This document shows positions 1-64,000 of a stretch of 64,000 nucleotides of DNA, in pieces (position 1 is the first letter of the stretch; every line of letters begins with the position of its first letter). The stretch lies in assembly GCA_902806435.1 (NCBI GenBank), contig CADCWO010000212.1, forward strand, positions 1 through 64,000, read 5' to 3'. Made by a program: the position numbers and the translations under genes. Under the pieces are notes generated by a model that was not told where the DNA came from, made no database searches, and saw nothing but the letters and a program-made list of their open reading frames with translations. The DNA is from an uncultured Synechococcales cyanobacterium. Lineage in GTDB: Bacteria; Cyanobacteriota; Cyanobacteriia; Thermosynechococcales; Thermosynechococcaceae.

Positions 1-177
1 CTCGCTTAGTCCGCAAAACCTTATCCTTTTCTAAGTCTTTGGAGAATCACATCAGTGCTATCTGGTATTTCACTCACCACTACAATGCATCATTACTTGT
101 TTAGCACTACCCAAAACTCGGAACGCCAAGCTTTTAACTGAAAAATTTGTCAGCAATAGTCACCCTCAAGGAAACTC

Positions 178-303
178 ATGCAATACACCACCCTAGGAAA
201 TACCGGTTTATTCCTCTTCTGTCACTCTCGGAAGGCCGGAGCTCAGAACGATTGCTACATAAGGGTTGTAAGCTTTGATCTCTTCTGTCACTTTGGGATT
301 TGA
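178..303 (+). pseudogene. aldo/keto reductase N-terminal remnant
   Basis: An ATG at 178 opens with MQYTTLGNTGL, the usual first residues of cyanobacterial aldo/keto reductases (first beta hairpin before the TIM barrel). After codon 11 the similarity stops abruptly and the frame runs through unrelated sequence to a TGA at 301-303. The break falls at about 211, next to the first copy of an inverted-repeat sequence (CTCTTCTGTCACT at 214-226), so the gene appears to have been cut by a small insertion or rearrangement. I could not find the rest of the reductase between 375 and 611. The family call rests on 11 residues, so a chance match cannot be excluded. Confidence 0.45.
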
Positions 304-371
304 CGAATGGGTCCAAAACAGCACTGCATAAGCATTTTAGCTATTTTGCTTTTCCCAATCTGACAGAAGAG
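214..371. repeat. short inverted-repeat (MITE-like) element
   Basis: CTCTTCTGTCACT occurs at 214-226 and again at 280-292, and its core returns inverted at 361-371 (TGACAGAAGAG). The similarity continues inward: the core is followed by CTCTCGGA, CTTTGGGA and, read on the minus strand of the third copy, GATTGGGA. Positions 280-371 form a 92-bp unit with imperfect terminal repeats of about 19 bp; 214-371 is a 158-bp alternative. There is no transposase ORF inside. This is the form of a non-autonomous transposable element or end-derived remnant. A target duplication is not clear. Confidence 0.5.
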
Positions 372-611
372 GGATAAATGCGGCAGTGTGAGATTGTGAA
401 AGGCTTTCGTATCTCGGCACAAGCACCTAGCATTGTCTAGCTAGGCAAAGGTCCGCTTCATAACTAACGCCAACGAAACAGACGAAAGCCTTTAGCTGGC
501 TGATGAGTTATTTGTAACTGGCTCGATCCAAGAGCCTTTAGCCCAGTAAACCTCGAAGCATTGGTCTGCCAAGATCACTGCCAGACGAGGCTGTTGCACA
601 GTAAGCAGAAA

Positions 612-1895
612 CTAATTCTGTGCAACTTTGGGAAGTCGACTACTTAGCCCTGTCATGAACTTTAAAGCATAAAACTTTAGAGGCTGGAGTGCTTGCATTA
701 ATCGCAGGCCCAGACGACGTCCTACAACCAGAGGTAACCAATGATTGGAAAACAGGCGGTCCAGGAAATCGGTAAAACTGAGGGTTGCCAAGTTTTCTAA
801 CCGGCGCCATCTTTGGTAGCGTTTGAGGACGCGTAAGCTCGCAATATCTTCTCCCTGTTGCTGGGCAATCATAATCACTTCAGCCAGGGCAGCTACATCC
901 TGAATTCCTAGATTGAGCCCCTGTCCCCCAACCGGATGACAACAGTGAGCAGCATCGCCAACCAAAGCCAGCCCCGGCAAGATATAACGATTAGCGTGCA
1001 TCAGCTTTACCGGAAACACAAAGCGATCGCCAATCAGCGACAACTGACCCATTTGGTCGCCATAACGCCGCCGCAACTCCTGAAGAAATTGTGTATCATC
1101 TAGCGCTGCCAAGGTTTGAGCCTCAGCATGGGGGGCTGTCCAGACAATCCGGCAACGGTTACTGGGCAGGGGCAGGATGGCAAAGGGGCCACTCGGCCAG
1201 AACCGCTCGTAGGCAATATTACTATGAGGCTTTTCCGGAGAAATGGTCGCAACAATACAGGACTGCCAGTACTGCCAACCGTGGGTACCAATTCCAGCTT
1301 TTTCACGAATTTGGGAACGGGCACCATCAGCAGCAACTACTAAGCGAACCCGAATTGCAGCTGGGATGTCGGAACTCGAAGCAAGGTCTAAGTGAACTCC
1401 GTCTGTTTCATACGCTGTTCTTATGACCTTGGCAGGGCATAACCACTCCACATTTGGGCAATCCTGCAAAAAATCCTGCAGGGCTTGGAGGAGAATCCCA
1501 TGCTCTGCGACATAGCCTAACGCTGGAGCAGTTTTCCTTGGGAAGTGGGGCTGCAGGGAGTGAAGGCCTAAATCCTTGGGGAAAAACTGGACAACCTGGG
1601 GGCAGTCAGCATCTGAGAGCCGGATTTGCTGGTAAGGGGTGAGTTTAGGTTCTATCTCAGACCAAACCCCAATTCCTTGGTAGATGCGACTTGACATCAG
1701 CGACAGGTTGTAAGCTTGCCCTTTAGCAACAGCCTCTGAATGGGGCTGTGCTTCAATCAAAACGACAGTAAGCCCTGAATCTTTGAGAGCACAAGCCAAC
1801 GTTGCACCAACGATACCTCCACCAACAATCGCCAGGTCGTAATCGTAGCCCTGCACCGTGGATTTTTGTTGTTGCAGCTGAAGCGTGGTTGCCAT
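612..1895 (-). CDS. FAD-dependent hydroxylase, UbiH/COQ6 family
   Basis: A 427-residue flavoprotein monooxygenase of the UbiH/UbiF/COQ6 type, which hydroxylates aromatic rings using O2 and NAD(P)H; in cyanobacteria such proteins are linked to quinone or related ring modification. The N-terminal dinucleotide fold is visible at about residues 20-48 (LAIVGGGIVGATLA ending in an acidic residue, IEA). The second FAD motif is GLALVGDAAHCCHPVGGQG, at roughly residues 310-330, with the family GD-H-P signature. Length is normal for the family. The ATG start gives a short Gln-rich leader before the Rossmann fold. The gene downstream in the same direction is not obviously related. The substrate cannot be read from sequence. 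Confidence 0.85.
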   Translation of the reverse strand: MATTLQLQQQKSTVQGYDYDLAIVGGGIVGATLACALKDSGLTVVLIEAQPHSEAVAKGQAYNLSLMSSRIYQGIGVWSEIEPKLTPYQQIRLSDADCPQVVQFFPKDLGLHSLQPHFPRKTAPALGYVAEHGILLQALQDFLQDCPNVEWLCPAKVIRTAYETDGVHLDLASSSDIPAAIRVRLVVAADGARSQIREKAGIGTHGWQYWQSCIVATISPEKPHSNIAYERFWPSGPFAILPLPSNRCRIVWTAPHAEAQTLAALDDTQFLQELRRRYGDQMGQLSLIGDRFVFPVKLMHANRYILPGLALVGDAAHCCHPVGGQGLNLGIQDVAALAEVIMIAQQQGEDIASLRVLKRYQRWRRLENLATLSFTDFLDRLFSNHWLPLVVGRRLGLRLMQALQPLKFYALKFMTGLSSRLPKVAQN

Positions 1896-1945
1896 TTGTG
1901 ACGGAACTTAACACTCCTTCATTGTTACCCACGCTCTACAGGGAA

Positions 1946-2626
1946 TCAAGCAATGCCAAAGGGCTTAGGCTGACTGAATTCTTGCTTATCTGGGGTTGCT
2001 TGGCCTGGCTGTGGTGGTTCTGCTGTTCTAGATTGGACAACCAGAACTTCAACCTGCTTTTGTCGTTCCTGAACCAGTAACCCAAGCAAGTGAAGAATTG
2101 AAAGTAGGATAGCCCCAATCGAGAAGATATAGCTGTGCAGGGCATACATATGCTTGAGGGTGATTGTGCCAATCGCCCCACCACCAGTCAGGATCTCTTG
2201 CAGTTGGTGACCAATCAGGGGGATGGCTTTTATCGTTCCTAACTCAAGGCTCAACCGCCAGTAACCGAGTTGAGTCCAATCGAGGCTCATTGCCGTCCAC
2301 CCCAAAGCGATCGCGCTCAAGCTCAACAAAATACCGCTGAGCCAAGCCGTTAACCAAGCAAAGCGGAATTGCCTGCCCAGAAACATCACCACAATCTGGA
2401 CTAAAGAGACAGCAATCAATCCATTGCCAGCTATGTTGTGCAAGCTTTGAATCAACCAGCCGCTGGGGACTTCCTTAACAATTTGGGTGATCGAGTCGTG
2501 GGCACCACCGGCACTGGGCCCGTAGTAGAAGGCTAGCAGAGTACCTGTAAGGGCCGCTAATAAGCTCAAAGTGAGCGTTGTGACGGCCAGAATCGTAGCG
2601 AGTCGCCGGAGCTTGAAGCTGCTCAT
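1946..2626 (-). CDS. cytochrome b6-like (cytochrome b N-terminal domain) membrane protein
   Basis: A 226-residue protein with four predicted membrane helices that aligns by eye with cytochrome b6: FYYGP after helix A, GWLIQSLHN at helix B, and YALHSYIF starting helix D. Of the four b6 heme ligands, His63 (helix B), His164 and His179 (helix D, spaced as in b6) are present. The second helix-B ligand is replaced by Gln77. There is no Cys near the N-terminus equivalent to the one that attaches heme c in b6. The Gln/Pro-rich C-terminal tail of about 40 residues is extra. It lies 50 bp from the hydroxylase start and could share a transcript with it. It is probably a b6 paralogue with altered heme content; function is unknown. 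Confidence 0.75.
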   Translation of the reverse strand: MSSFKLRRLATILAVTTLTLSLLAALTGTLLAFYYGPSAGGAHDSITQIVKEVPSGWLIQSLHNIAGNGLIAVSLVQIVVMFLGRQFRFAWLTAWLSGILLSLSAIALGWTAMSLDWTQLGYWRLSLELGTIKAIPLIGHQLQEILTGGGAIGTITLKHMYALHSYIFSIGAILLSILHLLGLLVQERQKQVEVLVVQSRTAEPPQPGQATPDKQEFSQPKPFGIA

Positions 2627-2727
2627 GGCTATTACCCGTGGCCTTTAATTAAGTTTGATAACGTTATTCTATCTCAAATATAAGTATAAATACCTGCAGA
2701 ACTATCTAAAGACTTTTGCCGCAAATT

Positions 2728-3381
2728 CTATTTAGTAGGAAGAGGTTCAATTTGAGGATTGAATAATTTATGCGATCGCTCCAGAATCGCCATCAGGTTC
2801 AGGGGTAAGTCGCTGCTAATGCGTCGTTGCACTGCCGCGATCGGCATTGTGCGTTTTGGCCAAACGAGGACGGTATAGGTTAATGTTGTGCCGGACTGAT
2901 TGTCTACAGACCACTCCTTCAGTTGCCAGGAACCGGAGAAGGCTCTAAAGTCTCCTTCCACCATTGAAAAACGAATTTCTTGGGGAAAGTCTTCTTCCAT
3001 ATCCAGAACAACCCGCGCCGAAAAGTCTAGAAACACGACTTTCTGTACCCCGACTTGCTCTATTCGTATGCCCCCATTCGGGTGAGGCACGCGCTGGCTT
3101 TTTGCCAGGTTGGGAATGAAATCAGCTAGAGCATCATAGTCGGTGAGCACTTGCCAAACTTGCTCAGTCGTATAGGGAAGGTTGATACTGGCAGAAATCT
3201 GCCGTTGTCGCGCATCTACCTTATCTACCCGCAACTCCACTGCTGACACGTTAACTCCGGGGCTGAGTTGAGCTGAGGAAAATTCTGCGAGTTGGGCATC
3301 TTGTTGAGAGATTTTAGACACGGCTAGCTCCGCATAGTTAAGTTTGCCTACTACTGAGTCAGGCGAGTAAACCTGCTTCAT
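2728..3381 (-). CDS. SRPBCC (COQ10/polyketide-cyclase-like) family protein
   Basis: A 217-residue protein whose residues 55-205 read as a START/SRPBCC fold: strand ASINLPYTTEQVWQVLTDYDALADFIPNL, then IRIEQVGVQKVVFLDFSARVVLDM, and a C-terminal helix with LPLNLMAILE. TTEQVW..LTDYD..A.FIPN is the usual opening of the COQ10/cyclase-dehydrase branch, which binds hydrophobic ligands such as quinones or lipids in a helix-grip cavity. The first 50 residues show no recognisable domain and no signal peptide. It is oriented with the cytochrome-b6-like gene and ends about 100 bp upstream of it. The ligand is unknown; a quinone-related role would fit the neighbours but is inference. Confidence 0.75.
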   Translation of the reverse strand: MKQVYSPDSVVGKLNYAELAVSKISQQDAQLAEFSSAQLSPGVNVSAVELRVDKVDARQRQISASINLPYTTEQVWQVLTDYDALADFIPNLAKSQRVPHPNGGIRIEQVGVQKVVFLDFSARVVLDMEEDFPQEIRFSMVEGDFRAFSGSWQLKEWSVDNQSGTTLTYTVLVWPKRTMPIAAVQRRISSDLPLNLMAILERSHKLFNPQIEPLPTK

Positions 3382-3449
3382 CTTAGACCAGTCAAGTTAA
3401 CGCTTTAAAATGGAAGCATCAGATCAAAAATTTAATTGAGCTTGTCGTG

Positions 3450-4568
3450 ATGCCTTCTACCACTCAGCTTCAGAGCCAAAATTATCAAGAGTTACGCTCC
3501 GAAGCACTTGCTTCCAGCGAACAAATTAATCACAGGCCTCTGACCATTCCCCCTTTATTAGGTGCTTCTAAAGCTGAGCTAACAGAGTGGGTACAGCAGC
3601 AGCAACAACCTGCTTACCGGGGCCAGCAGTTGCACCAGTGGATTTATCAAAAGGGGGCGCGCACCCTCAGCGAAATTTCTGTTTTCCCCAAACAATGGCG
3701 CGCTACTGTGGCAGAAGTGCCGGTTGGACGTTCCACCTTGCACTACCGGGCTGAAGCCCCCGATGGTACGGTTAAATTTCTGCTGCGCTTAGCCGATAAC
3801 CAAATTGTCGAAACCGTTGGAATCCCGACTGAGAAGCGCTTAACAGTTTGTGTCTCCTCTCAAGTCGGCTGCCCAATGGCCTGCGACTTCTGTGCCACGG
3901 GCAAAAGTGGATTTACGCGGAATCTGGAGCGGCATGAAATTGTCGATCAGGTTTTGACAGTGCAGGAAGATTTCCAACAGCGGGTGAGCAATATTGTGTT
4001 CATGGGCATGGGGGAACCGCTCCTAAATTTGGAGCAGGTTTTAGCCGCCGTGCGATCGCTGAATCAAGATGTGGGGATTGGGCAGCGCTTGATCACAATT
4101 TCAACCGTGGGAATTCCTGGGCGCATCCGGCGTTTAGCGCAATCTCAACTTCAGGTAACTCTGGCTGTGAGTTTACACGCTTCAAACCAGGCATTACGAA
4201 CTAAGCTGATCCCTAGTGCTTGCCAGTATCCCTTAGAAAACCTACTGCAAGAATGCCGAGAATACGTGGAGGTGACTGGTCGCCGGGTCACTTTTGAGTA
4301 CATCTTACTGGCTGGGGTAAATGACTTACCCGCTCATGCCTTAGAGTTGGCCCAACATCTACGCGGGTTTCAGACCCATGTCAACTTGATTCCCTACAAC
4401 CCGATCAGCGAAGTAGATTACCAACGCCCTGATTCCCATCGCATCAAAGCGTTTATGGATGTGCTCAAGCAGCGGCACATTGCGGCCAGCGTGCGTCGCT
4501 CCCGTGGTTTAGAGCAAGATGCAGCCTGTGGCCAGCTGCGAGCTTCGCGGGGAGCTGAAGTAAGTTAA
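3450..4568 (+). CDS. rlmN: 23S rRNA/tRNA (adenine-C2)-methyltransferase RlmN
   Basis: A radical-SAM methyltransferase that methylates C2 of A2503 in 23S rRNA and of A37 in some tRNAs. The 4Fe-4S motif [11 protein letters not shown] lies near residues 145-155, followed by GMGEPLLN, the SAM-contacting GGEP-like motif. A Cys close to the C-terminus (DAACGQLR) fits the methyl-carrying cysteine. The 372-residue length is usual. A GTG at 3447 directly precedes the ATG at 3450; the ATG is chosen. The opposite-strand SRPBCC gene starts only 68 bp away, so the two promoters must share this gap. Confidence 0.95.
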
Positions 4569-4711
4569 TCAGTATTTATAGAAATGTGACGCTTGTTGCC
4601 GATCCTCCTGTTGCACCCCTGCTTTCCAGGTACCATGGGCATACAAGTATCAGTCCAAAACTTATAAATTTTAGGGCTGGCTCCAATGGACCATCAGCAG
4701 CATCAGAACTC

Positions 4712-5788
4712 ATGGTAGATTCCCTTAAAAAGCCTGACTTTGAAGAAATTCGCTCCGGCGTGAAAGCTCCGGCCAAGGAAACCATCCTGACGCCCCGGTT
4801 CTACACCACCGATTTTGATGAAATGGCGCGGATGGATCTTTCCCCCAATGAAGCTGAACTAAAAGCAATTTTGGAGGAGTTCCGGGTCGACTACAACCGC
4901 CACCACTTTGTCCGCGATGAGCAGTTCGAGCAATCCTGGGACCACATTGACGGGGAAACCCGCAAACTATTTATCGAGTTCTTAGAGCGCTCCTGTACGG
5001 CAGAATTTTCTGGCTTTCTGCTCTATAAGGAACTCAGTCGCAAGCTTAAAGACAAAAACCCGCTTCTGGCAGAGGGCTTCTCGCTGATGTCACGCGATGA
5101 AGCGCGTCACGCGGGCTTCCTGAACAAGGCGATGTCAGACTTCAAATTGTCTTTAGATTTAGGCTTTTTGACCAAGAGCCGTAAGTACACCTTCTTCAAA
5201 CCCAAGTTCATTTTCTACGCCACTTATCTATCTGAGAAGATTGGTTACTGGCGCTACATCACAATCTACCGTCATTTAGAATCCCACCCAGAAAACTGCA
5301 TTTATCCAATTTTCCGGTTCTTTGAAAACTGGTGCCAGGATGAAAACCGGCATGGCGATTTCTTTGATGCCGTGATGCGATCACAACCCCATCTGCTCAA
5401 GGATTGGCGAGCCAGGCTGTGGTGCCGCTTCTTCCTACTGTCGGTCTTTGCCACCATGTACCTGAATGATATCCAACGCTCTGGTTTTTATGCCTGCTTA
5501 GGGTTGGATGCGCGGGAGTACGATCGGGAGGTGATTGAAAAGACTAATGAAACCGCAGGCCGGGTCTTTCCAGTCATCCTTGATGTGAAATCTCCGCAGT
5601 TTTACCAGCGGCTAGAGGCCTGCATTCAAAACAATGAGAAGTTGGCAGCGATCGCCAACTCCAGTGCTCCTAAGCTATTCCAGTTCTTCCAAAAACTGCC
5701 CCTTTACCTCTCGAATGTCTGGCACCTCTTGCGGCTCTACTTGATGCGGCCGATTGATACCGCTTCTCTTGCCGGGACCGTCCGCTAG
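4712..5788 (+). CDS. acsF: magnesium-protoporphyrin IX monomethyl ester (oxidative) cyclase AcsF
   Basis: The aerobic cyclase makes the isocyclic ring (ring E) of chlorophyll in an O2-dependent reaction. Two E-x-x-H pairs that ligate the diiron centre are visible: Glu130/His133 (DEARH) and Glu211/His214 (DENRH), with further acidic ligand candidates at Glu98 and Glu175. Homologues begin MVDSLKKP, so the ATG at 4712 (358 residues) is preferred over an in-frame GTG at 4586 that would add 42 unconserved residues. It lies 143 bp after rlmN. Its presence indicates an oxygenic, chlorophyll-making host. A perfect hairpin follows the stop. Confidence 0.96.
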
Positions 5789-5815
5789 GAAACCTGTGAG
5801 AAAGTGACGTAGTAG

Positions 5816-5842
5816 CAGGGACAACCCGTTGGGTTGTCCCTG
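5816..5842. terminator. bidirectional hairpin between acsF and alr
   Basis: CAGGGACAACCC, a 3-nt loop GTT, then GGGTTGTCCCTG form a perfect 12-bp stem. It lies between two convergent genes, so it can serve both. No T-run follows on either side, as is often the case in cyanobacteria. Confidence 0.75.
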
Positions 5843-5868
5843 CGTATTGATTGGAACGGCAATATCTC

Positions 5869-7014
5869 CTACAGGTTAATCGGTATGCGGGGGAGACGCT
5901 GCTTAAAGCCGCAGACAATTTCATAGGAGATTGTTCCTAACCTGTTGGCCCAGTCGTCGGCTGAAATTTCCTCACTGCCATCTTGACCTAAAAGTGTGAC
6001 AACTTCTCCTTCCTCTAGATCTGGGATGTTACTAGCATCCACCATCAACTGATCCATCGTAATTGCCCCAATTTGGGGTATGCGTTGCCTCCGGATCAAT
6101 ACGCTCATCTGGTTAGATAGCTTGCGCGGTACTCCGTCTGCATAGCCAATCCCCACCACTGCCAGTTGGAGCGGTTGTTTCGCCACATACTGGTGGCCGT
6201 AGCTCACCCCTGTACCGGCTGGAATCATCTTGATCTGGGTTACTCGCGCCCGGACTTGCAACACGGGTTTGAGGTTGATCACAGATTTGAAGTGCTCTGC
6301 TGGGTAGAGGCCATACAGGGCTAGTCCCACACGGACCAGATCGTAGTGCAAACCAGGATTGCTCAGTGTAGCAGCAGAGTTAGCCAGATGAAGCATGGGT
6401 AGGGGAATGCCTGTTGACTGGATCTGCTGAATAATCTTCTCAAATCGCGCTTGTTGTTGCTGGGTCACTGTTGGATTAATATCATCAGCCATCGCCAGGT
6501 GGGAGTAGATACTGGCAATTTCCAGGTTGGGTAAACCATGAACAAACCGCACAAATTCTAGGGCCTGCTGCCAGGGTGCGCCTAGCCGCGACATACCAGT
6601 GTCCAGCTTCAAGTGAACAGCTAAAGGGGCATCTAAGACCTTAGAAAAAGCCAGGGCTTGTTTGGCGGTACAAAGGGTGGGCTGAAGCTGCCACTGGGCG
6701 ATGGTCAGAGCTTGTTCCGGGGTGCTTGTGGCGCCAAAAGTTAAAATTGGAGCGCTAATTCCAGCCTGACGGAGTTCAATCCCCTCCGGAATAGTGGCAA
6801 CCGCCAACCAGGTTGCTCCACGCTGCAAAACTTCCTGGGCAAGCCTGAGCGCCCCATGTCCATAGGCATCAGCCTTCACCACAGCCAATAGTTGGGTTGA
6901 TGCAGATAGGTGCTGCTTTAACTGCTGAATATTGTGACCTAGTGCCTGGAAATCAACTTCGACCCAAGCTCGTTCAGATAACAATGAGCCAGTGATATGC
7001 GCTTGGCTTGGCAT
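5869..7014 (-). CDS. alr: alanine racemase
   Basis: A PLP enzyme that interconverts L- and D-alanine and so supplies D-Ala for peptidoglycan. The PLP lysine lies in AVVKADAYGHG (Lys47), and the opposite-face catalytic tyrosine is in GTGVSYGHQY in the C-terminal half. The fold-III barrel motifs LKLDTGMSRLG and HLANSAATL are present. Its 381 residues are normal. The ATG start is backed by conservation shortly downstream (AWVEVDFQALGHNI). The gene is convergent with acsF and divergent from the HNH nuclease gene. Confidence 0.95.
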   Translation of the reverse strand: MPSQAHITGSLLSERAWVEVDFQALGHNIQQLKQHLSASTQLLAVVKADAYGHGALRLAQEVLQRGATWLAVATIPEGIELRQAGISAPILTFGATSTPEQALTIAQWQLQPTLCTAKQALAFSKVLDAPLAVHLKLDTGMSRLGAPWQQALEFVRFVHGLPNLEIASIYSHLAMADDINPTVTQQQQARFEKIIQQIQSTGIPLPMLHLANSAATLSNPGLHYDLVRVGLALYGLYPAEHFKSVINLKPVLQVRARVTQIKMIPAGTGVSYGHQYVAKQPLQLAVVGIGYADGVPRKLSNQMSVLIRRQRIPQIGAITMDQLMVDASNIPDLEEGEVVTLLGQDGSEEISADDWANRLGTISYEIVCGFKQRLPRIPINL

Positions 7015-7158
7015 CGTGGCTAATCCCTATGACCTTCACCTACTTAGAATTGCCTACAACCTACAGTTAACAAGCCCTAGAGCTGGATCTGCAAGGGTAC
7101 AACAGCGTTGTGGTCAGCTATGCTACCATCTGAATCAAGTCTTTTTTGTCAAGCATCT

Positions 7159-7656
7159 ATGGGCAAAGTCCTAGTGCTGAATGCCTCCTACGAGCCACTC
7201 AATATTACAAGTTGGCGGCGTGCGGTGGTTCTGGTAATTAAGGGAAAAGCAGAACAAGTAGAGCACAACGGCAAGTATGTTTATACTGAATTCCCCTTGC
7301 CGACAGTGATCCGTCTGCGGCACTATGTCCGGGTTCCTTATAAAGAGATCCCCCTAACCCGTCGAAATATCCTACACCGTGATAGCCATGCCTGCCAATA
7401 CTGTGGCTACACCGGAGATGAATTAACCCTAGACCATATCATTCCGCGATCGCGCGGTGGTGGAGATACCTGGGAGAATATTGTCACTGCCTGTGTTCGT
7501 TGCAATATTAAAAAAGGCAGCCGTACTCCTAAAGAAGCTAATATGCCTTTACCATACATGCCTCGCAAACCTTACAGTAGCCTTTACTTTGAAGTCACAA
7601 AACACCTAAGAAGTGGCGTTCACCAGGAATGGCGGAAGTACGTGATCGGCATATAA
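7159..7656 (+). CDS. HNH endonuclease family protein
   Basis: A 165-residue protein of the cyanobacterial HNH family. The N-terminal half (MGKVLVLNASYEPLN onward) is a beta-rich domain; the C-terminal half has CQYCGY, then LDHIIPRSRGGGDTWENIV, then CVRCN, i.e. an HNH metal site framed by two zinc CxxC pairs. ATG 7159 is chosen because homologues start at MGKVLVLN; an upstream in-frame start would add 17 residues. It is chromosomal, single and without mobile-element context, so it more likely has a housekeeping or DNA-repair role than a homing one; the actual substrate is unknown. Confidence 0.85.
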   Translation: MGKVLVLNASYEPLNITSWRRAVVLVIKGKAEQVEHNGKYVYTEFPLPTVIRLRHYVRVPYKEIPLTRRNILHRDSHACQYCGYTGDELTLDHIIPRSRGGGDTWENIVTACVRCNIKKGSRTPKEANMPLPYMPRKPYSSLYFEVTKHLRSGVHQEWRKYVIGI

Positions 7657-8014
7657 CTTCCCTACGCTCAGTGTCGTAGAGGAGTTTACTGGGCAGCCAT
7701 AGCTTGCATCTAGAAATAATCAGGAAGGCTCAGGAAGTGGGTTTAGCCTTTAAACTGCACGAATTCAGTTTGGAATAGCATGATCTGTTATTGTGCTTTT
7801 AGCAAACGCTACCATACTGAATAATACTACCAGGGTTAGAGATTTACTGGATGAACCGCTAAAGTGAGTCATACTTCAGAAGTTTTTGCGATGATCAAGG
7901 GAGAGCTCTTGATCTTTAAGTCGGCCTACGCCTGACCCAGATTTGTCAATAGTTTGTAAGTTGCTCTAATTAGTCCCTGTAAGTCTGACTGTATCCCCTC
8001 TTAGTGGTTAGTTT
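7657..8014. other. intergenic region with one hairpin
   Basis: A 358-bp gap. It contains the hairpin GATCAAG (7893-7899) ... CTTGATC (7908-7914) followed by TTT, which could be a terminator for the HNH gene or a leader structure for the DHH gene. I saw no convincing small ORF or RNA gene. Confidence 0.4.
7893..7917 (+). terminator. hairpin terminator after HNH nuclease gene
   Basis: GATCAAG at 7893-7899 pairs with CTTGATC at 7908-7914 across GGAGAGCT and is followed by TTT. It lies about 240 bp after the HNH stop and about 100 bp before the DHH start, so its assignment to one or the other is uncertain. Confidence 0.45.
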
Positions 8015-9250
8015 ATGCAATCAACTTCTTCTATAAAGTCACTCAACAATATTGTAGAGCTTGCTGATACAGAATCTAACTCAGAAGACTTGCAGAAGTG
8101 CCCCCCTGGTGACTACCAAGCTACAAAGCAAGCCAGAACATTAGAACAGCGAGTTGATGGGTTACGGCAAACTTTGGAACGGCATCGGGGCAGTCGTCAG
8201 CTCGTGATCTTACAAGACTTCCCTGACCCTGATGCTCTATCTTCAGCCTGGACTTACAAGTTGATCGCCGAGCAATACGATATCCAATGTGATATTGCCT
8301 ACGCCGGCACGCTTAGTCATCAAGAAAACATTGCTTTAGTGCGGTTAACAGGTCTGCCTGTTCAACGCTGGATGAACCAGGCAAATAAAAATCGTGACCT
8401 GTCAGTTTACGCTGGCTCTGTACTGATTGACAATCAAGGAACGACCAGTCAGTTGATGGATTTGGTAAAACAGGCAAACCTCCCCGTCCTTGTGGTGATC
8501 GATCACCACAGCATTCAAGAGGACTTTCAGCCCGAGTTTGCCGACATCCGTGTTGGGGCTCGTGCCACGGCAACCATTGTTACCCAGTACTTACAAGCAG
8601 GATTACTGAACCTGGATAGTAGTGTTGGTGAACATATTAAGTGTGCCACTGCACTGATGCACGGGTTACGATCTGATACCAATCGTTTAATGCAGGCTCA
8701 GGAAGAGGACTTTCTGGCCGCTGCTTATCTTAGTCGGTTTTACGATACTCAGCTGCTGAATGCGGTTCTTCAAACCTCTCGCTCTAAGCAAGTAATGGAT
8801 GTGATTGAACGATCCTTGAAAAATCGGTCCATTCAAAACAACTTCTCCATTGCTGGTGTTGGTTACCTGCGTTATGACGACCGGGATGCAATTCCTCAGG
8901 CGGCAGACTTTCTGGTCACAGAGGACAATGTGCACACAGCAGTCGTCTACGGCATTGTTCACGATGAAGACGAAGAAATCGAAGTGGTGATTGGCTCTTT
9001 GAGAACCAATAAGATTACGCTTGACCCAGATGAATTCATCAAGGAAGCCTTTGGTCATGATGCTTCTGGCCGCTACTTTGGCGGTGGGCGATCGCTGGCT
9101 GGCGGTTTTGAAATTCCGATGGGCTTTCTCTCTGGCTTTAACGAGCATTCTGAATTCACCCGCCTCAAGTGGAATGCCTATGACACCCAGATCAAGCAAA
9201 AGTTACTGCGATTGGTCAACCCGGATGACAATCCGATTCACACCTCTTAA
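8015..9250 (+). CDS. DHH-family phosphoesterase (NrnA/oligoribonuclease-like)
   Basis: A 411-residue DHH/DHHA1 phosphoesterase. The metal-binding motifs appear in order: DFPDPDALSSAW (about residue 69), a middle Asp motif, VVIDHHSIQEDF (the DHH motif, near residue 160) and LRSDTNRL. The C-terminal DHHA1 domain has the substrate-binding GRYFGGGRSLAGGFEIP. Relatives degrade nanoRNA or dephosphorylate pAp, or act on cyclic dinucleotides; the exact substrate is not readable here. The first ~45 residues are a low-conservation leader. The sixA-like gene follows after 15 bp and may be co-transcribed. Confidence 0.85.
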   Translation: MQSTSSIKSLNNIVELADTESNSEDLQKCPPGDYQATKQARTLEQRVDGLRQTLERHRGSRQLVILQDFPDPDALSSAWTYKLIAEQYDIQCDIAYAGTLSHQENIALVRLTGLPVQRWMNQANKNRDLSVYAGSVLIDNQGTTSQLMDLVKQANLPVLVVIDHHSIQEDFQPEFADIRVGARATATIVTQYLQAGLLNLDSSVGEHIKCATALMHGLRSDTNRLMQAQEEDFLAAAYLSRFYDTQLLNAVLQTSRSKQVMDVIERSLKNRSIQNNFSIAGVGYLRYDDRDAIPQAADFLVTEDNVHTAVVYGIVHDEDEEIEVVIGSLRTNKITLDPDEFIKEAFGHDASGRYFGGGRSLAGGFEIPMGFLSGFNEHSEFTRLKWNAYDTQIKQKLLRLVNPDDNPIHTS

Positions 9251-9265
9251 GGCGTTGTTAATCCT

Positions 9266-9760
9266 GTGAAGAGGACCCTTTACTTGATCCGTCATGGTAT
9301 TGCCACAAAGCGGCATCAAGATTTAGCCGATAAGCAGCGACCATTAACCTCCCAAGGACGGCTCAAAACTCAACAGGTCGCCCAGCGCCTGTGCCAACTA
9401 GACCTTCACTTTGATCTAATTCTGACTAGTCCCTTGGTTCGGGCTCGACAGACAGCCGAAATTCTGCAAGCAGCAGGCTTGAGTACTCAAGTAAATTTAT
9501 CCTCCACCTTGGCTCCTCTGGGTGACTTTAACCAATGGTTAAGATGGCTCAACAGCTGGCAAGACTCAGGGGGTAATTCCCTAGCGCTTGTAGGTCATCA
9601 ACCGGATTTAAGCCAGTGGGCTGAGCGCTTAGTCTGGGGACAACCAAAAGAGGTGCTGGAATTAAAAAAAGCAGGTGTGATGGGGCTTACGCTTCCCAAA
9701 ACCGGTTCAGCCGCTGGCAACAGTCAATTGTTTTGGCTTACCCCTCCCAGGCTGCTGTAA
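9266..9760 (+). CDS. sixA: phosphohistidine phosphatase SixA-like
   Basis: A 164-residue histidine-phosphatase-superfamily protein. The catalytic RHG is at LIRHGIATKR near the N-terminus, and the second His is in ALVGHQPDLSQW. SixA removes phosphate from histidine residues, classically on phosphotransfer domains. The start is a GTG 15 bp after the DHH gene, so the two probably form an operon. The small size and absence of a metabolic-mutase insertion favour SixA over phosphoglycerate mutase. Confidence 0.85.
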   Translation: MKRTLYLIRHGIATKRHQDLADKQRPLTSQGRLKTQQVAQRLCQLDLHFDLILTSPLVRARQTAEILQAAGLSTQVNLSSTLAPLGDFNQWLRWLNSWQDSGGNSLALVGHQPDLSQWAERLVWGQPKEVLELKKAGVMGLTLPKTGSAAGNSQLFWLTPPRLL

Positions 9761-9911
9761 GAGCAAAACGTTAACGAAGAACACTGCAGGTGGGGGTGCG
9801 ATGGCATACAATTTTCATGCCTACGTGATGATAGCAAAAGCTTACTCGCTTGCTGATGCTTGAACTGCTGCCGGTTGCTCAGACTTTATAAGGCATTATT
9901 AGGTCAAACCA

Positions 9912-11057
9912 ATGTCTAACTGCGAATATAAACCTGGTTTAGAGGGTATTCCTGCCACCCAGTCTAGTATCAGCTACGTTGATGGACAGCAAGGAATACT
10001 AGAGTATCGGGGGATCCGAATTGAAGATCTGGCTGAACATAGTAACTTTCTAGAAACATCCTATTTATTAATCTGGGGCGAGCTGCCAAGTGCCACGGAA
10101 CTAGAGGCGTTTGAGCACGAAATTCGTTACCACCGTCGCGTGAAGTACCGAATTCGCGACATGATGAAGTGTTTTCCAGAAAGTGGTCATCCGATGGACG
10201 CCCTGCAAGCTTCTGCTGCTGCGTTAGGGCTGTTCTACTCCCGCCGCGCCCTGGATGATCCAACCTATATACGTGCGGCTGTTGTGCGGTTGCTAGCTAA
10301 AATCCCTACCATGGTTGCCGCATTTCAGAATATCCGCAAGGGCAATGATCCTGTGCGCCCCTGGGATGACCTCAACTACGCGGCAAATTTCCTGTACATG
10401 TTGAATGAGCGTGAACCGGATCAGCTAGCTGCGCATGTCTTTGACGTCTGCCTGACGCTACACGCCGAACATACGATCAATGCCTCCACCTTCTCCGCAA
10501 TGGTGACCGCTTCTACTTTGACTGATCCCTACGCTGTGGTTGCTTCCGCAGTTGGCACTCTAGCGGGGCCGCTCCACGGCGGTGCCAACGAAGAAGTAAT
10601 TCAAACCCTAGAAGAAATCGGCTCTGTCGAAAATGTGGACGCTTATTTAGAAAATTGCCTCCAGCGCAAGTCTAAAATTATGGGTTTTGGACACCGGGTC
10701 TATAAAGTTAAAGACCCGCGGGCGACAATTTTGCAAAAACTGGCTGAACAACTGTTTGAGAAGTTTGGCCGGGATGAGTACTACGACATTGCCGTTGCTT
10801 TAGAAAAAGCAGTCACCGAAAAGTTGGGGAATCGTGGTATCTATGCCAACGTTGACTTTTATTCTGGGTTAGTCTACCGCAAGCTAGGTATTCCTACTGA
10901 TCTATTTACACCAGTGTTTGCGATCGCTCGGGTTGCCGGTTGGCTAGCCCACTGGAAAGAGCAAGTGGAAGAAAACCGCATCTTCCGGCCGACTCAAATT
11001 TATACAGGTCCCCATGACTTCCAGTACATCCCGATTGACCAGCGGCGAGACTTTTAG
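9912..11057 (+). CDS. gltA: citrate synthase
   Basis: Condenses acetyl-CoA and oxaloacetate to citrate, the entry to the cyanobacterial TCA route that feeds 2-oxoglutarate to nitrogen assimilation. The catalytic motifs are HAEHTINASTF, GPLHGGANE, GFGHRVYK and NVDFYSG; the His, His and Asp expected of citrate synthase are all visible. The 381-residue length fits the shorter bacterial hexameric or dimeric type. It stands between sixA and the ndhAIGE block in the same orientation, about 220 bp from ndhA. Confidence 0.96.
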   Translation: MSNCEYKPGLEGIPATQSSISYVDGQQGILEYRGIRIEDLAEHSNFLETSYLLIWGELPSATELEAFEHEIRYHRRVKYRIRDMMKCFPESGHPMDALQASAAALGLFYSRRALDDPTYIRAAVVRLLAKIPTMVAAFQNIRKGNDPVRPWDDLNYAANFLYMLNEREPDQLAAHVFDVCLTLHAEHTINASTFSAMVTASTLTDPYAVVASAVGTLAGPLHGGANEEVIQTLEEIGSVENVDAYLENCLQRKSKIMGFGHRVYKVKDPRATILQKLAEQLFEKFGRDEYYDIAVALEKAVTEKLGNRGIYANVDFYSGLVYRKLGIPTDLFTPVFAIARVAGWLAHWKEQVEENRIFRPTQIYTGPHDFQYIPIDQRRDF

Positions 11058-11278
11058 CCGTTTCGCCAGTCAGGAACCCTTTACCTCACGGGCCTGCGGT
11101 GCAGAGTAGACAGAGCAATATATACTATCAAAGGTAATCAAAATCCCAGTCAGAAACTTGCTGTCTAAGGGGTTGAGGTCACTCCTTGGGCTTCGCTACT
11201 AATTTCTATCAGCCTCTAGTTCGCTAGGATCAAGCTGCATGTTTATGGCTACTGTTCTTCTACATGACATTGGGAACT

Positions 11279-12397
11279 ATGACCCCAGGTATTGATCTTC
11301 AACAACGTTTCATTGAAACCTTGAGAGACTTGGGCCTACCTCAGGGTGTTGCCAAGGTAGCCTGGCTACCCCTGCCCATGATTTTAATCATCATTGGTGC
11401 CACCCTTGGAGTGCTGGTCACGGTATGGCTAGAGCGAAAGATTTCCGCTGCTGCTCAACAACGGATTGGACCAGAATTTGCCGGACCGTTGGGAATTCTG
11501 CAAGCGGTTGCCGATGGACTCAAACTTGTATTTAAAGCAGATATTGTGCCAGCAAAAGCCGATCCCTGGTTATTTACACTGGCCCCGGTTATTGTCGTTT
11601 TTCCAGCCTTTTTATCTTATTTGATCGTGCCCTTTGGTCAAAATCTCTTAATCTCCAATGTTGGGATCGGAATTTTCCTCTGGATTTCTCTCTCTAGCAT
11701 TGCACCGATTGGTTTGATGATGGCCGGGTACTCTTCAAATAACAAGTACTCTTTGCTCGGTGGTTTGCGGGCTGTTGCCCAGTCAATCAGCTATGAGGTT
11801 CCCCTAGCCTTGGCAGTGTTGGCAGTGGTGATGATGTCCAATAGTCTTAGCACGATTGATATTGTAGAGCAGCAATCTGGGTATGGCATCCTTGGCTGGA
11901 ATGTCTGGCGACAACCGATTGGCTTGATTCTATTTTGGATCGCTGCTTTGGCTGAAACTGAGCGGTTACCTTTTGACTTGCCAGAGGCAGAAGAAGAACT
12001 TGTTGCTGGTTACCAGACAGAATATTCTGGGATGAAGTTTGGCCTATTTTATGTAGCTTCCTACGTCAACTTAGTACTTTCGGCTTTGCTAGCCTCAATT
12101 TTGTATTTTGGAGGCTGGGACTTTCCTATTCCCCTGACCGTGGTTTCAGGCTGGCTAAGTATCAATGAGACTGGTCCGATCTTCCAGATTGTCGTCGCTT
12201 CTTTGGGGATTACGATGACCCTACTGAAAGCATACTTCTTTGTCTTTTTGGCAATTTTGCTGCGTTGGACCGTCCCTAGGGTGCGGATTGACCAGCTACT
12301 AGACTTAGGTTGGAAGTTTCTGCTGCCTATTGGGTTGGTAAATTTGCTCCTAACGGCAGGATTAAAACTGGCGTTTCCGTTTGCGTTTGGGGGTTAG
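11279..12397 (+). CDS. ndhA: NAD(P)H-quinone oxidoreductase subunit 1 (NdhA)
   Basis: Membrane subunit of thylakoid NDH-1, which takes electrons from ferredoxin to plastoquinone in cyclic electron flow and respiration and forms part of the quinone chamber. Hallmarks are [22 protein letters not shown], then ADGLKLVFK, and the loop [26 protein letters not shown], plus about eight hydrophobic helices. ATG 11279 gives 372 residues, which matches the usual start just before GIDLQ and has GGGAA upstream; an in-frame ATG at 11264 would add five residues. It is the first gene of ndhA-ndhI-ndhG-ndhE. Confidence 0.95.
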
Positions 12398-12484
12398 GCG
12401 CATTTTCTTAAACTTTCTTAAGCTAAAGTTAGGGATTGCCAATAGTACTCAGTCCTAGGTTTAAAGATCACAAGTAATTGACCT

Positions 12485-13129
12485 ATGCTTAACTTCCTTA
12501 GTAAAGTCACTGGCTACGCTCAAGAAACAGTTCAAGCGGCACGTTACATTGGGCAAGGGCTATCTGTCACCTTTGATCACATGCGTCGTCGTCCAGTCAC
12601 AGTCCAGTATCCTTACGAAAAACTAATCCCTTCGGAGCGGTTTCGGGGACGCATTCACTTTGAGTTTGACAAGTGTATTTCCTGTGAAGTTTGTGTCCGC
12701 GTTTGTCCGATCAACCTACCAGTAGTGGACTGGGAATACAACAAAGAAAGTAAAAAGAAGCAGCTCAAGCACTACAGCATTGACTTTGGGGTTTGTATTT
12801 TCTGTGCTAACTGCGTTGAGTATTGCCCTACCAATTGTCTATCGGTTACTGAAGAATACGAACTTGCTACCTATGACCGCCATGAGTTGAACTTTGATAG
12901 CGTGGCGATGGGCAGGCTACCCTACAAGGTAACTGAAGATCCAGCCGTCACTCCTCTGCGGGAACTGGCCTACCTGCCTGAAGGTGTTATGGATCCTCAC
13001 GGGGTACCTCAAACCGTTCGGCGGGCTGGTCAGCGTCCCGAAGAAATTTTGGAGCAAATGGAAGTGCCAGAAAAAAAGCCGGCCGGGCAGAAGGCAGAAG
13101 CTTCATCGAGTAAGGAGACGCAAGAGTGA
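12485..13129 (+). CDS. ndhI: NAD(P)H-quinone oxidoreductase subunit I (NdhI)
   Basis: Peripheral-arm iron-sulfur subunit of NDH-1. It has two ferredoxin-type 4Fe-4S motifs, [12 protein letters not shown] and [12 protein letters not shown], which carry electrons toward the quinone site. Its 214 residues end in a charged, low-complexity tail that varies among cyanobacteria. It lies 87 bp after ndhA, and its TGA overlaps the GTG start of ndhG (GTGA), indicating translational coupling. Confidence 0.95.
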
Positions 13130-13758
13130 ATTTAGCAGAAGGAGTTCAGATTGTTTCGTTTGGCCTTTTAGGCTTGGCAATGATTGGGGCGGCGCTAGGC
13201 GTTGTATTGCTCCAAAATATTGTCTATTCAGCCTTCCTCCTGGGAGGCGTTTTCATCAGTATTTCTGGTCTTTATCTGCTACTCAATGCGGATTTTGTTG
13301 CCGCCGCCCAAGTCCTGATTTACGTTGGCGCAGTTAATGTTTTGATCCTGTTTGCAATTATGCTGGTCAACAAGCAGGAGGATTTTGATCCGATCATCGG
13401 GCGCTGGGTTCGCCAGGGGGCAACCGCCTTAGTTTGTTTTGGGTTATTTTCCCTTCTAGGCGTCATGGTTTTGCAAACCTCGTGGTCAAGTTCAACTTCC
13501 GGTGCAAAGCCAGCAGTTGACACAACTGTGTTGCTTGGGGAGCACTTTTTCAGTGACTTCCTGCTGCCCTTTGAACTGGCATCAGTTTTACTGTTGATGG
13601 CTTTAGTCGGGGCCATTGTCATTGCCCGCCGCGAGTACCTGCCAGAAGAAATCGTCTCGCCGCAGCAACAGCCTCCCTTAACCTTGCCAGAACGAGCTCG
13701 TCAACCAATAGCTATTTCAGCGGGTACTAGTAGTTCACCGCAATCAACCTCTGAATGA
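13126..13758 (+). CDS. ndhG: NAD(P)H-quinone oxidoreductase subunit 6 (NdhG)
   Basis: Membrane subunit of NDH-1 (Nqo10/NuoJ family). Five hydrophobic helices are visible, with the conserved [21 protein letters not shown] segment that contains the family pi-bulge region of helix 3. The C-terminus after ARREYLPEE is a polar tail. The GTG start overlaps the ndhI stop and has AAGGAG about 9 bases upstream. It belongs to the ndhAIGE operon. Confidence 0.94.
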
Positions 13759-13801
13759 AGGTGTCATTGAGTGCCGTAGCTAAGGATAGGTCAAAGAAAT
13801 T

Positions 13802-14107
13802 ATGCAACTTCAGTACTTTTTACTGCTAGCCGCAGCTCTATTTTCAATCGGCATTTACGGATTGGTAACTAGTCGAAATGCCGTACGTGTGTTGATGTCA
13901 ATTGAGCTAATGTTGAACGCTGTCAATCTTAACCTGCTGGCATTTTCCAGCTTTCTCGACCCTCAAGGAATCAAAGGTCAAGTCTTTGCGGTCTTTGTGA
14001 TCACTGTGGCAGCGGCTGAGGCAGCAGTCGGATTAGCGATTATTCTCTCGATCTATCGCAACCGAGACACTGTTGATATGGAGCAGTTCAATCTTTTGAA
14101 GTGGTAG
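13802..14107 (+). CDS. ndhE: NAD(P)H-quinone oxidoreductase subunit 4L (NdhE)
   Basis: A 101-residue, three-helix subunit of NDH-1 (NuoK family). The conserved [17 protein letters not shown] carries the membrane Glu of helix 2 that takes part in proton translocation, and [18 protein letters not shown] carries the second Glu in helix 3. It is 43 bp after ndhG and closes the ndhAIGE block; nadK begins 25 bp later and may be read from the same transcript. Confidence 0.95.
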
Positions 14108-14132
14108 GCTGCTGAATTATCTTGCCAGTAAA

Positions 14133-15089
14133 GTGCAGCTAAAACAGGTCATTATTGTTTACAAGGCAGGGGATACTTCGGCCCAATACTGGGCCCAGAA
14201 GTGTGCTCAGGAATTGGAAGTACGCCAATGCCGGGTGCTTGTCGGTCCTAGCGGAGCTAAAGACAATCCTTACCCGGTCTTTTTAGCTTCGGTAACACAG
14301 CCGATTGATCTGGCTTTGGTGCTGGGTGGCGATGGCACAGCTTTAGGGGCAGCAAGGCATTTAGCGCCAGAACATATTCCAATGTTGGCGGTGAATGTTG
14401 GCGGACACCTAGGATTTCTGACAGAGCCTTTTGAAATATTTCAAGATACAGAAGCTGTCTGGGAGCGGCTATTAACTGATCGCTTTGCGGTCGAGCAACG
14501 GATGATGCTGCAAGCGGGCGTGTTCGATCCAGAACAGGCTCCGGACCACAGACCGGATACTCGTTCAGCCACCGGTTGGGAAAATCGTTTTTTGGCTCTG
14601 AACGATATGTGTGTCAAGCCAGCTGCCGCTGACCGCATGATCACGGCAATCCTAGAGATGGAAATTGATGGCGAGATCGTCGATCAGTACCAAGGGGACG
14701 GCTTGGTTGTGGCAACGCCAACTGGGTCTACCTCTTATACTGTTTCCGCTAACGGCCCAATTATCCACTCTGGCATGGAAGCGATCGCCGTTACCCCAAT
14801 CTGCCCCTTAAGTCTCTCAAGCCGCTCGATTGTTCTGCCCTCTGGCTCTGTGATCAGTATCTGGCCTCTAGCAGATCAAGATCTCAGTACTAAGCTTTGG
14901 ATGGACGGCGTCCTCGCCACTTCCATTTGGCCCGGACAGCGAGTAGATATTCGGATGGCAGAGTGCCAAGCTAAATATATTATTTTGAGAGAGAGCCATT
15001 CCTACTACCAAACCCTACGCGAAAAGCTTCAGTGGGCTGGAGCTCGGATTCGATACAGTAACAAGCACCGCAGGTTAGGTAATTCCTAA
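14133..15089 (+). CDS. nadK: NAD kinase
   Basis: Phosphorylates NAD to NADP. Motifs: LGGDGTALGAAR (GGDGT), the NDMCVKPA segment corresponding to the NE/D motif, and TPTGSTSYTVSANGP. The 318-residue length suits one of the two NAD kinases common in cyanobacteria. The start is GTG; no better ATG is near. Location directly behind NDH-1 genes is functionally sensible (NADP pool) but may be coincidental. Its stop lies inside the left arm of an inverted repeat shared with the convergent TMEM14 gene. Confidence 0.94.
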   Translation: MQLKQVIIVYKAGDTSAQYWAQKCAQELEVRQCRVLVGPSGAKDNPYPVFLASVTQPIDLALVLGGDGTALGAARHLAPEHIPMLAVNVGGHLGFLTEPFEIFQDTEAVWERLLTDRFAVEQRMMLQAGVFDPEQAPDHRPDTRSATGWENRFLALNDMCVKPAAADRMITAILEMEIDGEIVDQYQGDGLVVATPTGSTSYTVSANGPIIHSGMEAIAVTPICPLSLSSRSIVLPSGSVISIWPLADQDLSTKLWMDGVLATSIWPGQRVDIRMAECQAKYIILRESHSYYQTLREKLQWAGARIRYSNKHRRLGNS

Positions 15090-15105
15090 CCTCAAGCTAG
15101 GAATT
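15081..15105. terminator. hairpin between nadK and TMEM14 gene
   Basis: AATTCCTA (15081-15088) and TAGGAATT (15098-15105) form an 8-bp stem spanning the stop codons of two convergent genes. A T-rich stretch follows on the plus side (ATTTCC). Confidence 0.55.
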
Positions 15106-15418
15106 ATTTCCTCAATTGCGATAGCATCACCGCAAACACCACTGCTCCCAAGAACGTCATTAGTCCAGCGGGCATATATTGGCGAGTTTTGTTGAAGCGG
15201 ATCCCAAAAATAATGATTAAGCCAAGAGTGATCGCTAGCCCCAGTAGCAAACCCCAAGGCTGGCCTTGAAGTTGGATTAATCCGCTTAGAATTAATAAGA
15301 AACCTGCGATACTTCCAGAGATAATAGAAGCTTTGCTGCGGCTCTTAAAATAGCCAATCATCCCCCCAATAATTGTCAGAGCACCATAAATTAAGGCTAC
15401 TGCCGCCCCTATGGTCAT
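15104..15418 (-). CDS. TMEM14 family membrane protein
   Basis: A 104-residue integral membrane protein with four hydrophobic helices and Gly-rich packing motifs (GGMIGYFKSRSKASIISGSIAG), matching the TMEM14/UPF0136 family. Eukaryotic members sit in mitochondrial or plastid envelopes and are linked to heme or fatty-acid transport; the bacterial role is unknown. It is convergent with nadK, separated only by the shared hairpin. The ATG start puts the first helix directly at the N-terminus. Confidence 0.85.
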   Translation of the reverse strand: MTIGAAVALIYGALTIIGGMIGYFKSRSKASIISGSIAGFLLILSGLIQLQGQPWGLLLGLAITLGLIIIFGIRFNKTRQYMPAGLMTFLGAVVFAVMLSQLRK

Positions 15419-15602
15419 AAGCCTATGTTTAAATGCCTTGCGGGAACAATTAGAGCTAAAAGTGCGACATTTCTAAAAAGTACTAAACTATTTAATACCG
15501 ATGTTTTTTTGAATTTATTCACAATTCAATCAATTAGATAGAAAGCATCATTAAACAAGATGCAAGTAGCATAGCAGCTTATAGCCCTACAAGGACTCCC
15601 AA

Positions 15603-18600
15603 ATGGCGAAGGTAGCACTGCTGATTGGGGTGGAAGATTACAGACCGGAGGCAAAATCCCTGCCGGGGGCTGCAAATAATATTGCGGCCATGAAGCAAGT
15701 ATTACAGCATCCTGAGGTTGGCCGCTTTAGCCAGGTGAAAACGCTTCATAACCCGGATCCTTTGGTGATGCAACAGACAATAGAAATGCTGTTTAGCGAG
15801 CGCCAAAGAGAAGATTTGGTGCTGCTTTACTTTTACGGTCAGGGGATTAAGAACAACCAGGGAAAGTTGTACTTGGCGATGGCTTCCAGTCGTCAAGATG
15901 CTGCCGGTAAGCTTGTGCGCTCAACCGCTGTTCCTGCCACATTTATTCAAGACATGATGAACAGTAGTGCGGCTCAGCAGCAAGTGGTGATCCTTGACTG
16001 CTGGTTTCGAGAAGCAGCCCTGGAAGACTGGTCAGCCCCAGACGATCCAGTTGTTAATCATCGGCAACAGGTAAGTGGACAGCGACAAGCCGTACTGCTT
16101 GCTTCCACCACAGAAACCCATGCTCCTCAACAGTCATCTGATCTATCAGCTTTTACGCTTTACCTCGTAAAAGGTCTAGCAACGGGAGCTGCAGACATAG
16201 ATAACGACGGTGTGATTGCGATTGATGAGTGGTACGAATATGCCAGACGCAATCTACAAGTCATGGCTCCTGCCACCCAATTAGCTATCTATGCGACAAA
16301 GGCGGGTAACAAGATTTTGTTGGCCCAAGCGCCGATTGATGACCCAAAGCAAAGGTATCGCCAAACGGTTGAGCGATGGCTGCGTAGGGAGGGATCTGCG
16401 GTTACGCGTGGCATTTTAGAAGTAGTACGCGATCGCCTAGGTTTGCTGCCTCAAGAGGCAGTGGCGATCGAGGCACAAGCTCTCCAGGGCCAAGCGACAC
16501 GACCCTCAACCCAGAGAGGTGCCTTATCACCGCTCCAGAGCCACACCAAGGTTCCAGCCCCCCAGATACCCAGAACGCCCCCCTCAGTCAGCACTCAGCC
16601 AGCGGTCCCGCAACCCCTCACTCCACCCCAATCTTCCATAGAAACTTCTCCCACTCCGAAAAGGCAAGCCGTCAAGGTTGCTCTACTGATTGGTGTCAGT
16701 GATTGTGGTGCAGGCTTTACGCCTTTACCTGGAGCAATCAAAGATATCGAGGCCCTGCAACATGTTTTGCAGCACCCACAGCGTGAGTTTGCACAAGTAA
16801 AAACGCTAATTAATCCTGGCCTTCTGGTGATGCAACAGACGATAGAAACGCTGTTTGGTGATTGCCAAAGTGACGATCTCGTAGTACTTTACTTCTCTGG
16901 CCACGGCGTTAAAGATGACCGAGGAAAGCTCTATCTAACCACGAGTGCAACGCGCAAAGATACGCAGGGCAGGCTGGTTAAGTCGACAGCGGTTCCGGCT
17001 AGCTTTTTACAGGATGTCATGGGCGATAGCCAGTCTAGGCGCCAAGTGCTCATCCTTGACTGTTGGTTTGGCGGCACGTTCACAGAAAACTGGCTGGCTG
17101 AGAATGTTGGCCCGGTAAATATTCAGAACCAATTTGGCGGGGCAGGGCGTGTTATCTTAGCGTCTTCTACAGTTACCCAAAGTGCTTTTGAGCAAAAAGG
17201 AGCAGATCTCTCAACCTATACTGATTACCTGGTTGAAGGCCTTGAAACTGGCGCTGCCGATCTCAATAGTGATGGAGCGATTACTGTTCAGGAGCTGCAC
17301 GAGTATACGCGCAGAAAAGTGCAAAAGAGTGCCCCTGCCACTCAGCCAGAAATTTATGGTGCTGAAGTAGACTACGGAATTCTGCTGGCTAACGCTCCAA
17401 TTAATGACGCGCGGCTAGAGTATCGCAAAGAAGTTGAGCGTTGTGCTAGCTATGGCGGGATTTCTGTGGTTAGCCGTAGTATTTTAGACCTGCTGCGCGA
17501 GAAACTAGGGCTACCGCTTGCAGAAACAACAGCGATTGAGAGGCAAGTTCTAAAACCCCATCAAGCTTACCAGAAGAAATTACAACGCTACGCTCAGGTA
17601 TTAGTAGAAGCAATTCAGCAAGAATACCCCTTATATAACGACACACGCAGCCGGTTTATACGCTTCCAGCAAGTACTGGGGCTACGGGATGAGGATATTT
17701 CTCTAATCGAGGCGCAGGTTGTGCGTCAGGTCAGAGGCGATCAGTCAGCCGCTCAGTTCACTAGCTCGCTTGAGCCTGATGGGCAGCCCTCTAAACAAGC
17801 AACCCCTACCCGATCGTTAACCAATAAAACTACTCCAGTTAAACCTGCTGCAAAATCAACTGCTCGTAGACACTCCCATCCAGTTGATAACGCGACTGAT
17901 TCCTCTAGCCAGACTCAGAAGAATCGCTGGCTGCTTCTTGGCGCAGCCACTGCTGCGCTTTTAGCTTTGGTTGGTATTATTTATGGATTTCGCCACTGGC
18001 AAGGTTTGCAACGGCTGAAGACCGCTCAAGCACTAGCAACTCAAAAAAACTATGAGGATTGCTTTCAACAAGCCCAAGCTATTCCTGTTTCCTCAGCCGC
18101 TCAAAACCTGCTCCAATACTGCGGGGCGGAAGCCAACTGGCAGAATGTGCAAGCCCAGTCCTTTGCTGATGAATATGGGGACACAGTTTGGGCCTTGGCA
18201 ATCAGCCCGCACTCTTCAATGCTTGCTAGTACAAGCGATGATACGGTTAACCTCTGGGATATAGCAACAGGGAAACTGCGCACTCTCTCTGGTCATACTG
18301 ACACCGTTTGGGCGATTGCGATTAGTTCCGATGGGGAAACCCTGGCTAGTGGTAGTAGTGACCAGACGATCAATATCTGGAACCTCAAGACGGGGAAGTT
18401 GCTGCATACTCTCTCTGGACACACTAGTCGGGTGCTGTCCGTTGCGATCAGCCCAGATGGGCAAACCCTAGCCAGTGGTAGCAACGATAAAACAATCAAG
18501 CTGTGGAACTTGCCTACGGGCGAACTGCTGCGTACCCTACAGGGTCATACAAAGCACATTAATGCTATTGCTATTAGCCCTAATGGCAAAACGATAGCTA

Positions 18601-18770
18601 GCGGCAGTGAAGATCAGACTGTCAAGCTGTGGAACCTAAACACTGGAGAGCTACGCCGCAGTCTTTCTACCGATCAGAACGATGTTTATGCGGTTGCTTT
18701 TAGCCCCGATGGCCAATCTCTCGCGAGTGGCAATAAAGATGGCATAGTCAAGATTTGGCGTAGGAGTTAA
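15603..18770 (+). CDS. tandem caspase-like (orthocaspase-type) / WD40 membrane protein, probably protease-dead
   Basis: A 1055-residue protein with two alignable caspase-like (peptidase C14) domains at about 1-245 and 357-600, each followed by a similar helical segment (252-295 and 603-650). A membrane helix lies at about 775-797, then five WD40 repeats at about 858-1055. In active relatives the dyad is SGHG and DSCFSG. Here domain 1 has YGQG (Gln80 for His) and DCWF (Trp134 at the Cys position); domain 2 keeps His434 but also has DCWF (Trp488). Each domain carries an EF-hand-like loop (198-209, 553-564). The likely role is a membrane-tethered scaffold or pseudo-enzyme, by inference. Confidence 0.9.
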   Translation: MAKVALLIGVEDYRPEAKSLPGAANNIAAMKQVLQHPEVGRFSQVKTLHNPDPLVMQQTIEMLFSERQREDLVLLYFYGQGIKNNQGKLYLAMASSRQDAAGKLVRSTAVPATFIQDMMNSSAAQQQVVILDCWFREAALEDWSAPDDPVVNHRQQVSGQRQAVLLASTTETHAPQQSSDLSAFTLYLVKGLATGAADIDNDGVIAIDEWYEYARRNLQVMAPATQLAIYATKAGNKILLAQAPIDDPKQRYRQTVERWLRREGSAVTRGILEVVRDRLGLLPQEAVAIEAQALQGQATRPSTQRGALSPLQSHTKVPAPQIPRTPPSVSTQPAVPQPLTPPQSSIETSPTPKRQAVKVALLIGVSDCGAGFTPLPGAIKDIEALQHVLQHPQREFAQVKTLINPGLLVMQQTIETLFGDCQSDDLVVLYFSGHGVKDDRGKLYLTTSATRKDTQGRLVKSTAVPASFLQDVMGDSQSRRQVLILDCWFGGTFTENWLAENVGPVNIQNQFGGAGRVILASSTVTQSAFEQKGADLSTYTDYLVEGLETGAADLNSDGAITVQELHEYTRRKVQKSAPATQPEIYGAEVDYGILLANAPINDARLEYRKEVERCASYGGISVVSRSILDLLREKLGLPLAETTAIERQVLKPHQAYQKKLQRYAQVLVEAIQQEYPLYNDTRSRFIRFQQVLGLRDEDISLIEAQVVRQVRGDQSAAQFTSSLEPDGQPSKQATPTRSLTNKTTPVKPAAKSTARRHSHPVDNATDSSSQTQKNRWLLLGAATAALLALVGIIYGFRHWQGLQRLKTAQALATQKNYEDCFQQAQAIPVSSAAQNLLQYCGAEANWQNVQAQSFADEYGDTVWALAISPHSSMLASTSDDTVNLWDIATGKLRTLSGHTDTVWAIAISSDGETLASGSSDQTINIWNLKTGKLLHTLSGHTSRVLSVAISPDGQTLASGSNDKTIKLWNLPTGELLRTLQGHTKHINAIAISPNGKTIASGSEDQTVKLWNLNTGELRRSLSTDQNDVYAVAFSPDGQSLASGNKDGIVKIWRRS

Positions 18771-18827
18771 GCTTTGCTACCTCAAATGAGCAAGATTGGC
18801 AGGCCCCGTTGCTCAAGCTCAAGCATG

Positions 18828-21800
18828 TTATACAGAGGCATTGCGAGGCTGTAATCGTAGGCCCAAGACCTGGGTATGGGTTCCTCTAGCCTGGGTCACG
18901 CCAATTGTGCGTTCTGCTGATTCAATCATAGGACGACGCAGACTGACAACAATAAACTGTGCCTGCTGTGCCTGCTGAGTGATCATCCGAGATAAGCGCT
19001 CTACATTTGCCCCATCTAAGAACATGTCTACTTCATCAAAGGCATAGAAGGGGGAGGGGCGGTAACGCTGGAGGGCAAAAATAAAACTGAGAGCAGTGAG
19101 GGACTTTTCCCCGCCCGACATGGAGGCTAGGCGCTGCACAGGTTTGCCCTTGGGATGGGCAACCAGGTTTAAGCCACCTTGAAAAGGATCTTGGGAGTTT
19201 TCCAATTGGAGATAGCCATCTCCATCCGAAAGCTCAGCAAAAATGGTTTGGAAGTTTTGGTTAACTGCCGTGAATGCTTCTCGAAAAGCTTGGTGTCTCA
19301 AGGTTGTAAAGTTTTCAATCCGCAACAAAAGTTCAGTGCGTTCTGCTGCCAGGGTTGTCAGCTTTGCGGTGAGTTCTGCCAGTCGCTCTTGAGTGCGTTG
19401 GTAGTCTTCGATCGCCAGCATGTTGACTGGCTCCATTGCTTGCAGTTGCTTCTGTTGTGATCGCAACTCTTGGCGTAGCTGTTCTAGGCCAATCTCTGGT
19501 ACTTCAGGCAACGGTTGCGGTAGCTCTGCTGCTTGCTGCTGCACCTGCACTTCTAACTCACTCAAGCTTGCTTGTTGCAATTGCTGCTCGGCTTGTAACT
19601 TTTGCTGCTGCCATTCCAATTTTTGTTGCGCTGCTAATTGGTCGCGCAGCTGCCGCTCAGCACGATCGCGTTGTTGTTTTTCTGTTCCTAAGCGCTGCTC
19701 GAGTTGGGCTAGCCCTGTCTGCAATTGGGCGATCGCTGCCGTAATTTCTTGTCCTTGCTGCTCGTAAGTGTCGCGCTGGTTGAGTTGAGCGGTTTGTTGA
19801 CTCCGGCAATCGTGCAAGCGGGTGTGTAATTGTTGGATCGCGGCCTGGAGGCGCTGCTGCTGGTTTTGTAAGTCCTGCGATCGCTGCTGGGCGCTCCGTA
19901 ATTCTAGTTCTTGTTCATTCAGTTCAGTTTCTTGGGCGCGAATCACAGTCTGGATTTGCTGCCACTCACTGTGAGTCTGGGACTGTTCTAGCTCAGCCAG
20001 AGTGGCGCGCAGAATGTGAAGTTCGCCCTCTCGTTGGGGCAAGTCTGTTTCTAGGACCTGCAGACGTTCACGGGCAGCCGCCAACTCTTGTCGCTGTGCC
20101 TGTAGTAAATCTCGCGATCGCCCTTGGCGAGCCGTAAGGGTTGCTAGTTCTGCTGTTAGCTGTTCTAACCGTAACTGGGTTTCGCGGTGTTGTTGCCGAG
20201 ATTCTATTAACGCTTGGGTTTGCTGTTTGAGAGTTATTTGACCATTTATTAGCTGCTGGCTCAGTCGCGCTAGCAGTTGGTCAATTTCACCCAAGCGCGA
20301 CTTTAAACTTATAACTTCCGCCGACTCTGTCGCTTCGACCGTACCAAAATGGATCGACTGCTGTGCTGTTCGGCTTCCACCCGTCATGGCACCGGTGGTT
20401 TCTAGCAGCTCACCGTCCAGAGTGACAATTCGGTACTCGCCCAGGTACCGTCGTGCCTCACTCAAGGTTTCAAATACGACCGTGTTACCAAAAATATAGG
20501 CAAAGATATTTTGGTAGCGCGGCTCAAAGTCAACCAAGTGTACGGCATAGTCAATTGCCCCACTGGCTCTTAAGGGTGATAAATTCCGGGGTGCCTGAAT
20601 TTGGTTCAAAGGTAAGAATGTCGCCCGTCCAGCGCGTTCTCGCTTCAGTAGCTCAATTCCGGCAGCGGCAACCCCATCGTCTTCTACCACCAGGTAGCTC
20701 AACCGGGCACCAGCGGCAATTTCCAAGGCAGTCTGGTATTGAGGCTCTACCCGGCCCAGCTGGGCCACCAGACCACAAATGCCGGGGAAGCCAGTCCGCA
20801 GGATCAGACGGGTGGCATAGGTTCCCTGCGCCTCCTGCATCGCTTGTACCTGGGCTTCTAGCTTATCGAGCTGGCGGTGTTTTTCACGTTGTTCGCGCAG
20901 CAAGCGGGCCTGGGTTTCCTGCCACAGGCTTAAGTCTTGTTCTGCTGCCGCCACAGACTGGGCTTGTGTCTGTACCAGGACTTGCTGCTGCTGCAAATTG
21001 GCTTGGGTCTGGGTTAATTCCGCCTGCTTCTGAACAATCTCCTGCTCTAAACTTACCGCTGCCTGCGTTTGCTCCTCCACTTGTCGCGTCAACTGCTGCA
21101 CTCGTTCTCCGAGACGCGCCTGCTCAGCCCGTTGCGGCTCCAGAGACTGCAGTAACGTTTCTACTTGCTGGTGCAGGCCTGTTTGCTGTTGAATCCAGGC
21201 TTCGGCCGTGGCAGCAATCTGGCTAGCGGTATTGCGGCTGTGATCAAGGGCCTGCTGTGCTTGATCTCGATGTTGGACGAGTGATGCTAGCTCTTGCGAT
21301 TCTAAGATGTGTTGTTGGTGACTAAGACCTGATAGGGTTTGAGTCTGGGCGGCAATCTCTTGCTGAATATGGGCAATCTGTTCCGTTGTAGCTTGATGAG
21401 CTTGCTTAATCTCTTGCTGCTGGCGCTCCCCTTGACGCAGTTCGGCGGAGCGGGTTGCTAGTTCCGATTGTAGGGCTAGGTGTTCGTCTTCGCCCAACGC
21501 TTTAACTTGGGCATTCAGGCGCTCCAGTTCCGCAGTCGCCTGCTCAATCTGTGTCCCTAAGCTTGTAAGTTGGGTCGTTATCTCCGTCGCTGCTGCGCTG
21601 CTAGCAGCTAATTGTTGAGTTCGTTGCTGGATTTCGGCTTGCGTAGAGCGCCAAACCAAGACAACTTCCCACTGGGATTTAGCTTGGAGAGCTTGTCGCA
21701 GTTTCTGGTATCTTTCCGCATGGATGCGATCGCGCTCTAGGCGATCGCGTTGCTGGATCAACTCATTCTCGACAATCCGGAAGCGGTCTTCCCGCTCCTT

Positions 21801-22400
21801 TACCCGGTCCAGTTTTTCTGTAGCCTGGGCAATTTTGCGATCAAAGTCGGCTACCCCCGCCAGTTCATCAATAATTTCCCGCCGCTGGCGGGAATTCATA
21901 GAAATAATACTGGTAACATCCCCTTGCAAAACAACGTTGTAGCCTTCGGGGTAAATCCGCAGGCGACTGAGCTGTTCATGAAGTTCCTGGAGAGTGCAGG
22001 GTTCACTATTGATCGTGTAGTTAGAGGTATAGGTCCCCTGCTGGGTTACCCGTAGTCGGCGCGTTACGCGCCATTCTAGGGGCTCAGACGCCTCACCCGT
22101 AGAGTTAGCTGACTCTGGCGTAGCACCCGCATGGTCGGATAGATCAAAGGTAACCGTAACGCTAGCTTCGACAACAGAGCGACCACGAGTGCTTTGAGTG
22201 TGATTCACCAAGTCTGGTAAACGCTCGGCTCGCATCCCCTTCGAGCCAGATAGACCCAAGGCAAATAGTAAAGCATCCAGGATATTGGACTTGCCGGAGC
22301 CATTGGGACCAGAAACTACAGTAAAACCCGGCAGCAGGGGAATTGCTGTGGTGCCACCAAAAGATTTGAAGTGAGAAAGTTCCAGGTGCTTAATGTACAC
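18828..22400 (-). CDS. smc: chromosome segregation protein SMC
   Basis: A 1190-residue SMC ATPase that organises and helps segregate the chromosome. Walker A is GPNGSGKS at residues 31-38. Long Gln-rich coiled coils flank a hinge near residues 510-660 (GFPGICGLVAQLG to GAMTGGSR), and the C-terminal head holds the signature MSGGEKSLTAL and Walker B FYAFDEVDMFLD. Length is full. The strongly Gln/Glu/Leu-rich arms create long open frames on the other strand, which are not genes. No scpA or scpB lies next to it. Confidence 0.96.
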   Translation of the reverse strand: MYIKHLELSHFKSFGGTTAIPLLPGFTVVSGPNGSGKSNILDALLFALGLSGSKGMRAERLPDLVNHTQSTRGRSVVEASVTVTFDLSDHAGATPESANSTGEASEPLEWRVTRRLRVTQQGTYTSNYTINSEPCTLQELHEQLSRLRIYPEGYNVVLQGDVTSIISMNSRQRREIIDELAGVADFDRKIAQATEKLDRVKEREDRFRIVENELIQQRDRLERDRIHAERYQKLRQALQAKSQWEVVLVWRSTQAEIQQRTQQLAASSAAATEITTQLTSLGTQIEQATAELERLNAQVKALGEDEHLALQSELATRSAELRQGERQQQEIKQAHQATTEQIAHIQQEIAAQTQTLSGLSHQQHILESQELASLVQHRDQAQQALDHSRNTASQIAATAEAWIQQQTGLHQQVETLLQSLEPQRAEQARLGERVQQLTRQVEEQTQAAVSLEQEIVQKQAELTQTQANLQQQQVLVQTQAQSVAAAEQDLSLWQETQARLLREQREKHRQLDKLEAQVQAMQEAQGTYATRLILRTGFPGICGLVAQLGRVEPQYQTALEIAAGARLSYLVVEDDGVAAAGIELLKRERAGRATFLPLNQIQAPRNLSPLRASGAIDYAVHLVDFEPRYQNIFAYIFGNTVVFETLSEARRYLGEYRIVTLDGELLETTGAMTGGSRTAQQSIHFGTVEATESAEVISLKSRLGEIDQLLARLSQQLINGQITLKQQTQALIESRQQHRETQLRLEQLTAELATLTARQGRSRDLLQAQRQELAAARERLQVLETDLPQREGELHILRATLAELEQSQTHSEWQQIQTVIRAQETELNEQELELRSAQQRSQDLQNQQQRLQAAIQQLHTRLHDCRSQQTAQLNQRDTYEQQGQEITAAIAQLQTGLAQLEQRLGTEKQQRDRAERQLRDQLAAQQKLEWQQQKLQAEQQLQQASLSELEVQVQQQAAELPQPLPEVPEIGLEQLRQELRSQQKQLQAMEPVNMLAIEDYQRTQERLAELTAKLTTLAAERTELLLRIENFTTLRHQAFREAFTAVNQNFQTIFAELSDGDGYLQLENSQDPFQGGLNLVAHPKGKPVQRLASMSGGEKSLTALSFIFALQRYRPSPFYAFDEVDMFLDGANVERLSRMITQQAQQAQFIVVSLRRPMIESAERTIGVTQARGTHTQVLGLRLQPRNASV

Positions 22401-22545
22401 CGCAACTCAGTTGTGAAAGGAATTTTGTCTTCTCTAGTCGTTCCCCACAGGGTAGCACGCAGATCTCAACTCGGCCAGAGGCAACTAGAGAACACTCAAG
22501 TGTCCTTATCACAGATTTAACTAGCAAATTATTACTCCTCCTGTC

Positions 22546-22944
22546 TCAACTTAGAGAGGTCTGGAACAGAGACAGGATTATTGCTACCCGTGAACCCCTA
22601 AGTAATATCAAGGTAAATAAGGAACTAATCCCAAAACCAAGCGTTCGTTTCTCGGCTGCTTGGTAATAACCCCAAGCGTATAGAATCCGACTGATAATCC
22701 AAACCATACCCAGGCCAGCCCCCCAAGCAGGCCTTACAAACTGTGAGAACAACCACAGCCCAGGTAAAAACAGTACAAGTTGTTCCAAGGTGTTTTGCTG
22801 GCGAAGTACCCGCTCAAAACCAGGGTCCCCAGACATTTCAGGAGGCGCCACTTTATACTGAGCTCTAGCGCGGCCGACATTGATCGTCAAAGCCAAGTAG
22901 AGAATTTAAGCGGAGACCTTAACTAAGCTAGGCCAAGGTGACAT
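22546..22944 (-). pseudogene. MAPEG family membrane protein, interrupted by an in-frame TAA
   Basis: Reading from ATG 22944 gives MSPWPSLVKVSA, then TAA (22908-22906), then ILYLALTINVGRARAQYKV and the MAPEG core with FERVLRQQNTLEQLVLFLP. MAPEG proteins (membrane glutathione/eicosanoid enzymes) start with a membrane helix that here is split by the stop. Everything on both sides is in one frame, so the simplest reading is a single nonsense change (for example TTA to TAA). A TTG at 22896 could start a 116-residue product lacking most of helix 1. A sequencing error is the main alternative. Confidence 0.75.
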
Positions 22945-23092
22945 GCTGCTTTATCGGATAGGTTTCTGAGGTTAGAGCTTAATGATTGATTGTCAAGAAA
23001 CACCAGCTCCAACGCAGTAGAACCTGGTAAGCCCAGTATAATCACCTGAAGATTACTGGGGAACAATTTCACCCCAAGGCTTAGGAGGCATT

Positions 23093-24304
23093 ATGGCATG
23101 GCAGGAAATTCCCGGTGGTGTTACTGCTCCCAAGGGGTATCGGGCTGGCGGAATTGCTGCTGGATTAAAGCCTTCTGGCCTAACCGATTTGGCATTAATC
23201 GTCTCAGATGTTGAGGCAATCGCCGCTGGCGTGTTCACAACTAGCCAAGTCCGGGCTGCCAGTGTTGACTACTGCCGTCAACGGTTGAGGGCTAAAACTA
23301 GTGCCCAAGCGATTCTGTGCAATGCTGGCCAGGCCAATGCTGGGACTGGGGCGCAAGGGCGGATGGCCGTGCTGGAAAAAGCTAAGCTGGTTGGGCAAAC
23401 CCTAGGAATTCCCCCAGAATCAGTACTGATTGCTTCCACCGGGATCATTGGCAAACAGATTCCTCTAGAACGGGTACGGACGGCTCTACCACAGCTTGCT
23501 GCAATTCTGTCAACCAGCGGTTCTGAGCAAGCGGCTCAAGCGATTATGACTACGGATCTGGTGCCCAAAACTATTGCTCTGGAGTCAGAGTTTGCCGGTC
23601 GTCCGGTTCGGGTTGGTGGCATTGCAAAGGGGTCGGGGATGATCCACCCTAATATGGCGACACTACTAGCTTTCGTGACCTGTGACGCAGCGGTGTCACC
23701 CCATCTGTGGCAGCAAATGCTCAGTTGTGCGGCTAATCAAAGCTTTAATCAAATCACAGTGGATGGGGATACTAGTACCAACGACACGCTCCTGGCTTTG
23801 GCAAACGGGCAGTCGCGCACCCCAGCAATCACAGAACTAGGACCGGAAGCGGAAAAGTTACAAGCGATGCTCACCGAGGTTTGTACCCATTTAGCCAAGG
23901 CGATCGCCCGTGATGGCGAAGGGGCGACCTGTTTGATTGAGGTACAAGTATCAGGAGCGATGGATGAAGGGGCGGCGCAGCAGGTTGCTAGAACCATTGC
24001 CGGATCAATGCTGGTCAAATCCGCTGTATTTGGCCGTGATCCCAATTGGGGGCGAATTGCGGCGGCAGCAGGCCGGGCCGGAGTTGTATTCAATGCCGAA
24101 AAATTACAGATTCGCTTAGGCGATTTTCTGTTAATGGATAAAGGCACCCCCTTAGCCTTTGACCGCGATGCTGCTAGCAATTACCTGAAAAAAGATACTG
24201 TGGCGATCGCAGTTAATATTGGCGATGGTCCTGGTTATGGCAGGGGTTGGGGCTGCGACCTGAGTTACGACTACGTCAAAATTAATGCGGAGTACACAAC
24301 CTAA
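23093..24304 (+). CDS. argJ: bifunctional glutamate N-acetyltransferase/amino-acid acetyltransferase ArgJ
   Basis: Transfers the acetyl group from N-acetylornithine to glutamate (and can acetylate glutamate from acetyl-CoA) in the cyclic arginine pathway. The precursor self-cleaves before the Thr of the motif KGSGMIHPNMATLLAF, visible near residue 190, to give alpha and beta chains. The C-terminus has the conserved DPNWGR and GRGWGCDLSYDYV. Its 403 residues are normal. A strong ribosome site, TAGGAGG, lies five bases before the ATG. Confidence 0.96.
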   Translation: MAWQEIPGGVTAPKGYRAGGIAAGLKPSGLTDLALIVSDVEAIAAGVFTTSQVRAASVDYCRQRLRAKTSAQAILCNAGQANAGTGAQGRMAVLEKAKLVGQTLGIPPESVLIASTGIIGKQIPLERVRTALPQLAAILSTSGSEQAAQAIMTTDLVPKTIALESEFAGRPVRVGGIAKGSGMIHPNMATLLAFVTCDAAVSPHLWQQMLSCAANQSFNQITVDGDTSTNDTLLALANGQSRTPAITELGPEAEKLQAMLTEVCTHLAKAIARDGEGATCLIEVQVSGAMDEGAAQQVARTIAGSMLVKSAVFGRDPNWGRIAAAAGRAGVVFNAEKLQIRLGDFLLMDKGTPLAFDRDAASNYLKKDTVAIAVNIGDGPGYGRGWGCDLSYDYVKINAEYTT

Positions 24305-24542
24305 ATACTGGGTTTCGAGCGGCGGAAATTGAGCGATAGGAAATGCTACGTAGAGCTACTGAGTTGGTGTGTCAAAGTTCAGTGCTAGCACGGTGAGGGT
24401 TTGCCAAAAAGTAGGCCAAAACTAGTTTAGGCAACTTCAACACTTCGCGCAGATTTAAAGTTCAAACCTAGAATTTTAGAATTCTGCCGGACCATCCTGC
24501 TGGTTGCCCATAAGTGCTGGTGTATCGGAAAGGGAGGAAATA

Positions 24543-24839
24543 ATGAAGCCGAGTGTACTGGCTACAGCAGTGATGCTCACTGCCATTTCTCTGCTCATTT
24601 CCAATAATTCCAGACTGCTGTCAAATCAACTTCAAGGGTCGCGCTCAAGCTCCTTGGCCGTGCTTCGCCCATCAAACCCACCGATCAAATTTCCCAAGCC
24701 ATTCTTACACAAGCCTGCTGCCCAACCCAATAGGCAGGAGTTTACAAGGGCTCCTCTCAACTCTCAACCCCTGAATATACAGAAAGTTCCGCCGTCTACT
24801 ACGGTTGAAAAATTACCTAAGCTCTTCGCTATAAGGTGA
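24543..24839 (+). CDS. small membrane-anchored or secreted hypothetical protein
   Basis: A 98-residue protein of no family I recognise. The start is set by a strong ribosome site, AGGGAGG, eight bases before ATG 24543; an upstream in-frame TTG has no such support. Residues 1-19 (MKPSVLATAVMLTAISLL) form a signal peptide or signal anchor. The rest is polar and rich in Pro, Ser, Lys and Gln with no Cys, probably disordered and outside the cytoplasmic membrane. It stands alone between argJ and the pentapeptide genes. Confidence 0.6.
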   Translation: MKPSVLATAVMLTAISLLISNNSRLLSNQLQGSRSSSLAVLRPSNPPIKFPKPFLHKPAAQPNRQEFTRAPLNSQPLNIQKVPPSTTVEKLPKLFAIR

Positions 24840-24926
24840 CGCCAGCTGATTGTTGAATATCTAGACTTGTTGTAGCCCTAGGGGTATTGCAAGGAATAAA
24901 GATTCTAGCCGGTTCAAGATGATGAT

Positions 24927-25976
24927 ATGGATGCCTGTGAGCTTCTCAAGCGATACGCAGCCGGAGAAAGAAATTTCAACAAGGTAGAGCTAATTCATGC
25001 AGACTTGATTAGTGCAGAGCTAAATGGCATTCACCTGAGTCGAGCCGACCTAGATTGGACCAACCTGAGTGGTGCAAAACTTGTTGAAGCTGACTTGAGT
25101 GGTGCAGAGCTAGTCAATTCAAACTTGATCAATATAGACCTGAGTAAAGCTAATCTGAGTGGCGCAAACCTCAGCCGCTCTGACTTAAGTTGGGCCAACT
25201 TGAGTGGCGCTAATTTAATCCGGACTGATTTATGTCAGTCAAACCTACGTGGAGCTAACTTAAGCCGCGCCAATCTAAGTCGCGTGGACCTGAGCGGCGC
25301 AAACCTAACTGGGCTTAACTTCAGTGAAGTCAACCTAAGTGGAGCCAACGTAACGGGAGCAAATTTAAGCGGGGCAAACTTGAACCGGGCCGACCTCAGT
25401 GGGACAAACCTGCGTGGGGCTGATTTTAGCCAAGCAAAGCTGGTGGGAACAAACTTAAGTGGCGCCAACCAAGTTGGCGCCGTTCTAACTGGAGCAGACT
25501 TGAACGGGGCTGACTTAAGCCGGTCTAACTTGACTGGAGCCCATCTACAGGGTCTCGTTCTCAGTGGTGTGATCTTAAGGGGAGCTAACCTACGAGGCGC
25601 CAACATGCGGGCAGTGGACATAGTGGATGCCAACCTCAGCCGGGCTGACTTGATCGGTGCCAACTTGAGCCGGGTTAACTTGAGCGGCGGTAACCTTAGC
25701 TGGGCAACTTTGAGTAGAGCTAACCTCAGCCGGGCCGAGCTGGGTGGGATAAACTTGAACCGCGCCACCCTACACGGGGGCAACCTAAGTACAGTCGACC
25801 TACGAGGAGTCAGTCTCATCGGTGCCGATCTCAGTGAGGCAAACATGAGCGGGACGAACTTGAGCCGGGCCGACTTGAGTGGAGCCAACCTCAGTAGCGC
25901 AAACTTGCGAGGAGTCAATCTCAGTGAGGCAGACTTAGGAGGTGCAATCATGCCTGATGGCAGGCGGCGTGATTAA
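24927..25976 (+). CDS. pentapeptide-repeat protein (paralogue 1)
   Basis: A 349-residue protein made almost entirely of A(D/N)LSX pentapeptides from residue ~25 to the end, which fold as a right-handed quadrilateral beta-helix. The N-terminal cap is MDACELLKRYAAGERNF. No catalytic domain, signal peptide or membrane segment is present, so it is probably cytoplasmic. Some pentapeptide proteins mimic DNA and protect gyrase; nothing here shows that specifically. The repetitive DNA opens a long antisense frame that is not a gene. A shorter paralogue follows after 105 bp. Confidence 0.9.
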   Translation: MDACELLKRYAAGERNFNKVELIHADLISAELNGIHLSRADLDWTNLSGAKLVEADLSGAELVNSNLINIDLSKANLSGANLSRSDLSWANLSGANLIRTDLCQSNLRGANLSRANLSRVDLSGANLTGLNFSEVNLSGANVTGANLSGANLNRADLSGTNLRGADFSQAKLVGTNLSGANQVGAVLTGADLNGADLSRSNLTGAHLQGLVLSGVILRGANLRGANMRAVDIVDANLSRADLIGANLSRVNLSGGNLSWATLSRANLSRAELGGINLNRATLHGGNLSTVDLRGVSLIGADLSEANMSGTNLSRADLSGANLSSANLRGVNLSEADLGGAIMPDGRRRD

Positions 25977-26081
25977 GCCAAAATAGCTGAGCTCTTTAGC
26001 TGGAGCATCACCGATTGGCTGAACTGGGAACAATGTAAGAGGCAAATCCGCCAGCCAATCAGGATATTAAGAGACAACCCT

Positions 26082-26792
26082 ATGGATGCCGATAGTCTAA
26101 GGCAGTGTAGAGTCTTTATTTTGAAGCTGTATACAGCAGGAGAGCGAGACTTTAGCAGGGTAGACCTGGCAGGTGTAGATCTAAGGGGAGCACATCTAAG
26201 TCAGGCAGTTTTAAGTTGGGCAAACCTCAGGAAAGCAACCTTGAGTCAAGCAAACCTAGATTACGCAAACCTATATAATGCAGACCTATGTGATGCAGAT
26301 GTAAATAAGGCAAGCTTGCTAATGACCAACCTGTTTATGGCCGACCTAAATAGGGCAAATCTAAGTGGGGCAAACCTGTTTACGGCCAACCTAAATAGGG
26401 CAAATCTAAGTGGGGCAAACCTGTCTATGGCGGACCTGAGTGGGGCCAACTTGAGTCGAGCAAACCTGACGGAGGCAAATCTAAGTGAGGCAGATCTAAG
26501 CCGAGCAACCCTGAGTGGCGCTGACTTAAGTGGAGCGATCTTGAGTCGAGCAAACCTGAGGGAGGCAAATCTAGACTATGCCAATCTAGGTAACGCAGAG
26601 CTGTGCGATGCAGACCTAAACCAAGCTAGCTTGCTAATGACAAACTTAGCCGGAGCAAACCTAACTGGAGCAATCTTGAGAGGGGCAAACCTGAATGGAG
26701 CGGACTTAAGCCGGGCAGATTTGCGAGGCACAGCCCTCAATGAGACAGATTTAGGTGAAGTCATATTGCATGATGAAACTATCTGTGAATAG
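26082..26792 (+). CDS. pentapeptide-repeat protein (paralogue 2)
   Basis: A 236-residue pentapeptide-repeat protein with the same cap idea as its neighbour (LKLYTAGERDFSRVDLAGVDL) followed by A(D/N)LXX repeats to near the C-terminus. It contains an internal duplication: YANLYNADLCDADVNKASLL near residue 65 and YANLGNAELCDADLNQASLL near residue 170 are near copies. Same strand, 105 bp after the larger paralogue, indicating tandem duplication and divergence. No enzymatic domain; function unknown. Confidence 0.9.
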   Translation: MDADSLRQCRVFILKLYTAGERDFSRVDLAGVDLRGAHLSQAVLSWANLRKATLSQANLDYANLYNADLCDADVNKASLLMTNLFMADLNRANLSGANLFTANLNRANLSGANLSMADLSGANLSRANLTEANLSEADLSRATLSGADLSGAILSRANLREANLDYANLGNAELCDADLNQASLLMTNLAGANLTGAILRGANLNGADLSRADLRGTALNETDLGEVILHDETICE

Positions 26793-26833
26793 GTAACTTG
26801 AGTAGTAGTCACTAAAATTCTGGCTAAAGTTTT

Positions 26834-28081
26834 ATGCTTCCAGCCAATCCTCAGCCCTCTCAAAGTGGATTTCAGGCCCTACTTCGTAATCGGCGTTTTC
26901 TCAGCCTTTGGGGCGGACAGATCGTCTCCCAAGTTGCAGATAAAGTCTTCTTTGTGCTCTTGATTGCTTTATTGGTCAACTATCGACCGATTCCGGCACT
27001 AGCCAACTCTATGCGCTCGGCGATTGTAATTGTGATGACTTTGCCGGCCATCTGCTTTGGTTCAGCAGCAGGCATTTTTGTGGATCGCTGGCCCAAGAAG
27101 CAAATCCTTGTTCTTTGTAACTTATCCCGAGGACTACTGATCCTGGCAATTCCAGTACTACCCAAAGATTTTTTAGTTCTGTTAATTATCACCTTCCTTG
27201 AATCTACCCTGACTCAACTCTTTGCCCCTGCTGAGCAGGCAGCGATTCCACTACTAGTGCGACGACAAAACTTGATGTCAGCTAATGCCCTGTTTACGAC
27301 AACAATGATGGGGGCTTTAGTGGTTGGCTTTGCCATTGGCGAACCCCTGCTGAGCTGGGCAGAACAATGGACCGTTAGCTTTGGCCGGGAAATCTTAGTC
27401 GGTGGGCTTTATCTATTAGCAGCAGCTTTGCTAAGTGCCATTCCTGTTAAGGAGAAGCGCATTATCCGAAGTGCCAGCATTCATCCCTGGGGTGACTTCA
27501 AGCAAGGGTTTAATTACTTGATGCAGAATCGGCTGATCAGCAACGCGATGCTCCAACTTACGGTGTTGTACTCCGTATTTGCGGCGTTGACTATCCTGGC
27601 GATCGCCTTGGCAGAAGATATTGGTCTCAAGCCAACTCAATTTGGTTTTCTCCTGGCAGCGGCAGGGGTGGGTTTGATTGTAGGGGCTGGTTTTCTGGGT
27701 CAGAGTGGCTCCCGCTGGCAACATCAGCCCTTACCTTTAATCGGCTTTCTAAGTATGGCTTTTGTGTTGTTTGGATTCGCCTTTGTCCATAACCTGATCT
27801 TGGGGTTGGGCTTGAGCGTTTTACTGGGACTAGGTGGCTCCTTGGTGGGTGTACCAATGCAAACCTTAATTCAAATCAAAACGCCAGCAACCATGCGGGG
27901 CATGGTGTTTGGCTTTCAAAACAATATGCTGAATATTGCTATGAGTTTGCCGCTAGCGATCGCCGGAATCCTAGCCGATCTGCTTGGGTTACGCACCGTT
28001 TTAATCAGCATGAGTGTAATTGTGGGAGCTGCCGGTATTTGGACATGGCAGAGTACCCGCCGAGACCTGCAAGATGCTTAA
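26834..28081 (+). CDS. MFS transporter
   Basis: A 415-residue integral membrane protein with about twelve hydrophobic helices and MFS-type loops: FVDRWPKKQILVLCNLSRG between helices 2 and 3 corresponds to the family motif A region. The N-terminal RNRRFLSLWGGQIVSQVADKVFFV is typical of the enterobactin-exporter/MFS_3-like group common in cyanobacteria. The substrate is not predictable. It starts 41 bp after the second pentapeptide gene in the same direction. Confidence 0.88.
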   Translation: MLPANPQPSQSGFQALLRNRRFLSLWGGQIVSQVADKVFFVLLIALLVNYRPIPALANSMRSAIVIVMTLPAICFGSAAGIFVDRWPKKQILVLCNLSRGLLILAIPVLPKDFLVLLIITFLESTLTQLFAPAEQAAIPLLVRRQNLMSANALFTTTMMGALVVGFAIGEPLLSWAEQWTVSFGREILVGGLYLLAAALLSAIPVKEKRIIRSASIHPWGDFKQGFNYLMQNRLISNAMLQLTVLYSVFAALTILAIALAEDIGLKPTQFGFLLAAAGVGLIVGAGFLGQSGSRWQHQPLPLIGFLSMAFVLFGFAFVHNLILGLGLSVLLGLGGSLVGVPMQTLIQIKTPATMRGMVFGFQNNMLNIAMSLPLAIAGILADLLGLRTVLISMSVIVGAAGIWTWQSTRRDLQDA

Positions 28082-28306
28082 CCAACCTTAAATCTCTCTT
28101 CATATCAACCACACAGTTTTAATTCATTGTGCAGTAATAACTCAAAGCTGAGCTGTGATGGCTCGATTAGCGAAAGTTGCTGCAACGGAGGTCGCAATAG
28201 CAAAATGTCATCGTTTTAACAATTAAAGGCTCGACAGAGAATGGTATCGAGCTTTACACTAGGAACTTAATCCAGGTATTGATTTGATGACAGGTTAGCA
28301 ACTTTC

Positions 28307-30124
28307 GTGAGGTTCCCCGTGCGAGCAACTGGTGCTTTTGCCCTAATTGATAGCTTAAAGCGTCATGACGTTAACCATATTTTTGGTTATCCCGGTGGAG
28401 CAATCCTGCCAATTTATGATGCACTGTACCTGGCGGAAGTTACTGGTGGGATTAAACATATCCTGGTACGGCATGAGCAAGGGGCAGCCCACGCCGCCGA
28501 CGGTTATGCACGTGCTACTGGTAAGGTAGGAGTGTGTTTTGCCACCTCCGGTCCGGGGGCAACTAACCTTGTAACTGGTATTGCTACAGCTTACATGGAT
28601 TCAATTCCGATGGTTGTGGTTACCGGCCAAGTACCCCGCGCTGCACTTGGCAGCGATGCCTTTCAGGAAACAGATATTTTTGGCATTACGCTGCCAATTG
28701 TTAAACATTCCTATGTGGTTCGTGAACCACAAGATATGGCTCGGATTGTCGCCGAAGCATTCTTTATTGCTAGTACGGGTCGGCCTGGCCCTGTTTTAGT
28801 AGATGTGCCTAAGGATGTGGCCCTAGAAGAATTTGAATATGAGCCTGTTGCGCCGGGTTCCATCAAGCTTCAGGGTTACTGTCCAGCCAATGAAGGTAAT
28901 CCCCAGCAAGTTGCTAAAGCCCTGGAACTTCTCCAGCAAGCGGAACAGCCCTTACTGTACGTTGGAGGTGGGGCGATCACCTCTGGAGCCCATGCAGAGA
29001 TCAGTCAATTAGCAGAACGATTTCAGATTCCGGTAACAACCACCCTGATGGGTAAAGGGGCGTTTGAAGAATCCCATCCGTTGGCTCTAGGTATGCTGGG
29101 GATGCATGGTACAGCGTATGCCAACTTTGCTGTGAGTGAGTGTGATCTGTTGATCGCAGTAGGAGCGCGGTTTGATGATCGTGTAGCTGGCAAGCTAGAT
29201 GAGTTTGCTTCTCGCGCTAAGGTAATTCACATTGACATTGACCCAGCAGAGGTTGGTAAGAACCGTACGCCGGAAGTGCCGGTTGTGGGTAATGTGCGCC
29301 ATGTATTGATTGAACTGCTCCGCCAAGCCGGGGAAAAGCAACCACAACTTGAACGAACTGCTGCCTGGCGAGAACGGATCAGTCGTTGGCAGGAAGATTA
29401 TCCACTGGTGGTGCCCCGTCCAAGCGGCTGCCTTTCTCCGCAGGAAGTAATTGTGGAACTGCGGAACCAGGCTCCAGATGCCTACTACACCACAGATGTC
29501 GGCCAACACCAAATGTGGTCTGCCCAGTTCCTAAAGAATGGTCCTCGGCGCTGGATTTCCAGTGCTGGCTTAGGAACAATGGGTTTCGGGTTGCCGGCAG
29601 CCATGGGGGCAAAAGTAGCTCTACCAGAGCAACAGGTGATCTGCATCAGTGGGGATGCCAGTTTTCAAATGAATTTGCAAGAACTAGCAACACTGGCGCA
29701 ATATGGGATCAACGTCAAAACCGTTATCATCAATAACTTCTGGCAAGGAATGGTACGTCAGTGGCAGCAAGCCTTCTTTAACGAAAACTACTCGCACTCC
29801 AGCATGGCACTAGGCATGCCAGACTTTGAACAGCTAGCCAAGGCGTTCAAGATTAAAGGGATGTTGATTACGGAACGGGCCCAACTCAGTGAGGTAATCG
29901 CCGAGATGCTCGCTCACGATGGACCTGTTCTGGTAGAAGCCCAGGTGACCAAAGATGAAAACTGCTACCCCATGGTCGCTCCTGGAAAGAGCAATGCTCA
30001 GATGATTGGCTTGCCGGAGCTACTAAAACTAGAGAAAGCGATAGAGCTTGTCTATTGCAGTAGCTGTGGTACCAAAAATGCCACCAGCAATCGCTTCTGT
30101 CCAGAGTGCGGCACAAAGTTGTAG
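28307..30124 (+). CDS. ilvB: acetolactate synthase large subunit with C-terminal zinc ribbon
   Basis: TPP enzyme that makes acetolactate or acetohydroxybutyrate, the first common step of branched-chain amino-acid synthesis. The catalytic Glu lies in [19 protein letters not shown]; the TPP/Mg motif is [16 protein letters not shown]; the C-terminal closure is [21 protein letters not shown]. After the normal end (about residue 575) there is an added Cys4 zinc ribbon: Cys584, Cys587, Cys598 and Cys601, ending CPECGTKL. The start is GTG 28307; a second GTG four codons on is possible. The regulatory subunit ilvN is not adjacent. Confidence 0.93.
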
Positions 30125-30449
30125 AAAGACTGAGGAACCACTCAAAGCCTTGGTTGGCGATCGCCACGGTCTCAACAGGAGTCATGGATGGCTTATGCGA
30201 TCGCTGGACCAGTGAAACCGGTGGTGGATAAGATTTGGTCAATGGCTGCTAGGTGGCAGCTGCGCTATGGAAAATCATAAAGCTGGATACAATCTTTCTG
30301 CTTGCACTTGGGTATGACTAAACTAGTATTAATAACTAGACTAGTAAGGAGGTAATATCCCTGCTCCTCGTAACAGGTTGAAGTCAACCCCCTGAAAAGT
30401 CGGTGACTTAACCAGATTCTATATTGATGGGATGGATTGAAAAAAAGCT
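30125..30449. other. cp12 upstream region
   Basis: A 325-bp gap. The first half shows nothing beyond two HIP1-like sites. The second half holds a candidate promoter, two ACTAGT palindromes (30322-30327 and 30340-30345), and a run of three possible hairpins ahead of cp12: AGGAG/CTCCT (30347-30368), GGTTGA/TCAACC (30376-30389) and AAGTC/GACTT (30397-30409). An 8-codon ORF at 30427-30453 (MGWIEKKL) overlaps the cp12 start as ATGA. Confidence 0.4.
30302..30329 (+). promoter_or_regulatory. candidate cp12 promoter
   Basis: TTGCAC at 30302-30307 and TAGTAT at 30324-30329 are separated by 16 bases and resemble -35 and -10 elements. Transcription from here would give a leader of about 115 nt containing the hairpins. 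The -10 overlaps the first of two ACTAGT palindromes, a position where a regulator could act. Confidence 0.3.
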
Positions 30450-30800
30450 ATGAGCAATATTCACGAACAAGTCGAACAAGAGCTTCAAAAAGCGGCAGAT
30501 AACCTTCCAGTTCCAGAGCAGCTCTCTGACCACGTTCAACAAGAAATTAAAAAAGCTGCAAGTAACATTGCGAACAGCATTGATGAATTGATCGAAAAAG
30601 AGCGAGAACAGGCTCGTGCTGCCTGTGCTACCAGCGGTGGTGACTCTACTGAGTGTGCAGTCGCATGGGATGTTGTGGAAGAGCTTCAAGCTGAGGCAGC
30701 ACACCAGAAAACCAGTACCCGGGCTAAGCCAAAGAATTCTCTCGAAAAGTATTGCGATGAAAATCCTAGTGCTGACGAGTGCCGGATTTACGACGACTAG
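30450..30800 (+). CDS. cp12: CP12 domain protein with N-terminal extension
   Basis: CP12 is a redox switch that binds GAPDH and phosphoribulokinase in the dark and inactivates the Calvin cycle. The core lies in residues 50-116, with the signature AWDVVEELQAEAAHQ, one Cys pair at 59/69 and a second at 102/111 (YCDENPSADECRIYDD). Both disulfide pairs are therefore intact. Canonical CP12 is about 75 residues; this one is 116, with a charged helical N-terminal extension of about 45 residues unlike the usual start. A terminator hairpin follows the gene. Confidence 0.9.
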   Translation: MSNIHEQVEQELQKAADNLPVPEQLSDHVQQEIKKAASNIANSIDELIEKEREQARAACATSGGDSTECAVAWDVVEELQAEAAHQKTSTRAKPKNSLEKYCDENPSADECRIYDD

Positions 30801-30848
30801 TACTATCGCTACGCTTTCAGCCTCTAGTTTATCGTTAGTATTTTGATC

Positions 30849-30894
30849 AATAAGCAACCTCAGCACTCAAAAGCTTTCTGGTTGCTTATTTTTT
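30849..30894 (+). terminator. rho-independent terminator after cp12
   Basis: AATAAGCAACC (30849-30859) pairs with GGTTGCTTATT (30880-30890), and a T-run follows directly (30889-30894). This 11-bp stem with a 20-base loop lies between the cp12 stop and the fructosamine kinase start. Confidence 0.8.
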
Positions 30895-30909
30895 GGACTA
30901 TCTATCTCT

Positions 30910-31785
30910 ATGCAGAACCCAGTATGGACTCATATTGCGCAGCAAATCACTCAAGCGACGGGTAAATTTTTTATAGCTAAGGAGCAACGCTCAGTTGGGG
31001 GCGGTTGTATTAATCAAGCCTTAGCATTGAGCGACGGCTCACAGACTTACTTTGTGAAGCTAAATGACCCCACCAAGCTTGCCATGTTTGCAGCAGAGGC
31101 GATGGGGCTACAGGAACTTAGTCAAACCGGCACTATCCGGGTTCCCAAACCGATTTGCTGGGGAGTTGATGGCTCTAGCTACATTGTCCTGGAATGGTTA
31201 GATTTAGGCCCTAGTAACAGTCAAACTTGGTCATTAATGGGTGAGCAGTTGGCAGCAATGCACCGGACCACGAGCGATAACGGATTTGGTTGGCACCGGC
31301 AAAATACAATTGGTTCAACCCCTCAGATCAATACTTGGAGTGATGATTGGGCCGACTTTTTCACAGAATATCGGATTGGTTACCAGTTAAAGCTGGCAAA
31401 ACGCCAAGGGGGGCATTTCCCGGCTGCTGACAAGTTACTTGCTACAATTCCCCAAATTTTAGCTAATCATCAACCACAACCATCCCTGGTTCACGGCGAT
31501 CTCTGGTCCGGAAACGCTGATGCTACCAAGTCAGGCGAACCTGTGATCCTTGATCCTGCCGTGTACTATGGCGATCGGGAAGTCGATTTAGCAATGACGG
31601 AACTTTTTGGGGGCTTTCCACAAGTTTTTTACCAGGCTTACGAGCAGGCTTTTCCTTTACCTCCAGGCTACAAGCACCGCAAAACCCTCTACAACCTCTA
31701 TCACATCCTCAATCACTTCAACTTATTTGGAGGCAGTTATCTTACTCAGGCCAACCAGATGATTGAGCAACTTTTATTTAACTGA
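30910..31785 (+). CDS. fructosamine kinase family protein
   Basis: A 291-residue kinase of the fructosamine-3-kinase/ketosamine-3-kinase family, which phosphorylates sugar-amine adducts so that glycated proteins or amines break down. Motifs include the early SVGGGCINQA, the catalytic LVHGDLWSGNA and the metal-binding ILDPAVYYGDREVDLAMTELFGGFP. Full family length. The start is 16 bp after the cp12 terminator, so it probably has its own promoter or relies on read-through. Glycation repair near a Calvin-cycle regulator is plausible but the link is inference. Confidence 0.92.
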   Translation: MQNPVWTHIAQQITQATGKFFIAKEQRSVGGGCINQALALSDGSQTYFVKLNDPTKLAMFAAEAMGLQELSQTGTIRVPKPICWGVDGSSYIVLEWLDLGPSNSQTWSLMGEQLAAMHRTTSDNGFGWHRQNTIGSTPQINTWSDDWADFFTEYRIGYQLKLAKRQGGHFPAADKLLATIPQILANHQPQPSLVHGDLWSGNADATKSGEPVILDPAVYYGDREVDLAMTELFGGFPQVFYQAYEQAFPLPPGYKHRKTLYNLYHILNHFNLFGGSYLTQANQMIEQLLFN

Positions 31786-32415
31786 ATCTACTAGCTCAAT
31801 ATCCATTTAAGCCAAGGGTCAAAGCAGCAAGAACTACCGGGCCAGCACTGTGAATAAGTCTCTATGAACTTGCTACTAATTGAACTTGTAACCTTCACCT
31901 ACCCTTTGCCTTACTGCTTTCCAAACGTACTTGTCGATTAGTGCTGGTGATGGACAGGAATGATCCAGTAACTCTTCAACGGCAGTTTCATTAGCCTGGA
32001 AGATTTGCAGAACTACCAGCGCACTAATCCAGAAAAAGGTTGGCTACCGTTAAAAATTTGGCAACAGAAGGCTCTCAGCATCCACCACCCTATTACGTCT
32101 GGGTCAGATTTTGGGTTAATTTGAGCTGCCCACTTAACTCAAAAGTGCAACTGAAAGGGGTACGTGAATCAAATGTACCTGAAATATCTCCGGGCTTCAG
32201 TAATGTATCTATTACTCAATCCTTCTCAACGGTTACGAGACAACCTTGAGAAACAAAACGATGCAATAGAACCTGCTGACAAGCGAGGTAAACGCTGCGG
32301 CTAAAAAAACAGTAAGAAATATCTAGATAAATTGGATGAGACGTCCTAAAAAGTTTCATTAATAAGCTAAACGGATCTTGATACCATCAAACGGGACCCT
32401 TAAAAGTATCTTTAT
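31786..32415. other. 630-bp region without a clear gene
   Basis: No recognised gene. A 43-codon ORF at 32173-32304 (MYLKYLRASVMYLLLNPSQR, ending in a basic Lys/Arg stretch) has AAAGGGG about 13 bases upstream and might be a small protein. Between 31978 and 32110 one frame reads NGSFISLEDLQNYQRTN and on to GWLPLKIWQQ, protein-like but without a start, so possibly a gene remnant. Neither is firm. Confidence 0.25.
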
Positions 32416-33117
32416 GTGCTGAACGTCAAAACGGCAGTTGTCTTACTTACGATGATCTGTATTATTGCTACTGGGCTGGCAGTCTATCTGCTGGGAGGTA
32501 TTGATCCAGCTGAGCTGCAAACCCGGATTAGAGCTGCCGGAAGCTGGGCACCGCTTATTTATGTGGCACTATACATTGTGGGAACGGTGTTGGTGCTTCC
32601 CTCGACCGCCCTTAACCTGACAGGTGGGGTAGTATTTGGCCCTTGGCTAGGAACAGTCTGGACCAGCATTGGAGCGATAATTGCCGCGATCGCCACTTTT
32701 GCCTTTGCCCGGACAGTCGGGCGTGAAGCGATTGCTAAACGACTGGCCGGGCGCTGGCAAGCGATGGATGCCGAGGTGCGCCGGGGCGGAGTATTCTATA
32801 TGTTCGCAATTCGACTGGTGCCGATAATGCCCTACGGCTTAGTCAATTTTGCAGCTGGGCTCACCTCGATTAGCTTTAAAGATTATGTTGTGGGCACAAC
32901 CCTGGGAACTGTGCCTAGTGTTTTACCGTTTGTGTTGCTTGGCAATTCTGGCTTAAAGGCCCTGCGAACTGGAGATGTCGTACCACTGGTAGGTGCCTTG
33001 GCACTCACGGGTCTTCTGGTGGCTGGGTCAACCTGGTACCGTCGCCGTCGCACGTTTCCGCCCCAGGCGGCAAAAATCCTTAGATCCTCAGATGTCACAG
33101 ACTCCCAGGATAGCTAA
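32416..33117 (+). CDS. TVP38/TMEM64 (DedA-like) membrane protein
   Basis: A 233-residue integral membrane protein of the SNARE-associated/VTT family. The core signature runs from STALNLTGGVVFGPWLGTVW to FAIRLVPIMPYGLVNFAAGLTSISFKDYVVGTTLGTVP. Relatives are linked to lipid scrambling or undecaprenyl-phosphate/phospholipid flipping. The start is GTG. The downstream glycosyltransferase begins 3 bp after the stop, so the two are very likely co-transcribed, which suits a membrane-lipid or lipid-linked-sugar role. Confidence 0.87.
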   Translation: MLNVKTAVVLLTMICIIATGLAVYLLGGIDPAELQTRIRAAGSWAPLIYVALYIVGTVLVLPSTALNLTGGVVFGPWLGTVWTSIGAIIAAIATFAFARTVGREAIAKRLAGRWQAMDAEVRRGGVFYMFAIRLVPIMPYGLVNFAAGLTSISFKDYVVGTTLGTVPSVLPFVLLGNSGLKALRTGDVVPLVGALALTGLLVAGSTWYRRRRTFPPQAAKILRSSDVTDSQDS

Positions 33118-33120
33118 ACT

Positions 33121-34092
33121 ATGCTGCCCAAATATTCTTTGATCATTCCGATTTACAACGAGTCAGAAACGATTCCAGAACTGTACCGCCGGGTGGCGGC
33201 GGTGATGAACCGGCTAGACGGTGCTGCGGAATTGGTTTTAGTGGACGATGGCAGCCGCGATCGCTCCTTGGACCTAATCCGAAAGCTACACCAGCAGGAC
33301 GAGCGGATTTGCTATTTAAGTTTCGCCCGCAACTTCGGCCACCAGACGGCAGTAACCGCAGGTCTAAACTTTGTGCGGGGCAAAGTTGTGGTGATCCTGG
33401 ACGCAGATTTACAAGACCCACCGGAACTGATTCCCGACATGATCCAGCAGTGGCGACAGGGCTACCAGGTAGTTTACGCCCAGCGCACCCAGCGCCGCCG
33501 GGAAAGCTGGTTCAAGCGCTTCATGGCCTATAGCTTTTACCGCATCCTTAGAGGCTTGGCGGATGTGAACATTCCTACCGATACTGGAGATTTTTGCTTG
33601 ATGGACCGGCAAGTTGTAGATGTGCTGAATGCGATGCCGGAGCGCAATCGCTACATCCGGGGCCTGCGGGCTTGGGTTGGTTTTAAGCAAACCGCCGTCA
33701 AGTTTGAACGCGACCCCCGGTTTGCGGGTGAGGTAAAGTATACCTTCCGCAAGTCCTTGCGCTTAGCGATCAACAGCATTATTTCCTTTTCCCGCGTACC
33801 CTTGCAGTTGGCAACGTATCTCGGACTGTTTGCTGCCGGGTTAGCCCTGCTAATGGTACTGCTCGTATTGTACTGGCGCTTATCTGGGCCAGGATCTCCC
33901 TTGATTGGCTTCACCGCGATCGCGGTAGCCGTTTTATTTCTAGGGGCTGTACAACTAGTCTGTATTGGAATTCTTGGCGAATATATCGGACGAATTTATG
34001 AGGAAGTCAAAGGTCGGCCGCTATATATCCTAAGAGAAGCTGCCGGTTTCACGCAGCCTACAGACTGTTTCCCTACTCACCAAAAAAGTTAA
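33121..34092 (+). CDS. glycosyltransferase family 2 (dolichyl/polyprenyl-phosphate sugar synthase type)
   Basis: A 323-residue GT-A glycosyltransferase: [19 protein letters not shown] at the N-terminus, LVDDGSRD, and the DxD-like [15 protein letters not shown]. Two C-terminal membrane helices (about residues 225-250 and 262-290) are typical of DPM1/GtrB-type enzymes that load a sugar onto polyprenyl phosphate. It lies 3 bp after the TVP38 gene. Its stop overlaps that of the convergent ATPase gene by 4 bases. Confidence 0.9.
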
Positions 34093-35852
34093 AAACCTAA
34101 ATCCGCTTTAGCGGCTTCCGCTGCTTTGAATACGGCTGCAGTAGACATTTCTTCCCAGGGAATATCGCCGATTTCGGCATAGAAGGTTTCGTCATAGGGA
34201 CGAGTCCGCACGACAACGGGCATCGGTACCGCATGCCCCAAGATCAAGGCTTGTTGCTTCGAGTCAAGCTTGGCAAGAACAGAACGTAGGTTCTGAGCAC
34301 CAGACATGCCGGTAAAAATTGCTTCGATGTCTTTTTCGTCATTGAGTAAAGCTGTGATCCGAGTGCCAATCTGGGACATCACTTCATTGTCGATACCAGA
34401 GGGACGCTGATCCACCACTAGTAAGGTGACAAAGTACTTCCGCATTTCACGGGCGATCGTGCCAAAAATGGTTTGGCGTACCGTGTGGGGGTCTAAGAAG
34501 CGATGGGCTTCTTCAATCGTGATTACAAGCTGGCGTGGGCGATCTCCAGGGTTTTTGGTCTGCAAAAAATGCTCAGACTTGCGCACATAGGAAGCATGGA
34601 TGCGGCGGGCAATGATGTTAGTTGCCAGCATGTAGGACAGCATATTGGACTGGGAGCCAAATTCAATCACTACATGCTTGCCAGCTTCTAAGGCATCCAA
34701 GATGCGACCAATGTAGTTGTGAGGGCTAGCATTTTGGATGTACTTCAAGTCATCTAGACGCGTTAATTTACGCTGTAGCGCCATAATCGACGCTTTACTG
34801 CCCATCTTTGTCTCACAAAACTCCTGGATTTCCCCATTGCTCATCGTCAACAAGCGGGTGATCCAGGACTTGCCAAATTCATTGCGGAGGATAATCGCAT
34901 TCTCTAAACTGGCTTCGGAGAGATTCAGCTCCTCCCGCACTAGCATCAAGTCCTCTACTTCAATCTGGTCATAGCTAATGTAAAGTTCCTGGGCATCTCG
35001 GACACCTCGCCTGCGCGTTGATTCTGGGTCCAACGTATAGATTTGCACCTGAGCTGGAAATAACTGACGCAAGCCTTTGACCGTACTGAAGTGCTTTCCT
35101 TCACTGGCTGCTTCCCACCCGTACTCCGAGTGCATATCAAAGATCAGGTTCACCGCAGCTTGTTTGCGAATAATGCCTGAGAGTAAAAGCCGCGTCAGGA
35201 AGGATTTACCGGTTCCTGACTTGCCAAATACCCCATTACTGCGTTCTACCAGGCGATCTAGGTCCAGGCAGATCGGCACCTCCATATCAATCGGCTGACC
35301 AATCGAAAAGTTGCGGCGCTGGGGGTCATCCTCCCAACCGAAAATCGCCCGAAAATCGCGCTCACTGGCATCAAAGACACGACTGAAATGACTAGGAATC
35401 GTTTTAACCGGTAGCAGTTCGATGGTGCTACTAGTTTGGGGCTGAAACCCGACAGATCCTAAACGAGGAGCTGTGCCGTTGGTGATTGGGTTGGTATCCG
35501 CTTCCGGGGTAAACATCAACATCGGCGTCAGGTTGATCGTGCCGTAGGTACCTGTTCCTGCCAGGACTTCCGTCAAAAAGGTATTGGCGGGATCGGGAGG
35601 ATTTGCCAGAATTCTAGGGCTAGCCGTTCCTAGGCTGACATCAGTAAGCATGCAGAAAAAGTGCGATCGCACTCCCTTGACGACCAAAAACTTACCTACC
35701 CGCATTTCTTCGACCGAGATGTCTGCCTGTAATCGAACTTCTAATCCCTGGCTCAAGGAGCCTTGAATTACTGAACCTAAAGGCCGCTCTACACTCATAG
35801 GAGAAATTGATTCCTTCGACCCATCATAGGTGCAATCTAGCTCAATCACCAT
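34089..35852 (-). CDS. HerA-like / DUF87 ATP-binding protein
   Basis: A 587-residue ATPase of the HerA/FtsK-like DUF87 group. An N-terminal HAS-barrel-like beta domain (residues 1-190) precedes Walker [15 protein letters not shown], Walker [14 protein letters not shown], and a C-terminal Arg-rich segment with [19 protein letters not shown]. HerA pumps DNA with NurA in archaea and in some bacterial systems, but no NurA or defence partner is next to it here. It is common as a single gene in cyanobacteria; function is unknown. Confidence 0.87.
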
Positions 35853-36054
35853 TGTGGGGGAGTGCGATTGATTAGATTGCAGCTCAAGGGGCTCGAAATC
35901 AACTTTGCAACTAACACAAATCCATTACTACATCGCCCTACAACTAGATTACCGGCACTATGCAGTCTAACCGCCTAGTTCACCAACGGTAGGCAAGGGG
36001 AATAAATCGCGATCGCTTGTTTGAGCAATCACCTAAAACTTTGGCTTTCCTAGC

Positions 36055-37299
36055 CTATACTTTTTCTTTCGGTGGTGACGCAATGCCACTCTTGATCAGG
36101 AGCCCCTCAATTTCTCTGATCAATTCAAGGTCTTCATCAGGTAAGAAATTTTCAGTTGCGAACGAGCTCGCACCGCTAGATAGTTGCTTCTCAAGGAAAG
36201 CAAACGCCTGCCGGAACTGCCGTGGGCCTGCTTTGATCGGTGCATCAAAATGGCAGGGAATAATCCGCTGGAAATTCCAGGTTGCTACCTCGTCCGCCCA
36301 GTCCAAGGTTTGACTGGGTGCCTGGTTAAGAATTAGCGTTTGCAGAATCGGGGCAACAAACAGACGTCCCCCTCCCCGTAGGGCATCAAACGAGTGCTTC
36401 CAGTTGTCTTTCCATCGGAACGGAAATAAGCCGAAATATGCTTTCTTTGAGCGATCCGGTGCTTGCAGGGTATCGCGGAATGCCTTTCCCAGCTTAATTG
36501 TTTCTACTGCGCTGGGCCGGAAGTAGACGGCAAATAAAGAGATGCGCTGCCATCCCTTACGGCGGTTTTGTTTACTGTCCTCTACACTATTGAATGCGTC
36601 GTCCTTGGCATGGAACAGCAAGGGATATGGATCGAGTTGGACAATCGTGGGTGGATCTTCCGGCACAGACAGCACAGAATCAGTGACAAGCAGCGTCCGC
36701 GATCGCCGGTGGTACAAGGCAACTTCCCCAAACGCTCCTCGTCCGAGGTCGATGTTCAGCACTGCATAGTCAAACTCATCGCCAAAAGGAGTTTCAGTGG
36801 GGTTTGGTGGAAGGACATGTGTGCGTTTAGCGGGAAAACCAAGCCAGCTCAAAGGCAGGTTTATCGGGAAGCTCCACTGGTTCGGAGCTACAAACACCTG
36901 CGACTCGGGAAAGCACCTGGCGAAGGGACCAACGAACACCTTATGCTCTAGACCAGAGGCAGTTGGCAGGATAATGTACTTGACGTCACCGTGTACTGTC
37001 ACCAGCTCCTTAAGAAGCCGGATACACTCTGGGGTAGGTGCGATCGGTGCATAGACAAGCAGACCCCCTGCTTCGAGCTTCACGACGCTCATGCGGATGG
37101 GTACAACGGTATAGAAGATGCCCTGAATCTGGTCGAAGATCCAGATTGTGTCCTTCACCACTTCTGTGCGCAGAGTCCGCCGTCTGCCAAAAGGATAGAG
37201 GGGCACAGCGGGCCAAAAACGCCACGACCAGTCCCTGGAATGAGGCTGTTGCTCTTGCTCCTGTAGGTTTATCGTGGCTTTATCCACGACCTCTCCCAA
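36055..37299 (-). CDS. DUF4336 domain-containing protein
   Basis: A 414-residue protein matching the cyanobacterial and plant DUF4336 family, which resembles a metallo-beta-lactamase fold: PIRMSVVKLEAGGLLVYAPIAPT, YIILPTASGLEHKVFVGPFA, LVTDSVLSVP, and FQRIIPCHFDAPIKAGPRQF near the C-terminus. The His of ASGLEHK and of PCHFDAP are candidate metal ligands. No signal peptide. The first codon here is TTG behind GGGAGAGG-rich sequence; a GTG four codons on is an alternative. It stands alone between the ATPase and the lipase remnant. Activity is unknown. Confidence 0.82.
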   Translation of the reverse strand: MGEVVDKATINLQEQEQQPHSRDWSWRFWPAVPLYPFGRRRTLRTEVVKDTIWIFDQIQGIFYTVVPIRMSVVKLEAGGLLVYAPIAPTPECIRLLKELVTVHGDVKYIILPTASGLEHKVFVGPFARCFPESQVFVAPNQWSFPINLPLSWLGFPAKRTHVLPPNPTETPFGDEFDYAVLNIDLGRGAFGEVALYHRRSRTLLVTDSVLSVPEDPPTIVQLDPYPLLFHAKDDAFNSVEDSKQNRRKGWQRISLFAVYFRPSAVETIKLGKAFRDTLQAPDRSKKAYFGLFPFRWKDNWKHSFDALRGGGRLFVAPILQTLILNQAPSQTLDWADEVATWNFQRIIPCHFDAPIKAGPRQFRQAFAFLEKQLSSGASSFATENFLPDEDLELIREIEGLLIKSGIASPPKEKV

Positions 37300-37469
37300 A
37301 TCCTAAAGCTCTACTTATTATTATCTAATTTCCGCAGACTGGTGTGAGCAAATTGACGATGGATATTCGCCTCAACCCATCCTTCAAGAAAACAGCGATC
37401 GCACTAGGACGTAGCGTAGAAAATCAATGAAGTTTTGATGCTGAATAACTTCACTTCAACTGCCTCGGT

Positions 37470-38228
37470 TTAGCGTTGCGTTAACTCTTTCAACGCAGTG
37501 ATATAGTTTGCAATCTTGTGATCCTGAAAGCGCCGGGAGAGAAAGTTCAGGCTAAAGCGAGGACCAAGTCTGTACGCTGTATCCACATGCTGGTGTCCCT
37601 GCCAAGGTCTGGGCAGGGCAGGCACAATATCCATTCCGTAAACAAACCGATAGGTACTGGGCACACGGCGGTTAAAAGAGTCCCGAAAACCAGCATTTCC
37701 TACCCTCGGGGCACCAAAAGTATAAATGGAGATCGCAACATTCGGGAAATTGTATTGAACATCAACGGCACACAGCGTTGCCAATGCGCCACCCAAACTG
37801 TGGCCGGTTATGGTAACACTTGAGGCAGCATGATTCTTCAGATAGTCGTGAATTTTCTCTCGCACAGATAGATAGGCTGTGGCAAATCCCTGGTGCATTT
37901 GAGCGCCAGATCGACTTTCACCGGTATAGGGATAAATTTGTTCCCGAGTCTGAACAACTCGTTCTTGGATCACTTTCTGCTGAAACTCAACAACTTGTCT
38001 AAAGTTGAAGTTGGTGTTCCAGTCCATCCGGTTTTCACTGCCACGGAAAACGATATAGATGGAATCCCCTTCCGCGTCTGACAGAATGGCGCATTGAGTG
38101 TCGGTACTCGCTTGATCAATTAAGTCTGGAGTAATGTCGGGAAACTGGCTAAAGTGCTGAAGCTAGGAGAAATCCTGATAAATCTCCTGCGCCAGAAGGG
38201 CAAGATTGACCGCCTTGGTAACGTCCAT
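37470..38228 (-). pseudogene. class 3 lipase family gene interrupted by an in-frame TAG
   Basis: From ATG 38228 the frame reads MDVTKAVNLALLAQEIYQDFS, then TAG (38165-38163), then LQHFSQFPDITPDLI through IYIVFRGSENRMDWNTNF and the nucleophile elbow ITGHSLGGALATLCAV. Catalytic Ser, the Asp of YGMDIVPALPRP and a C-terminal His (DHKIANY) are all intact. The upstream 21 codons match the usual lipase-3 start, so a single nonsense codon separates them. ATG 38027 could start a 185-residue product, but it would lack the strand with the FRGS oxyanion segment. Sequencing error is the alternative. Confidence 0.75.
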
Positions 38229-38486
38229 TGTCAGAATCCTTTTTACCTTAGTAGACGGATACTAGAGCAGCTAAAGTACTAGATAGCAACGAAAACCTGA
38301 ATGGAGCAGCTGCCGCGATCGCAACCAAGTAGTCAAATTTTATCCTGTCACCCCGTTAAATTCCGACAAAAATGTTTCGCTTTTAGACGGTTATCGGCTG
38401 TGATTCTAGGGGAGAGACTCATAAAACAAGCTGCTGAATTATGAAGTAAGCCTCAAGATGGCACCAATTTTGAACCAGAGCCTGCC

Positions 38487-39020
38487 TTACAATTCGACAA
38501 TGAAACTGTCTCGGTGGTGAAAGTCGGCCTGCGAACCCGGATGGGTCAGCGCCCAGTAGCTCACCTCGCCGTCTCTGGGTTTGATCACGGTGCTGATAGC
38601 AACCTCCAGAGCCTGATCTATCGGCACAATTTTAGTCAAATCGAGCTCCAGAGCAAGGGATAAACAGCCCGGTTGGGTCTGGACCCTAAACGGAAGTAAT
38701 TGAAAGGCCATTTCCGCCTGCATTCCTTGTCGGTAAGCGGCAAAGCGATAGACGTTCCAGTGCCCAGCGGGAGAGAGGTTGAATTCCCAATAGTGAGGAG
38801 ACTGCTTGAGAGCCAGGAAAAACTCGAAGCAGGTTTCTTCCCACAGCTCATCTTTGCAAGCTGGTAGGTCTGCTGGTGCCAGAATCATCAGTTCTGCCAG
38901 ATTGCCAATCAGCGTATAGCAGATGGCAAGTGTATTCGTGTGACGAACGATGTTAGCTGTAAGCTTCAAATCGGACAGACAGCTGTTTATGGAGAATGGC
39001 TGTAGAGAGTAGTCGTTCAT
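38487..39020 (-). CDS. DOMON-like domain-containing protein
   Basis: A 177-residue beta-sandwich protein with no signal peptide. The pattern IVRHTNTLAICYTLIGNL, then ELWEETCFEFFLAL, then YWEFNLSPAGHWNVYRF and a final SYWALTHPG matches the cyanobacterial DOMON-like family, related to carbohydrate- or heme-binding DOMON domains. The Glu/Cys/Phe-rich WEETCFEFF strand is the best landmark. Its ATG overlaps the stop of the upstream kinase-like gene (ATGA), so the two are translationally coupled. Ligand unknown. Confidence 0.8.
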   Translation of the reverse strand: MNDYSLQPFSINSCLSDLKLTANIVRHTNTLAICYTLIGNLAELMILAPADLPACKDELWEETCFEFFLALKQSPHYWEFNLSPAGHWNVYRFAAYRQGMQAEMAFQLLPFRVQTQPGCLSLALELDLTKIVPIDQALEVAISTVIKPRDGEVSYWALTHPGSQADFHHRDSFIVEL

Positions 39021-40171
39021 CGCATATCTTGGCTCAGGTTGCGAATCGCTGCTGCTTGGGATTCAATACTTTCAGTCAGCTTAAATTGGACGAGCGCCCT
39101 GGCGAGGTTGTGTTCTGGGTACTTAGCCTTGAAATAGACATTACCTGCCAAATAGTCGGTAAAGAATCTGAGCCCCAGCTCGAAAGCGATTAGGCGGATC
39201 GCGTCGTACAGATATTTGTAGTCGGTCTCGGTGAGAAATCTGGCTTGGGAAAGATAGCCTTGCAGAATCTCCTGGCAAAGGTCAAGTTCAAAGCGCACTG
39301 CCTGCCACTGTTCAGTTTCTTCTCCCAAAGGGTTACAGCCTGATCGCAGGCAGTCACCAATATCATAATGAACTAGACCGGGTTTGACGGTATCCAGATC
39401 GATGATGCTGATTGCCTGCCGGGTGGCGGTATCGATCATGACGTTGTTGATCTTGGGGTCGCCATGAATTGGTCGTAGACATAGCCTGCCTTGGGCTTTG
39501 GCATCTTCAAGGACGTGCGCCCAGGCTTTGCGATCGCTGATAAACTGCAAACAATAATCCACCTCCGGGAGCCGGGTAGAAGTTTGCTCGTGGACTGGTG
39601 GGGATTGGCTGCGGGATGTCGCCAGGACTTGAGCATAGTGCTGTAGATAGGACGGTGTAATGTGGAACCCTTCCAGGGTGTCGGCTAGTTTTGCTGGGGA
39701 CAGGTCACTGATCAGGGTATGGAACATACCGAGTGCGTAGCCGACTTCTCTAGCGTGCTGATTGTCTTGAATGGTATCAAAGGACTGCGAGGCATCAATA
39801 AAGCTGATCGCGCGCCAGAACGAGCCACTGGAGTCAATCCAATGATCTTGAGCAGCTTGGGTCAAAAGCACCCGTGGCACCTCCCAGCGGCGGTCCGGGC
39901 TAAAGGAGGTATGCTGTAGGCGATCGCGAACATGCTCGGTGAAGGTACGTATGTTCTGCATGACCAGCTCTGGCTGGCGAAATACTTGCGTATTGATGCG
40001 TTGGAGGACAAAGTGCCCTTCCGATTTAGAGTCTAGAGTTACCAGGAAGGTGTCATTAATATTGCCACTTCCAAATGCCTGGACGTTGATCACCTTGTCT
40101 TGAGGAGAGGCAAATTGGTTGGCAACAGAAACAAGGTTTTCCCAATTGCTGCTTGTGTTTAGATCCTTCAT
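39017..40171 (-). CDS. phosphotransferase (APH/N-acetylhexosamine kinase-like) family protein
   Basis: A 384-residue protein-kinase-like small-molecule kinase. Motifs: GSGNINDTFLVTL (P-loop-like), RPIHGDPKINNVMID (catalytic Asp in HGD) and IIDLDTVKPGLVHYDIGDCLRSGCNPLGEE (metal-binding Asp plus a D-GD-R stretch as in NahK-type N-acetylhexosamine 1-kinases). This favours a sugar kinase over antibiotic resistance. A strong GGGGGA ribosome site precedes the ATG. It ends in a 4-base overlap with the DOMON-like gene, suggesting that the two act on one sugar-like substrate. Confidence 0.82.
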   Translation of the reverse strand: MKDLNTSSNWENLVSVANQFASPQDKVINVQAFGSGNINDTFLVTLDSKSEGHFVLQRINTQVFRQPELVMQNIRTFTEHVRDRLQHTSFSPDRRWEVPRVLLTQAAQDHWIDSSGSFWRAISFIDASQSFDTIQDNQHAREVGYALGMFHTLISDLSPAKLADTLEGFHITPSYLQHYAQVLATSRSQSPPVHEQTSTRLPEVDYCLQFISDRKAWAHVLEDAKAQGRLCLRPIHGDPKINNVMIDTATRQAISIIDLDTVKPGLVHYDIGDCLRSGCNPLGEETEQWQAVRFELDLCQEILQGYLSQARFLTETDYKYLYDAIRLIAFELGLRFFTDYLAGNVYFKAKYPEHNLARALVQFKLTESIESQAAAIRNLSQDMR

Positions 40172-40367
40172 ATTCCCCCTGGCTAGCTGTTTAAACTACG
40201 CTGTTGCTCCTGTTACGAAGCGATGCGCTGATCAAAATTGTCCATCTAAGGCATGTTTATGTGGGGCAGTTTCTGAAACTATCACTGAAACGCAGGACCC
40301 CATAGCTCTCAACTTTGTTTAAACCTCAACGAAACTTTAAAGTAGAAACCTCTGAAGCATCAATGAC

Positions 40368-41102
40368 TTGAAATCCTTGTCAACAAACTTATCTGAATGC
40401 CACAAAGCTTTTTTAGTTCATGAGCGGCTTTGTAAAACCTATGGATGTCCTGTTGCCTTCTTCCGTGATCTAGATCCCCTGAGTGAATTAATTTCGTCAC
40501 TATTGTCACACCGGACTCGCAACGCCGACTCCACTCGGGCTTTCAGCGAGCTACTATCTCGTTTTGAAAATTGGGCTGCCCTACGGGATGCTCCTGTCAA
40601 TGAAGTAGAGGCAGCGATCAAATTCTGTACCTGGCCAGAGCAAAAGGCACCGCGTATTCAAAGGGTGCTGCAAGTCATTACTGAGCAACGAGGAGACTTA
40701 TCGTTGGACTTTTTGGGTGATCTTGAAGTACCTGCTGCCCGTGCCTGGCTGGAATTACTACCAGGCGTTGGGCCAAAGACTAGTGCAGCCGTGCTGATAT
40801 TTAGTCGCTTACGGCGTCCCGCGCTTCCTGTGGATAGTCATCATCACCGTGTGGCCCTGCGATTACAGTTAATTGCTGCAGGAGTTGCCGTTGGTCAATC
40901 CCATGCGCTGCTCGAGGCACAACTACCACCGGGTTGGAGTGCTCAACAGGTATATGACAATCACGAGGTAATGATGCTGCATGGGCAGCGTTGCTGCTTT
41001 TATCGCAATCCAGCTTGCAGACGTTGTCCTGTACTCGATTTATGTCCGTATGGGCAAGAGCGTCTCCGTACTATAAATTTCGTAACTGCTGACCTTAAGT
41101 AG
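40368..41102 (+). CDS. endonuclease III-like HhH-GPD DNA glycosylase
   Basis: A 244-residue HhH-GPD protein. The helix-hairpin-helix LPGVGPKTSAAVL carries the catalytic Lys position of endonuclease III, and the catalytic Asp is in LPVDSHHHRVA. A 4Fe-4S cluster motif with C-x6-C-x2-C-x5-C spacing is intact near the C-terminus (CFYRNPACRRCPVLDLC). It is more divergent than housekeeping Nth, so it is likely a second endonuclease III-type enzyme for oxidised pyrimidines or AP sites. The start is TTG 40368; the frame closes upstream at 40353, so no ATG is available. Confidence 0.85.
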   Translation: MKSLSTNLSECHKAFLVHERLCKTYGCPVAFFRDLDPLSELISSLLSHRTRNADSTRAFSELLSRFENWAALRDAPVNEVEAAIKFCTWPEQKAPRIQRVLQVITEQRGDLSLDFLGDLEVPAARAWLELLPGVGPKTSAAVLIFSRLRRPALPVDSHHHRVALRLQLIAAGVAVGQSHALLEAQLPPGWSAQQVYDNHEVMMLHGQRCCFYRNPACRRCPVLDLCPYGQERLRTINFVTADLK

Positions 41103-41284
41103 CTAGTTGAAGACAACCGAACGGCACACTTCACAGACGGCAGATACGACTTGCAACTTGGTGAGTGCTCTATCCCTGTGTTAAACGCAGCCATGGATTC
41201 ACACTACGGTTAAAATCGGTCCTCGCCTCAGCACGAATCATGCTCCTTCAGCCGATACAACAATGAGAATCTCACTATGTGAGT

Positions 41285-42703
<1,419 letters not shown>

Positions 42704-42839
42704 CACTTTTAGTCGTAATCCCTACAGTCAGTGTTTAATTTTATCTTAATAAAATAGCCGTCAGCTTTCTGCCGACTAGAAAGAGAAAAGAGTTGCAGAC
42801 CCTGTAGGGATTCCAACAGTCGTTGTTAAAGCACCGAAG

Positions 42840-43325
42840 ATGATTGTTCTTGTAATGGGAGTTGCTGGCTCTGGCAAAACCACCATTGCCAAAATGCTAG
42901 CTGACAGTTTGGGCTGGGAGTTTAGTGACGCTGACAGCTTCCACCCGCCAGCCAATGTTGAGAAGATGAGCCAGGGTATTCCCCTAGAGGATGCAGACCG
43001 AGCTCCTTGGCTCCAGGCACTTCAAGCTACGATTGAGCGTTGGCTGAGGGAGAAAAAGAATGTTGTCCTGGCCTGTTCAGCCCTAAAAGCCGCTTACCGT
43101 GAGAGGCTCTGTTGTGATAAGTCCCGAATGCAGTTGGTTTATCTCAAGGGTTCCTTTGAGTTGCTCCAGTCACGCCTAGCTCAGCGTTCAGACCACTTTA
43201 TGAAGCAGAACTTGCTGCAAAGCCAGTTTGACATCTTGGAGGAGCCAGCGGAAGGGATTTACGTGGATATTCTACTGCCACCAAAGGTCATTGTGCAGCA
43301 GATCAGAGTAAACCTTGGGCTTTAG
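42840..43325 (+). CDS. gntK: gluconokinase, GntK/IdnK-type
   Basis: A 161-residue P-loop kinase that phosphorylates gluconate to 6-phosphogluconate, feeding the oxidative pentose-phosphate or Entner-Doudoroff pathway. Walker A is GVAGSGKTTIA (near residues 7-17). The family signature F.DAD.FHP is present as FSDADSFHPPANVEKM, and GIPLEDADRAPWL and VLACSALKAAYRE follow. Length is normal. It is divergent from leuC with 133 bp between the starts. Confidence 0.93.
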   Translation: MIVLVMGVAGSGKTTIAKMLADSLGWEFSDADSFHPPANVEKMSQGIPLEDADRAPWLQALQATIERWLREKKNVVLACSALKAAYRERLCCDKSRMQLVYLKGSFELLQSRLAQRSDHFMKQNLLQSQFDILEEPAEGIYVDILLPPKVIVQQIRVNLGL

Positions 43326-43359
43326 CTGCCAGTTCTAATTGCTTTAGGTCTAGTTAATT

Positions 43360-44003
43360 TTGTTGCCCTACCCTTCACCTGTGCAGCATAAATTAGTTGG
43401 ATTATTGGTGCCGATAGGTAGAAGCCAGCGTTCAAGCCTATCGGCAGTTGCAGACACAGGGTTGAGTACCATTTTCACGGACAATGGAACCCATGCTACC
43501 GAGGTCGCCGATCAGAGGGGTTCCTTTAGAGGTTTTGGTAAGCCTTTCATTCGCGACCGTTGCCTTTTTTGCCGGTCTTGACGCCGGAAGTAGCGGCTGC
43601 GTGACTGGTTAAGAGTGACGCAGAGACGACGATTGTTGATGCTATTCGCTTCTTTAATCTCTTTCTGAAGTCTCCCACCACTAACGATCAAGGTATGGTA
43701 AATTCTCAAGCTCTGCTGGATTAGGGGGTGTGGCCTTTGTATGGGACGATGACACTGGGACTTTTCCGGGAGAAACTGAATGATTTTGGCCAGGTGACAT
43801 TCCGGGCGGCTCTTGCCAATGGTAATCCACTAATTGTCCGCGCTGAGTCAACTTCAGCCCCTAGGCCTAGTAGTAGTGCCAGATTGTTTAGGATTGTCAT
43901 TCTTAGCACGATCAACTACTGTTGCATTACTGGAGTAGGCATTCTGCTCCGGCTAGCTAGTAGGGACTACGTCCAATCACGATCTCTGGAGCAAATTTTC
44001 TAG
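43360..44003 (+). pseudogene. decayed NxxGxxAF-repeat protein (paralogue of the next gene)
   Basis: Pieces of the same repeat as the intact gene downstream are spread over changing frames: frame 1 DNGTHATEVADQRGSFRGFG (to about 43555), frame 2 TVAFFAGLDAGSSG (43556-43606), frame 3 ETTIVDAIRFFNLF and TNDQGMVNSQALLD then TAG (43614-43724), frame 2 again GVAFVWDDDTGTF (43727-43780), and frame 3 LNDFGQVTFRAALANGNPL (43780-43850). At least four frame changes and one internal stop mark it as non-functional. The signal-peptide end is missing. It is a relic of tandem duplication with 44172-45269. Confidence 0.8.
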
Positions 44004-44171
44004 CGGTAAAGAGGCTGGGAGCAGAAGACTTTATACAGCCATCAATAATGAATAATACTCTGTAACGCCTTAAGAACGTTTGTTGGCTGGCGGTCAAGCT
44101 TTGCTATACAACTGGAAGGTTTTTTGTCGCACTTTGGCTGCGGTGCCACTTTATCTAGAGAAAGGTGTGAG

Positions 44172-45269
44172 ATGAGATTAGGTTTGAGCCTGATTGGGCC
44201 GGCAGTGATGGGTCTATACCTTAGTCTCCCAGCTACAGCGGCAGAATTTACATTCACTAAAATTGCAGACAATAGCGGTCCCCTACAGCCATTTGGCTCT
44301 CCCAGCCTTAACGATCAAGGAGTAATCGTATTCAGCGCCCTCTTAAATAAAGGGGGCAGTGGCCTTTTTGTGGGTAGCGGCAGATCAAGCGGTGGATCTA
44401 GAACTAAGACAATTGTCAAAAGTAGTGGCTCTGCTGTTCCATTGAGTGCCCCTTCCATCAGCAATCAAGGCATAGTAGCCTTTGGCAACGATGAGGCGAG
44501 GGGAATTTTCACTCACAGTGGAACAAAACTTACACCAATTGCTGACAGTAGTGGTACCCTGAACACCTTCCCCGCTAGTACCCCCGCCATTAATGATCAG
44601 GGTATAGTAGCTTTTCGAGCAGAGCTGGATACAGGCATTAGTGGCCTCTTTACGGGTAGTAGCGGCGCACCTATCACGACCATTGCTGATAATGCTAGCA
44701 GCACCTTTGATAGCTTTGGTCCCCCGGTTATCAACGAGCGCGGTACGGTGGCCTTTAGTGCCGAACTGAGACCTCAGGAGGAGCAAAACTCAGTTAGTGG
44801 GATTTTTACCAGTAGTAACGGCGCGATCAAAACGATTGCTGATAGTAAAGGGTCCTTTACTTCCTTCAGCCCACCGTCACTCAACGATAACGACACAATA
44901 GCTTTCAAGGCTGCCCTAGATGTGGGGAGTAGTGGCATCTTCACCAGTCATGGAACGACGCACACAACCGTTGTTGATAGCAGTGGGCCCTTCAATCGCT
45001 TCGATCAACCCTCAATTAATAACGAAGGCAAAGTAGCCTTTCTTGCGTTTTTGGATCAGGGAGGGTACGGCATTTTTATAGGGCCAGATCCGAAGACTGA
45101 TAAAGTGATTGGCGTTGGTGATTCCCTATTTGGTTCCACAGTCGCAGATATTGCTTTAGACACAGAGGGGCTGAATAATTCAAATCAAGTTGCCTTCTAT
45201 GCCCTATTGGCAAATGGTACCTATGGGATCTACCGTGCAGATCCTGTAAGTGGTCCTCAGCCTAGGTAG
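44172..45269 (+). CDS. secreted choice-of-anchor NxxGxxAF tandem-repeat protein
   Basis: A 365-residue exported protein. ATG 44172 has AAAGG just upstream and opens a signal peptide MRLGLSLIGPAVMGLYLS with a likely cut after ATAA, before EFTFTKIAD. The rest is about seven repeats of roughly 48 residues, each with an IADSSGxFxxFxxP segment and an INDQGxVAFxAxLD segment, the NxxGxxAF repeat, which probably folds as beta-propeller blades. No clear C-terminal anchor is visible. Function unknown, probably surface or extracellular. A decayed paralogue precedes it. Confidence 0.85.
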   Translation: MRLGLSLIGPAVMGLYLSLPATAAEFTFTKIADNSGPLQPFGSPSLNDQGVIVFSALLNKGGSGLFVGSGRSSGGSRTKTIVKSSGSAVPLSAPSISNQGIVAFGNDEARGIFTHSGTKLTPIADSSGTLNTFPASTPAINDQGIVAFRAELDTGISGLFTGSSGAPITTIADNASSTFDSFGPPVINERGTVAFSAELRPQEEQNSVSGIFTSSNGAIKTIADSKGSFTSFSPPSLNDNDTIAFKAALDVGSSGIFTSHGTTHTTVVDSSGPFNRFDQPSINNEGKVAFLAFLDQGGYGIFIGPDPKTDKVIGVGDSLFGSTVADIALDTEGLNNSNQVAFYALLANGTYGIYRADPVSGPQPR

Positions 45270-45525
45270 TAGAGCTAGTGTCATGGTGATCAGTTGCTAG
45301 GGCTTGGATGACATCCAGAATTGGATAGTAGTGCTCTATAACAGGATAGGGAAATTCTCCTAGATCAACAGATGTAGCTAAGGCTAGGGTGTAACCCTCG
45401 GTCGCAGCGCCTGTGCCTATCCCCAACTTTTGGGCAATAGGGAGTTGAAGCATAGCCTGTTTGGGGAAGCCTTCTAAAATAGTAAAGATCAGTAAATAAT
45501 TCTTTAACTGACTCAGGCTTCCCAT
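45262..45525 (-). CDS. small hypothetical protein divergent from mfd
   Basis: An 87-residue frame that reads as ordinary globular protein sequence ([23 protein letters not shown], then [18 protein letters not shown]) without a recognised domain, signal or membrane helix. Its ATG is only 11 bases from the mfd ATG on the other strand, and its stop overlaps the NxxGxxAF gene by 8 bases. AAGGA abuts the ATG too closely for a good ribosome site. It may be a conserved small protein, but I am not certain it is expressed. Confidence 0.4.
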
Positions 45526-45536
45526 TCCTTGAACTT

Positions 45537-48500
45537 ATGGCATTTTCTTCAATTGTCCGGTCGTTAGGGAAATTACCGCTGACGCAAGAGTTACTAGCTA
45601 AGCTGGAGCGACAGCGGGAATTACAACTCAATGGAATTGCTCGGTTACCCAAGGGTTTAGTGGCTTCCGCGATCGCCCAGGGTAAGGCACAGAACTTAGT
45701 TGTGATCACTCCCACCCTAGAAGATGCCGGACGCTGGGCAGCTCAATTAGAAGCGATGGGCTGGCCGATTGTCCATTTTTATCCCACCTCTGAAGCTTCC
45801 CCCTACGAACCGTTTGACCTGGAATCAGAGATGACCTGGGGGCAGTTGCAAGTGCTGGCCGACCTACTTGAATCCCAGAAACCCATGGCAGTTGTAGCTA
45901 CCGAGCGATCGCTACAACCTCACCTACCGCCCGTGCAGGATTTTCAGGCCTACTGCCTGAGCGTGGATCGCGCGATGACGGACGCCCCTACCTTAGATAG
46001 CTTCAGTAAGGAGCTGGTCCGGCTGGGATACGAACGAGTTTCTTTAGTGGAGACGGAAGGACAATGGAGCCGCCGTGGCGACATCATTGATCTATTTCCA
46101 GTTGCTTCTGAGCTACCTGTGCGCTTGGAATGGTTTGGGGATGATCTGGAGCAACTGCGGGAATTTGATCCCGCAACCCAACGATCTCTCGATAGTATTG
46201 ACCGCCTAACGCTGACGCCCACCAGTTTTGCTCCGATTACCCTAGCTGCCCTCTCACAGGACAGGCTGGCGCAGGTGAAAGCTTGCTTGTCACCGCAAGA
46301 CGAGGAAAAGTTGGATATGGGCCAAGTGCCAGAAGGTATGCGGCGATTTCTAGGATTGGCCTTTACACCTCCCGCATCATTACTCGACTACCTGCCCGAA
46401 AATACCCTGATTGCCCTGGACGAACCAGACCAGTGTCGGGCCCACAGCGATCGCTGGTTTGAGCATGCGCAAGAGCATTGGCAAGATGTGGAAGCGTCCC
46501 TGCCGCAGATCCATCGCTCTTTTACCGCAGCCCTAACAGACGTTGCGAGTTTTCGTCGATTATCTCTGTCGGAACTAGCAGAAGAAAAAAGTGGTCTCAA
46601 TCTTGCTAGTCGGCCTGTCCCCGCTATACCCCACCAATTTGCTCGGTTAGCAGAGACTCTACGCCAAGAGCGGCAGCGTCAATTTTCCGTCTGGCTGGTG
46701 TCTGCCCAACCTTCTCGCTCCGCCGCATTGTTGCAAGAGCATGATTGTCCAGCTCAATTTGTCCCCAATCCGCGCGACTACCCAGCGATTGAAAAGCTGC
46801 AAGCCCAGCACACGCCGGTCGCACTAAAGTACTCTGGCTTGGCAGAACTGGAAGGGTTTATTCTGCCCACGTTTCGGTGCGTTGTGGTCACCGATCGCGA
46901 GTTTTTTGGCCAACACACCCTGGCCACACCTAACTACGTGCGTAAGCGCCGCCGCGCGACCTCCAAACAAGTTGACCCCAATAAGCTGAGCCCGGGTGAT
47001 TACGTGGTACACCGCAACCACGGCGTCGGCAAGTTCATCAAGCTAGAAAGCCTGACGCTCAATCATGAAACCCGCGAGTACTTGGTGTTGCAGTACGCCG
47101 ATGGTCTGCTGCGGGTAGCGGTAGACCAATTAGGGTCACTTTCCCGGTTCCGAGGGGCGGGGGATGCGGCGCCGGAATTGAATAAAATGTCCGGTAAAGC
47201 TTGGGAGAAAACGAAGAGCAAAGTCCGCAAGTCGATTAAAAAAGTTGCGGTTGATTTGTTGAAGCTCTATGCTCAGCGATCGCAACAGCAAGGACATGCC
47301 TATCCGGCTGATCTGCCCTGGCAAGTAGAGCTAGAGGAGTCATTTCCTTACCAGCCAACTACCGACCAACTAAAGGCAGTCCAAGACGTCAAGCAGGATA
47401 TGCAAAGCGATCGTCCAATGGATCGCCTAGTTTGCGGGGATGTCGGGTTTGGCAAAACGGAAGTGGCAATCCGGGCAATTTTCAAGGCCGTCACCGCTGG
47501 CAAACAAGTGGTGTTCCTAGCACCGACGACGATCTTGACCCAGCAGCATTACCACACGCTTAAAGAACGGTTTGCCCCTTACCCGATTTCAGTCGGGTTA
47601 CTGAACCGCTTCCGCACGGCGGAGGAGCGGCGAACCATTCAGCAGCGGCTGGCAACTGGGGAATTAGATATTGTTGTTGGCACCCATCAGCTCCTAGGCA
47701 AAGGGATTACATTCCGAGATTTGGGGCTGCTGGTAGTGGATGAAGAACAGCGGTTTGGGGTAAACCAAAAAGAAAGAATCAAAGCCCTTAAGACCCAGGT
47801 GGATGTGCTGACGCTGAGTGCCACGCCAATTCCACGCACGCTTTACATGGCGCTATCGGGGGTGCGAGAAATGAGCTTGATTACCACCCCGCCCCCCTCT
47901 CGCCGTCCGATTAAAACTCATCTAGCTCCCTACGACCCAGAAACGGTGCGCAGTGCTGTGCGCCAAGAGCTGGACCGGGGCGGTCAGGTATTCTACGTCG
48001 TATCCCGGGTGGACGGAATTGAAGAGGTCGCGGGAAAACTGCGGCAGATGGTGCCCGGAGCTCGGCTGGTGATCGCCCACGGCCAAATGCCAGAAGGGGA
48101 ACTCGAAGCGACGATGCTCACCTTCAATAACGGGGAGGCGGATATCTTGGTGTGCACAACGATTATTGAATCGGGCCTGGATATTCCGCGTGTGAATACT
48201 ATTTTGGTTGAAGACGCCCAGCGGTTTGGTCTTTCCCAGCTCTACCAGCTCCGAGGCCGGGTGGGCCGGTCTGGGGTGCAAGCCCATGCTTGGATATTTT
48301 ACCCGCATCAGCACCGTTTGTCGGATACGGCTCGCCAGCGACTGCGGGCCCTGCAGGAGTTTACCCAGTTAGGATCTGGCTACCAACTCGCGGTGCGGGA
48401 CATGGAAATCCGCGGAGTGGGCAACCTGTTGGGGGCGGAACAATCAGGCCAAATGGAGGCGATCGGGTTTGACCTCTACATGGAAATGCTAGAAGAAGCC

Positions 48501-49001
48501 ATTAACGAAGTGCGCGGCCAGGAAATTCCGCCAGTGGATGATACTGCGATCGACTTAAACCTGACGGCCTTTATCCCTGCTGATTACATCCCCGATCTAG
48601 ATCAAAAGATGAGTGCTTACCGGGCAGTTGCCTCCAGTAATTCCAAGCCAGAGCTGACACAAATTGCTGTGGAGTGGAGCGATCGCTTTGGCCCGATTCC
48701 TAGCGCCGCCCTGCAACTACTGCGGGTAGTCGAGCTGAAGCAGTTAGCCAAGAAACTTGGGTTTGCCCGGATCAAACCAGAGGGAAATCAACACATTGTT
48801 CTAGAAACCCCGATGGAAGAACCGGCCTGGAACCTCTTAAAGGCGAACTTACCTCAACACCTCCAGTCCCGCTTTGTCTTTGCGCCTGGTAAAGTCACTG
48901 TACGGGGGTTGGGTGTTTTAAGTGCGGACCAGCAGTTAGAAAGCTTAATTGACTGGCTGAGTAAAATTCAAGGGGCACTACCGGAACCAGCACTGGTTTG
49001 A
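45537..49001 (+). CDS. mfd: transcription-repair coupling factor Mfd
   Basis: A 1154-residue SF2 translocase that removes RNA polymerase stalled at lesions and recruits UvrA. Domains in order: UvrB-homology region (residues 1-330), the RNA-polymerase-interacting CarD/TRCF domain at [17 protein letters not shown] (about 480-550), the motor with Walker [14 protein letters not shown] and DEEQRFG, helicase C motifs ([21 protein letters not shown]), and a C-terminal TRCF domain from about residue 1000. Full length and intact. Confidence 0.96.
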
Positions 49002-49076
49002 ATCATAATTGTCTCCCCCAGCCGCCTACACTTTTCTGAAGGGCTCCCCCTCTAAATTGTTCTTAACGAGCTACCC

Positions 49077-50516
49077 ATGAACTTTCTGGACAAAGTAAAC
49101 GCAGCGATAAAGCAGAATCAAAGCCTATTGTGCGTCGGACTTGACCCCAATCCAGAGATGTTGCCTGAGCGTTATTACCAAACAGGAAAGAGGACGGTAG
49201 AGACATTAAAGGACTGGTTGCAGTTTGTTATTGCGGAAACGGCAGATCTAGTTTGTGCCTACAAACCGACGCTGGGATTTTACCAGTCTTTCGGAGTGGA
49301 GGGAATAGACCTGCTGCTGCAGCTCCTCAAGGCTATCCCTACTAGCATTCCAGTGATTTTAGATGCTAAGCACAGTGACCTCAACACGAGCACTGTCTTT
49401 GCAGAAACTGTTTTTAGCCAATGGAAAGTAGATGCAGTCACCCTTTGTTCCTATGCCGGGCAAGACCAGGTAGCTCCTTTTTTGCTTTATCCTGACAAGG
49501 CCGTTTTTGTCTTGTGCCACACCTCAAACCCGTCCGCAATCGCCTTACAGTCCTATCCTTCAGAGGAATCTCCCTTCTATTTGCAAATGGCAAAAGTAGC
49601 CAGGACCTGGGGCACCCCCGACCAATTGGGGTTGGAACTAGGAGCCGCGATGCCGGATGCTTTGGCGCGCATACGGGCGGCTGCACCGGAGCGAGTGCTC
49701 TTAATTCGCAGTGTTTGGGCGCAGAGTAACGACTTGGCGCAAACCCTGGCAGCAGGGTTAAATACCAGTGGTGACGGTTTACTGGTGCCGATTCCTCAAG
49801 ATTGGCTGGGTAGTGAACAACTAGCAGAAAAAACACGAGTATTGCGCGATGAAATGAATGGCGCTAGAACTGCGATCGTCGAGGGAAATTCCAATTGCGA
49901 GGTATGGTTCCCAGATATTTGTCTACTCAATCAGCACCGCCATCAAGACTTGATTTTGCAACTTTATGACCTCGGCTGCCTGAGCTTTGGTGAGTTTGTT
50001 CAGGCTTCCGGGGAAACGTTTCCCTACTACATTGACCTGCGAACCATCATCTCTAATCCGCAAATCTTTCATAAGATTTTGAATGCCTATGCCGATATTC
50101 TCAAAGACCTCAGCTTTGATCGAATTGCTGGTATTCCCTATGGCTCCTTGCCTACTGCGGCTGGTTTAGCGCTGCACCTGCACTGCCCGATGATTTTTCC
50201 ACGCAAAGAGGTGAAAGCCCATGGCACTCGCCGCTTAATTGAGGGCCACTTTCAGCCAGGTGAAACAATTGTGGTAGTAGATGACATTTTGATTAGTGGC
50301 AAAAGTGCGATGGAGGGTGCAGAAAAGATCAAATCCACCGGGCTGCACGTCAATGACATTGTGGTATTTATCGACCATGAAAAAGGAGTGAAAGAGAGGC
50401 TGCGCAGCAATGGTTACCAAGCTCACGCCGTTCTAACCATTTCTGAAATTGCCACAACGCTCCATGCAGCCGGCCGGATCAACGAAGCACAATTGGCGAG
50501 CTTAAGCATCCATTGA
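49077..50516 (+). CDS. bifunctional orotidine-5'-phosphate decarboxylase / orotate phosphoribosyltransferase
   Basis: A fusion that performs the last two steps of UMP synthesis. The N-terminal ODCase (1-270) has VGLDPNPEMLP, KPTLGFYQSFG and the catalytic D-x-K-x-x-D motif in LDAKHSDLNTS, of the longer PyrF subfamily 2 type. The C-terminal OPRTase (280-479) has the PRPP-binding VVVVDDILISGKS. The order PyrF-PyrE is opposite to that of eukaryotic UMP synthase and is the common cyanobacterial arrangement. It lies 75 bp after mfd. Confidence 0.93.
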   Translation: MNFLDKVNAAIKQNQSLLCVGLDPNPEMLPERYYQTGKRTVETLKDWLQFVIAETADLVCAYKPTLGFYQSFGVEGIDLLLQLLKAIPTSIPVILDAKHSDLNTSTVFAETVFSQWKVDAVTLCSYAGQDQVAPFLLYPDKAVFVLCHTSNPSAIALQSYPSEESPFYLQMAKVARTWGTPDQLGLELGAAMPDALARIRAAAPERVLLIRSVWAQSNDLAQTLAAGLNTSGDGLLVPIPQDWLGSEQLAEKTRVLRDEMNGARTAIVEGNSNCEVWFPDICLLNQHRHQDLILQLYDLGCLSFGEFVQASGETFPYYIDLRTIISNPQIFHKILNAYADILKDLSFDRIAGIPYGSLPTAAGLALHLHCPMIFPRKEVKAHGTRRLIEGHFQPGETIVVVDDILISGKSAMEGAEKIKSTGLHVNDIVVFIDHEKGVKERLRSNGYQAHAVLTISEIATTLHAAGRINEAQLASLSIH

Positions 50517-50615
50517 GTTTGAAGACCACGCTAAACTACGTTATCAACTCTTCCAGCAGTTAGCTTCCAACACAACAGCTAAACATCCCCAGCAACCCTT
50601 CAACGCTATGGCGCG

Positions 50616-51161
50616 TTAGGATACACCCCGGAGCTTGCAAGTGTTTTCGACCAAGCTCTGGGCAAACTGATCAAACCGTTCAGAGAGTTTCTGATCCAAT
50701 AATTTTCCATCAGAGCCAAAAGCTTTCCAGGCTTGAGGGATCGCAATTTGTTCTGGAATTACCCAGCCATGTACCCAGCGGACAATTAGCCGCAAGTCAT
50801 TCAGGGCATTACTGTTTGATTGGCCGCCTAGGACGCTAATCAGTCCTGTAACTTTATCAGACAGGTGTTCAAAACTCATCAGATCCAGGGCATTCTTGAG
50901 CACCCCACTGGTACTGCCGTGGTATTCCGGTGTTGCCAGGATTAAGCCGTCTGCTGCTTTAACCGTTGCCTGTAATTTCTCCAGATCTGGGTAGCCAGGG
51001 TAGTCATCTCCCCCATCACAGAAGGGTAGCGTCATGGTTCGTAAATCGATTACTTCCACTGAGGCACCCATTGCTTCAATCCGCTGGGTAGCAAGATTCA
51101 ATGCCTGATGCGTATAGGAGTTAGGCCGTAAGCTACCCGCGATACCAACAATTTTGACCAT
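50616..51161 (-). CDS. NADPH-dependent FMN reductase family protein
   Basis: A 181-residue flavodoxin-fold protein. The FMN phosphate loop is GSLRPNSYTHQAL near the N-terminus and the isoalloxazine contact region is ATPEYHGSTSGVLKNALD; these are the standard signatures of NADPH-dependent FMN/quinone/azo reductases (SsuE/ArsH-like). It is the third gene of the marR-pirin-reductase cluster, 62 bp after pirin, consistent with detoxifying quinones or similar electrophiles under MarR control. The substrate is inferred. Confidence 0.9.
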   Translation of the reverse strand: MVKIVGIAGSLRPNSYTHQALNLATQRIEAMGASVEVIDLRTMTLPFCDGGDDYPGYPDLEKLQATVKAADGLILATPEYHGSTSGVLKNALDLMSFEHLSDKVTGLISVLGGQSNSNALNDLRLIVRWVHGWVIPEQIAIPQAWKAFGSDGKLLDQKLSERFDQFAQSLVENTCKLRGVS

Positions 51162-51222
51162 AACAAAGTTCCTGTATTAGCAATTTAGGCAAGCAGGAGT
51201 GATTGCGCACCCCTGCTATCAT

Positions 51223-51918
51223 TCACGCTAGATCAAACAGCAAGATTTCCGCTGCGCTGTCTGTACTAACTTCTAAGGGTTCTCCAGACACTGCCACCCC
51301 GTCCCCCGCTTCCAGGGTTTGACCGTTCAAAACTGCCGTCCCTTGAGCAACCTGCAACCAAGCATAGCGATTGGGCTTGAGAGTATGGGAAACGCGATCG
51401 CCTGCTGCTAGTACCGAAGTATAGAGATCCACATCCTGATGAATGGTTACAGCGCCCTCACGGCCATCTTTTGCGGCAATCAAGCGGAGTTTGCCTTGTT
51501 TTTCGGAAGCTGGAAAGTTGCGTTGTTCATAGCTTGGCTCTAAGCCTTGCTGGTCAGGCAGAATCCAGATTTGTAAGAGATGCACTGGATCAGTCTGGGA
51601 GTGATTAAATTCACTATGAGTAATACCTGTTCCCGCACTCATCCGCTGAGCTTCACCGGGAGTAATGACTGCGCCTGTACCCAAGCTATCTTTGTGCTCT
51701 AATGCCCCCGCCAGTACATAGGTAATAATTTCCATGTTTTGATGGCTGTGGGCACCAAAACCCATCCCTGGCGCTACGTGATCGTCGTTGATCACTCGCA
51801 GAGAGCGGAATCCCATGTGACGCGGGTCGTAATAGTTGGCAAAGGAAAAGGTGTGATGAGTGTCAAGCCAGCCATGATTGGCATGACCACGCTCGTTGCT
51901 GCGTCTTAAGGTAAGCAT
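51223..51918 (-). CDS. pirin family protein (YhhW-like)
   Basis: A 231-residue bicupin. Metal-binding residues of the pirin signature are visible in the N-terminal cupin: GFGAHSHQNMEIITYVLAG and GTGITHSEFNH. Several bacterial pirins act as quercetinases or redox sensors. GGAGG six bases upstream sets ATG 51918 as the start; a GTG four codons earlier is less likely. A 12-bp motif ATTCAATGTTAA, shared with the marR-like promoter region, lies 76 bases upstream of this start. Confidence 0.9.
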   Translation of the reverse strand: MLTLRRSNERGHANHGWLDTHHTFSFANYYDPRHMGFRSLRVINDDHVAPGMGFGAHSHQNMEIITYVLAGALEHKDSLGTGAVITPGEAQRMSAGTGITHSEFNHSQTDPVHLLQIWILPDQQGLEPSYEQRNFPASEKQGKLRLIAAKDGREGAVTIHQDVDLYTSVLAAGDRVSHTLKPNRYAWLQVAQGTAVLNGQTLEAGDGVAVSGEPLEVSTDSAAEILLFDLA

Positions 51919-51993
51919 TTTGTCCTCCACAGGGTTGACGGGAAGTGATCTGCTTCCAGTTATCGTTCTCTACTAACAGTTTAGACTAAAATC

Positions 51994-52005
51994 ATTCAAT
52001 GTTAA
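51994..52005. promoter_or_regulatory. candidate MarR operator, pirin-side copy
   Basis: ATTCAATGTTAA, an exact copy of the 12-mer at 52583-52594, placed between the marR-like gene and pirin. Flanks are AT-rich and partly palindromic (TTCAA/TTAA). Position fits repression of a pirin-reductase promoter. Confidence 0.45.
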
Positions 52006-52038
52006 ATCAATTTGCCGATCAAAATAGGGCGGGTTTCC

Positions 52039-52485
52039 CTACTCTCGCTTCCCCAATTGGCGGCATAGCCGACCAAGTTCTTCCTGCTCTGACTCCGTAA
52101 GGCTGCTCATTTCCGCCAGCACGGCTGCAACATGGGTTGGAAAAAGATTCTGAATGAGTTGCTCACCTTCTGGCGTTAGGCAAACGGTAATGCAGCGACG
52201 GTCCTCTGCTTGGCGATCGCGTTTAACCAGTCCCCGTTTTTCTAGGTTGTCAATCACCATCGTGATATTGCCACCGCTTTTGAGCAGTTTCTCTGCCAGC
52301 TGCCGCTGCATGAGCGGCCCCAAGTGCAGTAAGGCTTCTAAAACCCCAAACTGGCTAGCGGTTAATCCTGTTGTTGCTAAGTGGCGATGAATCCGATTGG
52401 AGACAGACTCAGTTGCCCGTACCAACTTGATGTAGGTAGCCAAAGCCTGGATTTCAGCTTTTGTTCCCTGATATTGAGTTCCCAT
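52039..52485 (-). CDS. MarR family transcriptional regulator
   Basis: A 148-residue winged-helix repressor-type protein. The core is LTASQFGVLEALLHLGPLMQRQLAEKLLKSGGNITMVIDNLEKRGLVKR (helices 2-4) and the wing RQAEDRRCITVCLTPEG. There is no obvious redox Cys pair. MarR proteins bind inverted repeats and release on binding phenolic or electrophilic ligands, or on thiol oxidation. The first gene of the cluster with pirin and FMN reductase; the shared 12-bp motif upstream of both transcripts suggests it controls them and itself. Confidence 0.9.
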   Translation of the reverse strand: MGTQYQGTKAEIQALATYIKLVRATESVSNRIHRHLATTGLTASQFGVLEALLHLGPLMQRQLAEKLLKSGGNITMVIDNLEKRGLVKRDRQAEDRRCITVCLTPEGEQLIQNLFPTHVAAVLAEMSSLTESEQEELGRLCRQLGKRE

Positions 52486-52922
52486 CTATAAACGTTTTAG
52501 ATTAATGTCAGTCCGAACAGCAGAGTAACCTCTTAGATCTCCTCTAAAAGAGATAGAGCAGATTTTTGTTAGATGTCAAACTATTCAATGTTAACTTATT
52601 TTTAGATGAGGCTACTCAATGTCTCAAGTCATGTGCACCTACTTGAAGTTGTTAGTGGAGGTGTAATTGAGCAGCTATCTGGACAGAGGCAATCCTTGTC
52701 TTGGATGGCGTTGAACTGAAGGTGACTGTAGCGCAGGTGGCTGATTGGCTGAAAATGAGCCAATAGTAAGCTATCAAGATGATTAACTGCCGACAAAAGC
52801 TTTCAGGTAAGGAAGATCGCCTTCATCACCCTCATCCTACGGCACCAAATAGCTGGTTCATTATCAGCTGACTTGCAATCTGTCCCTAGTCAGCTTATTC
52901 GTTAGGTGTTAACGAGGCTTGA
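52486..52922. other. region upstream of the marR-like gene
   Basis: A gap of about 440 bp. It holds the exact motif ATTCAATGTTAA (52583-52594) and a weaker copy TACTCAATGTCT (52613-52624). A 31-codon stretch ending LKVTVAQVADWLKMSQ at about 52767 looks protein-like but has no start. No RNA gene was seen. Confidence 0.35.
52583..52594. promoter_or_regulatory. candidate MarR operator, marR-side copy
   Basis: ATTCAATGTTAA located 98 bases upstream of the marR-like start, identical to the pirin-side copy, with a degenerate third copy about 30 bases further upstream. This arrangement is typical of autoregulated MarR loci. Confidence 0.45.
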
Positions 52923-52924
52923 GC

Positions 52925-53923
52925 TTAGGGCTGCAGACTTTTTACTTCTTCATCCGCTTCCACCTGCGATCGCAACTGCTGGTTCTTCTGGTCAATGGTT
53001 CTCAGTTCGCTCAAGCGGGCAAAAATCATCCCTAAGAAATCTTCCGCATCCGGAAGTTGTTCAACGGCGCACGAGGTTTCCAACTCAATTTCCACCATCT
53101 TGATCGTACGGACATACTGGTCAATCAAGTGCTGCTCTTGGGTAAGTTGGGGCTCCAAGAGCGCGATCGCTCGGCTCACTTTCTCAATCCGTTTGGCATA
53201 CAGGTCTGCGCCGACATCCACCATCTTCTGATTCAGTGATATAAGCTGGCGGACCCGCTCTTGGTTAGTGCTGTATTTTTGTTGGAGTTCTGCTAGTCGC
53301 TGCTGCAATTCAACTTTTTCTCCCAGCAGCTTTTGCTCAGCTATCAGGCGCAACCGTTGGCTGGCGTCGATTTTGGCTTTAGAACTTCTCAGCTTGGCAA
53401 CTATCACGCTAACTACAGGCATACTACCAATAGCTGTCAGCATGGCAACGGGAAATTCCACCCCATTAGGCAGTAATACCAGCAGCAGAGGAATCCCGGA
53501 GAGAAAACTTAGCTTGACAGCTAAGCTTAAAGCAGGGCGCTCAGGGGAGGATAATCGATAGGTTTTGCCGGTTGTATGATTTGTCACTGCAATCAGGGAT
53601 TCGCGCACCTCAGCGCGCAACGTGTACAGAAAAGAGACGCGATCCCCTGGATGAACGGGTAGCCAATCTTCTTGGCCCTGTGTTGAATACTGCAACTGCA
53701 CTTCCTGCGGTGTACTGAGGCGAAATTCGTACTTTCGTCGATAGCGCTGCGGCAGGCGGGGTAGACTTCGTACGGGTTCCACCTCTGATACTCGTGCGGT
53801 AACGCTGCCATAAATAGCTTCAAACTTGTACCAGCAGGAAGCGCAGATGGCCTGAAGTGTTCCATCACTGCCAATATTCCCAATTGGAGCAGAACAGGCA
53901 GGGCAGTGGATCAAGATGGACAT
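52925..53923 (-). CDS. zinc-ribbon, membrane and coiled-coil protein of unknown function
   Basis: A 332-residue protein I do not recognise. Residues 7-30 form a Cys4 zinc ribbon (Cys7, Cys10, Cys27, Cys30). A beta-rich segment to about 120 is followed by two hydrophobic stretches (about 130-150 and 152-170) and then a long Gln/Glu/Leu-rich coiled coil to the C-terminus. ATG 53923 is chosen because the zinc ribbon begins right after it; an upstream TTG would add 19 polar residues. The layout suggests a membrane-bound adaptor with cytoplasmic domains on both sides. Confidence 0.7.
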   Translation of the reverse strand: MSILIHCPACSAPIGNIGSDGTLQAICASCWYKFEAIYGSVTARVSEVEPVRSLPRLPQRYRRKYEFRLSTPQEVQLQYSTQGQEDWLPVHPGDRVSFLYTLRAEVRESLIAVTNHTTGKTYRLSSPERPALSLAVKLSFLSGIPLLLVLLPNGVEFPVAMLTAIGSMPVVSVIVAKLRSSKAKIDASQRLRLIAEQKLLGEKVELQQRLAELQQKYSTNQERVRQLISLNQKMVDVGADLYAKRIEKVSRAIALLEPQLTQEQHLIDQYVRTIKMVEIELETSCAVEQLPDAEDFLGMIFARLSELRTIDQKNQQLRSQVEADEEVKSLQP

Positions 53924-53985
53924 AGCAGCAGGACTAGATGCTTCCTTTTTATTGTGCTGGCGATTGCCAAACAATGCCAAACCAA

Positions 53986-54366
53986 CTACTGCTGGGCTCC
54001 ACCTGCGAATACTCCCAACTCAATCACATTCCCCTCCGGGTCCTGCGTAAACAAAGCGGGACGACCAGAAGCACTCATTTGGACTGCATATCCTTCTGCT
54101 TCCAAGCGGATTTTAAGAATTTCTAGGTCAGTCACAGCAAAAGCCAAGTGACGATTTTGGCCTAGCTTCTCCCGATTGACTTCACTATGTGGCACCGTGG
54201 GGCAAGCGATCAGGTGAAATTGAAATTCTCCTACCTGATACCAAGCGCCAGGATATTTCAGGTTACGTTCGATCTCGGGCAGCCCCAACACCGTGCCATA
54301 AAAATGCTGAGCCTGCTCTAAGTTAGTGACCAAAAGTGCAGCATGCAGAAACTTGGTGATTGGCAT
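53986..54366 (-). CDS. VOC (glyoxalase/bleomycin-resistance-like) family protein
   Basis: A 126-residue single-domain vicinal-oxygen-chelate protein: FLHAALLVTNLEQAQHFYGTVLGLPEIE at the start and RPALFTQDPEGNVIELGVF at the end, with the metal-ligand His of FLHAALLV and Glu of VIELG. It is one of many VOC proteins with unassigned substrates (dioxygenase, glyoxalase or binding). Start is ATG 54366, with another ATG directly before it. It lies 31 bp after the YdcF-type gene and may be co-transcribed. Confidence 0.88.
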   Translation of the reverse strand: MPITKFLHAALLVTNLEQAQHFYGTVLGLPEIERNLKYPGAWYQVGEFQFHLIACPTVPHSEVNREKLGQNRHLAFAVTDLEILKIRLEAEGYAVQMSASGRPALFTQDPEGNVIELGVFAGGAQQ

Positions 54367-54397
54367 CATTGTTTTATTGAAGCATCGGGGCTGGGAG

Positions 54398-55180
54398 CTA
54401 TGAATGATTAGATGCTTCTGATAGCGCACCGGGCTGAGGATAATTCAGCTCTGAAGAGCGCTGGGGAAGAAACCGCCCCTGTAAAGCATATTTAATCAAT
54501 CCCATATATTCAGAAACCACTTTCAGGGCTTTTTCCTCTTGAGCCAGGTTAGAGGGGAGAGGAATAGCATGGGGGATAACCCGAAACCCTAAGCTGCGGA
54601 AGGTCAACAGCGATCGCAACATATGGGGTGAGTCAGTGACCAGCAAAATTTTATGGATACCCTGAGGTTGAAGCACTGCTGCGGTGAACTGAGCATTTTC
54701 CTCTGTGGTTTGAGAGCAGTTCTCGTCATCTAGTGCCTGAGCGGGAATGCCTTTTGCCCTTAGTAACTGAACAATCTGAGGAGCATCTCCTCTACCGCTA
54801 GCAAAAACTAGAGGGCTCCGATCGGCCTGCCAAAGAGCAGCAGTAACTTCGACACGAGACTCTCTCAGTTCTTCGCCTCGACCTAACACAACGATTGCAT
54901 TGGTTGTTTCACCAGAATCCGCCGGCAGCAAACCAATTAGCCCTTCATTGGCTACGGCAATCGCTGGCGGCAAAAAGGCAGTACAGTATGTCAGCAAAAA
55001 AAAGGCCCCCAAACTGCTGATGAAACGTTTCCAGCGCACTCCACGAATCATCCAGGGAAGTATGCTCCATGCTAACAAGGGCATTACTACCAGTGGAGGT
55101 GTGATCAGCCAGCTGGCCAGCATCCCCTTCAGGAAAAGCCAATGGCTAGGTGGGCGATTGCATAAAGCTGGATCAAGCAT
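54398..55180 (-). CDS. YdcF family protein (DUF218)
   Basis: A 260-residue membrane-anchored DUF218 protein. Two or three N-terminal helices (residues 18-85) are followed by the DUF218 core: NAIVVLGRGEELRESRVEVTAALW, VFASGRGDAPQIVQLLRAKGIP and the conserved ENAQFTAAVLQ then KILLVTDSPHMLRSLLTF. Relatives (SanA/YdcF) are envelope proteins that bind SAM-like or lipid-linked ligands. The true start may be Met20, right before the first helix. It is 104 bp from the VanZ gene. Confidence 0.87.
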   Translation of the reverse strand: MLDPALCNRPPSHWLFLKGMLASWLITPPLVVMPLLAWSILPWMIRGVRWKRFISSLGAFFLLTYCTAFLPPAIAVANEGLIGLLPADSGETTNAIVVLGRGEELRESRVEVTAALWQADRSPLVFASGRGDAPQIVQLLRAKGIPAQALDDENCSQTTEENAQFTAAVLQPQGIHKILLVTDSPHMLRSLLTFRSLGFRVIPHAIPLPSNLAQEEKALKVVSEYMGLIKYALQGRFLPQRSSELNYPQPGALSEASNHS

Positions 55181-55284
55181 GGCAGTTAACTCAGCAAGAA
55201 GAGGTGCGTAGCCGAAAGACCGGGTATATCAGTGCTGAGCAGAAGTCTACAGCCATAGTTATAGATATACATCCTCGTCATTAC

Positions 55285-55761
55285 TTAGTGACCAACACCG
55301 GGTGATCCAACGCTTTGCGGATGTAGAGATAACCTTTTAAGTAGCAAAATTGCTATCAGTCCACCCAAAGCATCAATCAGCACATCGGTTAGCATTGCTT
55401 GCCGTCCCGGGACAAAGACCTGGTGGAACTCATCTGTAAAAGCGTAAAGGGTGGAGCAGACTAAGGCTAACCAAAGGGCGCGCTGCTGAGGTTGCTGGAG
55501 ACCAAGGCTCAATGCTAAGTAGCCCAAACAGGCGAGAACAGCGTACTCTGTAAAGTGGGAAAGCTTGCGGATTAAAAAGTTGAGTAATTCCAGCTGCTGC
55601 AAAGATAATATTTTCAGTAAGCCGGGATTGGCAGCATTGAGCAGAACCTCAATCAAGTTGCGAGTGTGGGCACCGCCCCAGGCTTGGGTAGAAAAATGAA
55701 AGATTAATCTCATCCAGCCTAGGGAGGCTAGAACAAGTCCTAGTCGTGCAATCACTCCCAT
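55285..55761 (-). CDS. VanZ family protein
   Basis: A 158-residue membrane protein with about four helices and the VanZ core: LIRKLSHFTEYAVLACLGYL, then YAFTDEFHQVFVPGRQAMLTDVLIDALGGLIAILL, which contains the DE-HQ-PGR-D signature. VanZ is linked to low-level teicoplanin resistance in gram-positives, but in cyanobacteria these are single chromosomal genes with unknown envelope roles. It precedes the YdcF-type gene in the same orientation. Confidence 0.9.
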   Translation of the reverse strand: MGVIARLGLVLASLGWMRLIFHFSTQAWGGAHTRNLIEVLLNAANPGLLKILSLQQLELLNFLIRKLSHFTEYAVLACLGYLALSLGLQQPQQRALWLALVCSTLYAFTDEFHQVFVPGRQAMLTDVLIDALGGLIAILLLKRLSLHPQSVGSPGVGH

Positions 55762-55918
55762 AATTTTCCTCCACCACCAAGACTGCCAGTCTAGCAGGGG
55801 AGTTGGCTAATGTTTAAGCCCTAGCAGTTTATTTCAACGTTAAAATTCCCCAGGTGGCTAGTGCTTTAACTATCTACGCTCTATAACAGTCCTGATCAAA
55901 ACTCTCAACCAGAACCCT

Positions 55919-56752
55919 ATGCCAGTCGAATGGAAGCCTGCCAAAACATACGAGGATATTCTTTACTACAAAGCCGGTGGTATCGCTAAAATCACCATCA
56001 ATCGGCCAGAAAAGCGCAATGCCTTCCGGCCAAAAACGGTTTTTGAACTCTATGACGCCTTTGCCGATGCCCGTGAAGATCAAACGATTGGGGTTGTTCT
56101 ATTAACCGGAGCCGGACCTCATACCGATGGCAAGTATGCCTTCTGCGCTGGCGGCGATCAAAGCGTACGGGCAGAGGCAGGCTATGTCGGAGAGGATGGT
56201 GTACCCCGATTAAATGTGCTGGATTTACAACGCCTGATTCGCTCCATGCCAAAAGTAGTGATTGCTTTGGTTGCCGGCTATGCAATTGGGGGTGGTCATG
56301 TACTCCATATTCTCTGTGACTTAACCATTGCTGCCGACAATGCAATTTTTGGGCAAACGGGTCCCAAGGTCGGCAGTTTTGACGCTGGTTTTGGGGCCAG
56401 CTATTTGGCAAGGATTGTCGGGCAAAAAAAAGCACGAGAAATCTGGTATCTTTGTCGCCAGTACAATGCTACCCAAGCCTTGGAAATGGGACTGGTTAAC
56501 TGTGTTGTCTCCGTTGAGCACTTAGAGGCTGAAGGTATCCAGTGGGCCTCAGAAATTTTACAAAAAAGCCCTCTCTCTATTCGGTGCCTTAAGGCGGCTT
56601 TTAATGCCGATTGTGACGGCCAAGCTGGGCTGCAAGAATTAGCAGGAAATGCCACCTTGCTTTACTACATGAGTCAAGAAAGTGCTGAAGGTAAAAATGC
56701 TTTTCTAGAGAAACGAGACCCGCAGTTTAACCAATTTCCATGGCTGCCCTAG
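55919..56752 (+). CDS. menB: 1,4-dihydroxy-2-naphthoyl-CoA synthase
   Basis: Crotonase-fold enzyme that closes the second ring of naphthoquinone from o-succinylbenzoyl-CoA; in cyanobacteria the pathway makes phylloquinone for photosystem I. Signatures: [38 protein letters not shown] and the MenB-specific [21 protein letters not shown]. Its 277 residues are full length. The last 26 bp overlap the convergent small Cys-rich gene. Other men genes are not adjacent. Confidence 0.95.
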
Positions 56753-57038
56753 TAGATTTGACCGGAAGTGGCTTTGGAATTGCTAGTTCCGGATCGCGCT
56801 TAGCTAACTGTTCGATTACTAACTTTTGTGACGGCACCAGTTCAATTGGTCGAGCAATCTGAAGACTTTCTGACTGGGGCATCCTCTGCGCCAGCCTTGA
56901 GTGTGATGTAGTAAAGGGAGGAGCAGACCTAGAGCAGGCTTGCCAGCTTCCTCGCACTAGAACCCCAAGTAGCTGACAATCACCGCCGCGTCTTCCCTCC
57001 GGCTTAAAGTACTTGCAATGACGGCAGCTGGTAGCCAT
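56727..57038 (-). CDS. small Cys-containing cyanobacterial hypothetical protein
   Basis: A 103-residue protein with an N-terminal Cys cluster ([22 protein letters not shown] and a further Cys in [11 protein letters not shown]) that could bind zinc or an iron-sulfur cluster. The remaining 60 residues are polar and Pro-rich. ATG 57038 is preferred because the Cys cluster begins right after it; an upstream ATG would add nine residues. The 3' end overlaps menB by 26 bp. The family is unnamed; no function can be given. Confidence 0.65.
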
Positions 57039-57368
57039 GGTACTTAATGTTTGAGTTGTAAACATTTATAAAGAAGACATAAGCTTACTCTCATATTAGT
57101 TTTTGTAATTCGATCGAAAACAATAGGTTATACATTTCAAAGGCTTAGCCCATGGAAGTTCCAGCAATCTACCCAGGGTTAAGCAACTTTATAATCTCTT
57201 CAGATTTACGGGCTGCTTCTAAACCTATTGGGGATCAAGCCAATTCGTAGACTGAATAAGCTCAAAACCTTCAACCTGATGAGTAGAGAGTAGATACATA
57301 CTTCGATTAATGGTCGCTGGCTTGATTAGCAACCGTTAGCGTCACCGGAGCCAAAATCAAGCCCTAAC
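57039..57368. other. gap between small Cys protein and proB
   Basis: About 330 bp. I saw no ORF with a start and ribosome site, no hairpin terminator and no RNA gene. Confidence 0.3.
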
Positions 57369-58478
57369 TTAACTGCCCAAAGCCAGGTTGTCCCGGTGGA
57401 TTACGGTTTCAGCGCCGGCATATCCTAAGATCACGGCAATCTCTTCCGAACGCCGGCCTTGGACTTGTTTTAACTCTGTACTACTGTAATTAACTAGGCC
57501 TCTAGCAATTTGACGACCTGTCGCATCGCACAACTGCACAGCATCTTGGCAGTGAAAGTCTCCTTCAACCCGGGTAATACCCGCTGCCAACAAAGACTTC
57601 CCCAACTTGGAAATTGCTTCTACGGCTCCATTGTCTAAGTACAACTTTCCCCTAGGAACTAAGGTGTGGGCAATCCAACGTTTACGGGCGTTGATGGGTT
57701 GGGGTTGAGGTTCAAACTGGGTTCCTAATGCTTCCCCAGCCAGAATTCTTGGGATATTGCGGGGCGACTGCCCCTCGGTAATCACGGTTCGCACTCCTGA
57801 GCCTGTGGCAATCTGCGCGGCTGCAATCTTTGTTGCCATCCCCCCTGTTCCCCACTGAGAACCACCTGTCCCCGCCTGCACGTTGAGTTCAGCCAGTTGC
57901 TCCATTCGGCTGACTAGATGAATCGGTTGGGCATCCGGTTGGCTGCGAGGATCAGCGGAATAAAGCCGATCCACATCCGTCAGTAAAAATAGCCACTCCG
58001 CTTCCACAAGACTAGCAACCAAGGCTGAGAGCGTATCGTTATCCCCAAATTTCAGTTCGTCCACCGCTACTGTGTCGTTCTCATTCACGATCGGGATTAC
58101 CCCTAAGCGCAGTAGTTCTTGAAAAGTGTTGTAAGCGTTCAGGTAGCGGCTTCGCTGCACCAAGTCACTACGAGTCAGCAAGATCTGAGCGATCGGTTGC
58201 TGTAAGGTAGTAAAAAAGTCGTCATAGACCCGCATCAGCCGCCCTTGGCCAACTGCAGCTACTGCCTGTTTCAAAGCGATCGTCCGAGGCCGGGCGAGTC
58301 CTAAACGGGAGCAACCAACGCCCACCGCACCAGAAGAAACCAATACCACCCGATAACCCTGCTGTCGAAGTTCACTTAAAACCTCAACCAACGAGGCAAT
58401 GGTCGAAAGTGCAAGATGTCCCGTCTGGGGGTTGGTGAGGCTAGAGGTACCAATCTTAACAACAAGAGTTTGGGCCAT
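57369..58478 (-). CDS. proB: glutamate 5-kinase
   Basis: Phosphorylates glutamate at the gamma-carboxyl, the first step of proline synthesis. The amino-acid-kinase domain shows [52 protein letters not shown] and the GTGGMATKI loop; a C-terminal PUA domain covers about residues 270-365 ([22 protein letters not shown]). ATG 58478 gives 369 residues; a TTG three codons earlier is less likely. proA is not adjacent. Confidence 0.95.
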
Positions 58479-58724
58479 CCCAATCAAAATTTATTAATTT
58501 AAATTAGCGTCAGCCCAACAAGCACCTTGAGCCCCTTGCCATAAGTTACAGTGCAAGGTTTATCCAAGAGGCAAACCAGGTGGACGATTATATAGGTATT
58601 ATATGCGGGTATTATTACTCAACAGACCGCCTTATCCTAAAATATCAGCCCGAAACATCTCAACCTGTTAAGGCGTCTAGTCTAGCAACCTCACCTCAAC
58701 AACGCACCTCAAGAGCAATAAACT

Positions 58725-60257
58725 ATGGTTAGTGCCGTCTCTTCAAAGATATTCCGACCCGTTACCGGTTTAACACTGCTGGCTCTAGCGGCTACTGTTT
58801 CTCCCCTTACCAGTTTGGCGCAGTCACCAATCATTAAGGCGCCTTCTACTCCAGCACCCATTACTAGCAGTCGCCTACCAGTCGATGAGTCTTATACTTT
58901 AGGGCCTGGCGATCGCATTCAGATTGATGTTTTTAACGTACCAGAATACAGTGGCGAAAATGGCCGACAGCAGGTACTTGTCGATGGTAGTGTTAATCTG
59001 CCGCTCCTAGGTAAAATTTCCGTTAAGGGTATGACCTTGAGTCAAGCTGCGAATACCCTGACAGCTAGATACAGACGCTATCTCAAACGGCCGCTTGTCA
59101 CTGTCAGCCTTCTTGCTGCCCGCCCTCTGAATGTTGCCATTGCTGGAGAAGTAATTCGACCTGGATCCTACACCATGACCTTCACCGGTGCCGGTGAAGG
59201 TAGTGGAACCCAATTTCCCACATTGACCCGGGCCTTACAAATGGCTGGAGGAATTACCCAGTCGGCGAATATCCGTGAGATTCAAGTGCGGCGGCCTCAA
59301 CGATCCGGTGCAGCTCAAGTCGTTACTGTTAATCTTCGAGATTTCTTTCAAACTGGGGATTTAGGTCGAGATATTGCCCTGCGAGATGGCGACACCATTT
59401 TTATCTCAACTGCAACCAATATTAGTCCTGAAGATGCCACCCTCTTAGCAGACACAACCATTGCTGCCGATACATCTCAACCCTTGAATATTCTGGTTAC
59501 GGGTGAAGTTGAGCGTCCTGGAGCCTACACCGTAACTAACGTAGCTAAAACTGGAGCGGCTGGCGAAGTAGGTGAAGCCGGTGGCGGCGGTGGAGCCGGT
59601 GGCGGCGGGACTGATGCGTCCACCTCATCCGGCTCCAGAGGCGGACGAACTACTGTAACCCGCGCCCTACAAACTGCTGGTGGTATTAAACCTCTAGCGG
59701 ATATTCGCCAAATTCAGGTGAAACGGCCCACACGTACAGGCACTCCCCAGGTGATCACAGTCAACCTGCTAAAGCTATTACAAGAAGGTGATGTCAAGCA
59801 GGATATTACCCTGGCCCAGGGAGATACCATTTACGTCCCGACAACAACTGCCCCGCTCACCCCAGCTCAGGTCGCTTCAATTTCTGCTAGCACCCTTTCT
59901 CCTAGCAGTATTAAGGTAGGCGTGATTGGAGAAGCGAAAGCCCCTGGCGTAGTTCAGATTCCCCCCAATACACCTTTAACGCAAGCCCTGCTTGCTGCAG
60001 GTGGTTTCGACCCCAAGCGAGCTCGTAAGAGTACGGTACAACTTGTACGTCAAAACCCCGATGGCACAGCCTCGAAACGGACAATTGCCGTTAACTTTGC
60101 TGAGGGAGCGAATGAAAAAACAAATCCAACCATGAGGAACAATGATGTCATCATTGTTGGTCGCTCTGGTTTAGCTGGATTTTCCGACACTCTTGGTAGT
60201 GTCTTAAGCCCACTCGGTGGAGCATTCTCCATCTTCAATCTCTTTAGCGGAGATTAA
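58725..60257 (+). CDS. polysaccharide export protein with SLBB repeats (Wza-like)
   Basis: A 510-residue exported protein for capsule/exopolysaccharide secretion. A signal peptide covers about residues 1-33 (cut after SLAQ). The polysaccharide-export domain follows (YTLGPGDRIQIDVFNVPEYSG, then LVDGSVNLPLLGKISVKGMT), then three SLBB ligand-binding repeats (PRPLNVAIAGEVIRPGSYTM, LNILVTGEVERPGAYTV, IKVGVIGEAKAPGVVQI). A Gly/Ser-rich linker sits inside the second repeat (about 284-308). No lipobox Cys is seen, unlike Wza. The kinase gene follows 281 bp later. Confidence 0.92.
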   Translation: MVSAVSSKIFRPVTGLTLLALAATVSPLTSLAQSPIIKAPSTPAPITSSRLPVDESYTLGPGDRIQIDVFNVPEYSGENGRQQVLVDGSVNLPLLGKISVKGMTLSQAANTLTARYRRYLKRPLVTVSLLAARPLNVAIAGEVIRPGSYTMTFTGAGEGSGTQFPTLTRALQMAGGITQSANIREIQVRRPQRSGAAQVVTVNLRDFFQTGDLGRDIALRDGDTIFISTATNISPEDATLLADTTIAADTSQPLNILVTGEVERPGAYTVTNVAKTGAAGEVGEAGGGGGAGGGGTDASTSSGSRGGRTTVTRALQTAGGIKPLADIRQIQVKRPTRTGTPQVITVNLLKLLQEGDVKQDITLAQGDTIYVPTTTAPLTPAQVASISASTLSPSSIKVGVIGEAKAPGVVQIPPNTPLTQALLAAGGFDPKRARKSTVQLVRQNPDGTASKRTIAVNFAEGANEKTNPTMRNNDVIIVGRSGLAGFSDTLGSVLSPLGGAFSIFNLFSGD

Positions 60258-60336
60258 CGCTACCCTCAACGCAGCGCCTGTTTACCATATTTCTACTCGA
60301 TAGGCTAGTCAGGTAGATCTAACTCCCCATTGCACT

Positions 60337-60367
60337 AACCCCAGTTCCTACCTTAGAAGCTGGGGTT
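60337..60367 (+). terminator. hairpin after the SLBB export gene
   Basis: AACCCCAG (60337-60344) pairs perfectly with CTGGGGTT (60360-60367) over a 15-base loop, followed by AAATATA. No T-run, so it may act as a processing or attenuating structure instead. Confidence 0.5.
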
Positions 60368-60538
60368 AAATATATGATTGGTCATAACAAAGTTGAGTAA
60401 ATAACCTATCTTGACCGTTAAATACTTCGCCCACCCAGGGCAGGATGAAAGGTAGTAATATGTACCTGTCCTCGATAGGATGAGACAGATCCCAGAGTTT
60501 TTCAATTACAAGCCGCTAACCAATAACTAGGGGACAAG

Positions 60539-62815
60539 ATGGAGACTGAACACTCTTCTTCGCTCATTTCAGCTCAGCAAAACGGTAGCCAAAAGAATGG
60601 TGCTCACCTTCAATCCTTGCCGCTACTCTACACAGCCCAGCCCTATGAGAGTGATGACGATGAAGTAGAACTAGGTCAGATTTTTGCGATCGTGCGGCGC
60701 CGGGCGGTTCTAATTTCAGGGGTAGCGGTAGCAGTCGCTTCTGCAGCTTTACTCTGGGCCTTAACCCGCACGCCCAAATATGAGGGTAGGTTTCAGCTTT
60801 TAGTAGAACCTGTGGTAGCTGAAAGTAAGTTGAGCAGATTACCCTCCATTGCGGCAGAAGCAGCGAGTTTGTTGGGTACCACCGATCCGAGCCAATCTGC
60901 AGGGTTGGACTATGAAACGCAGATTGAGGTTCTTAAAAGCCCCAAGTTAATGTTGCCTATCATCCGGCAGTTGCAAGCTCGTTATCCAGACATTGATTAC
61001 AAGTCACTAATTGAGGATGAGAAGCTAGAGCTCACCCGCCGTGGACAAACCAAGATTTTAGAAATTTCTTATCAAGATCCTGATCCACAAAAAGTTGAAT
61101 TTGTACTAAACCAGGTAGCAAAGTCTTATCTCAACTATGGTTTACAGGAACGGCAGACAAACACAGGTCAAGGAATTAAGTTTGTTGACCAGCAGCTACC
61201 GCGTATCCGGCAACGCGTGAATACCCTTCAAGGACAACTTCAACAATTCCAGGAACGCTATAATCTGGTTGATCCAGAAGTCCAAGGCGAACAACTGGCT
61301 ACCCGAGCCAATTCACTTGAGGAGCAGCAACTAAAGGCACGAACAGAGTTAGGGGAAGCTTATTCCCTCTATAAAACTCTTCAAAGCCAACTGGGGCTGA
61401 GGCCGAATGAAGCTGTTGTAGCTGCAACTTTGAGTGAGGCCCCTCGTTACCAAAAGTTTTTAGAGGATCTCCAAGAAGTAGAAGCTAAAATCGCTGAGGA
61501 GTCAGCTCAGTTTCGCGACGATAGCCCAGTCATCCAAGATTTAGAGAGCCAGCGGCAAAACTTGGTTTCTTTTCTCAACCAAGAAGCCCAACGTGTTGTA
61601 GGAAGCAACTTATCCGGAAAAACCCCAGCATCACAAGCCCTGTCGGCCCAACTTCCGGGTGACTCTTTACGCCTAAAGCTGACGGAAGACTTCGTTGAGG
61701 CTGCTAATCAGATTCAGGTACTGAGGACTCGCGACCAGGCAATCGCTCAAGCCGGAAACAGCTTAAACCAAAGAGTTCAACAGTTACCCTTCATTGTCCG
61801 TCAATACACTGATTTGCAACGAGAGTTAAAGGTTGCATCTGGCACCCTAGAACAGCTTTTACTCAAGCGAGAAACGTTGGGAGTAGAAGCAGCCCAGCAG
61901 GATGTTCCTTGGGAGATCATTGCCGATCCAAAATTGCCCCGTGACCAATCAGGTAAGGCAGTTCCTATGGCCCCTAAACTTCTGCTTTATTTAGGCTTAG
62001 GAGGTATTCTAGGTGTTGTACTAGGTTTAGCTGCTGCTTTGATTGCCGAGCAGCTCAATAAGGTATTTCATACTCCGGAAGACGTGAAAGACGCTACCGG
62101 GCTTTTGCCTTTGGGCACAATTCCGTTAAGCCACCAACACAATGAACCCGCTTTCTCCGAAGCTTTCAATGCTTTGAGTACCCGGATCCGTTTTCTCAAC
62201 TCAGGGCGGTTAACCCGCTCTTTAGTCGTCAGTTCTGCAATGGCAGGCGAAGGCAAGTCCACAGTGGCCCTACACTTAGCCCAAGCTTCGGCACAAATGG
62301 GCCAGCGTGTACTGCTAGTCGACGCCAATCTGCGGCACCCCATGCTCCACACCCTGCTAAGCTTGCCAAACTCTCAGGGGCTGAGCACAGTTACTGAACC
62401 AAATTTCAATGTGTACTCGGCTCTTCAGCAATTGCCATACCTTAATAATTTATCCGTCTTGACTGCTGGTCAGGCGACAGGTAATGCAACGGCAGTGTTA
62501 GGTTCTAGAACAATGCAAAGCTTGATGCAACAGCTGCAAGCAGAGTTTGATCTAGTTATTTACGACTCTCCTACACTGATTGGTTATACAGATGCTTGCC
62601 TTCTAGCTCCCAATACTGACGGTGTTGTCTTTGTGGTTAAAGTTGGTAAAACAAGTTGCTCAGCAGCAACACAGGCAATTGAACAATTGAAAACTTTCCA
62701 TGCCCAGGTTCTAGGTTTTGTTGCCAATGGTGTGAAGCAACATACTCACAACCACCTAGCCAACAATGGTTACAGCACTAGGAAATCAGGCTTAGAAACC
62801 TCAAGGTTTAATTAG
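60539..62815 (+). CDS. Wzc-type polysaccharide co-polymerase with BY-kinase domain
   Basis: A 758-residue inner-membrane protein that controls polysaccharide polymerisation. An N-terminal Wzz domain begins at the first helix (about 48-70); a long periplasmic coiled coil follows; the second helix lies at about 480-502; then comes a bacterial tyrosine-kinase domain with Walker A SAMAGEGKSTVALHL (about residue 567), Walker A' VLLVDANLRHPML and Walker B DLVIYDSPTLIGYTDA. The C-terminal tail has only one Tyr (NNGYSTRKSG) rather than the usual Tyr cluster. Part of the exopolysaccharide locus. Confidence 0.92.
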   Translation: METEHSSSLISAQQNGSQKNGAHLQSLPLLYTAQPYESDDDEVELGQIFAIVRRRAVLISGVAVAVASAALLWALTRTPKYEGRFQLLVEPVVAESKLSRLPSIAAEAASLLGTTDPSQSAGLDYETQIEVLKSPKLMLPIIRQLQARYPDIDYKSLIEDEKLELTRRGQTKILEISYQDPDPQKVEFVLNQVAKSYLNYGLQERQTNTGQGIKFVDQQLPRIRQRVNTLQGQLQQFQERYNLVDPEVQGEQLATRANSLEEQQLKARTELGEAYSLYKTLQSQLGLRPNEAVVAATLSEAPRYQKFLEDLQEVEAKIAEESAQFRDDSPVIQDLESQRQNLVSFLNQEAQRVVGSNLSGKTPASQALSAQLPGDSLRLKLTEDFVEAANQIQVLRTRDQAIAQAGNSLNQRVQQLPFIVRQYTDLQRELKVASGTLEQLLLKRETLGVEAAQQDVPWEIIADPKLPRDQSGKAVPMAPKLLLYLGLGGILGVVLGLAAALIAEQLNKVFHTPEDVKDATGLLPLGTIPLSHQHNEPAFSEAFNALSTRIRFLNSGRLTRSLVVSSAMAGEGKSTVALHLAQASAQMGQRVLLVDANLRHPMLHTLLSLPNSQGLSTVTEPNFNVYSALQQLPYLNNLSVLTAGQATGNATAVLGSRTMQSLMQQLQAEFDLVIYDSPTLIGYTDACLLAPNTDGVVFVVKVGKTSCSAATQAIEQLKTFHAQVLGFVANGVKQHTHNHLANNGYSTRKSGLETSRFN

Positions 62816-62818
62816 TAG

Positions 62819-63019
62819 CTAGGCGTGAGTGCCTGATACTAGACGCTTTTCATCAATCCCAGGTGCATAAGCCTCCACAACCCCGCCGGTTTCAGCACAG
62901 GTAATCAACAGGTAGTCACAGATTAAGCATTGAGTTCGGATCAGTCCACTACTGTCAAGGTGGTGCCGCTCAGCAGGGCTGCCGCAATTTGGGCATCGAA
63001 TTGCTTGTATGGTGTTCAT
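62819..63019 (-). CDS. small zinc-ribbon protein
   Basis: A 66-residue protein with two CxxC pairs (CPNCGSPAERHHL and TQCLICDYLL) plus a later Cys in LITCAETGG. Such cyanobacterial proteins are sometimes mislabelled as PriA-like because of the zinc finger; there is no helicase domain. ATG 63019 begins just before the finger (MNTIQAIRCPNCG); an upstream in-frame start would add eight residues. It is convergent with the Wzc-type kinase, 3 bp apart. Function unknown. Confidence 0.7.
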   Translation of the reverse strand: MNTIQAIRCPNCGSPAERHHLDSSGLIRTQCLICDYLLITCAETGGVVEAYAPGIDEKRLVSGTHA

Positions 63020-63658
63020 CTTAAATAGGGTTTCCCTTACCATGGGTTTAAACTAAATGCGGACTTGACTAATCAAACCAGAAATATGAAAGCCTTTCGA
63101 TAAATCAAAAAAGAATGAAAAATTAACAGTATTTAATCTGACAGCATGATCAAACTACTTTTCACATTATGAAAGAGTTTCTGGTGATTATCAATAATCC
63201 GTCAGGCTGATATATTCCTGTAGCCCTCTGGCCATAATGATCCCCGGCTTGCTTTTGTTTGTGAGCGAGCTCCTTCAGTGCTGAGGCTACGGCTTGATCC
63301 CCGCACAAATTTTTTCAGGCGTCTTTGAATGTGACACTTATTGTTAGGGGTGGTTTCGCTTTTGAATGTTTAACAAATGAACCGAGATCGCAGCTATTTT
63401 CGTGGGTAGAAGTGGAACTCCATATCAGGGTTAGGAGTCGTAAAGATAAAAGCTTTAGGTTATACCTGCTTTGAAATTAAGTACGAAATCAGCACTGACA
63501 CCTTACTGATACCTTCAATTTTTAGCAGTTTAAGGGCTATGATTCGTCCGATGCCTTGCATTTATACCAGAGCTGAGTAGGATGGGTATTGCTTGACTTA
63601 ACTATTAAAACGTTTTATTTCAGCGCTTAAACCACGGTTAGCACGCGGGAGTTACCAC
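63020..63658. other. long leader before the sugar transferase gene
   Basis: About 640 bp with no ORF longer than a few dozen codons that has a start and ribosome site. It is AT-rich near 63060-63180. A weak pairing GTGCTGAGG... CCCCGCAC lies at 63279-63305, before a T-run (ATTTTTTTC). No known riboswitch or RNA gene was recognised. Confidence 0.3.
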
Positions 63659-64000
63659 ATGGGAAGCAGTTATCGAGGAATCCTGAGAAGCAATTCAACT
63701 AGATTGAGTATTATCCATCGACTGCTAGACCCCGCCTTAGCTGCAGGTTTATTACCAGTACTGGCTTTATCCTATGGGGAATCCTTGGATACCCCTTATG
63801 TGTTGTTGGCGGCTATTACCTTCTTACTAGTCTTACCAGTTTTTAAGGCAACTGGTCTTTACCGCTCCTATCGTGGGGAAAATCTCACTGCAGAACTGCC
63901 CCAGATTTTACTGGCTTGGGGAGTTGTCTTTACTATCCTGTTGTTTCTTGGCTATCTAACCAAGAGTTCCGAGCTCTTCTCCCGCAGTATCCTGTTGTCT
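63659..64000 (+). CDS. polyprenyl glycosylphosphotransferase, N-terminal part (runs off the window)
   Basis: The frame from ATG 63659 is open to the window edge (114 codons). It shows a short polar start, then three hydrophobic helices: LDPALAAGLLPVLALSYG, YVLLAAITFLLVLPVF and ILLAWGVVFTILLFLGYL, with GLYRSYRGENLTAEL between them. This is the N-terminal membrane region of WcaJ/undecaprenyl-phosphate sugar phosphotransferases that start exopolysaccharide repeat units. GGGAG lies nine bases upstream. The catalytic C-terminal domain is outside the window, so the call rests on the membrane half and on the export neighbours. Confidence 0.75.
   Translation, partial: MGSSYRGILRSNSTRLSIIHRLLDPALAAGLLPVLALSYGESLDTPYVLLAAITFLLVLPVFKATGLYRSYRGENLTAELPQILLAWGVVFTILLFLGYLTKSSELFSRSILLS

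Follow-up and report, generated by a model that had tools for sequence, protein, structure and literature searches.

Pseudo-orthocaspases are an established class of inactive caspase homologues, as set out in the accessible part of Klemencic et al. 2019 (PMC6426788). The same part of that paper reports that the S1-pocket Asp residues are conserved in the pseudo-variants, and describes Asp95, a Ser and Asp211 as substrate-pocket residues of TbMC2. In a survey of 473 proteins from cyanobacteria, the dyads listed are YS, YN and 16 others, none with Trp, and one of 133 pseudo-variants has WD40 repeats (PMC8283722, accessible part). Deletion of the pseudo-orthocaspase of Synechocystis, SyOC, leads to a higher tolerance of oxidative stress (PMC7889975). 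The two-gene system formed by EACC1 and a caspase is described as widespread among actinobacteria and as sporadic among proteobacteria, and inactive caspases have been proposed as regulators or peptide binders in related systems (Kaur et al. 2020, PMC7159879).

The gene described here lies in a window of 64,000 nucleotides, the whole stretch of DNA analysed, from an uncultured cyanobacterium of the Thermosynechococcaceae. As judged from the ORF and its translation, Pfam and NCBIfam, it is an intact 3.2 kb ORF of 1055 residues at positions 15603-18770 of the forward strand, on which all features given below are also located. An earlier, sequence-only reading had these coordinates, strand and length exactly right, and the translation has Gln80, Cys133, Trp134, His434, Cys487 and Trp488 where it had placed them. 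The resulting protein, referred to below as the tandem protein, consists of caspase domain 1, half a helical module, a Pro-rich linker, caspase domain 2, a helical module, a disordered stretch, a membrane helix and five WD40 repeats, in this order.

Caspase-like domain 1 (residues 1-242, positions 15603-16328; Pfam C14, E 8.5e-14, and an AlphaFold2 model) has Gln80 and Trp134 at the dyad positions. Caspase-like domain 2 (residues 355-598, positions 16665-17396; Pfam C14, E 2.1e-16, an AlphaFold2 model and Foldseek) has His434 and Trp488. The codons are CAG at 80, TGG at 134, CAC at 434 and TGG at 488. Domain 1 is followed by the first half of the helical module (residues 243-300, positions 16329-16502; a profile match and helices in the model) and by the variable, Pro-rich linker between the caspase units (positions 16503-16664), which has no family match. 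The helical module after domain 2 comprises about 110 residues in two related halves (positions 17403-17741; a profile match and helices 248-356 of the domain 2 model). The sequence-only reading had not described this module, or its half copy after domain 1, but it had correctly recognised the membrane helix and the WD40 domain. The single helix spans about residues 775-795 (positions 17925-17987; hydropathy 2.2 over 19 residues), and the WD40 region lies at positions 18168-18767. Pfam (five stretches) and a motif scan recognise five repeats there, versus the usual propeller of seven blades; the propeller may be incomplete, or it may pair with another chain. Five repeats is also fewer than in the relatives of this protein.

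The tandem protein is a member of NCBIfam family NF047832 (caspase_w_EACC1, 'caspase, EACC1-associated type'; E 4.4e-83, 277.9 bits). Taken singly, its two domains score 140.1 and 146.1 bits and so pass the curated threshold of 140. Pfam Peptidase_C14 is present in both domains and the His-Cys dyad is absent from both (Q80/W134 and H434/W488); that is, the protein combines an orthocaspase domain with a substituted dyad, which is the definition of a pseudo-orthocaspase. The domain match is not a product of chance, because of the Pfam E-values and because the gene with its double Trp recurs in another genus.

Caspase domains were collected from the window genome and 39 related genomes, and from a sample of the class comprising 390 genomes. 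The alignment contains 97 domains, 95 of which span the active site, and 81 of these 95 keep both His and Cys. The dyad-intact reference set consists of 80 domains, as it leaves out one from the window genome (L001) that has H/C but is unrelated. In all 80, the column of W488 is Cys and that of H434 is His, and columns 480-492 are free of gaps. The comparison with family relatives sets W488 at the Cys column, and the claim of the sequence-only reading that both nucleophile positions are Trp stands. In domain 1 the catalytic His is lost as well (Gln80). Contrary to the expectation that active relatives read D-S-C-F, most of them here read D-C-C-F: of the 80, 70 have Cys at position 487, 6 have Ser, 3 have Ala and 1 has Thr. 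Because 10 of the 80 dyad-intact relatives have Ser, Ala or Thr at this position, Cys487 is very unlikely to be the nucleophile. Other residues have changed too. Ser490 and Gly491, each about 90% conserved in dyad-intact copies, have drifted in the copies with Trp, and four of the six Trp domains have Asn in place of the acid that matches D381. Domain 2 still has His434, Asp486, Asp381 and Ser432; by our reading, Asp95, the Ser and Asp211 of the TbMC2 pocket have their putative counterparts at positions 381, 432 and 486, respectively. A phmmer search of the PDB sequences with domain 2 found no match, and a profile search against the PDB gave only partial caspase matches that end before the nucleophile, so that the register of W488 is set by the family alignment and not by a solved structure. 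At the level of sequence, the loss of catalysis in both caspase domains is well supported.

Structural models were created with AlphaFold2 and family alignments, domain 1 being modelled separately from domain 2 and its helical module. A full-length MAFFT alignment of the tandem protein was dropped as folding input, all single-domain rows having fallen on domain 2. The pLDDT is 90.8 for domain 2 with the helical module and 86.8 for domain 1. In both models, DCW ends the central strand (125-134 in domain 2 and 126-135 in domain 1, model numbering), and Foldseek matches the domain 2 model to MALT1, metacaspases and caspases. The caspase fold is therefore predicted to be intact in both domains; structure prediction, another check that had been proposed, bears out caspase folds. 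From strand alternation in the model, the side chain of Cys487 would face the other side of the strand.

A syntenic orthologue of the tandem gene is found in the metagenome-assembled genome YX3bin19, from another genus of Thermosynechococcaceae, and was the sole match when genome contigs were searched with a three-domain profile. The ndh genes, NAD kinase and a Tmemb_14-like gene are neighbours in both genera. The orthologue has Trp at both nucleophile positions (dyads Q/W and H/W), with its domain 1 reading DYW. It is 62% identical in domain 1, 75% in domain 2 and 77% in the helical module, and 28% in the linker. The dN/dS values obtained with YN00 are 0.32/1.28 = 0.25 for domain 1, 0.17/1.33 = 0.13 for domain 2 and 0.18/0.81 = 0.22 for the helical module, rough ratios in that dS is near saturation (about 1.3). 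The caspase and helical parts of the tandem coding sequence are under purifying selection. In YX3bin19 the last WD40 part lies in another frame; because NAD kinase and ndhI look interrupted likewise in this assembly, which is 74% complete, the frame break is likely a sequencing or assembly fault.

Both domains of the tandem protein have, after the caspase core, an EF-hand-like loop of the form DxDxDGxxxxxE, which is DIDNDGVIAIDEW in domain 1 and DLNSDGAITVQEL in domain 2. The strict pattern occurs in 57 of 81 H/C copies versus 12 of the 13 readable copies without the dyad, including all six with Trp. This count leaves out the dyad-less copy L023, a fragment that ends before the loop; in L091, also dyad-less, the loop fails solely at the Gly. 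No Pfam EF-hand match exceeds the cut-off (E 0.01-0.2, best 15.7 bits versus 25.9). Because active relatives commonly have the loop too, it may have been retained for structural reasons and not for sensing.

The window genome, which is 99.98% complete, has four EACC1-type caspase domains in three proteins, and none of the four has an intact dyad. These proteins are the tandem protein (Q/W and H/W), C195 (C/W) and C227 (I/C). C195 (G000, L109:3830-5914) has about seven WD40 repeats as well as a membrane helix; C227 (G000, L108:3282-5033) has a Pro-rich C-terminus. The genome also encodes L001, in which GHG and DACHSG form an apparent H/C dyad and which sits on a very long branch outside the EACC1 type, and a further caspase gene, L002, with GYG and DAG. 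An intact dyad was not found in any EACC1-type caspase of the window genome, and outside this type only L001 has an apparent one (H/C). The EACC1-type caspases of YX3bin19 are its tandem protein and C88 (L/W). Across the sample, the dyad is absent in 13 of 21 domains from Thermosynechococcaceae versus 1 of 73 from other cyanobacteria (Fisher p 8.6e-10, a value that overstates independence, the sequences being related). Among the genomes sampled, Trp at the nucleophile was seen in six domains only, all from the window genome and YX3bin19. The DNA pattern [VI]xLDCW[FY], which covers some codings only and misses, e.g., domain 2 of the window, has 18 matches in 16 of the 390 genomes of the class; two of these, both already known, are in caspase genes, and the rest lie in short chance ORFs. 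In a set of 95 ORFs, many of which belong to short loci, tandem caspases are seen only in the window genome and YX3bin19. A text search of the literature for papers on tandem p20 domains found nothing, which carries little weight.

The two caspase domains of the tandem protein share 50% identity, and since each pairs with its own orthologue, the internal duplication predates the divergence of the two genera. A quick tree puts five Trp domains together (SH-aLRT 90). A more careful tree joins the single-domain paralogue C195 to the domain 2 pair (95/92) and places domain 1 without support. Neither a clade of five Trp domains (AU p 0.298) nor a clade of domains 1 and 2 (AU p 0.295) is rejected. 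The sequence-only reading had held that the loss preceded the duplication; this order is no more than possible: both clades survive the AU test, yet domain 2 groups with C195 instead of domain 1. A single origin of all six Trp domains is weakly rejected (AU p 0.032). The sixth domain, from YX3bin19, is an apparent independent change, in view of that p-value and of the Cys still present in its counterpart in the window genome. The change from Cys to Trp thus probably happened twice, as far as the sequences indicate.

An uncatalogued helical module of about 110 residues follows most EACC1-type caspase domains, also in L078, L106, L059 and others. By profile, it occurs after the caspase in 85 of the 95 caspase ORFs, up to six times per protein; no Pfam family matches the window copy. 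The group weakly resembles Tic110, a chloroplast import protein (PDB 4bm5, E 2.4e-5 by profile). Pfam Tic110 (PF16940) is matched by 19 of 51 members, with a best E of 6.8e-5, and a reverse search for Tic110 in 58 genomes gave two sub-threshold matches only, one of them in a caspase gene of G007. Separately, an uncharacterised N-terminal domain (residues ~1-210, with YTSFP..GF and FGWMY) is seen in L013, L018, L021, L110-L113, L117, L119 and L121. It stands in place of caspase domain 1 of the window protein and had no Pfam match in the two members tested.

Taken together, these data lead us to regard the tandem protein as, probably, a membrane-anchored and catalytically dead pseudo-orthocaspase of the EACC1-associated family that acts as a scaffold or sensor, the role itself being the part we infer. 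A non-proteolytic scaffold built from orthocaspase parts, as the sequence-only reading had it, is still the best description, with both dyads dead, the fold predicted to be intact and purifying selection in force. The two caspase domains would act as non-proteolytic modules for binding or assembly on one side of the membrane, and the EF-hand-like loop, a motif match, could tune them through calcium. The helical module and the membrane helix would couple them to the WD40 repeats, which may bind a partner. The whole protein would then be a membrane-bound adaptor, scaffold or sensor rather than a protease. What counts against this is that His434 and Asp486 remain in domain 2, and that an unusual catalytic residue is conceivable from the sequence.

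Those same residues, with a Cys one residue from the nucleophile site, would be the basis of a residual or shifted protease in which Cys487 or another residue works with His434 in domain 2. Such shifted activity, through Cys133 or Cys487, had been left open by the sequence-only reading and is extremely unlikely: intact relatives dispense with Cys at 487, its side chain would be expected on the opposite face of the strand, and a bulky Trp fills the nucleophile site. Domain 1 lacks the His altogether, and in the DYW of its orthologue that Cys is missing. That catalytic residues were lost repeatedly across the family could also point to a decaying pseudogene without function, as could the presence of five WD40 repeats only and the frame break in YX3bin19. 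This is very unlikely as well, in view of an uninterrupted reading frame, the same locus in two genera, and a dN well under dS in the caspase domains and the helical module, in contrast to a drifting linker; the frame break itself may be a fault of the assembly.

The dead domains might instead serve as a dominant-negative decoy that restrains an active caspase of the same cell by binding its substrates or its partners. In animals, c-FLIP is an inactive caspase homologue that holds an active caspase in check. In domain 2, Asp381, Ser432 and Asp486, the putative pocket residues, are kept, and L001 could be the active caspase. However, L001 falls outside the EACC1 type, and most Trp copies have already exchanged the acid at 381 for Asn. 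Inactive enzymes with active counterparts have been proposed as decoys in related conflict systems (Kaur et al. 2020, PMC7159879), but as the nearly complete window genome yielded no active close paralogue, a decoy of that kind is less likely here. The suggestion that the protein blocks an active sister protease is thereby weakened, and overall we consider a decoy unlikely.

The scaffold or sensor reading can be extended to the lineage, although only as a doubtful conjecture: EACC1-type caspases may have been turned from proteases into calcium-responsive, membrane-bound adaptors. It is equally tentative that this came about through repeated loss of the dyad by different substitutions, among them a change from Cys to Trp that probably occurred twice, in proteins that retained the fold, the calcium loop, the helical module and the membrane helix. 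If so, the tandem protein would be the internally paired form of such an adaptor. Pseudo-orthocaspases are recognised as a class and have barely been tested. To it are added here a Trp substitution of the nucleophile that is absent from the accessible part of PMC8283722, a tandem dead pair, and a concentration of dyad loss in the Thermosynechococcaceae. A genome with four dead EACC1-type domains and no intact one is a clean setting for studying non-proteolytic roles, e.g., calcium binding by the EF-hand-like loop.

Like the pseudo-orthocaspases, whose standing as a class had been noted from the sequence and is borne out by the accessible part of PMC6426788, the tandem protein is a prokaryotic caspase homologue without p10, with a substituted His-Cys dyad and a caspase fold that is predicted to be kept. 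It differs from the surveyed pseudo-variants in combining Trp at the nucleophile with WD40, for the accessible part of PMC8283722 lists no such dyad, and a single variant with these repeats. The pseudo-variants are also described, in what is accessible of PMC6426788, as keeping the S1-pocket Asp, whereas one putative matching position is Asn in four of six Trp domains. With the EACC1-caspase system (Kaur et al. 2020, PMC7159879) the protein shares family NF047832, a membrane helix and a variable C-terminal domain, but its dyad is dead, its caspase domains are two, and an EACC1 partner gene was not found. EACC1 (PF19953) has no match in the window genome in a search that does match in G063 and G074, and the gene upstream of the tandem gene is Tmemb_14 on the other strand. 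Because the defining upstream partner was not found, we place the protein in the NF047832 family and not in the EACC1 system. Among 116 cyanobacterial genomes, EACC1 was matched in two, once directly upstream of an H/C caspase; this EACC1-like match is L129 (G063:C276:2661-2918).

The H/C WD40 orthocaspases of cyanobacteria, including L110, L111, L112 and L121 from Thermosynechococcaceae, have the same order of caspase, helical module, membrane helix and WD40, but they keep His and Cys and have the N-terminal domain of ~210 residues where the tandem protein has caspase domain 1. MCA4 of T. brucei is a non-catalytic caspase homologue with a reported physiological role. MCA4 and SyOC carry other dyad substitutions, and neither is known to be a tandem membrane-WD40 protein. 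SyOC, too, is a non-catalytic caspase homologue with a reported physiological role, and its phenotype would, by analogy, be a precedent for function without the dyad (PMC7889975).
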